The notes below the pieces were generated by a model. The model made no database searches. It was not told the origin of the DNA and saw only the letters and a program-made list of their open reading frames with translations. Made by a program: the position numbers and the translations under genes. This document shows positions 1 through 32,366 of a stretch of 32,366 bases of DNA, piece by piece. This stretch comes from Draconibacterium orientale (lineage in GTDB: Bacteria > Bacteroidota > Bacteroidia > Bacteroidales > FEN-979): NCBI GenBank assembly GCA_020718225.1, contig DYSO01000014.1, positions 1-32,366 on the forward strand. The letters are read 5' to 3'. Within the stretch, counting starts at the first letter, position 1; each line of letters opens with the position of its first letter.

Positions 1-1047
1 AATTGAACAGAGGGCATTATTGACATCGAGGATAATCCCAAGGTTATTTAAATAGATGACCCCATCCCCTGCGCTTTCAAATATTTCCACAAATTTGGCG
101 GCTTTTTGTAAAAACTCCTCTTCAGCCCGCTTATTTTCTGCTATATCCCATGCCATATCGGCAAACCGTGAAACGATCCCGACATCTTCTGCGGTATAAT
201 GTGTGGGTTTGTTCCCAACGCCCAGAATGGCCACAATTTTATCGCCCCTCAAAACGGGCGCTACCAGTTCCCGGGTTACGCTGGCATGACCGGCAGGCAT
301 CCCCTTACGGTGAGCAAGGGTTTGGAAGTCGTTATGAATGACGGGATGGCGCTGGTGTACACAATCGACCCAGACCCCTGCTTCCGAAAGGGGGTACTGG
401 CGGTTTTTGACTTTAGCGCTGCAATAGGTTTTCATTGTTCTGGTTGACCAGGCCCGCAGGGTAATGGTTTGCTGGTCGGCTTCCAGAAAATGATAAAAAC
501 CGATTGTGCTTTCCGTCAGCTCTTCCAGCTCATCCAGGATGGCTGTAAGCAAATCATCGAGAACATGGCCGGAAGCATATTCCAGAACCTTCAGTCGGGC
601 TTTGGCAATAACTTCCTCTCTTTTGCGCCACATAATATCATGTAATGTTACCATGACACAATAGGGTTTTGTTTCTCCTTTTCTGAATTGCGGGAGGGCA
701 TTAACCACCACCCAAACATATTGTTTTGTGGTTGCATTTCTTACTGCAAGAACCTGATGCATTACAGGTTCCCCCGTTTTCAGGGCAAGCCATGAAGGGT
801 GTTTCTCCATGGGACATGGTGTTTTGTCTTCGAGGATGACATCCCATTGCTCTGAATAACTGTTCCGGCCAATAAATTCCTCCTTTTTAAGACCAAAAAT
901 ATGAAGCGCGGCGGGGTTCACTTCAACCAGGTTTCCGTTGTCCATCTGGTAAAACACCCCTTCGGTCATAGATTCAAAAAGCATGCGATAACTGTCAGAA
1001 AGCATACCGGGAGGTGATCCGTTTTCAGTTTTTCGTTTCATGCCCAT
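1..1047 (-). CDS. PAS/GAF sensor protein, probably a histidine kinase (3' end beyond the window)
   Basis: An open frame runs from an ATG at 1047 to the left edge without a stop (349 codons visible). Residues about 18-130 look like a PAS domain (FESMTEGVFYQMDNG, then a C-terminal NALPQF region). Residues about 155-312 look like a GAF domain (ESTIGFYHFLEAD, APVLRGDKIVAILGVGNK). A second PAS begins near 320 (IFESAGDGVIYLNN) and is cut. In Bacteroidetes this architecture usually ends in HisKA and HATPase domains, but the kinase part is not visible, so that is inference. A second ATG at 1041 is possible. The start lies only 26 nt after the stop of the hybrid kinase, so the two are probably one operon, with this cytosolic sensor feeding the same phosphorelay. 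No membrane segment is visible. Confidence 0.85.
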   Translation of the reverse strand, partial: MGMKRKTENGSPPGMLSDSYRMLFESMTEGVFYQMDNGNLVEVNPAALHIFGLKKEEFIGRNSYSEQWDVILEDKTPCPMEKHPSWLALKTGEPVMHQVLAVRNATTKQYVWVVVNALPQFRKGETKPYCVMVTLHDIMWRKREEVIAKARLKVLEYASGHVLDDLLTAILDELEELTESTIGFYHFLEADQQTITLRAWSTRTMKTYCSAKVKNRQYPLSEAGVWVDCVHQRHPVIHNDFQTLAHRKGMPAGHASVTRELVAPVLRGDKIVAILGVGNKPTHYTAEDVGIVSRFADMAWDIAENKRAEEEFLQKAAKFVEIFESAGDGVIYLNNLGIILDVNNALCSI

Positions 1048-1073
1048 GGTGACTGATTTATTGATTAAAAGAT

Positions 1074-2813
1074 TTAAGGCTGAAGATGGCGTTTCAACAT
1101 TTCGTTCATCTCTTCAATCCGGATTGGTTTGGGAAGATAGTCAACACAACCCGCTTTCAGTGCTTTTTCCCGGTCGCCCGACATGGCATAGGCTGTTGTA
1201 GCAATTACTGGGATATCCTTCCGCATCTCCAAAATCCTCCGGGTAATTTCCTGACCGGGGATATCGGGCAATTTAAAATCCATCATCACCAGATGAATAT
1301 CCTTATGATCAACAAACATTTGTAAAGCCTCTTTCCCGTTCCATGAATGGAGGATGTTAAATTCGAGTTTCATAAGTATGATTTTAAGAAACTCGAAATT
1401 ATACTCTTCATCTTCAACCACCAGTACATTTTTTCCTGTAAATTTTTCAACAGGTATTGGTTCAGTGGGTTTGAACCTCCGGTTTTCCCCTGAGGGAATA
1501 TAGGGCAGGTTAAATCGGAACCGGGAACCTTTACCCGGAACCGATGTGATTTGGATATCCCCTCCCATTTTCCGGATATAGGCCCTCGAAATAGCAAGTC
1601 CCAAACCTGTACCCCCATATTTTCGGGCGAGACCGGTTTCGACCTGCCAGAACCGGTTAAACACCGTTTCATGGTGTTCTGTTTCGATGCCGATACCGGT
1701 ATCCTCAACAAAAAAAAGAAGCAGGTTTTCGCGCAGGTGATATCCAAAATTAATCTGGCCTTCCTTCGTAAATTTCACTGCATTGGTCAGCAGGTTTTCA
1801 AGGATCTGCCGGATTTTTGATTGATCGCCGGCGATATGACAATTATTGCAAACCAGATCATTATGGAGCGACAGGGAGAGACCCTTAGCGTTTGTTTGGG
1901 GAAGATAATTTTCCAACAGGGAATCCATCAGGTCATTCAGGCAGAAGTCGATGTTTTCAATTTCGATCAAACCTGCTTCGATCTTTGAAATATCAATAAT
2001 GTCGCTGACGATATGAAGAAGTTGGTTACAATTGTCATTGATGATTTTCACAAACCGGTCGAGTTCGGATGGTTTCAGGTCAGGATCCTGAAGCAAGCCG
2101 GAAAATCCGATGATTCCATTCATCGGGGTTCGGATTTCATGCGACATATTGGCAAGGAAAGCCGATTTTAACCGGTCGCTTTCCTCTGCTTTGTTTTTTG
2201 CCTGGACGAGTTCGGATTCAAATTTTTTTCTGACCTCCATTTCCAGTTTCAGGTCTTCGAGCAGGTTCAGCGTTGCGATCTGGGTTTGATTTAATTTCAG
2301 GTTTGCCTTTTGAAGTTCCTGTTCTGCTTTCCTGCGCTCTTCAAGCTCTTTTTCCAGTTCCCGGGTACGGTCCAAAACCAAGGTAGTAAGCCGTTCTTTT
2401 TCGCTGCGTTCCAATACCATGGCTTTTTTAATCTTAACCATGGCTTTAATCTGGGTGATCAGCTCAAATTCATCGATGGGTTTTGAAAGAAATGCCTCAG
2501 CCCCTGCCTCCATGGCTTCAATGCGGATCCGGCTTTCGCTTTTGATGGCGGTCAGGATGATAACCGGGATGTACTTACAGAGAAAATCTGATTTCAGATA
2601 TCGGCATACCGTCAATCCATCCATTTCCGGCATGACGATATCGAGTAAAATAACGTCGGGATCTTCAGATTTTGCCAACTTTATCCCCTCCCTGCCCGTA
2701 GTTGCAGTAAGCAATACAGCCTGAGGAAAAACATCATTAATTACAGCCCTGATGGAAACCAGGTTGTCGGGATTGTCATCAATAGCCAATACCCGAAAAT
2801 TTCCATCATTCAT
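1074..2813 (-). CDS. Hybrid histidine kinase, receiver - coiled coil - HisKA/HATPase - receiver
   Basis: This is a 579-aa soluble phosphorelay protein. An N-terminal receiver (about 6-122) has acidic D12/D13, phospho-acceptor D58 ([13 protein letters not shown]), T88 and K111. Residues 125-215 form a charged coiled coil. The HisKA motif SHEIRTP places the phosphorylated His at 225. The ATPase domain has the N box [11 protein letters not shown] (N344), the G1 box EDTGIGI, the F box NRFWQVE and the G2 box [11 protein letters not shown]-terminal receiver (462-575) has D512 and K562. No transmembrane or sensor domain is present, so input probably comes through the N-terminal receiver from another kinase, possibly the PAS/GAF protein encoded 26 nt downstream. 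All residues needed for autophosphorylation and phosphotransfer are present. A TAnnTTTG box lies upstream at 2844-2851. The target is unknown. Confidence 0.95.
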
Positions 2814-2843
2814 AGGATGGTTTTAACAAGTAAAATACTTTTT

Positions 2844-2851
2844 CAAAGTTA
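2844..2851 (-). promoter_or_regulatory. Bacteroidetes-type -7 box for the hybrid kinase operon
   Basis: On the minus strand the sequence reads TAACTTTG, a perfect TAnnTTTG match, ending 31 nt before the ATG at 2813. No TTG or TTTG is seen at the usual 19-20 nt spacing upstream, so only the -7 element is supported. Confidence 0.45.
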
Positions 2852-2858
2852 GAAAATA

Positions 2859-4166
2859 TTATTGAGTCCTCTCCGAAAAGGTAAAAAAACTATGGTCTGC
2901 CCCGGCCCCTCCCTCTTTTTTACCCCATTCCCCCGGCTTCTTCGATACGTAAGTGCGTGGAGAGACCCCTTCCACCTTCTTAAATGCAGTATAAAACGTA
3001 TTCCGTGTCGCAAATCCCGAAAGCAACCCGATGGCTTCCAGGGTAAGATCTTTGGCCTTTCCTTGCCGGAGGAGTTTCTTGGCATGCCTGACCCGCCAAT
3101 CGTTACGGTAGTCGGTGAAGGGTTGTTGCTTTTCTTCCCGGAAATAATAGGCCAGGTGGTGGGCGGGGATCCCGGTGAGTTTGGCCATGTAAGCCAGGTT
3201 GCAGTCGTGTTGCAAGAATGGTTGTAAATTTTCCATGCAGTCATCCAGCTTGTTCCCGATTTGGTTCAGGTATTCATCCTCAAAAGCAGGTTTTGGAGAC
3301 TCTTTCGGAACCTGTAACACAGGGGTTTGATTGGAAACCACATCGGGTGTCGGATTGGGAACGGGATCGGGACCCGAAGGGGAAACACCAGCGCTGATGG
3401 CCGGGATCTGGGGCAATCCATACAAGATGGAGGGAAAGAATAAAGGTGAAATCAGCAGGCCGGTCAGCCCGACCCCGGAAAAGAGATAGAGCAGTTTCAG
3501 GGTGAAGAACACTCTCAGGTCGTGGGATAGATACGCTTCCATCATGGCGATCATGTGGCTGATGGCCAGTATGAACAAAAACCCGAGTAGCACCGGGAGC
3601 CAGGAGATCATATATCGCTGCTGCGATAGAACGGTTGTGTTTTGCCGCTGTCTCAGCCACCGGATGAACAGCGCCAGTGACCATACCGTATAAACAAGGA
3701 CCAGCAATGGCCGGCTGATAAATATAAAGGCAGGGTGCATGAACATAGACATCAAGGAAATCCTGATATACTTCAGGTTCACGATGTCGGTAGCCAGCAG
3801 GGCGGCATTGGCCTCTTTTTCAGAAATCGGAAGCAAGATATAAGGAAGGGTGGAACCCAAAAAGATAAGTGCGGGGACCAGGTGCCACATATCCCGTGCC
3901 CGAAACCGGGTTTGGTCGGTTAACACACTTCGAACGTACCAGTATAGCAGAGGTCCGATCAGGTAAAAGAGAAATCCCCAATGAACAAAGAAAATCGTGA
4001 GCAACAACACCGAATGGGAATCCACAAACAGGTACTGGGTAAAGGCATACAGGCTGACTATGAAGAAAAAACCTCCCAGATACCACGACGACCTAAACCT
4101 TCTGGCATTGAAAACCAGCAGAATCATCGAGAGAAAAATGCCGGTAAGCGAGAGAAATAATAGCAT
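2859..4166 (-). CDS. Membrane-anchored AraC-family transcriptional regulator
   Basis: This is a 435-aa protein. Residues 1-250 hold about seven hydrophobic segments (for example 3-20, 30-47, 55-80, 95-113, 142-170, 188-208, 222-245). A proline-rich linker (about 262-293, containing PDPVPNPTPD) follows. The C-terminal AraC DNA-binding domain (about 298-410) has a first helix-turn-helix near 322-345 and a second near 374-398 (LTLEAIGLLSGFATRNTFYTAFKK), followed by the family's GVSPRTYV end. This is a one-component membrane regulator: the membrane part would sense an unknown signal and the cytosolic domain binds DNA. Such 7-TM AraC proteins are common in Bacteroidetes. It is encoded alone upstream of the kinase operon on the same strand. 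The 25-residue tail after the HTH is charged and has no recognised role. Its target promoter cannot be read from the window. Confidence 0.92.
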   Translation of the reverse strand: MLLFLSLTGIFLSMILLVFNARRFRSSWYLGGFFFIVSLYAFTQYLFVDSHSVLLLTIFFVHWGFLFYLIGPLLYWYVRSVLTDQTRFRARDMWHLVPALIFLGSTLPYILLPISEKEANAALLATDIVNLKYIRISLMSMFMHPAFIFISRPLLVLVYTVWSLALFIRWLRQRQNTTVLSQQRYMISWLPVLLGFLFILAISHMIAMMEAYLSHDLRVFFTLKLLYLFSGVGLTGLLISPLFFPSILYGLPQIPAISAGVSPSGPDPVPNPTPDVVSNQTPVLQVPKESPKPAFEDEYLNQIGNKLDDCMENLQPFLQHDCNLAYMAKLTGIPAHHLAYYFREEKQQPFTDYRNDWRVRHAKKLLRQGKAKDLTLEAIGLLSGFATRNTFYTAFKKVEGVSPRTYVSKKPGEWGKKEGGAGADHSFFTFSERTQ

Positions 4167-4185
4167 TCCTGAAAATATTCTGCGA

Positions 4186-4193
4186 CAAAATTA
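4186..4193 (-). promoter_or_regulatory. -7 box for the AraC regulator
   Basis: The minus strand reads TAATTTTG, a full TAnnTTTG match 20 nt upstream of the ATG at 4166. No good -33 element is seen at the expected spacing. Confidence 0.4.
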
Positions 4194-4297
4194 CAAAAAA
4201 CAGAACACTGGTTTTTTTCTTTAATCAATTATCCTTGTTTTCAGGTTCTTTGAAATTTTTATATCTTTATCGGTCTCAATTTATTAAAATTTTTATC

Positions 4298-6676
4298 ATG
4301 AAATTCCTTCCTTTTATTGCCATCCTGCTCTTCACCGGTATCACGGCAACGGCACAGCAGCAATCACCGCTACCTGTAATTACCGGTCCCGTCTATTTTG
4401 ATATCTCGCCCCCGTTGCGCGATATGGTCCCAACCCTTGTTAAAAAATTCGATGGCAGCTGGAAAGATGGTGTGGTGAAAAACTTTACCGATCAACGTGG
4501 AAATTCCGACAGGATTCCCGGTATTGAGGGGATCCCGGATCCAGGGTTACAGAATTTTTTTGGCCACCGGCTCACCGATACCACCATTTTGAATTTCGAT
4601 GCCATGGGGAATGGCGCCGGATATGTGCCACCCGACACCCATGGCGATGTGGGGTTTAACCATTATTTTCAGGTGGTCAATTGTTCATATGCTATTTATA
4701 ACAAAACCGGTTCATTGATTTTCGGGCCTTATGCAAACAGCGCCATCTGGAACGGAATGCCCAACAACTCAAACGATGGCGATGCCATTGTGCTGTTCGA
4801 TGAACTGGCAAACCGCTGGTTGTTCTCTCAGTTTTCCCTTCCCGGAGGTTCCTCCAGCCCCCCCTTTTATCAGATGATTGCCGTTTCACAGACCGCTGAT
4901 CCTACCGGGAGCTGGTACCGTTATCAATACGAGTTCAGTGCCATGCCCGACTATCCAAAATTCGGAATTTGGCCCGATGGGTATTACATGTCGACCAACG
5001 ATTTTGTGAGTGGTGAAGGATGGGTTGGAAACGGGGCCTGTGCTTTCGACCGGGATGCCATGCTCGCCGGAGATCCGGATGCACAACGAATTTATTTTAC
5101 CCTGCCCGCTGGAAACGAAGGTTTTATCTCTCTGTTGCCTGCCGATTGTGACGGCCCTTTCCCGGCCATGGGAACACCCAATTACTTTACCTATATTAAA
5201 ACCGACGAACCCCAACACCTTGGAATCATTGAATTTCATACCGACTGGGCAAACCCGGCCAATGCGACCTTCAACAACACCATCTACCTTGAAGTAAATC
5301 CTTTTTACACCCTGGGTGGTTTTGATAATGGAATCCCTCAGAAAGATTCGCCCCAGGAATTGGAAACACTTTCCGACCGACTGATGTACCGTCAGCAATT
5401 TCGTCGGTTCAGCGATTGTTCATCCATGGTGTTGAACCATTCGGTGGATGCCGGCTCCGGAGTATCCGGAATCCGCTGGTATGAGCTCAGAAACACCGGA
5501 GACGGATGGTCGCTATATCAGCAGTCAACCTACGCCCCCGATAGCCATTCCCGATGGATGGGAAGCATTGCACAGGACTCCTCCGGTTCTATCGCACTGG
5601 GATATTCCGTTTCAAGCGCCACCATGTATCCGGCAATCCGCTATACCGGCCGGTTGAAAACCGACCCGCTGAATGTTATGACAATCAATGAACGCACCAT
5701 CATTAACGGCGGCGGGTCTCAATTAGGCAGCTGGAGCGGACGCAGCCGCTGGGGCGATTACAGCGCCATGAGCATCGACCCCGCTTCGCCGACAACATTC
5801 TGGTACACAACAGAATATTATGCCACAACTTCCGGCAGCTCCTGGCAAACCCGGGTTGGATCGTTTACATTCGAAAACGTTTTTTCATCGGTGGCATCTG
5901 CTACCCCAACCGTTCTTTGCAGTTCCAGTACCGATTCCGTGCAACTTAATGTGTATGCTTACGGAGGTTCGATGAACTATACCTATTCGTGGAGCTCTGT
6001 GCCGCCTGGCTTCTTTTCAACCCTCCCAAATCCCCGGGTACACCCGCTGGAAAACACCACCTATGCAGTAACAGTGAGCGACGGATTTCAAACCCGATAC
6101 GATACCGTACCGGTCAGAATTGTACAGGCCGTCACTGCATCAGTCGGAAATGATACCATTGTTTGCTGGTACACATCCCCAATACCCATTTCAGCAACTG
6201 CGGAAAATTATAGCAGGGCTGTGTGGGGAACCGGCGGTGACGGACATTTTAGCGATATGTTCGCACTCAGTACCAATTACTATCCCGGAATGGAAGACAA
6301 AACAGCGGGACAGGTTGATCTGATATTCTTTGTTCGGCCCATTGTCCCATGCACGGGAAATCTCATGAAGATCAAACATATAACCCTCGATCCCTGTACA
6401 GGGATTGAAGAGCCCGGGGAAAATGAAATAAAGGTAGAAGTGCAACCCAATCCGGCAAGTGATAAAATTACGATTTCGTTAACCGGGATTGACCATCTTC
6501 CGGGAACGATATCCCTGATCAACTCCAAAGGGGTGGTTATTCACGCGATGCCCTATCAATCAACCGATAATCGGCTTATTCAGGATATGGATATTAAAAA
6601 TTTTCAGAAAGGGGTTTATCTTCTTCGGATAAGCAACGGGTCATGCGAAAAAACGAAAAAATTTGTTATTCAATAA
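4298..6676 (+). CDS. Secreted protein with C-terminal T9SS type A sorting domain
   Basis: I start the gene at the ATG at 4298, giving 792 aa and a clean signal peptide (MKFLPFIAILLFTGITATAQ). A longer reading from a TTG at 4235 would add a non-signal tail. The large central part (about 75-520) has the repeated aromatic and glycine pattern of an all-beta extracellular domain, with a conserved-looking block PPDTHGDVGFNHYFQVVN near 115. I do not recognise its function; a BNR/beta-propeller-like fold is a guess. Residues about 530-625 resemble a PKD/Ig-like domain. The last 85 residues match the T9SS type A sorting domain (VEVQPNPASDKITIS, then GVYLLRISNG and KKFVIQ), which directs export and attachment or release at the cell surface. 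The crotonase gene follows after only 15 nt, but no functional link is evident. A weak promoter-like TATCTTTA lies at 4262. Confidence 0.88.
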   Translation: MKFLPFIAILLFTGITATAQQQSPLPVITGPVYFDISPPLRDMVPTLVKKFDGSWKDGVVKNFTDQRGNSDRIPGIEGIPDPGLQNFFGHRLTDTTILNFDAMGNGAGYVPPDTHGDVGFNHYFQVVNCSYAIYNKTGSLIFGPYANSAIWNGMPNNSNDGDAIVLFDELANRWLFSQFSLPGGSSSPPFYQMIAVSQTADPTGSWYRYQYEFSAMPDYPKFGIWPDGYYMSTNDFVSGEGWVGNGACAFDRDAMLAGDPDAQRIYFTLPAGNEGFISLLPADCDGPFPAMGTPNYFTYIKTDEPQHLGIIEFHTDWANPANATFNNTIYLEVNPFYTLGGFDNGIPQKDSPQELETLSDRLMYRQQFRRFSDCSSMVLNHSVDAGSGVSGIRWYELRNTGDGWSLYQQSTYAPDSHSRWMGSIAQDSSGSIALGYSVSSATMYPAIRYTGRLKTDPLNVMTINERTIINGGGSQLGSWSGRSRWGDYSAMSIDPASPTTFWYTTEYYATTSGSSWQTRVGSFTFENVFSSVASATPTVLCSSSTDSVQLNVYAYGGSMNYTYSWSSVPPGFFSTLPNPRVHPLENTTYAVTVSDGFQTRYDTVPVRIVQAVTASVGNDTIVCWYTSPIPISATAENYSRAVWGTGGDGHFSDMFALSTNYYPGMEDKTAGQVDLIFFVRPIVPCTGNLMKIKHITLDPCTGIEEPGENEIKVEVQPNPASDKITISLTGIDHLPGTISLINSKGVVIHAMPYQSTDNRLIQDMDIKNFQKGVYLLRISNGSCEKTKKFVIQ

Positions 6677-6691
6677 AATACGATTACAACG

Positions 6692-7462
6692 ATGGATTAT
6701 AACATCCTGAAAATCGGAATATCCAACCGCATCGCGGTTGTGGTAATCAGTCGCCCGGCTGCTTTAAATGCGCTTAATTCCGATTTTTTTTCCGAATTTA
6801 ACCATTTCCTCGATGACCTTGAATTGCGCAATGATGTGAAAGTTTTGGTCATTACCGGTGAAGGTAAATCTTTTGTGGCCGGGGCCGATATTTCCGAGAT
6901 GGCGGATTTTGGAGAAAAAGAGGGGTTTGCATTTTCGGAAAAGGGGCAACGTACTTTCAACAGGCTGGAGCAGTTGCAGATACCGGTGATTGCTGCCATT
7001 AATGGTTACGCTTTGGGGGGTGGCTGTGAACTGGCCATGGCCTGCGATTTCAGGATTGCCAGCAATCTTGCAAAATTCGGCCAGCCTGAAATGAACCTCG
7101 GCTTGATCCCCGGATACGCGGGTACACAGCGGCTTGCCAGGCTGACAGGCCTGGGCAACGCACTCTACCTGATTCTGACTGCCGCGACTCTTTCGGCCGA
7201 TGAAGCCCTCCGGATGGGGTTGATCCAAAAAGTTACTGATCCTGAAATGCTGATGGAAGAGGTCATGAAACTGGCTTCAAAAATTGCCAATAATGGGTCC
7301 AGGGCAGTACCGGTTGGTAAGAAAACCATCCGGCAAGGACTGGAAACAGATTTTGCTAGGGGATGTTCCATTGAAACCGATGCATTTGCAACATTGTTCA
7401 ACGATCGGGCGACCAAAGAAGGATTAAAAGCATTTATGGAAAAACGGAAACCGGACTGGTAA
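6692..7462 (+). CDS. Enoyl-CoA hydratase (crotonase family)
   Basis: This 256-aa protein is a full-length crotonase. It hydrates trans-2-enoyl-CoA to 3-hydroxyacyl-CoA. The oxyanion-hole region is visible as AGADI (about 63-67) and NGYALGGGCELA (104-115). Both catalytic glutamates are at the family's 20-residue spacing, E113 and E133 (QPEMNLGLIPG), so it should be an active hydratase, not a single-Glu isomerase. The following segment reads GYAGTQRL where many members have GGTQRL. It is the first of four consecutive genes supplying all steps of a beta-oxidation cycle. Its stop codon TAA directly abuts the ATG of the dehydrogenase gene, indicating translational coupling. Crotonate/butyryl chain length is possible, but substrate length cannot be fixed from sequence. 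Confidence 0.93.
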   Translation: MDYNILKIGISNRIAVVVISRPAALNALNSDFFSEFNHFLDDLELRNDVKVLVITGEGKSFVAGADISEMADFGEKEGFAFSEKGQRTFNRLEQLQIPVIAAINGYALGGGCELAMACDFRIASNLAKFGQPEMNLGLIPGYAGTQRLARLTGLGNALYLILTAATLSADEALRMGLIQKVTDPEMLMEEVMKLASKIANNGSRAVPVGKKTIRQGLETDFARGCSIETDAFATLFNDRATKEGLKAFMEKRKPDW

Positions 7463-8854
7463 ATGAGTTCATTCCAATTCCGGTTTTTATATATGGATAT
7501 GCACCACATAAAAACAGCAAGTATGACCTATGATGAACGATTACAACATGTCTCTGTACTGGGCGCTGCCGGGAAAATGGGCAGCGGGATCCTGCTTCTT
7601 ACCGCAGTTGAAATGGCCGACCTGAGCCTGAAACCCGAAAACAAAGGAAAAACTTTTGTACTTCACGCCATCGATGTTTCTGATGAAGCTTTAGCGGGGG
7701 TTATGAAATACCTTCGTTCACAGGTACTGAAAATAGCTGAAAAAAAGGTGGTAGCCTTACGTGATTTTTATGCCGGCCATCAAAACCTGATTGAAAACGG
7801 TGAAATCATTGAACAATATCTTTTCGATGTTCTGAGCCTTGTCCGTACATCCACCCGCATCGAATCGGCGTATCGTTCAACTTTGGTTTTTGAAGCCATC
7901 CGGGAAGATCCGCAACTTAAAGTGGAGATTTTTTCGCAAATCAATACCCATAATGAAAAGAAACCGTGGTTTTTTACGAATACCTCCTCCATCCCGATTT
8001 CAGATCTCGATACCGGGGCAAAGCTGGAGGGGCGGATCCTTGGGTTTCATTTCTACAATCCACCGGCAATACAAAAACTGGTTGAGGTGATCAAAGCGGA
8101 AAAAACGTTGCCAGAGGTGGAAGCCTTCGGTTTGCTTTATGCAAAAAACCTGCGGAAAGTGGTGGCCCCCTCGCACGATATCGCCGGGTTTATCGGTAAC
8201 GGCCATTTCATGCGCGACATCCTTCATGCCGCTTCCGAAGTGTCGGAACTCTCGCAGACCATGACCGAAGCCGAAGCTGTTTTTATCGTTAATAAAATCA
8301 GTCAGGAAGCGCTCATCCGCCCCATGGGCATTTTTCAGTTGATCGATTATGTGGGCGTTGATGTATGCAGTTATATTTTATCGGTCATGGATTCCTTCAG
8401 TAAAAAGGAGAAACTTCACAGCCCGTTGCTTGATCGGTTTTTGCAGGCCGGGATCAAAGGAGGACAGTTTTCAGATGGTTCACAGAAAGATGGAATCCTG
8501 AAATATGAAAAAGGCCGCCCGGTAGCCATCTTTGATCTTAAACTGCAAAAATATATTCCGGTGGCGGAACTCTCCGAAAAGGCAGAAAAATTCCTGGGAG
8601 TGATGCCGGCAGCCCCATCCTGGAAAAGCATGGTGTCAAATCCCGACAGGGAACCGGTTTTTGTAGAATACTTCGGATTGCTAAAACAAACGGAATCCCC
8701 CGGGGCGAAACTGGCCCTCGATTACTTCCGCCGCTCACGCGATATCGGAAAACAGTTGGTGGATGAGGGCGTGGCTTACTGTGAAAAGGATGTAAATACC
8801 GTATTACGGACCGGGTTTTTTCATGCCTATGGCCCAATCAATGACTATGTATAA
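7463..8854 (+). CDS. 3-hydroxyacyl-CoA dehydrogenase family protein
   Basis: This 463-aa protein oxidises 3-hydroxyacyl-CoA to 3-ketoacyl-CoA with NAD. The Rossmann motif is VSVLGAAGKMGSG (about 30-42), a GxxGxMG variant. The catalytic dyad is visible as H196 in GFHFYNP and E208 in KLVEVI, and TNTSSIPIS (172-180) is the usual substrate-binding strand. The C-terminal dimer domain begins near 236 (HDIAGFIGNGHFMRDIL) and contains RPMGIFQLIDYVG. A second C-terminal-domain-like segment (about 325-463, GVAYCEKDVNTVLRTGF) makes it much longer than the typical 280-310-aa enzyme and resembles the dehydrogenase part of multifunctional FadB-type proteins without the hydratase. The ATG at 7463 touches the upstream stop; ATGs at 7493 and 7523 are alternatives and would remove a poorly conserved N-terminus. 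Confidence 0.88.
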   Translation: MSSFQFRFLYMDMHHIKTASMTYDERLQHVSVLGAAGKMGSGILLLTAVEMADLSLKPENKGKTFVLHAIDVSDEALAGVMKYLRSQVLKIAEKKVVALRDFYAGHQNLIENGEIIEQYLFDVLSLVRTSTRIESAYRSTLVFEAIREDPQLKVEIFSQINTHNEKKPWFFTNTSSIPISDLDTGAKLEGRILGFHFYNPPAIQKLVEVIKAEKTLPEVEAFGLLYAKNLRKVVAPSHDIAGFIGNGHFMRDILHAASEVSELSQTMTEAEAVFIVNKISQEALIRPMGIFQLIDYVGVDVCSYILSVMDSFSKKEKLHSPLLDRFLQAGIKGGQFSDGSQKDGILKYEKGRPVAIFDLKLQKYIPVAELSEKAEKFLGVMPAAPSWKSMVSNPDREPVFVEYFGLLKQTESPGAKLALDYFRRSRDIGKQLVDEGVAYCEKDVNTVLRTGFFHAYGPINDYV

Positions 8855-8899
8855 AATGATGGTATAACATGACTGCTATTAAATATTAAATGGTATCAA

Positions 8900-10144
8900 A
8901 TGAAAAAATTGAGACGTAAAGTATATATGGTGGCAGGGTACAATACCATTGCCATGGGAACCGGACGAAATGAATTCAATCCGAAAAAAGAACGGCCCGG
9001 ACTTGAAGCCTATATGAAAGAAGCCGGACAGGGTGTATTGAAACAGATCGGCGGGGCAGAAAATGTAGATGAATGTGTGGTCGGAAATTTCATGGCGGAA
9101 CGGTTTAACAAACAGGCCAATATGGCTGCTTATTTTCCGTTTATCGACAGTGGGTTGCGCCATAAGCCGGCGGTGCGGGTCGAAAGCGCCTGTTCCAGCG
9201 GAGGAATGGCGCTGATGTCGGGCATAAAGAGTGTTTTAGCTGAAACTGCCGATGTGGTGCTGGTTATTGGCATTGAAGTCCAGAATACAGTGAAGGCCAT
9301 TTACGGCGCTGATATTCTGGCAGGTGCAGGATGGTTTAACGACCGGAAAAAAGGTCATGCCTATTTTTTCCCCGGTCAGTTCAGCGACCGTGCCGGGGTC
9401 TATTTTGAAACGTATGGAAGGGAAAAAACCCGTAAGGCATTTGCACGATGGTATCGCATTGCCATCGAAAATGCACGGCTTTGCGAAACTGCCCAGGAAT
9501 TTCATAATTCCAATCCCGATCCGGAAACTTTGGCCATGACCGAACCCAATGGAAAAGTTTTTGTTGACAACCTCAATATTTTTGACTGTTCAAAGGTCTC
9601 TGATGGCGCTTCGGCCATTGCGATCGTTTCAGAGGAGGGGTTGAAACGGTGTGGAATTCCGCTTAACGAAGCCGTAGAGGTCATGGGATGGGGACAGATT
9701 GAAGAGGACATTACAAAATCACCGGCCGATTTCAATGAACTTTCAACGGTAAAACAAGTGGTAAAAGAGGCGCTCTCTTCCGCAGGGATTACTGCCGACC
9801 AGATCGGGACGGTTGAGGTGCACGATTGTTTTACCATTGCCGGCCTGTTGTGCATGGAGGCGATTGGTTTCGCTGAAAAAGGAAAAGGGGCCGATTTTAT
9901 TCTTGAAGGCAATACCTCACGAAACGGCAAGGTCCCCGTTAATACCACCGGCGGGTTGATCGGATGGGGCCATCCCACCGGAGCCACAGGCGTCCACCAG
10001 GCGGTAACCATTCTGGAACAACTGACCGGGAAAGCCGGAAAAGCGCAGATCACCCTGCATCCCGACCGGCCCTATGGTTTGAGCGTCAATATGGGCGGCG
10101 ATGATAAATCGCTGGTATCGGTTGTTTTTAAAAAAGGAAATTAA
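8900..10144 (+). CDS. Thiolase family protein (SCP2/SCPx-like acetyl-CoA acyltransferase)
   Basis: This 414-aa enzyme cleaves 3-ketoacyl-CoA with CoA, or condenses acetyl-CoA in reverse. The nucleophilic Cys is C98 in VESACSSGG. Histidines lie at H308 (TVEVHDCF) and H358 (GGLIGWGHPTGATG). The C-terminus has NMGGDDKSLVSVVF instead of the CGGxG motif of classical thiolases, which is typical of the SCPx-like branch also found in archaea. Assignment to the family is firm; biosynthetic or degradative direction is not decided by sequence. It lies 45 nt after the dehydrogenase gene and 70 nt before the acyl-CoA dehydrogenase gene in the same direction, completing the thiolytic step of the cluster. 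Confidence 0.9.
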   Translation: MKKLRRKVYMVAGYNTIAMGTGRNEFNPKKERPGLEAYMKEAGQGVLKQIGGAENVDECVVGNFMAERFNKQANMAAYFPFIDSGLRHKPAVRVESACSSGGMALMSGIKSVLAETADVVLVIGIEVQNTVKAIYGADILAGAGWFNDRKKGHAYFFPGQFSDRAGVYFETYGREKTRKAFARWYRIAIENARLCETAQEFHNSNPDPETLAMTEPNGKVFVDNLNIFDCSKVSDGASAIAIVSEEGLKRCGIPLNEAVEVMGWGQIEEDITKSPADFNELSTVKQVVKEALSSAGITADQIGTVEVHDCFTIAGLLCMEAIGFAEKGKGADFILEGNTSRNGKVPVNTTGGLIGWGHPTGATGVHQAVTILEQLTGKAGKAQITLHPDRPYGLSVNMGGDDKSLVSVVFKKGN

Positions 10145-10160
10145 CGCTCCAAATTGAATA

Positions 10161-10194
10161 ACCGGATCACCTCGTGATTCATTCCGGTCTTTTT
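10161..10194 (+). terminator. Hairpin with short T-run between thiolase and acyl-CoA dehydrogenase genes
   Basis: ACCGG (10161-10165) pairs with CCGGT (10184-10188), and ATCAC (10166-10170) pairs with GTGAT (10174-10178) around a CTC loop, leaving a 5-nt bulge on the 3' side. C then TTTTT follows. This resembles a weak intrinsic terminator or an attenuator that could lower expression of the last gene. The bulge makes it imperfect. Confidence 0.4.
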
Positions 10195-10214
10195 AACTTA
10201 AACGATGGATTGTT

Positions 10215-11360
10215 ATGGATTTTGAATTATCTGAAGAACAACAAATGATCCGCCGGTCGGCACGCGATTTTGCTCATCGCGACCTCCTGCAGGATGTACT
10301 TGAACGCGATGCAGGGGCTATATATCCAACACGACATGTAAAAACCATGGCAGAACTTGGATTCCTTGGAATGAATATCGATCCGGCATGGGGAGGCGGC
10401 GGTATGGATAACCTGTCGTATATTCTGGCACTGGAGGAAATTTCCAGGGCCGACGCTTCGGTTGCAGTCATCCTGGCGGTTCATAATTCGCTTGACTGCT
10501 ACGGAATTGAGCAATACGGAACGGAAAGCCAAAAAGAAAAGTATCTGCGCCCCCTTGCCTCAGGCGAAAAAATAGGGGCTTTCCTGTTATCAGAGCCGGA
10601 AGCCGGAAGTGATGCCACCTACCAAAAAACAACGGCGACCGAAATGGACGGGTATTACCTGTTGAATGGCACAAAAAACTGGATTACCAGTGCCGATACC
10701 GGTTCCATCTATCTGGTTATTGCCCAAACCCATCCGGAACTTAAACACAAGGGGATCAATGCCTTTATCGTTGATCGGCATTCACCGGGCATATCCCTGG
10801 GGCCCCATGAAGATAAGATGGGAATGCGCAGCAGCGACACCCACTCCGTGATGTTTACCGATGTCAGGGTCCCGAAAGAAAACCGCATTGGCGAAGATGG
10901 ATTCGGATTTAAATTTGCCATGAAATTGCTTGAAGGGGGCCGTATCGGAATCGCAGCTCAGGCGCTTGGCATTGCTGAAGGCGCTTTCGAAAGGGCGGTA
11001 AAATATTCAAAAGAACGTAAGGCCTTCGGTACTGAAATTTCCAACCATCAGGCCATCGCCTTTAAACTGGCCGATATGGGGACCCGCATTGAGGCTGCCC
11101 GAAATCTGGTCTATAAAGCTGCATGGTTAAAGGATTGCCACCTTCCCTATGGAAAAGAGAGCGCCATGGCCAAATTGTACGCAGCTGAAACGGCCATGTA
11201 CGTGACTACCGAAGCAGTTCAGATACACGGGGGTTACGGTTATGTAAAAGAGTATCATGTGGAACGCCTGATGCGGGAAGCCAAACTGACCCAGATCTAT
11301 GAAGGAACCTCAGAAATACAGCAAATCGTTATTTCAAGGGCCATCCTGAACGAGTTTTAA
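10215..11360 (+). CDS. Acyl-CoA dehydrogenase, short-chain (butyryl-CoA) type
   Basis: This is a 381-aa FAD enzyme of the usual family length. It introduces the 2,3 double bond in acyl-CoA and passes electrons to ETF. The N-terminal helical domain (1-120), the beta domain (FLLSEPEAGSDA near 122, NGTKNWITSA near 152) and the C-terminal helical domain (230-381) are all present. The catalytic base is E363 in QIYEGTSEIQ, the position used by short- and medium-chain enzymes. QIHGGYGYVKEYHVERLMR (about 335-353) is the family's flavin/tetramer segment. No etfA/etfB genes are in the window, so electron acceptors must be encoded elsewhere. It is the last gene of the four-enzyme cluster. Butyryl-CoA is the likeliest substrate class by resemblance, but chain length is inferred. 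Confidence 0.94.
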   Translation: MDFELSEEQQMIRRSARDFAHRDLLQDVLERDAGAIYPTRHVKTMAELGFLGMNIDPAWGGGGMDNLSYILALEEISRADASVAVILAVHNSLDCYGIEQYGTESQKEKYLRPLASGEKIGAFLLSEPEAGSDATYQKTTATEMDGYYLLNGTKNWITSADTGSIYLVIAQTHPELKHKGINAFIVDRHSPGISLGPHEDKMGMRSSDTHSVMFTDVRVPKENRIGEDGFGFKFAMKLLEGGRIGIAAQALGIAEGAFERAVKYSKERKAFGTEISNHQAIAFKLADMGTRIEAARNLVYKAAWLKDCHLPYGKESAMAKLYAAETAMYVTTEAVQIHGGYGYVKEYHVERLMREAKLTQIYEGTSEIQQIVISRAILNEF

Positions 11361-11381
11361 TTCCGGCTTTTTCCGAAACCA

Positions 11382-11421
11382 CTCATGTCTCAGGTTTCAG
11401 TTGTCCATTCATGAGATTTTT
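11382..11421 (+). terminator. Possible terminator after the beta-oxidation cluster
   Basis: CTCATG (11382-11387) can pair with CATGAG (11410-11415), followed by ATTTTTT. The 22-nt loop is long for an intrinsic terminator, so support is weak. Confidence 0.3.
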
Positions 11422-11427
11422 TAATGA

Positions 11428-11461
11428 TTGTATGAAATTCGGAAAATCTCATGTACATTTG
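11428..11461 (+). promoter_or_regulatory. Promoter (TTG - 23 nt - TAcaTTTG) for the outer-membrane protein
   Basis: TTG at 11428-11430 and a perfect TAnnTTTG at 11454-11461 are separated by 23 nt, within the range reported for Flavobacterium promoters. The -7 box lies 20 nt before the ATG at 11481. It also shows that an upstream in-frame ATG at 11451 cannot be the start. Confidence 0.55.
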
Positions 11462-11480
11462 TTATCCAAATCCACGGAAT

Positions 11481-12146
11481 ATGAAAAAGTTTTTTTTCCT
11501 GCTTCTTCTGGCCGCCATTCAGGTCATTCCTGTTGCAGCACAGACCGATAGCGCCGCCCGGTCAACAGATAAAAGGGACGGTGAAATCAAAACCCTCTTC
11601 AAAAAATCGGACCATCACACCAAAATTGGTTTTTATGTTGGTCCCGATGCAGCCTATACGCAATTTAAAGACAAAAATGTATTTCTCCTGGGAATGAGTG
11701 TCGGAATGGTCATTGATCACTTTTTTTCGGTAGGATTGGCCGGTTATGGAATCATCAATTCAAGGAACCTCTGGTACAGCAATATCGATAGTACCCGTGG
11801 CGCCTATCTTTATGGAGGTTATGGGGGCGTAAAATTTGAATTCAGGATTTCGCCCTCCTCACCGGTACATGTCAATTTTCCCATTCTGATTGGCGGTGGC
11901 GGACTGGTTTATAATACCTGGACCTACCGCAATCAAGATTACAATTACGAAGGTGAAACACTGGATTGGGATGCTTTTTTTGTGGTTGAACCCGGGGTGA
12001 TGGTTGAACTTAACCTGGTCAAATTTATGCGGTTGGCACTGGGGATCTCTTACCGGTATGTCCCCGATCTGAACCTGATGAATACCAGCAGCGGCCTGAT
12101 CAATAATTTCAATGCCAACATAGGGCTGAAGTTCGGTAAATTCTGA
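11481..12146 (+). CDS. Outer-membrane beta-barrel protein with signal peptide
   Basis: From the ATG at 11481 the protein is 221 aa with a signal peptide (KKFFFLLLLAAIQVIPVAAQ). After a polar linker (TDSAARSTDKRDGEIKTLF), alternating hydrophobic and aromatic strands fill the rest (for example IGFYVGPDAAYTQF, FSVGLAGYGIINSR, GAYLYGGYGGVKFEF, MRLALGISYRYVPDL). It ends in an aromatic terminal strand, NIGLKFGKF, typical of small outer-membrane barrels. About eight strands are likely. The specific role is not recognisable. The longer reading frame from 11451 is rejected because it would start inside the promoter box. It appears to be transcribed from its own promoter, followed by the GH3 gene after 130 nt. 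Confidence 0.85.
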   Translation: MKKFFFLLLLAAIQVIPVAAQTDSAARSTDKRDGEIKTLFKKSDHHTKIGFYVGPDAAYTQFKDKNVFLLGMSVGMVIDHFFSVGLAGYGIINSRNLWYSNIDSTRGAYLYGGYGGVKFEFRISPSSPVHVNFPILIGGGGLVYNTWTYRNQDYNYEGETLDWDAFFVVEPGVMVELNLVKFMRLALGISYRYVPDLNLMNTSSGLINNFNANIGLKFGKF

Positions 12147-12219
12147 GATTTGCCGCTGCCCTTAAAAAATTTCCCTTTTCTTAACCTTATCCGGTTTCAT
12201 AATTTTTATCCGGAATCGC

Positions 12220-12236
12220 CGGAATCTTTGATTCCG
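12220..12236 (+). other. Perfect 7-bp hairpin upstream of the GH3 gene
   Basis: CGGAATC, a TTT loop and GATTCCG form an uninterrupted 7-bp stem. No T-run follows, so it is not a standard terminator for the upstream gene. It could be a leader or 3'-end-protecting structure. A partial copy of the left arm (CCGGAATC) occurs just upstream at 12210-12217. Confidence 0.5.
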
Positions 12237-12278
12237 CAAGGATGAATGAGTCTGTAAACAAATTCAAACGTTACGAAG

Positions 12279-14999
12279 ATGCCGGTTTGGTATTTATCGG
12301 AATTAACAAAAACGAAGGTGAAGACTGACTTACTTCGCACTGCAATCCTGGTAATCCATTCCTTGTTTGTTTTTTTCCCGGGATTTTCCCAGGGATACCG
12401 TCCCTACAAAGATCCGGCTTTGCCTGTCGAACTTCGTGTTCAGGACTTGCTGTCAAGAATGACTGAGGTTGAAAAATTCAGGCAGCTTTTTATGATCCCG
12501 GGAGATATGACCATCGGCAAGGAGAATCTCGAGTCCGGGTTGTTTGGCCTACAGGTATCTGCAAAGGGAACCAAATCAGATGCAGCAGGCCAGATGCTGA
12601 CCTATGGCGACTCAGGAACTGTAGGACAGCATGCAATGAAAATCAACGAATTGCAAAAATTTTTCAAGGAAGAGTCGAGACTGGGAATTCCGATAATCCC
12701 CTTTGAGGAGGCGTTGCACGGATTGGTTTGTAAGGGAGCTACGATCTTTCCACAGGCCATAGGTCTTGCTGCCTCTTTCGACATTGACCTGATGCATCAG
12801 GTTGCCGGAGCGATAGCCGCAGAAGCAAGATCAAGGGGTATCCGGCAGCTCCTTTCCCCGGTACTGAACATTGCCCGTGATGTTCGCTGGGGCCGCACCG
12901 AGGAGACCTATGGCGAAGATCCCTGGCTGGTTTCACAAATGGGACTGGCATACATATCCGAAATTGAGAAAGCAGGTATTGTTGCCACACCCAAGCATTT
13001 TGCCGTGAATTCGGGTGAGGGCGGCCGCGACAGCCATCCGGTTCATTATAACGAACGGCTGATGGAAGAGGTATATTTCCCGGCTTTCAAAACGGCCATC
13101 GGTTCCGGCAATGCGCAATCGGTGATGACTGCCTATAATTCATTTGACGGCTCCCCCTGCTCTGCCAACAACTGGCTTTTAAATAAAAAACTGAAGCAGG
13201 AGTGGAGTTTTCGGGGCTTTGTGATTTCTGATGCTTGTGCTGTCGGCGGCGCCAATGTGCTGCACTATACGGCCGCTGATTATGATGAGGCCGGAAAGCA
13301 AGCTGTTGAAAACGGACTTGATGTGATATTTCAGACCGATTTTAGCCATCTGTCGCTCTTTTCTGGTCCATTTATTCAGGGAACAGTGAGGCATGGGGCT
13401 GTCGACAGCGCTGTAAGCCGCGTTCTCCATGCCAAATTCAGTCTTGGACTGTTTGAAGACCCCTATACAAATCCTGAATCGGCCAACCGGCTGAACAATG
13501 CCAAAGAACACCGCGAACTGGCATTGAAAGCAGCCAGGGAGGCTATCGTACTGCTGAAAAATGAAAACAAAATATTACCGGTTTCCCCAAACGTCAGGAC
13601 GATTGCCATTATTGGCACCGATGCCACGGAAGCGCGGCTGGGTGGATACAGCGGCCCGGGAAGCGACAAGATTTCCATTCTGGAAGGGGTCAGGCAAACC
13701 GCTCCTGAAAATCTTGCCATCGTTTATAGTCCGGGCTGTGGAAGGAACCACCCTACCCATCTCACCGTACCACCCGAAAACCTCTGTCATGATTCTGCAA
13801 ATGAAACACTTCCCGGGCTTCAGGCGGCCTATTTCAACAACATCACACTCGAAGGAGAGCCCCTCATTATTCGCACCGATGTCGCCATTGATTTCGGTTG
13901 GACACTTTACGGACCCGACCCTGCCCTCCCCAACGACTGGTACTCGGCAAGCTGGACCGGAAAGATCATCGGAAATTCAACGGGTACTTATAAAATCGGT
14001 ATCGAGGGTAACGACGGTTACCGTTTGTACCTGGATGGCAAACAGATCATTGATAATTGGGTGAAAAAATCCTATGGTGTAAAACTGGCCGACTTTGAAT
14101 TTTTCAAAGGAAGGGAATATGATATAAAGCTGGAATATTTTGAAAGTACCGGAAAAGCCCGTCTGAAACTGGTGTGGGATGCAGGATTTACCGATACTAC
14201 CGACCTGGCCATTGTCAGGGCAGTGGAAGCATGCAGAACTGCCGATCTTGTGATTGTTGTCGCAGGAATTGAGGAAGGAGAATTCCGCGACAGATCATCG
14301 CTGGCGTTACCCGGCAGACAGGAGGAGATGATCCTGGCCATTGCTTCAACCGGTAAACCCATGGTTGTGGTGATTACAGGTGGTAGCGCCGTCACGATGA
14401 ATCAATGGATCAGCAAGGCAGGAGGGATCGTTGATGTGTGGTACCCGGGTGAAGCAGGTGGTATCGCGGTTGCCGATATTCTTTTTGGGAAGTATAATCC
14501 GGCAGGCAGGTTGCCCATTACATTTCCGATAACCGAAGGACAATTACCGCTTGTCTATAATCAGAAGCCGACCGGAAGGGGCAATGATTACAACGACCTC
14601 TCGGGTATGGCGCTCTTTCCCTTCGGATTTGGTCTTAGTTACTCCACTTTTGAATATGGAAACCTCCGGTTCCACAACGAGACCATCCATCTGGGGGATT
14701 CTGTCGTTGTGCAATTTACCCTGAAAAACACCAGTAGTATAATAGGTGATGAAGTTTACCAGGTGTACATTCGCGATGTTTTATCATCGGTTGCCAGACC
14801 GGAAATGGAGTTGAAAGGGTTTGGGCGTGTCACCCTGAATGCCGGTGAAACGAGAGAGGTCTCAATCACCTTGCCACCCGATTGCCTGTCGATGCCGGAT
14901 GTCAACCTGAAACCGGTTGTTGAGCCGGGACGGTTTCGGGTTATGGTAGGTGCATCGTCGGAGGATATACGGTTACGGGGTGTTTTAAACGTCAAATAG
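12279..14999 (+). CDS. Glycoside hydrolase family 3 beta-glycosidase with inserted PA14 domain
   Basis: This secreted enzyme has 906 aa from the ATG at 12279. A GTG at 12318 would give a more ordinary signal peptide (KTDLLRTAILVIHSLFVFFPGFSQG with start V14), and I cannot decide between them. The GH3 N-terminal barrel (about 55-395) contains the nucleophile D318 in GFVISDACAV, plus LLSPVLNIARDVRWGRTEE and TPKHFAVN. The GH3 C-terminal domain is split. Its first part (410-490) is followed by a PA14 domain at about 512-640 (EGNDGYRLYLDGKQIIDNW), and the remainder resumes with EEGEFRDRSSLALPGRQEE, which carries the probable acid/base Glu. A fibronectin-III-like domain closes the protein (about 795-900). 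PA14 insertions in GH3 enzymes shape the active-site pocket. The likely activity is beta-glucosidase or xylosidase on oligosaccharides; the exact sugar is not determined. No SusCD pair is nearby. Confidence 0.93.
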   Translation: MPVWYLSELTKTKVKTDLLRTAILVIHSLFVFFPGFSQGYRPYKDPALPVELRVQDLLSRMTEVEKFRQLFMIPGDMTIGKENLESGLFGLQVSAKGTKSDAAGQMLTYGDSGTVGQHAMKINELQKFFKEESRLGIPIIPFEEALHGLVCKGATIFPQAIGLAASFDIDLMHQVAGAIAAEARSRGIRQLLSPVLNIARDVRWGRTEETYGEDPWLVSQMGLAYISEIEKAGIVATPKHFAVNSGEGGRDSHPVHYNERLMEEVYFPAFKTAIGSGNAQSVMTAYNSFDGSPCSANNWLLNKKLKQEWSFRGFVISDACAVGGANVLHYTAADYDEAGKQAVENGLDVIFQTDFSHLSLFSGPFIQGTVRHGAVDSAVSRVLHAKFSLGLFEDPYTNPESANRLNNAKEHRELALKAAREAIVLLKNENKILPVSPNVRTIAIIGTDATEARLGGYSGPGSDKISILEGVRQTAPENLAIVYSPGCGRNHPTHLTVPPENLCHDSANETLPGLQAAYFNNITLEGEPLIIRTDVAIDFGWTLYGPDPALPNDWYSASWTGKIIGNSTGTYKIGIEGNDGYRLYLDGKQIIDNWVKKSYGVKLADFEFFKGREYDIKLEYFESTGKARLKLVWDAGFTDTTDLAIVRAVEACRTADLVIVVAGIEEGEFRDRSSLALPGRQEEMILAIASTGKPMVVVITGGSAVTMNQWISKAGGIVDVWYPGEAGGIAVADILFGKYNPAGRLPITFPITEGQLPLVYNQKPTGRGNDYNDLSGMALFPFGFGLSYSTFEYGNLRFHNETIHLGDSVVVQFTLKNTSSIIGDEVYQVYIRDVLSSVARPEMELKGFGRVTLNAGETREVSITLPPDCLSMPDVNLKPVVEPGRFRVMVGASSEDIRLRGVLNVK

Positions 15000-15147
15000 T
15001 ACAAAAACCCGGTGAGAGGGAAGGAGCCTTTTTCAACCTGGTTCAAAGCGGGTTCAAAAAATGACGGAACATGCATCATTGTTGATGCCCATGGTTTTCG
15101 ATTTTTCTTAAGCGACCCGCTGATCAATCAAACCAATCTGATTTCCC

Positions 15148-15825
15148 ATGAAGATATTTTTCAAATTTCGCGAATTCAAAACAGGGTTGATCCCATTCAT
15201 TCTGTTTATGACCTTGGTTATGTTTTCAATGTGTAAAAAGGAGGCTTCCTCTCCAAAGAAGTTACTCTCCGAAGGCGGTGACAATTATTATGGTCCGGCC
15301 ATCGATCAGCATTCGATGACACCGGGTCTGGTCCTTTTACCCATCCGTTCTTATCAGCAATCCACTGAATATACCTGTGGCCCGGCAGCTGTGCTTACCC
15401 TGCTTCGGTATTATGGTCGCGATGGGGATGAGATGACCATTGCCCGGGAGATGGGAACCAGCACGACAACCGGAACCACCGCATTACAGATGGCATCATG
15501 GATGAACAGCCATGGTTTTACTGCCTCCTGGCATGAACATGGAACCTTGGAAATGTTACGGGAAAACCTCTCTGTTCAAAAACCGACACTGGTGGAATGG
15601 AGTGATTGGGGCGGGCACTGGGTGATGGTAATTGGTTATGATACACGGAACACGGAATCGATGTCGGATGATGTGATCCTTTTTGCCGATCCTTACGATC
15701 GCCATGATGATCATGAAGATGGCGTTACCTGGTTCAATGCCGGAAGGTTTTACTACATGTGGTACGATGCCCTTCTTTTTGGCCAGACCATGCACCGGCT
15801 TTATATCGAGGCAGATCCCCGGTAA
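15148..15825 (+). CDS. C39-like cysteine peptidase domain lipoprotein
   Basis: This 225-aa protein has an N-terminal hydrophobic segment (about 13-28) ending in MFSMCKKEAS. The Cys29 followed by KKE resembles Bacteroidetes lipoproteins, although Met at the -1 position is not a good lipobox. The rest is a papain-like C39-family domain: C77 in STEYTCGPAAVLTLLRYYG, H157 in GGHWVMVIGYD and D181 in FADPYD make a complete catalytic triad. Such stand-alone C39_2 proteins occur outside bacteriocin transporters; no ABC transporter or bacteriocin-like peptide gene is next to it, so a secretion-leader peptidase role is not supported. It follows GH3 after 148 nt of sequence without a recognisable signal. 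Peptidase activity is inferred from the triad and the substrate is unknown. Confidence 0.82.
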   Translation: MKIFFKFREFKTGLIPFILFMTLVMFSMCKKEASSPKKLLSEGGDNYYGPAIDQHSMTPGLVLLPIRSYQQSTEYTCGPAAVLTLLRYYGRDGDEMTIAREMGTSTTTGTTALQMASWMNSHGFTASWHEHGTLEMLRENLSVQKPTLVEWSDWGGHWVMVIGYDTRNTESMSDDVILFADPYDRHDDHEDGVTWFNAGRFYYMWYDALLFGQTMHRLYIEADPR

Positions 15826-15926
15826 CAAACCTGTGTTTTTAGTTTTTTTTTTTAACTTTTTGTATTTTAAGCCAACTTTTTATAAAAACAGTTTTTTTAA
15901 TCATTATAACGCCAATAATACCCACC

Positions 15927-17057
15927 ATGGACAAAACACAAAACATACAGTCAGGCAGAAATTTGACAGCAGCTTTTCCCGGAAAATATATCCAGGGGGA
16001 GAATGCACTTGCCGGGTTGTCTGACCTGGTTAAATTATTAGGAAAAAACGGACTGATTATAGCCTCTCCGACGGTAAAGGACCAAATCCTTCCCCGGTTT
16101 CATCTCAATGAACCCGGGGCATGGATTTCATTTGAAGAATTCCGGGGGGAATGCTCTGCCCAGGAACTGAATCGTTTAATGGAAGTAACCGTTAGCCGAA
16201 AGATTGACGTAATAGTTGGTATGGGTGGTGGGAAAACCATTGATGCAGCAAAAATCACTGCCGACCGGGCTGGCATCCCGGTTGTTGTGGCGCCAACCAT
16301 TGCTTCGACCGATGCCCCTTGCAGCGGATGTGCTGTCATTTATTCAGAACAGGGTGTTTTTGATTCTGTTTACTATCAGAAAATGAACCCGCAAGTGGTT
16401 CTTGTTGACACAAATATAATTGCAGCCGCCCCGGTCCGCTTTCTTGTGGCCGGAATGGGCGATGCCCTTGCTACCTGGTTCGAGGCAAGGTCTTGTGAAC
16501 GCTCCCAATCGCCAAACGCGTGTGGCGGATACAGTACAATGACCGGGCTGAACCTGGCAAAACTTTGCTACGATACACTGCTTCTATACAGTTCAGCCGC
16601 GAAAATGGCCTGTGAAAATAAAATTGTCACACCCGCCCTGAACCATATTATTGAGGCAAACATCCTTCTCAGTGGTATCGGGTTCGAAAGTTCGGGATTG
16701 GCAACGGCACATGCTGTTCATAATGGTCTTAGTATATTGGATGAAACCCGTTCGTATTTTCATGGGGAGAAAGTTGCATTTGGGGTGTTGACCGGCCTTC
16801 ATCTTACCGATGCAATGCCCGAAGAGATAGCAACAGTATATTCATTTTGTGAGGAAGTAGGACTTCCAACCACATTTTCTGATATCGGAATTAAGGAACC
16901 CGACTCCGACAAGTTGATGAAAGTTGCCATGAAAACATGTGCGCCGGAAGAATGCATTCATCACGAAGCAGTATACATCACCCCCGTAAAAGTCATGAAT
17001 GCCATGATTGCTGCCGATGCAATGGGAAATGCAAGAAAAAACAAATACCGAGAATAA
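15927..17057 (+). CDS. gldA: Glycerol dehydrogenase (iron/zinc alcohol dehydrogenase family)
   Basis: This 376-aa protein matches GldA, which oxidises glycerol to dihydroxyacetone with NAD. NAD-binding GMGGGKTIDAAK is at about 98-109, and VAPTIASTDAPCSG (121-134) is the GldA-type substrate/cofactor segment. Metal ligands are visible as D179 (GMGDALATWFEAR), H262 (GLATAHAVHNGL) and H279 (YFHGEKVAFG), so the Zn site is complete. Length fits the family. sn-glycerol-1-phosphate dehydrogenase is a relative but fits less well. A run of 11 T (15843-15853) lies upstream without a clear stem. No dihydroxyacetone kinase or glycerol uptake gene is in the window. The next gene is a tRNA on the opposite strand. 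Confidence 0.88.
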   Translation: MDKTQNIQSGRNLTAAFPGKYIQGENALAGLSDLVKLLGKNGLIIASPTVKDQILPRFHLNEPGAWISFEEFRGECSAQELNRLMEVTVSRKIDVIVGMGGGKTIDAAKITADRAGIPVVVAPTIASTDAPCSGCAVIYSEQGVFDSVYYQKMNPQVVLVDTNIIAAAPVRFLVAGMGDALATWFEARSCERSQSPNACGGYSTMTGLNLAKLCYDTLLLYSSAAKMACENKIVTPALNHIIEANILLSGIGFESSGLATAHAVHNGLSILDETRSYFHGEKVAFGVLTGLHLTDAMPEEIATVYSFCEEVGLPTTFSDIGIKEPDSDKLMKVAMKTCAPEECIHHEAVYITPVKVMNAMIAADAMGNARKNKYRE

Positions 17058-17072
17058 AAAAACCCACAACCT

Positions 17073-17099
17073 GTCCAACCCGTCCAACTTGTCCAACTT
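17073..17099 (+). repeat. Three tandem copies of a 9-bp unit (GTCCAACYY)
   Basis: GTCCAACCC, GTCCAACTT and GTCCAACTT stand head to tail between the gldA stop and the 3' end of the tRNA gene. They look like a small slippage repeat. No inverted partner is present, so it is not a terminator stem. Confidence 0.8.
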
Positions 17100-17100
17100 G

Positions 17101-17174
17101 TGGAGTATGCCGGAGTCGAACCGGCGACCTCTGCATTGCGAACGCAGCGCTCTGGCCAACTGAGCTAATACCCC
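17101..17174 (-). tRNA. tRNA-Ala (anticodon CGC)
   Basis: The 74-nt minus-strand sequence folds into a full cloverleaf. The acceptor GGGGTAT pairs with ATACTCC, including the G3-U70 pair that marks alanine tRNAs. The D arm is GCTC/GAGC. The anticodon stem CTGCG/TGCAG has loop TTCGCAA, giving anticodon CGC (codon GCG). The T arm is GCCGG-TTCGACT-CCGGC and the discriminator base is A. The CCA end is not encoded (CAAG follows). The gene is convergent with gldA and divergent from the UvrA-family gene. Confidence 0.95.
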
Positions 17175-17240
17175 CTCTGTGTTCCTGTATCTGAGATGCA
17201 AAGATATTATATTTTACGGTTTCGGGGTTGCAATTTGCAA

Positions 17241-17271
17241 TTGAAATCCGGAGAAAAAGTACCTACTTTTG
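17241..17271 (+). promoter_or_regulatory. Promoter (TTG - 20 nt - TActTTTG) for the tandem uvrA gene
   Basis: TTG at 17241-17243 and a perfect TAnnTTTG at 17264-17271 have the optimal 20-nt spacing. The box ends 16 nt before the ATG at 17288. An upstream non-ATG start at 17228 would lie before the promoter, so 17288 is the real start. Confidence 0.6.
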
Positions 17272-17287
17272 CCCTGAAATCTTTTTT

Positions 17288-20200
17288 ATGAACCCTACAG
17301 AATCCATTAAAATCATTCATGCTTCCGAAAATAACCTGAAGTCGGTCAACGTCACTTTCCCAAAAAATAAATTGATTGTTGTTACCGGGGTATCCGGTTC
17401 AGGGAAATCATCGCTGGTCTTCGATGTTTTATACCGTGAAGCTGAAAACCGCTATCTGGGCTCCTTATCGTCGCATGCACGACAGTTTTTAGGGAAAATG
17501 AAACGCCCGGATGTAGAAAATATTGAAGGATTGTCGGCATCCATTGCCGTGAAACAGATGTCGGGGACCGGAAATCAGCGGTCGACCGTTGGAACAATAA
17601 CCGGGATCTATGATTATCTGAGATTGCTGTTTGCACGTATTGGTAAAACCGATACTTCAGAAGTGGGAAAAACAACTTCACCGTCATTGACCGGAATTGA
17701 AAATCGCGCTGGTGAAGCTGTCCCTGAAAAATTCGACCGGGGATTGTTCTCTTTTAATGCTCCGGCCGGGGCTTGTCCTCATTGTAAAGGATTGGGGGTT
17801 GAAGATTCCATCGGACCGGAACTACTGATTGCCGATCCAGGAAAAACACTCCGGCAGGGGGCGCTTGCCATCACCACTCCCAATGGCTATATCATCTACT
17901 CGCAGGTCACCATGGAAGTACTTGACCAGGTTTGCCGGGCAGAAGGGTTTCATGTGGATATTCCCTGGAAAGAGTTAACGCCGGAACAACAACATATTGT
18001 GCTTTACGGAAGCAATAAAATTGAGATCCCATATGGTAAGCATCCTCTCGAATCGCGGATGCGCTGGAGCGGAATTACAGCCAAACCCAGGGAAATGGGT
18101 TATTATAAGGGTATTTTGCCGGTGATGGAAAATATTCTTCAACACGACCGGAATAAAAATATCCTGCGATTCGTCAGGACCACCAGTTGCCCGGTCTGTA
18201 ACGGGACACGTCTTAATAAAAAAGCACTCTCGGTGATGGTAAAGGGATATCATATTGCCTCCCTTTGTGCCCTTCCGGTCAATGAGTTACAGAATATAAC
18301 AGAAAAATGGAATTTCAACACCCATGAACAATCCATTGCCCGTCCCATCCTCCATAAAATTTCAGGTCACATCAACCTATTGGGAAAACTCGGATTACAA
18401 CACCTCTCCCTGAGCCGGGAAACCGGAACCCTTTCAGGCGGCGAACTTCAGCGATTGCGCCTCTCCTCGCAGGCCATGGCCGGACTGAGTGGATTGTTGT
18501 ACGTTTTTGATGAACCCTCCATCGGGCTTCATCCAATCCAAACCGAAGGCCTTATTGAAATTCTGAAAACCTTGCGTGATCAGGGGAATACAGTCGTTGT
18601 GGTGGAACATGACGAAGTGTTTATTCACCATGCCGATTGGCTTATTGATATCGGCCCGGGACCGGGAATTTATGGCGGGGAGTTGTTGATTAATTCAGCG
18701 GTTGAACACCTCTCCGGTCTTCCACCGGAAATCACGAAAAAAAGTAAAACGATTGAATTCCTTACCGGCGAACATCGGAACAATCTTCCTTATCTGAAAG
18801 ATCAGGGTAACGGATATATTGAAATGAAAGGGGTTTCGGAAAATAACTTGAAAAATATCGATGTCCGGTTCCTGCTTGAAACCATGAATGTTGTAACAGG
18901 CGTATCGGGTGCGGGCAAATCTACTTTGGTTAATCAGGTATTGGGAAATTTTCTGAGGAACAAAATCCAGGGTTTGCCCGAAAAACAGGGGAAGTTCTCA
19001 ACCATTACCGGATGGGAGGCCATTGGAAAGGTAATGAGTGTCGACCAAACACCGATCGGAAGGACTCCCCGGAGCAATCCCGCCACCTATACCGGTCTTT
19101 TTGACCGGATCCGCGACCTTTTTGCATCCCTCCCTGAAGCAAAAGCCATGGGATTTGATAAAAGCCGCTTTTCATTCAATACGGCCGGGGGGCGGTGTGA
19201 GGCTTGCCAGGGCGCCGGATACCAGCAAATTGGCATGCATTTTATGGGAAATGTCGAAATCGTTTGCGAAACCTGTAACGGGCAACGGTTCGACCAGGAG
19301 ACCCTCTCCATTCGTTACCGGGAAAAAAATATTTATGAAATTCTTGAAATGGATATCACTTCAGCATGCTCTTTTTTTGAAGGGAACCCCGGGATAAACC
19401 ATTATCTTGAAACGCTGAACATCCTGGGGCTGGGATACCTGACCCTGGGGCAGCGTTCCTCCACATTGAGCGGGGGTGAAGCCCAACGGATAAAACTGGC
19501 AACCGAACTTTCAAAACCCCGGTCGGCTCATACCCTCTACCTCCTGGATGAACCAACAACCGGGCTCCACCCATTTGATGTGAACGTGCTGCTGAAGGCC
19601 TTGAACCAATTGGTTGAAAATGGCCATACCATCATTATGATCGAACACGATCCGGCCATCATCAGGGCAGCCGGTCATGTTGTTGATTTGGGTCCCGGGA
19701 GTGGCAGGGATGGAGGAAACCTGATTTTTTCAGGGCCGCCGGAAGAAATGGTAAAATGTGACAATTCGGCGACCGGAAAAGCATTAAACGATTATCAGCG
19801 GTTGAATGTCGGACAACGAATGAAGAAGTTTTTCCCTTCGGAAGTGAATGGAAAGTCTCAGGATTCATTGGCCGGTATTCAGGGTTTCATCTCCCTCAAA
19901 GGTGTTAAAACCCACAATCTCAGAAATATTGATATTCAAATTCCCAAGAATAAGATTACCGTCTTTACGGGCGTCTCGGGAAGTGGGAAATCATCGCTTG
20001 CCTTCGATACCATTTTTGCCGAGGGACAAAACCGGTTTCTGGAAAGTTTTTCAACCTATTTTCGCTCCCGGGTTGGGATGGAGGAAAGGGCATTATTCGA
20101 CGAAATTACGGGTTTGACAGCAACCTTCGCTGTAAATCAGCAGATGACCGGGTCCAATCCCCGTTCAACTGTCGGCACCATGACCGGCATTTATGACCAT

Positions 20201-22258
20201 TACCGGCTACTCTTTTCCCGAACCGGAATCTGTGAACTCCCGGAGTCAGGCGCCAGACAAGTCTCACAGCAACCGCCCTCCTCCGGTCTCTTCTCTTTCA
20301 ACCATCAGCATGGCGCATGTAATTTATGTGACGGTCTGGGTTTCAGGATAACCTGCGATCCGTTGAAATTGATCACCCATCCGGAAGCGCCCCTTACAAA
20401 TGGGGCTATGGATGGGACAAAAACCGGAAAATTTTATGGCGATCGGCATGGTCAGTATATAGCCACATTAATGGCCGTGGGGGAAAAGCACGACATTGAC
20501 TTTTCCATACCCTGGGAGCAACTGGATGACAATGCAAAAAAAATAGCGTTAGAGGGAAGTGGTGAAGAACGATATCAGGTTAACTGGGGTTATAAAAGGG
20601 ACCAACGGACCGGAAGCCATCATTTTGAGGGGTACTGGCCGGGTTTTATGGCACTGGTCAATGAAGAATATCAACGGAAACATGCCGATCACAGGGGTGA
20701 AAGTATGATGGGGTTGATGAAATCGGAAAAGTGTCCCGGTTGTCATGGTTCACGATTGAAAAAGGAGGCGCTCCTCTGGACTGTTGGCGGGTTGAACATT
20801 GCCCGGCTTTCGGCCCTGCCGGTTTCAGCTGCAACCCTTTTCTTTCAGGAACTTTCGGGGACACTCCGGAAAACAAAGTTTGAAGCGGTCGCCGGGCCAT
20901 TGATCCACGATATCGTACAGAGGCTGGAAGCGCTATCCGGGTTGGGATTATCCTATCTTTCGATGGACCGTGTTTCGTCGACCCTGTCGGGGGGCGAAGC
21001 GCAACGCATTAAGTTAGCCGGACAATTGGGGTCAGGGCTTACGGGGCTTACCTATATTCTTGATGAACCCACCATCGGGCTTCATCCCCGGGATACAAAA
21101 AAGATGATGAAGATCGTCCGGTCGTTACAGGAAAAGGGAAATACCATACTTATTGTTGAGCACGACCAGGATGTGATCCTTGCTGCCGACCATGTTGTGG
21201 ATATGGGCCCGGGAGCGGGAAAACAGGGTGGGCTGATCCTGGCGCAGGGAACTCCCGGTGAAATAGCCAGGAACCCCGAATCGGTTACCGGTCCATGGCT
21301 TGGTAAAAATCAAGCGACCCGGCTGACCGAAAAAAGGAGACTCAACCCCGGATTGTCTATCAGGAAAGCTGTTGCCAACAACCTCAAGGGGTTTGACCTC
21401 GACATTCCGTCGGGAGGATTGATAGCCATTACCGGAGTCTCGGGCAGCGGAAAATCGACGCTTTTGTTTGAAATTATCATGGCTTCCTATGAAAACAAAC
21501 GTCCGACAGGATGCACCGCTATCGAAGGATTCCATCGGTTCCATAAAGTTGTGGCGCTCTATCCGCGGTCGGGATTTTCAACGCCTGCAGGGACGCCGGC
21601 TACCTTTACCGGCATTTTTGACCAGGTCAGGGGCCTGATGGCCCAGACACCGGAAGCACGGCAATTTCAGTTTGGGAAAAACCATTTTTCATATCTCAAT
21701 AAAGAAGGGCGGTGCCCCACCTGCCAGGGGATGGGAAAAATCAATATCCCCATGGATTTTCTGGCCGATGTCAGCCTGGAGTGTGAAACATGTCACGGCA
21801 CACGCTATCGCGAAGAAATTCGCCGGTGTAAATACCGAAACCATTCTGTTGACGAAGTTCTTCAGATGACCTTTTCTGAGGCCAGGTCGTTTTTTAACGA
21901 TCACAAAACCCTGGCTTCCATGTTGGCTTTGGTTGAAAAAGTCGGATTGGGGTACCTTCAGCTGGGGCAGTCTCTCGATACCCTTTCAGGGGGTGAATCG
22001 CAACGTCTTACACTCACTGCCGAACTGATAAAACCCGCCAAAGGGCCAACACTGTATCTTTTTGAAGAACCCTCAACCGGTCTTCATTTTGCGGATATTC
22101 AATATTTACTAAAACTTTTTCATCAATTGGCCGACCAGGGCAATACCCTTTTGATCATTGAACATGAAAAGAATATTATTTCAAATGCCGATTGGATCGT
22201 AGAACTTGGGCCTGAAGGGGGTGACCGGGGGGGGTATCTTATAAAGGAAAGTCAATGA
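17288..22258 (+). CDS. Double-length UvrA-family ATPase (two UvrA units in one chain, no UvrB-binding domain)
   Basis: The 1656-aa protein is about 1.75 times the length of normal UvrA (about 940 aa). It contains four ABC halves arranged as two complete UvrA units. Walker A motifs begin near 35, 539, 896 and 1383. LSGGE signatures lie near 381, 727, 1233 and 1565, each followed by Walker B (FDEPS, LDEPT, LDEPT, FEEPS). Zinc-type CxxC pairs occur near 163/301, 637/660, 1011/1149 and 1476/1499. In canonical UvrA a UvrB-binding region of over 100 residues separates LLFARxG from FSFN. Here only about 35 (unit 1) and 25 residues (unit 2) remain, as in UvrA2-type paralogs. The fourth half has diverged: Walker B Asp is Glu, and the IGRTPRSNPATY segment kept in half 2 is altered. 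It probably binds damaged or drug-bound DNA independently of UvrB, possibly as a self-protection protein. The start is set by a promoter at 17241. It overlaps the convergent DedA gene by 7 nt. Confidence 0.93.
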   Translation: MNPTESIKIIHASENNLKSVNVTFPKNKLIVVTGVSGSGKSSLVFDVLYREAENRYLGSLSSHARQFLGKMKRPDVENIEGLSASIAVKQMSGTGNQRSTVGTITGIYDYLRLLFARIGKTDTSEVGKTTSPSLTGIENRAGEAVPEKFDRGLFSFNAPAGACPHCKGLGVEDSIGPELLIADPGKTLRQGALAITTPNGYIIYSQVTMEVLDQVCRAEGFHVDIPWKELTPEQQHIVLYGSNKIEIPYGKHPLESRMRWSGITAKPREMGYYKGILPVMENILQHDRNKNILRFVRTTSCPVCNGTRLNKKALSVMVKGYHIASLCALPVNELQNITEKWNFNTHEQSIARPILHKISGHINLLGKLGLQHLSLSRETGTLSGGELQRLRLSSQAMAGLSGLLYVFDEPSIGLHPIQTEGLIEILKTLRDQGNTVVVVEHDEVFIHHADWLIDIGPGPGIYGGELLINSAVEHLSGLPPEITKKSKTIEFLTGEHRNNLPYLKDQGNGYIEMKGVSENNLKNIDVRFLLETMNVVTGVSGAGKSTLVNQVLGNFLRNKIQGLPEKQGKFSTITGWEAIGKVMSVDQTPIGRTPRSNPATYTGLFDRIRDLFASLPEAKAMGFDKSRFSFNTAGGRCEACQGAGYQQIGMHFMGNVEIVCETCNGQRFDQETLSIRYREKNIYEILEMDITSACSFFEGNPGINHYLETLNILGLGYLTLGQRSSTLSGGEAQRIKLATELSKPRSAHTLYLLDEPTTGLHPFDVNVLLKALNQLVENGHTIIMIEHDPAIIRAAGHVVDLGPGSGRDGGNLIFSGPPEEMVKCDNSATGKALNDYQRLNVGQRMKKFFPSEVNGKSQDSLAGIQGFISLKGVKTHNLRNIDIQIPKNKITVFTGVSGSGKSSLAFDTIFAEGQNRFLESFSTYFRSRVGMEERALFDEITGLTATFAVNQQMTGSNPRSTVGTMTGIYDHYRLLFSRTGICELPESGARQVSQQPPSSGLFSFNHQHGACNLCDGLGFRITCDPLKLITHPEAPLTNGAMDGTKTGKFYGDRHGQYIATLMAVGEKHDIDFSIPWEQLDDNAKKIALEGSGEERYQVNWGYKRDQRTGSHHFEGYWPGFMALVNEEYQRKHADHRGESMMGLMKSEKCPGCHGSRLKKEALLWTVGGLNIARLSALPVSAATLFFQELSGTLRKTKFEAVAGPLIHDIVQRLEALSGLGLSYLSMDRVSSTLSGGEAQRIKLAGQLGSGLTGLTYILDEPTIGLHPRDTKKMMKIVRSLQEKGNTILIVEHDQDVILAADHVVDMGPGAGKQGGLILAQGTPGEIARNPESVTGPWLGKNQATRLTEKRRLNPGLSIRKAVANNLKGFDLDIPSGGLIAITGVSGSGKSTLLFEIIMASYENKRPTGCTAIEGFHRFHKVVALYPRSGFSTPAGTPATFTGIFDQVRGLMAQTPEARQFQFGKNHFSYLNKEGRCPTCQGMGKINIPMDFLADVSLECETCHGTRYREEIRRCKYRNHSVDEVLQMTFSEARSFFNDHKTLASMLALVEKVGLGYLQLGQSLDTLSGGESQRLTLTAELIKPAKGPTLYLFEEPSTGLHFADIQYLLKLFHQLADQGNTLLIIEHEKNIISNADWIVELGPEGGDRGGYLIKESQ

Positions 22259-22896
22259 TCGTTCCGGGGAGCCTTTTTTTTTCTCATCCGGATGATGCCA
22301 CGTATCAGGATCGTCATGGTAATCAAGGTGATTCCCAGGATAATATATTCAATATGATCAAGGGATGCCGGGTATCTCTTTCCGATCCCATACCCGATCG
22401 GGATCAGGGTTCCCGACCATAAAACCGCGCCGGTTATATTATATATGTTGAATTTCCAGAAATTCATATCGATGGCACCGGCCAGAATGGGCACAAAAGT
22501 CCGGACAACGGGAAGAAAACGTCCGCCGATCAAAGCAATGCCTCCATATTTTTTGTAATAGGTGTGCGATTTTTCCAGGTGTTCCTGTTTGAAAAAGAAG
22601 GAGTCTTTTTTAAGAAAAAGCCGTTGTCCAAAAAATCGCCCGGTTGCAAAACCGGTCATATTACCAACAATGGCAGCCAGGGCAACACCGGGAACAAGCA
22701 GGTACAGGGGTACCGCAAGATCTTGTGTCCCACACAACAAACCGGCAGTGAACAGCAGGGCATCCCCGGGGAAAATAAATCCAAAAAACAACCCTGTCTC
22801 TGCAAAGATTACAACCAGAAGCAAGACCATTCCCCCATAGTGAATGAGCTTCTCGGAGTTTAACAGAATTTCAAAAAATGTTTGCAGATTTTCCAT
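22252..22896 (-). CDS. DedA family membrane protein
   Basis: From the ATG at 22896 the protein is 214 aa. It shows the DedA (SNARE-associated) pattern: ETGLFFGFIFPGDALLFTAG near 30-50, then GRFLPVVRTFVPILAGAIDM (about 135-155) and NITGAVLWSG. Several hydrophobic segments place it in the inner membrane. Some DedA proteins are now known to flip undecaprenyl phosphate or other lipids; which one this carries is not determinable. A TTG reading start at 22905 is rejected because it overlaps a -7 box at 22903-22910. The tail is basic (RMRKKKAPRNDH). The stop lies inside the end of the convergent uvrA-family gene (7-nt overlap). Confidence 0.92.
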   Translation of the reverse strand: MENLQTFFEILLNSEKLIHYGGMVLLLVVIFAETGLFFGFIFPGDALLFTAGLLCGTQDLAVPLYLLVPGVALAAIVGNMTGFATGRFFGQRLFLKKDSFFFKQEHLEKSHTYYKKYGGIALIGGRFLPVVRTFVPILAGAIDMNFWKFNIYNITGAVLWSGTLIPIGYGIGKRYPASLDHIEYIILGITLITMTILIRGIIRMRKKKAPRNDH

Positions 22897-22902
22897 GGGA
22901 AT

Positions 22903-22910
22903 CAAACATA
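22903..22910 (-). promoter_or_regulatory. -7 box just upstream of the DedA gene
   Basis: The minus strand reads TATGTTTG, a perfect TAnnTTTG, with only 6 nt between box and ATG. If used, transcription would start at or next to the start codon, giving an almost leaderless mRNA. No -33 match is seen at 19-20 nt. Confidence 0.4.
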
Positions 22911-23026
22911 CAGGATAGAAAATAACGCAGGTTTTTCCGGTATGTTGTTCTGATACACCTCTGCTGTTGCCACGGTCCGGTTGATTGGGGGGCTGGTTTT
23001 AAATACCTTTTGCGTGACTGGGCCTT

Positions 23027-23248
23027 CTATTTTTTAGAGATTTCATTGTACAACCGGGTTATTTCAATCTTATATCTGGCAGGAGCTTCAATATAACCCC
23101 AGCCAAATTCCATCTCCATAATTCCTCCCAGGGCGGTATCTTCAGAAATCACAATACCATACGGGATCTCCCGGTCGTTCAGTACCTCTGCAAGCAGATT
23201 GGCCTCATATTCATTGTTTAAAACCAGAATTTTTTCAAAAGTTTCCAT
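23027..23248 (-). CDS. Small DUF2007-like protein
   Basis: This is a 73-aa soluble protein. The pattern FEKILVLNNEYEANLLAEVL followed by NDREIPYGIV resembles the DUF2007 (putative signal-transducing) family, in which a short beta-alpha-beta unit precedes an insertion. No catalytic residues are recognised. It has its own promoter-like sequence and is flanked by two membrane-protein genes on the same strand. Function is unknown and the family match is moderate. Confidence 0.75.
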   Translation of the reverse strand: METFEKILVLNNEYEANLLAEVLNDREIPYGIVISEDTALGGIMEMEFGWGYIEAPARYKIEITRLYNEISKK

Positions 23249-23265
23249 AGCGGTCGATTTTTGCT

Positions 23266-23295
23266 CTAAGATACGATTTTCTTTGTAAAAAACAA
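23266..23295 (-). promoter_or_regulatory. Promoter (TTG - 19 nt - TATCTTAG) for the DUF2007-like gene
   Basis: On the minus strand TTG (23295-23293) and TATCTTAG (23273-23266, 7 of 8 matches allowing for the two free positions) are spaced by 19 nt. The box ends 17 nt before the ATG at 23248. Confidence 0.45.
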
Positions 23296-23901
23296 TCAGG
23301 ATTTTACCGTTTTCTGAAATGGGTTCAGGATGGAAAATATGGATTTGTTTTTCCGGTCAAAATAACCGCCACTTACTGTTTTTACCTCGTCAATTGTATA
23401 AAAGGCCGCAGGGTTGAACTCCTTGATGATATCGATGATATGGGGGGCTTCCTTACGGCGGACCGTTGTGAAAAACATCTTGGTCGGGCCCATAAACCCG
23501 TCCACTTCTACCACTGTAACCCCGTAATTGAGCTGACGCAAACGATGAATCAGGGCGGTGGTATCTTTCTTTGGAATGACACGGATGATTACTGTCCCGA
23601 TCGAAAGTTTTTCTTCTAAAATGATCCCGAAATAATTACCAGCTGCATATCCTCCTGCAAAAGCCAGGTAACAATAAATATTATCGAGATGCTTCATAAT
23701 TTGCCCGATGGCAAGCAACCAGATGAACGATTCGAAAAAGGCAAAAACCGGAGCCAGCTTCTTCATCCCTTTGGCTGCAAAGATCAATCGTATGGTTCCG
23801 ATGGACTGATCCACGATACGGAATAAAAAAATCAGCAATGGCAGGACGACAAACATGAACGTTTCATTGTCGAAAAATCTGGCGAAATAATCAAGATCCA
23901 T
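23296..23901 (-). CDS. UPF0316 (DUF5698/DUF2179) membrane protein
   Basis: This 201-aa protein has three N-terminal hydrophobic segments (about 14-33, 47-66, 76-95). The first contains FRIVDQSIGTIRLIFAAKG and the second FFESFIWLLAIGQIMKHLDN, both hallmarks of UPF0316. A cytosolic DUF2179-type domain follows (about 100-180), with GVTVVEVDGFMGPTKMFFTTVRRKE. The biochemical role of the family is not established; DUF2179 domains also terminate YitT-type membrane proteins. It is transcribed alone downstream of a terminator at 23926-23967. Confidence 0.9.
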   Translation of the reverse strand: MDLDYFARFFDNETFMFVVLPLLIFLFRIVDQSIGTIRLIFAAKGMKKLAPVFAFFESFIWLLAIGQIMKHLDNIYCYLAFAGGYAAGNYFGIILEEKLSIGTVIIRVIPKKDTTALIHRLRQLNYGVTVVEVDGFMGPTKMFFTTVRRKEAPHIIDIIKEFNPAAFYTIDEVKTVSGGYFDRKNKSIFSILNPFQKTVKS

Positions 23902-23925
23902 GGTATTTTGTTTTTACATTCGATA

Positions 23926-23967
23926 AAAAAAGGACTGTAAAAGTACAAATTCATACTTTTACAATCC
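23926..23967 (-). terminator. Intrinsic terminator after the small membrane protein gene
   Basis: On the minus strand GGATTGTAAAAGTA pairs with TACTTTTACAGTCC across an 8-nt loop, with one mismatch, and is followed directly by a run of seven T. It lies about 35 nt past the stop at 24002 and fits a rho-independent terminator, though the stem is AT-rich. Confidence 0.65.
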
Positions 23968-24001
23968 CTGGCAGTTTTTCCCGATCCCCGGTTAACCCGG
24001 A

Positions 24002-24358
24002 TTATCTTTTTTTACTGTTGACAATAAAAAAATAGATCAGAAAACCGATGGCGATAAACACAAGTTCGATCCCGAACGGCATAACCGATTCATAGTTTTT
24101 CACCCATTTAAAAGTATCGCCCCAGCTTAAAAGCTCAATGATGATCATTCCGGTCCCGGCCATCAGGGCAACCAGTCCCCATTTTAAAGTCGGGTAACGG
24201 TTTTCTTCCTGGTTCTGTTTTATGGGTTCCAGAATCCCGGCATGGTCAAGATGCCCGGCTTTAATGATTTTCCGTTTTAATAAAAAATCGGTAAATATTT
24301 TAATCAATTGGTAGATCCCGAAGAACACCACCGCGGTTATTAAAACTTCTTCTGTCAT
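24002..24358 (-). CDS. Small membrane protein, possibly DUF6249-like
   Basis: This 118-aa protein has three hydrophobic segments (about 5-25, 60-80 and 93-113), a polar cytosolic-looking loop (28-55) and a basic C-terminus NSKKR. The layout resembles DUF6249 membrane proteins that accompany ECF sigma genes in Bacteroidetes; this match is by overall look only. It is divergent from the ECF sigma gene at 24452, sharing a 94-nt intergenic region that contains a large dyad, so the two may be co-regulated. No function can be assigned. Confidence 0.72.
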   Translation of the reverse strand: MTEEVLITAVVFFGIYQLIKIFTDFLLKRKIIKAGHLDHAGILEPIKQNQEENRYPTLKWGLVALMAGTGMIIIELLSWGDTFKWVKNYESVMPFGIELVFIAIGFLIYFFIVNSKKR

Positions 24359-24388
24359 GGCTTTTGTTTTTTAATGTTAATTTTGATA

Positions 24389-24444
24389 ATTAGTCGAAGG
24401 CGCTGAAAAAAAGTTGCAACTTTTTTCATTTAGGTGCGACTAAT
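24389..24444. promoter_or_regulatory. 56-bp dyad in the divergent sigma factor / membrane protein promoter region
   Basis: ATTAGTCG (24389-24396) and CGACTAAT (24437-24444) are perfect inverted arms, and a second exact palindrome, AAAAAAGTTGCAACTTTTTT (24407-24426), sits between them. Both share exactly the same centre (24416.5). The 10-nt stretches between inner and outer arms are essentially unpaired. The shared centre suggests one structure, either a two-level operator for a dimeric regulator or a cruciform/hairpin. It covers the GTG at 24434 that would otherwise extend the sigma gene. Confidence 0.7.
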
Positions 24445-24451
24445 AAACCAG

Positions 24452-25027
24452 ATGAACGATGTTGACCTGATAGCACAGATCCGCTGCGGAAATAAGAATG
24501 CATGCAGGATTTTAGTTGAAAACAATAAAAACCTGGTGTGGCATATGGTTCTGCGGATGGTAAACCAACCGGAAGATGCCGAGGATATTTGTCAGGATAT
24601 TTTTCTGAGCGTTTTCAGGAACATCGGGAATTTCAGGGGCGATTCGAAGCTTTCGTCCTGGATTGGTTCCATTGCGTATCATGTGTGCATTGATTTTCTG
24701 AGAAAAAAGGGAAAAGAAAAAATGATATTTTCCGGAAATCCTGTTGTTGATGACAAAAAGGGTTCGCCTGTAAACATGACGGCAGAAAACATAGACCGTT
24801 CCCGTTTAAAAGCCGTGGTTCATGATCTTATTGATCGGTTGCCGGTATCCTATCGAACGGTGATTACATTGTATCACCTTGAAGATTGTTCCTACAGGGA
24901 AATTGCAGCTATCACGGGAATGCCCGAAGGAACGGTAAAAAGTTATATCAGCCGGGCCCGGGAAATGATCCGGGAACAGGTGGTAAGATTGATACCGGAT
25001 ATTCGGCCGGTTCTCTTTGAAATTTAA
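24452..25027 (+). CDS. ECF-type RNA polymerase sigma factor
   Basis: From the ATG at 24452 the protein is 191 aa. Region 2 (about 15-90) shows NNKNLVWHMVLRMV, DAEDICQDIFLSVFRNIGNF and SSWIGSIAYHVCIDFLRKK, the core-binding and -10-recognition segments. Region 4 (about 130-180) has LPVSYRTVITLYHLEDCSYREIAAITGMPEGTVKSYISRAR, a clear sigma-70 HTH. The linker is short, as in ECF factors. I rejected a GTG at 24434 because it lies in the dyad arm. The membrane protein gene 14 nt downstream is a good anti-sigma candidate. The dyad immediately upstream may be autoregulatory. Confidence 0.95.
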   Translation: MNDVDLIAQIRCGNKNACRILVENNKNLVWHMVLRMVNQPEDAEDICQDIFLSVFRNIGNFRGDSKLSSWIGSIAYHVCIDFLRKKGKEKMIFSGNPVVDDKKGSPVNMTAENIDRSRLKAVVHDLIDRLPVSYRTVITLYHLEDCSYREIAAITGMPEGTVKSYISRAREMIREQVVRLIPDIRPVLFEI

Positions 25028-25041
25028 ATTATCTTTGTGCC

Positions 25042-25401
25042 ATGGAAAAAAATCTAAACGCTGAGCTGGATGCCCTGATAGAAGAAGCGCTGTGTCAACC
25101 GCCGGAAATTTCGGTCCCCGACGGCTTTACCGACAGGATGATTGCTTCGGTGGCCAGGCATTTTATCTGGAAAGAAACACTGAGGGATTTTCTGTACAAA
25201 TGTTTGATTGCCCTGGGCGCACTGGCGGTTTTCAGCATCATCTTTTTCTTCGTTGCCATTCAATCGCCGGATATACTGGTTGCAACTTTCAAAGAACAAT
25301 GGAAATTTGTTGTTTTTGCAGCTTCCATTGGGTTTTTTGTCCTTTTCACCGATCAGGTCCTCCTCAGGTACCTGTTCAGGAATTCAAGGTCGTTTGCGTG
25401 A
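25042..25401 (+). CDS. Small two-TM protein, candidate anti-sigma partner
   Basis: This 119-aa protein has a cytosolic-looking N-terminus (1-45, LDALIEEALCQPPEISVPDGFTDRM) and two hydrophobic segments (about 52-73 and 88-108). The acidic N-terminal region followed by PDGFTDRMIASV resembles the amphipathic start of small anti-sigma-type proteins in Bacteroidetes, but there is no zinc HxxxCxxC motif. Position 14 nt behind the ECF sigma gene argues for an operon and a partner role. A TATCTTTG sequence at 25030-25037 ends 4 nt before the ATG and could be a coincidental -7 box. Function is inferred from context only. Confidence 0.75.
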   Translation: MEKNLNAELDALIEEALCQPPEISVPDGFTDRMIASVARHFIWKETLRDFLYKCLIALGALAVFSIIFFFVAIQSPDILVATFKEQWKFVVFAASIGFFVLFTDQVLLRYLFRNSRSFA

Positions 25402-25415
25402 ACCCTTATTCCCCT

Positions 25416-25661
25416 TCAGGCAATACCTAAAACGGATTTTTTCAGCCGTTGTACCAGTGTAAATCCGCCATACACGAAAGAGATGAAAATGGTTCCGGAA
25501 ATCAGCCCGGGATTCATTTCTGCGAGATTTTTAAGGCTGGTAAACAAATGGGTGAACATCAATTGAAGTCCGTGGTACAAAGGTTCAACAATGGTCGGAA
25601 ATGATTGGATCAGGACTTGAAAAATGGTAAAGGATGCAATGAGGTGGTTCAGGGTTTCCAT
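25416..25661 (-). CDS. Small membrane protein, function unknown
   Basis: This is an 81-aa protein with a hydrophobic first part (8-45) and a clear membrane segment near 53-73 (LISGTIFISFVYGGFTLVQ), ending in a basic tail. It is convergent with the gene at 25042, with 14 nt between stops. A perfect -7 box (TAGATTTG on the minus strand, 25678-25685) lies 16 nt upstream of its ATG, which supports it as real. I do not recognise a family. Confidence 0.6.
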   Translation of the reverse strand: METLNHLIASFTIFQVLIQSFPTIVEPLYHGLQLMFTHLFTSLKNLAEMNPGLISGTIFISFVYGGFTLVQRLKKSVLGIA

Positions 25662-25677
25662 CGGAAATAATTTTCAT

Positions 25678-25685
25678 CAAATCTA
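25678..25685 (-). promoter_or_regulatory. -7 box for the 81-aa membrane protein
   Basis: The minus strand reads TAGATTTG, a perfect TAnnTTTG, 16 nt before the ATG at 25661. No -33 element is evident. The rest of the gap 25662-25852 shows nothing else. Confidence 0.4.
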
Positions 25686-25852
25686 CTTCAGAATGTTCCG
25701 GCGGTAAATTGATTTTCCATGAATGGCCGAAAAAGGGGGACGAAAGCCGGAAAGTTGTTTGTGGAGGGCAGAAATCGGATGATGGAACGATTTCCCGGTA
25801 AAGGGTCTTATTGATCGCAAATTCAAGGTTCCCTGAAATGAAAGCAGGCAGT

Positions 25853-27301
25853 TTAGTGTGTTACCGAAGCTCTTTTTACACCGCTGTAATCCACCTCTTT
25901 TTTTGCTTTGAGAAAGTTGATCAGCGCTTCTGCTGTAGTAACCGACACGGCCGATCCCGCATCGCAATGTTCGAATTTATAGGTTACAGCCATATAATTG
26001 TTCATTGCAACAGAATATATTTTGTCCGGATCCAGTTGTTTCCCGGAAAGGTCCCTCATGTCTGCCTTTTCACAAACAAAGTCTCCCTTGTCGGTTACAA
26101 CATAGGTCATTCCTGACGCCTGCAGGTCGATCCCCTTTTCCAATTGATATCCATAACAAATCAGCGATTGAATTTCCCGGGCATTCATTTTGAATACGAC
26201 AACCTGGTTGTTGAAAGGATCCAGTTTATAAATATCTTTTAGTGTGATAGCCCCTGCGGGCAGTGAATGGATGCGGATTCCCCCGGCATTCTGGAAAGCG
26301 AAATCAACGTTCATTTCACTGGTCAGGGCATCGGTCATCAGGCTTCCCAGTTCTGCTTCCCCTTCCAGTGGTTTCAGGGCCATACCAACCACTTTGCTGA
26401 ATTCTTCATTCTGGTTGTAATTTTTTACGAGTTCCTCCATCTCAGGGTTGCTTTTATTGAGGGTACTCATGGGAATCACTTCGTCGCGGATGGAGGTTAT
26501 TTTTCCGTTTTCCACCGTTAGTGTCGTTTTTCCGACAACCCTAAGGTTGGCTCCTGCCTGAACGATGGTTACACCATTTTCAACCATGGGTTTTTCGATG
26601 AGGGTATGTGAATGGCCGCCAATGATCAGGTCGAACTGAGGCACAGAGTCGGCCAGTCGCACATCATCTTCCACACCAAGGTGGGAAAGGCCGATTAAAA
26701 TTCCATACTCCTCTTTTAACCCGGCGTATTCACGGGCTTTAGCGATGCCGTCAAAAAATCGAATCCCGGTCATTTTCGATGGATGGGAACTGGGCAGGCC
26801 ATTGGCGTCGAGTTGGATAATCCCAAGCAGGGCCAGGGTAATTTCAGGACCGGCATTCAGTACGATATAAGGTTTGGGTTGGTGGAAAATGGCCCCGGAA
26901 GCATCGAGGTTACAACAGATAAATGGAAATTTTGCCTCCTCCACCCGTTTGTTAAGAAAATCCTGGCCAAGATCAAATTCATGGTTGCCCAAACAGCTTA
27001 CATCAAATCCACAGTGATTCATCAGGTCGATCATGGGAAAACCTTTCTCTGGTACCATATCCACCACCGGGTTCCCGGTAAAATTGTCGCCGGCCGATAC
27101 CAAAAACAGATACGGATGCTCTTTGCGAAGACTATCGGCCAGGTAAGCCAATTTGGGCAGGTTGTCAATTTTTGCATGCATATCGTTGACGTGCAAAATG
27201 ATAACCTCCGTGGGGCCAGCCTTGTCCGACTTTTGTGCGACCCCGGTGGAAGTACACAGAAAGGCTGTAACGGCCAAAATAAGAGATACCCGTTTATTCA
27301 T
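25853..27301 (-). CDS. Secreted 5'-nucleotidase / bifunctional metallophosphoesterase (UshA-like)
   Basis: This 482-aa protein has a signal peptide (about 1-22, ending GVAQ). The N-terminal metallophosphatase domain shows HVNDMHA (D40, H42), SAGDNFTGN (D72), GNHEFD (N106, H107), GLSHLG (H207) and GGHSH (H230, H232), the full dimetal set. The C-terminal 5'-nucleotidase domain (about 300-470) contains GSLMTDAL, FQNAGGIR (substrate-binding region) and LKDIYKLDPFNNQVVVF. It should dephosphorylate extracellular or periplasmic nucleotides. There is no T9SS tail. Its ATG overlaps the end of the upstream 69-aa gene by 8 nt, so the two are translationally coupled. Confidence 0.95.
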   Translation of the reverse strand: MNKRVSLILAVTAFLCTSTGVAQKSDKAGPTEVIILHVNDMHAKIDNLPKLAYLADSLRKEHPYLFLVSAGDNFTGNPVVDMVPEKGFPMIDLMNHCGFDVSCLGNHEFDLGQDFLNKRVEEAKFPFICCNLDASGAIFHQPKPYIVLNAGPEITLALLGIIQLDANGLPSSHPSKMTGIRFFDGIAKAREYAGLKEEYGILIGLSHLGVEDDVRLADSVPQFDLIIGGHSHTLIEKPMVENGVTIVQAGANLRVVGKTTLTVENGKITSIRDEVIPMSTLNKSNPEMEELVKNYNQNEEFSKVVGMALKPLEGEAELGSLMTDALTSEMNVDFAFQNAGGIRIHSLPAGAITLKDIYKLDPFNNQVVVFKMNAREIQSLICYGYQLEKGIDLQASGMTYVVTDKGDFVCEKADMRDLSGKQLDPDKIYSVAMNNYMAVTYKFEHCDAGSAVSVTTAEALINFLKAKKEVDYSGVKRASVTH

Positions 27302-27503
27302 CGTTTTTGGTTTTTTTTAAATAAATAACCGATCCCTCTTTCAGCGCACCGTCGGGTTCGGTCTTATTGCCGAACCGATCGTAAATGGTAAGTTGCCCGT
27401 GCAATAAACGGCGAAACGAATGGTGGGAATAGGCTAAAATGGCATCGCCCGCCAGCGCCCCACGAAAAATTTGGACAGGATGCCCGTTGACAATTACTTT
27501 CAC
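27294..27503 (-). CDS. Small protein coupled to the 5'-nucleotidase; beta-grasp-like
   Basis: This 69-aa protein starts with GTG at 27503; an in-frame stop lies shortly upstream, so no longer start exists. The first strand MKVIVNGHPVQIFRGA and the last segment DGALKEGSVIYLKK resemble the ends of ThiS/ubiquitin-like beta-grasp proteins, but there is no C-terminal GG. This fold call is my inference. It overlaps the 5'-nucleotidase gene by 8 nt. It has no signal peptide, so it would stay in the cytosol while its partner is exported, which makes a direct complex unlikely. Confidence 0.68.
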   Translation of the reverse strand: MKVIVNGHPVQIFRGALAGDAILAYSHHSFRRLLHGQLTIYDRFGNKTEPDGALKEGSVIYLKKTKNDE

Positions 27504-27533
27504 GGGAAGGTTTTTTCAATGCAATGATACTAC

Positions 27534-27564
27534 TTTTCCGTAAAGTAAAATATCACTATTTTTG
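27534..27564 (+). promoter_or_regulatory. Promoter (TTTT - 19 nt - TAttTTTG) for the CBM48-esterase
   Basis: A perfect TAnnTTTG box lies at 27557-27564, 30 nt before the ATG at 27595. TTTT (27534-27537), a relaxed -33, sits 19 nt upstream. The TTG that could extend the gene (27562) is inside the box. Confidence 0.5.
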
Positions 27565-27594
27565 AAAGAAAAACAGTCACCTAAAAAATCGAAT

Positions 27595-28638
27595 ATGAAT
27601 GCTTCCCAAAGAACCTGTCGGGCCGGATTGATTGTGATGGTGTTCCTGTTGCTGTCCGCTTTCAGGATTCATGCACAGGGCATTACTTTTCGCTATCTGA
27701 ATCCCGATGCTGCTACCGTCAACCTGGCTGGTGAAATGAATGGATGGAGCCTTACTGCAACTCCCATGTCCAATGACGGAACCGGGTTGTGGACAGTAAC
27801 CCTTGATCTGGCGCCCGGCCAATGGCTCTATAAATTCGTGGTCGATGGAAACTTCATTGCTGACCCTGATCCAAATGCACTCTCTTCTCCCGACGGGCAG
27901 GGAGGAATGCATTCTTATCTGCTTGTAGGTGATGGCGATTTCAGGTATCATCTACAGATCCCTCATGGGATTATAGAAAAGTATCATGTTCAATCCTCTT
28001 TTCTGGGACAAGGTGTTGATGTAAATGTGTACGTGCCTCCTGTGCTTTCGACCGATTCGCTGCCCCTCTTGATTTTATTGCACGGCGGAAATATGGATAT
28101 GCAACAATGGATTGATAATGGACAGATTGCCAATTATATGGATAATCTTTTATCCCGGGGGGCCGTGAAGCCCTTCATGATTGCCATGCCTTCCTACGGT
28201 CCTTTTAGTAAAAGTGAGGACCTTCCCGGGTTTTTAGCCTGGGATCTTCCGGGTTTTTTGAAATACCGCTATTCCTCATCTACCGATCCGCGAAAAATTG
28301 CCCTTGGAGGGATGTCGCTGGGGGGATGGATCACGTTGAAGGTTGGTGCACACAATCCGGGGAATTTCGGATATTTATTCCCGATCAGTTCATATGTTCC
28401 TTTGAATATCAGGGATACCGATGGCCTGGACGGCTTGAAAAAAGGGGGAGAAATAACCATCTACTGTGGAACCGACGATCCCTTGCTGAAAAACAATGAA
28501 TATCTGGCCGGCTGGCTTACAAAAAACAGGATTCGGTTTTCATACCTCAAAGCCTCCGGGGGCCATTCCTGGCTTTATTGGAATGCGATAACACCCGATT
28601 TTTTACAGCGGGTTTCCGACAGTTTTACGGGTCATTAA
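27595..28638 (+). CDS. Secreted esterase with N-terminal CBM48-type domain
   Basis: From the ATG at 27595 the protein is 347 aa with a signal peptide (about 1-28, ending RIHAQG). Residues about 30-115 form a glycogen-branching-enzyme-like N-terminal (CBM48/AMPK) domain: VNLAGEMNGWSLTATPM, LWTVTLDLAPGQWLYKFVVDG and DPDPNA. An alpha/beta hydrolase of the esterase D/feruloyl-esterase group follows. The nucleophile is S241 in GGMSLGGW, the acid is near D294/D295 (CGTDDPLL) and the His is H324 (GGHSW). LHGG (about 162-165) supplies the oxyanion hole. This pairing is known in Bacteroidetes carbohydrate esterases; it probably removes acyl groups from plant or microbial polysaccharides. The exact bond is undetermined. 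Confidence 0.9.
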   Translation: MNASQRTCRAGLIVMVFLLLSAFRIHAQGITFRYLNPDAATVNLAGEMNGWSLTATPMSNDGTGLWTVTLDLAPGQWLYKFVVDGNFIADPDPNALSSPDGQGGMHSYLLVGDGDFRYHLQIPHGIIEKYHVQSSFLGQGVDVNVYVPPVLSTDSLPLLILLHGGNMDMQQWIDNGQIANYMDNLLSRGAVKPFMIAMPSYGPFSKSEDLPGFLAWDLPGFLKYRYSSSTDPRKIALGGMSLGGWITLKVGAHNPGNFGYLFPISSYVPLNIRDTDGLDGLKKGGEITIYCGTDDPLLKNNEYLAGWLTKNRIRFSYLKASGGHSWLYWNAITPDFLQRVSDSFTGH

Positions 28639-28728
28639 AAAATGGCGGGATGTGATAAAATCAAAGGAGAAATACGTTCCCGGATGGATTTTTTACAGCA
28701 GACTCCATTTGATAAATATTGCCGATGA

Positions 28729-30633
28729 TCAGGGCATGGGATAAATATTGGCTTCGTTGCGATAACCAGGGGTGTCGATGTACCAGTCGGGATAGAGCGT
28801 TCCCGATGACTCGGCCCAGGTTGCAAACACCAGGTATCCGCTTGTAATCTGACGGTTTTCGATGGTATATTGGTAGTGTGATACGATGTTGATCCCCCAG
28901 GGAAGGTTGGTCGAAGTTTTGTAATATCTGCCTGTGGCAGGGTCAGAATCGTCCTGTCCCGTATTAAAGTATTCCATATTGACCAGTGTAGTGGGCGGAT
29001 AATCAGGAAGGTGTACCTCTTTTCCACGTTCCTTGTTAATGATCAGAAAAGGGTTAAAATCAAAAAGGCCGACATCGTTCAGGGTATATTTATTTTGCGT
29101 AAATATCATATTAATCACCGTGGTATCGGGCGTAATATAAGGCTTTCCGGGGACAACATTCACAAATGAACCCGCGGTTGCAGGCATGATTTTATTGACG
29201 TTATCATAAACAATGATGGTGACTTTTTCCTGGTTTGCTTCCGTTCCGTTCAGGTTTAATGTGATGTAATTTTCACGAAATTTATAGCCGTCAACGGCAA
29301 TATCCGACGACAGGAGGGTCGTTCCAGGCAATTGAAATCCAAACCCATTGCTTAGCCCTGCCCCGATGGCACGGATAATAAAGGTCCCGTAAATTTCGGT
29401 TACTTTATTTGACGCGTTGGTCACAGCCTTGAACCGGTAGTCAACCACAAGATCGTTAAAATCATAATCGCCCTGGCCGGGCCACAGGTCTTCAAAAGCA
29501 AGGCTTCCGTCGCCGGCAGCAGGAAAATAGTTATCAAAGGCACGCGCCGGGTCCGACGGATAAAAATCATCGTTATCGGGTATTCCGTCGCCATCCGTAT
29601 CGGGTGCATTTCCGGGTTCGTTGTAATAAGTCAGGATTTCTTCGGGTGTTAATGCAACTCCGAAAAATTTAACTTCATCGACCGACCCTTTAAAAAACTT
29701 TTGTGATGCATTGTCGGAACCGATTGAGATATTGCGGTTGTTGACCTTGAGGGTCCCTGTCAGTGGCTGACTGTTTTTTAACTGTCCGTTAACAAAAAGT
29801 TTCAGGGTGGTCCCATCGTATGTTATGGCAAGATGGTACCATTCATTCAGCAGGGGGACCCCCTGGTTCCATTCCAGCGTATGGCTGGTATTGTCGCTGA
29901 GCCTGACGCCCCCTTGCCAGCCATTCCATTTATCCTGTCCGATTCCATGGCCATCCCAGTCCCCTTTTTGAAATATCTTGGCCGATTTGTTCTCTCCGGT
30001 TTTCGCCCAGAGCATCATGGTCAGACTTGTCACAGGGTTCAGTGTTACGGCATTGGTAACGTTCACATTATCGGAACTGCCGTTGAAAATCAAACAACTT
30101 CCCGTTATTCCGGTACCCCACGTAGCTCCGGAGATGGCGCCATTGTGTGAACCCAGGGCGTCATAGGCAATATTTCCCGTGTTTTCATCGAAATTCCAGG
30201 CTGCCAACAATCCGGATGTGGTTATTTCGCCGGCAGATTTTACCGGAAGATATTTAAAACCGGGGGCTTGATTTTCAGGAAGTGTTACCTCCATGGTTTC
30301 GCCTGTTATTGTAATGGGCATACCATTTACCAGAACGGTCTGCACATGAGCAGGGATGAGGATCTGTATGTGATACGGTTCGTTGATAAAGGAATAGAAG
30401 CCTTTGTAAAATGTAACTGTTGCATCTTCGGATGTAATGCTGATTACCGAGGAAAATCCGGAAGTAATCACAAATTCAACATGCTGTCCGGTTTCCCATG
30501 AGAATCCTTCAGGAACCCGAAGGTTTTCCATCTTCCTGCCGCTGGTTGGGTCATCATCTGTTGTGAATTTTCTGCACCCGCTCCCCAGGATTATGATTAA
30601 GGAGATTGAAACTGATAAAAAAAGACGCACCAT
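28729..30633 (-). CDS. LruC-domain lipoprotein with LamG-like domain
   Basis: From the ATG at 30633 the protein is 634 aa. A short signal (MVRLFLSVSISLIIILGSGC) ends in a lipobox-like GSGC. Residues about 135-330 form a LamG/concanavalin-like jelly roll (LLAAWNFDENTGN, SLTMMLWAKTG, LAITYDGTTLKLFVNGQLKNS, GSVDEVKFFGVALTPEEI). A calcium-binding thrombospondin-3-like stretch follows (DTDGDGIPDNDDFYPSDPAR). The LruC domain begins at FEDLWPGQGDYDFNDLVVDYRF and runs to the C-terminus (about 375-634). It is probably a surface-exposed carbohydrate- or matrix-binding lipoprotein. It has no enzymatic motif. The 7 residues before this start are rejected because they fall in the promoter. Confidence 0.92.
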   Translation of the reverse strand: MVRLFLSVSISLIIILGSGCRKFTTDDDPTSGRKMENLRVPEGFSWETGQHVEFVITSGFSSVISITSEDATVTFYKGFYSFINEPYHIQILIPAHVQTVLVNGMPITITGETMEVTLPENQAPGFKYLPVKSAGEITTSGLLAAWNFDENTGNIAYDALGSHNGAISGATWGTGITGSCLIFNGSSDNVNVTNAVTLNPVTSLTMMLWAKTGENKSAKIFQKGDWDGHGIGQDKWNGWQGGVRLSDNTSHTLEWNQGVPLLNEWYHLAITYDGTTLKLFVNGQLKNSQPLTGTLKVNNRNISIGSDNASQKFFKGSVDEVKFFGVALTPEEILTYYNEPGNAPDTDGDGIPDNDDFYPSDPARAFDNYFPAAGDGSLAFEDLWPGQGDYDFNDLVVDYRFKAVTNASNKVTEIYGTFIIRAIGAGLSNGFGFQLPGTTLLSSDIAVDGYKFRENYITLNLNGTEANQEKVTIIVYDNVNKIMPATAGSFVNVVPGKPYITPDTTVINMIFTQNKYTLNDVGLFDFNPFLIINKERGKEVHLPDYPPTTLVNMEYFNTGQDDSDPATGRYYKTSTNLPWGINIVSHYQYTIENRQITSGYLVFATWAESSGTLYPDWYIDTPGYRNEANIYPMP

Positions 30634-30651
30634 AATAATAAGGATAAAAAG

Positions 30652-30682
30652 CAAAGTTAGAATTTATGTTCCCGGTTTGCAA
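30652..30682 (-). promoter_or_regulatory. Promoter (TTG - 20 nt - TAACTTTG) for the LruC lipoprotein
   Basis: On the minus strand TTG (30682-30680) and a perfect TAACTTTG (30659-30652) are 20 nt apart, the textbook Bacteroidetes spacing. The -7 box ends 18 nt upstream of the ATG at 30633. This is the strongest minus-strand promoter in the window. Confidence 0.6.
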
Positions 30683-30782
30683 TCATAAATTCGTAAACGG
30701 TGATGGTTTCTTTGTTTCTGTTCATATTTAACTGCTTTAAAGCCCTGTTTAACCCCCGAAAACCATTATTTAACGAGAATTA

Positions 30783-30814
30783 TTTTCATAAAATCCAGTA
30801 TCAGGCTATTTTTG
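30783..30814 (+). promoter_or_regulatory. Promoter (TTTT - 20 nt - TAttTTTG) for the TolC-family gene
   Basis: A perfect TAnnTTTG is at 30807-30814, with TTTT (30783-30786) 20 nt upstream as a relaxed -33. It lies 34 nt before the ATG at 30849 and is back to back with the LruC promoter. Confidence 0.5.
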
Positions 30815-30848
30815 CGGCGCAATGTTAAAAATTTAACAGTTTTCGTTT

Positions 30849-32189
30849 ATGGTCTCTAAGTACACTTTTACCGGATTGTTGTTTTTTACCGCTTCCATGT
30901 TTGTTTTGGCTCAGGCCCCATCCGGACAGGTAATAGGTATTCAGGAGTGTTTAAAACGATCCATTGAAAACAGTCCGAAACTGAAAATCGCCGCACTTGA
31001 GCAGAATAAGTTGCAGTATCAGTATCGGGAAACATTGGGAAAAGGCCTGCCAGACATCAATTTGTCAGGTTCTTTTGACGATTTTGTGAACCTGCCAACC
31101 CAGTTGATCCCGGGTGAATTCTTTAATCGCCCCGGAGAGATGATCCCTGTTCAGTTTGGGACCACATACAATCTTTCGGGCGGGCTGGAGGCCAGTCAAT
31201 TGATCTATAACCAGCAATACCTTGTCGGTATCCGGATGGCCAAACTCATTCTGGACCAGAATGTACTCAATACCGAAAAAACGAAAACCGGCCTTGTTTT
31301 AGAAGTTGCACAATCCTATTATCTGACTCAGATTACCCGCCAGCAGATAAAAAACCAACAGGAGAACCTTGAGAAACTTGAAAAAGCAAAAAAGATCGCG
31401 GCAAGTCAGTACGAAAGCGGACTGATAAAAAGGATTGATCTTGACCGGATTGTTGTACAGATGTTAAATCTGCAAACTGAAATCGACAGGCTACAGGTGC
31501 TCCTGGAACAGGAATTCAGTATGCAACGGTACTATATGGGGTTACCCATGGACCAGCCCATCGCATTTCCCGATTCTCTATCTCTATCTGTCATAGATGT
31601 TCAGGCTGAGCAGGATTTGGCAAAGCATATCGACATCCGGTTGATTGAGATGCAAAAGCGGTTGGCTTTTACCAACCTGAAACTGAATCAGGCCGGGCAC
31701 TATCCTTCGCTGACCCTGATTGCCGGATTGAATTATAACAATCAGAGCAATATTTATTATGTATTTGGAAAGCCTACAGAATGGTTCAATACCAGTTTGG
31801 TCGGGTTGCGTTTAAATGTCCCTGTTTTCAATGGGTTGCAACGACAAAACAAGGTAAGTCAATCGCGGGTGGAGTTAAAACAATTGGAGATAACCGAAGA
31901 CGATACCCGAAAGCTATTGCGGATCCAGGCACGGGACGCTGCCCGTAAATTCCTGAACAGTATTACAACAGAAAAAAGGCAGCGTGAAAATATGAAACTG
32001 GCCAACCGGGTTTATGATGTATCGCAGGAGCAATATCAAAAAGGGATTATTCCTTTGACAGATTTGCTTAACGCCGAAACGGCTATGAGCGATGCCCAAA
32101 CCAGCCATACCATGTCGCTGGTGCAGATGAAAATCGCAGAGCTCGATTATCTTAACGCCAACGGGAATTTGCTTGAAATTCTCGAATAG
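30849..32189 (+). CDS. TolC-family outer membrane efflux protein
   Basis: This 446-aa protein has a signal peptide (about 1-22, TGLLFFTASMFVLAQA). It then shows the TolC repeat pattern of two long coiled-coil halves: first half EQNKLQYQYRETLGKGLPDINLSG and EVAQSYYLTQITRQQIKNQ, second half beginning LAKHIDIRLIEMQKRLAFTNLKLNQAGHYPSL. The hallmark QYQKGIIPLTDLLNAETAM sits near 396-414. It would form the outer-membrane channel of a tripartite efflux or secretion system. No membrane-fusion or pump gene is inside the window, but they may lie just to the right. Substrate unknown. Confidence 0.95.
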   Translation: MVSKYTFTGLLFFTASMFVLAQAPSGQVIGIQECLKRSIENSPKLKIAALEQNKLQYQYRETLGKGLPDINLSGSFDDFVNLPTQLIPGEFFNRPGEMIPVQFGTTYNLSGGLEASQLIYNQQYLVGIRMAKLILDQNVLNTEKTKTGLVLEVAQSYYLTQITRQQIKNQQENLEKLEKAKKIAASQYESGLIKRIDLDRIVVQMLNLQTEIDRLQVLLEQEFSMQRYYMGLPMDQPIAFPDSLSLSVIDVQAEQDLAKHIDIRLIEMQKRLAFTNLKLNQAGHYPSLTLIAGLNYNNQSNIYYVFGKPTEWFNTSLVGLRLNVPVFNGLQRQNKVSQSRVELKQLEITEDDTRKLLRIQARDAARKFLNSITTEKRQRENMKLANRVYDVSQEQYQKGIIPLTDLLNAETAMSDAQTSHTMSLVQMKIAELDYLNANGNLLEILE

Positions 32190-32291
32190 GGGTTTGTTTT
32201 GTGAAACCGATAACAGGTTTATTGGATGACTAAAAATGATTTTTGATTATTGATAAATATCCTAACGTGGACAAGCCACAACCAAATAAAT

Positions 32292-32366
32292 AACAAATTT
32301 CAAAATACAAATAACAAATAAAATACAAATAACAAATTTCAAAATACAAATAACAAATAAAATACA
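32292..32366 (+). repeat. AT-rich tandem repeat, 39-bp period, running off the window
   Basis: AACAAATTTC occurs at 32292 and again at 32331, 39 bp apart. Inside, the core AATACAAATAACAAAT recurs three times with alternating spacers (AA and TTCAA). Sequence composition is A/T/C on this strand with no G. The array has at least 1.9 periods and continues past the right edge. The gap 32190-32291 holds nothing I can identify. Confidence 0.88.

Follow-up and report, generated by a model that had tools for sequence, protein, structure and literature searches.

Within the window, i.e., the whole stretch of 32,366 nucleotides analyzed here, the plus-strand gene at positions 24452 to 25027 encodes an ECF sigma factor of 191 amino acids, whose ATG start codon was set by orthologue alignment and adjoins a predicted transcription start. 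The protein matches Pfam Sigma70_r2 and Sigma70_r4_2 as well as TIGR02937 above cut-off, and no sigma3 match is listed; sigma2 plus sigma4 only is the domain composition of ECF (group IV) sigma factors. The next gene on the same strand (25042-25401) encodes a small membrane protein that combines an N-terminal stretch of about 45 soluble residues with two hydrophobic membrane helices. It gave no match to known anti-sigma families, and its position and layout make it a candidate anti-sigma factor. A profile of this protein matched a reading frame in 29 of 30 loci, the sole miss being a locus that ends soon after the sigma gene (L164); the profile was built from 11 of those genomes, and 18 of the 19 independent loci were matched. 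On the minus strand, divergent from the sigma gene, lies a gene for a membrane protein of 118 amino acids (24002-24358). It scored 28.4 bits against DUF6249 (PF19762), which is below the Pfam cut-off of 33, although all 13 of 13 members of the divergent-gene family match DUF6249 at E <= 0.1, and it is therefore referred to as DUF6249-like only. Structure models of the two membrane proteins were of low confidence, with mean pLDDT values of 64.6 and 69.2. A strong hairpin with a U-run (23925-23969, minus strand; z -6, 0/200 shuffles equally stable) sits after the DUF6249-like gene and separates it from a gene for a DUF5698/DUF2179 protein. It is a probable intrinsic terminator, and the divergent transcription unit thus probably stops there.

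The ATG codons of the divergent gene (24358) and the sigma gene (24452) are separated by 93 nt. The first-pass annotation of this DNA had placed a 56-bp dyad (24389-24444) in this divergent promoter gap, the length of which it gave as 94 nt, and the dyad is confirmed. Its description of the dyad itself as two exact levels on one centre agrees with our coordinates. The inner level is an exact 20-bp palindrome, AAAAAAGTTGCAACTTTTTT, at 24407-24426; it is the longest perfect palindrome of the window, the runner-up having 16 bp. The outer level is an exact 8-bp inverted repeat, ATTAGTCG at 24389-24396 and CGACTAAT at 24437-24444, which has its centre in common with the palindrome. In dinucleotide shuffles of the window, a palindrome with an arm of at least 10 arose in 13 of 200 cases, while such an arm plus a concentric exact 8-bp outer repeat arose in none (0/200). 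Two more perfect 16-bp palindromes are present at 6390-6405 (ATCCCTGTACAGGGAT) and 12787-12802 (ACCTGATGCATCAGGT), each within a long open reading frame.

Both strands of the dyad carry GCAAC followed after 16 nucleotides by CGAC (GCAAC 24416-24420 and CGAC 24437-24440 on the plus strand; GCAAC 24417-24413 and CGAC 24396-24393 on the minus strand), and the CGAC boxes are 40 bp apart. The inner palindrome (24407-24426) can be read as two overlapping extended -35 elements (TGCAAC) with their T-tracts, and GCAACC-TTT is conserved in relatives. The extended -35 element assigned to the sigma-operon promoter is TGCAACTTTT at 24415-24424 on the plus strand, that of the divergent promoter is TGCAACTTTT on the minus strand at 24409-24418, and the two overlap at the self-complementary TGCA, 24415-24418. 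The putative -10 elements are the arms of the outer repeat, i.e., CGACTAAT at 24437-24444 (right arm, plus strand) for the sigma operon and the same string on the minus strand at 24389-24396 (left arm) for the divergent gene. The SigW -35 element reads TGAAACnTTT from -36 to -27 (PMC6713349), and the register and T-tract of the dyad's -35 elements agree with it. When its numbering is adopted and the G of GCAAC at 24416 assigned to -35, the predicted plus-strand start falls at about 24451, adjoining the sigma ATG at 24452, and the predicted minus-strand start at about 24382, 24 nt ahead of the divergent ATG. GCAAC contains the AAC that is looked for in the -35 element of ECF promoters; in the -10 element, the window has CGAC and thereby departs from CGT, the common form for ECF sigma factors, which is a point against the ECF reading. 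The -10 elements of the family are likewise CGAC, apart from CGCC at two plus-strand sites, and GTC-type elements are found in other families only.

Conservation points to both sites as promoters. A matrix trained on the sigma-side promoters of 12 relatives, with the window left out, ranked the sigma-operon site and the divergent site best and second best among all window positions on both strands (29.1 and 26.8), with the third-best position at 11.4. In a leave-one-out experiment with the sigma-side matrix, the divergent site was the top minus-strand match in 11 of a set of 14 loci that included the window. Of the three loci that were missed, L008 and L012 do not contain the divergent gene within the locus, and L018 has a spacer of N17, to which a matrix without gaps cannot be fitted. 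In the genomes of L008 and L012 (G025 and G035) the divergent gene is found about 2.7 kb from the sigma gene and is still preceded by GCAACC-N17-CGAC. The 12 family loci with both promoters, window left out, have TT at -29/-28 on each side (12/12 each), and the -10 element is CGAC at 10/12 plus-strand sites, the other two having CGCC, and at 12/12 minus-strand sites. GCAAC is likewise present in 12/12 promoters on either strand, a count that is not independent because G[CT]AAC was part of the pattern by which these loci were chosen. Of 43 family genomes, 16 yielded the divergent gene, and GCAAC-N16/17-CGAC lies ahead of it in every one of the 16, G025 and G035 among them.

The arrangement extends well beyond the family. 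Among the best 80 named loci by sigma alignment, a homologue of the divergent gene lies within the flank in 29 and is divergent in 28; loci with the pair include Larkinella, Chitinophaga, Mucilaginibacter and Pedobacter. From the 29, one locus that is not divergent (L103) was left out, as were five whose sequences, judged by their promoter strings, duplicate counted loci (L069, L070, L071, L077, L082). GCAAC-type promoters on both strands were present in 18 of the 23 examined loci with the pair, and one or both boxes were missing in the other five (L075, L089, L093, L100, L104). In L081, the two divergent promoters are identical over 26 bases (GCAACATTTTTTTACCTTGTACAGTC) and lie about 400 bp apart, at 442 and 39 bases upstream of the start of sigma, as if one were an inverted copy of the other. 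The 29 loci also include two metagenome bins labelled as another phylum, Zixiibacteriota (L097, L102), in which GCAAC promoters likewise accompany the pair on either strand; this may reflect transfer, ancient descent or misbinning.

While both half-units are conserved, the symmetry of the window is not. When 36 loci were anchored on the divergent gene, both boxes were matched by pattern in 28, window included; the distance from GCAAC to GCAAC amounted to 18-290 bp in 27 of these and to -2, i.e., an overlap, in the window alone. The count omits three loci with the sigma gene outside the flank (L064, L066, L172), one with no adjacent orthologue in the expected orientation (L156), one that is cut short (L160), one with the sigma gene some 670 bp off (L169), one whose GAAAC boxes escape the pattern (L151) and one in which a longer leader escapes it and both boxes are present by eye (L165). 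The plus-side -10 element of L163 was miscalled by the pattern and is CGAC by eye. In 18 named loci, the GCAAC boxes are 12-637 bp apart. Taken together (27 + 18 loci), the shared centre is kept in 0 of 45 relatives with both half-units, the -35 boxes of which are separated by 12-637 bp. Three relatives of the same genus have their boxes 28, 28 and 32 bp apart, and since many loci are close-set, with 12-34 bp between the boxes, the window is the extreme of a close-spacing tendency. The fused layout GTCG-N15..17-GTTGCAAC-N15..17-CGAC was encountered in 2 of 395 genomes of the phylum, the window's own and G340, with 3 for the reversed control. The G340 match was dismissed as chance, because it lies inside a 529-codon frame, has no relative of the three proteins near it and belongs to a count no higher than that of the reversed control. 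The GTC-type counterpart with AAGTTGCAACTT was absent from all 395 genomes. The overlap is unique to the window in our sample and comes from a single metagenome assembly, although an assembler should not be led astray by repeats as short as about 10 bp. The first-pass annotation had been ready to give up its proposal if the dyad were not conserved at orthologous loci and transcription started elsewhere. The former yardstick would have misled, because the dyad as a whole was seen at this locus in this genome only and its parts are conserved.

We consider it probable, at roughly 0.86, that the 56-bp dyad represents two fused divergent ECF promoters whose -35 elements overlap at TGCA and which are most likely both read by the adjacent sigma factor. 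A perfect palindrome of 20 bp between two divergent genes is also what an operator usually looks like, at which a dimeric repressor or activator would control both genes, and the first-pass annotation had considered a dimeric repressor. The shared centre missing from 45/45 relatives with both half-units, in which each half is conserved together with its own -10 element, argues against an operator and for two promoters that have come together. Furthermore, a scan of the five other neighbouring proteins revealed no transcription regulator, and we regard control through an operator as very unlikely. A hairpin or terminator-like RNA element is harder still to credit: the inverted repeat is followed by a T-run and a stretch of 66 nt folds with z -2.6 (5/200 shuffles equally stable), but the inner palindrome folds no better than shuffles (z -0.11), the dyad lies upstream of both predicted starts and its symmetry is not conserved. 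Chance symmetry without function could account for a 20-bp perfect palindrome alone, given its frequency in shuffles, but not readily for both levels at once or for two halves that are predicted by the relatives' matrix, and we consider it next to negligible.

A different alternative accepts both ECF promoters and has one or both of them read by a paralogous ECF sigma factor, or by several. Bacteroidota genomes encode many ECF sigma factors with related promoters, GCAAC boxes also occur upstream at other ECF loci that were examined, and overlapping recognition has been discussed for Flavobacterium (PMC9723704). The adjacent sigma factor is favored by exact co-occurrence: of 61 related genomes, 13 contain a sigma orthologue (E <= 1e-30), and precisely these 13 contain the divergent gene (E <= 1e-8). 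It is also favored by the distribution of a strict motif, GCAACCTTT-N12..13-CGAC, which was searched for in the 61 relatives and tallied by hand; this stricter string has no match in the window itself. The 13 sigma-bearing genomes contain 22 matches, 18 of them at this locus and 4 elsewhere, versus 10 in the reversed control, and the 48 other genomes contain 10, versus 13 in the control. Five of the 14 off-locus matches were inspected; four lie in open frames of more than 120 codons (L036, L045, L049, L055), and one (L053) overlaps frames of 77 and 46 codons close to the end of a contig. The -10 elements contribute less. Within the order, both sides are of like type, GAC/GAC or GTC/GTC, at every classable locus (L058 and L059, with CGCC on the plus side, were left unclassed; L163, L151 and L165 were typed by eye). 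In L151 (genome G572), the gap between the divergent gene and the sigma gene shows GAAAC...TGTC on both sides instead of GCAAC...CGAC, i.e., a joint switch. A tree of 31 sigma proteins requires a single GAC/GTC change. Among the 18 loci outside the order, three (L090, L094, L106) combine one type with the other, so a rule that the two sides always change together holds within the order and fails outside it. With one event on the tree and unlike -10 types at 3/18 loci, which speak for paralogous sigma factors, covariation of the -10 elements lends little weight to a single sigma factor; the near-confinement of the strict motif to the sigma locus makes the stronger argument. Residues that separate GAC-type from GTC-type sigma factors were set aside as confounded with ancestry. 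The mixed -10 types detract from one argument, the breadth over which the layout recurs adds to another, and our confidence in fused promoters read by the adjacent sigma factor is unchanged; reading by paralogues is unlikely.

The first-pass annotation had guessed that it is the neighbouring ECF sigma factor that may read the divergent pair, and GCAAC-N16-CGAC on each strand, its conservation and the exact co-occurrence in 61 genomes all lend support to this idea. A wider regulon was not apparent in the organism's own genome, where GCAAC-N14..18-CGACTA has 4 sites, two of them at this locus, versus 15 in the reversed control, and GCAACYT-N14..15-CGAC has 7 sites, again two at this locus, versus 13. 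The other five GCAACYT sites (L019, L020, L021, L022, L025) are inside open frames of 582, 640, 196, 810 and 749 codons. Since there is no excess over the reversed control outside the locus, the assignment of specificity to this sigma factor rests on the locus itself.

The statement in the first-pass annotation that the gap is free of TAnnTTTG is literally wrong. TAATTTTG at 24378-24385 on the plus strand matches this primary-sigma -7 box of Bacteroidota. By eye, it is accompanied by no TTG or TTTG at the usual -33 spacing, and in the homologous gaps of 30 loci TAnnTTTG was seen 7 times against 4.7 expected, which is no clear enrichment. On these two grounds the match may be due to chance; alternatively, it could form a weak basal promoter providing a basal transcript of the sigma gene.

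For the sigma gene itself, 14 of 15 family loci have a distance of 35 between the G of GCAAC and the A of the ATG, and the fifteenth, the window, has one of 36. It is from this conserved promoter, 35-36 nt upstream of the start codon, that we predict the sigma factor to transcribe its own gene. If the register is right, the spacing suggests that the sigma mRNA is nearly without a leader. In Flavobacterium psychrophilum, a mapped species of the same phylum, leaderless mRNAs make up 5.5% (PMC9723704), and judged by that species a near-leaderless sigma mRNA would be an uncommon trait.

How such a promoter pair most likely works can be outlined as follows. Once the sigma factor is released, its holoenzyme would bind the shared core in either of two orientations. 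Rightward transcription, on a nearly leaderless mRNA, would yield more sigma factor together with the membrane-bound putative anti-sigma factor and thus amount to positive autoregulation, while leftward transcription would yield the DUF6249-like membrane protein. In the numbering of one promoter base pairs 24416/24417 would be -35/-34, and in that of its counterpart -34/-35, so that both sigma4 domains would use the same groove. As these base pairs are common to both -35 elements, two sigma4 domains should not fit together, and polymerase would be expected to bind in one orientation at a time. Competition of this kind would count only under frequent firing. In bidirectional promoters of Escherichia coli, basal transcription was too low for competition, and one side was blocked when its opposite was strongly activated (PMC12825309). 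Where relatives have their boxes well apart, both promoters could be occupied simultaneously.

The sequences also suggest how the overlap may have arisen. In an alignment with G005, G006 and G010, the window is about 30 bp shorter; the difference falls right between the boxes, and the spacing to either start codon is similar. The core TGCA reads the same on both strands, and a divergent promoter pair therefore always has two copies of it in direct orientation. Loss of the roughly 30 bp from one TGCA copy to the next would produce GTTGCAAC directly and leave neither promoter damaged. Judged by these four sequences, the fusion may have come about by one deletion between TGCA cores. A further proposal, namely that this single step created a bidirectional ECF promoter with a shared -35 element and turned two co-activated promoters into competing ones, so that every firing would serve either the sigma operon or the divergent gene and the output of the feedback loop would throttle the loop itself, is tentative, and we give it somewhat poorer than even odds.

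The locus offers a natural comparison, in which orthologous sigma and divergent genes have -35 elements that overlap in one species and are 28-32 bp apart in three congeners, and the shared -35 element raises the question whether exclusion at sigma4 alone couples two genes. In addition, the conserved pairing of an ECF sigma factor with a divergent DUF6249-like gene, which ranges in Bacteroidota from Bacteroidales-type genomes to Chitinophaga, Pedobacter and Mucilaginibacter, has apparently not been described. Divergent ECF promoters are a known kind, and it is the shared -35 layout and the conserved sigma/DUF6249-like pairing that look new; a literature search, mostly outside subscription journals, returned no overlapping--35 ECF promoter pair and no DUF6249 protein beside an ECF sigma factor, an absence of little weight.

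Several known systems resemble the locus in part. The SM6 promoters of F. psychrophilum are of ECF type, stem from Bacteroidota and include one ahead of an ECF/anti-sigma pair, as in the window, but SM6 has a CGT box, and GCAAC does not occur in the accessible text of that source (PMC9723704). Divergent PhyR / NepR-EcfG loci likewise have two divergent units at a sigma locus, both transcribed from the sigma factor's own promoters (PMC8103513); unlike there, no PhyR or NepR was present among the window neighbours scanned, and promoter overlap is not mentioned in the accessible parts of the description. Autoregulated ECF sigma/anti-sigma operons, for example those of SigW and RpoE, share with the window a sigma factor with sigma2 and sigma4 only and a -35 element with AAC and a T-tract. 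As in the window, the promoter of such operons directly precedes the sigma gene, and a membrane protein gene comes next (PMC8103513). In contrast to them, the window has CGAC and not CGT as -10 element, its downstream membrane protein matches no known anti-sigma family, and there is a second promoter of like type, divergent from the first and directed at the DUF6249-like gene. The bidirectional promoters of E. coli have in common with the proposed mode of action that one symmetric element is presented in two orientations to mutually excluding polymerases (PMC12825309). They share their -10 element and are read by sigma70, whereas the window, which has no shared symmetric -10, would share an ECF-type -35 element, and its predicted starts face outward at a distance of about 70 bp.
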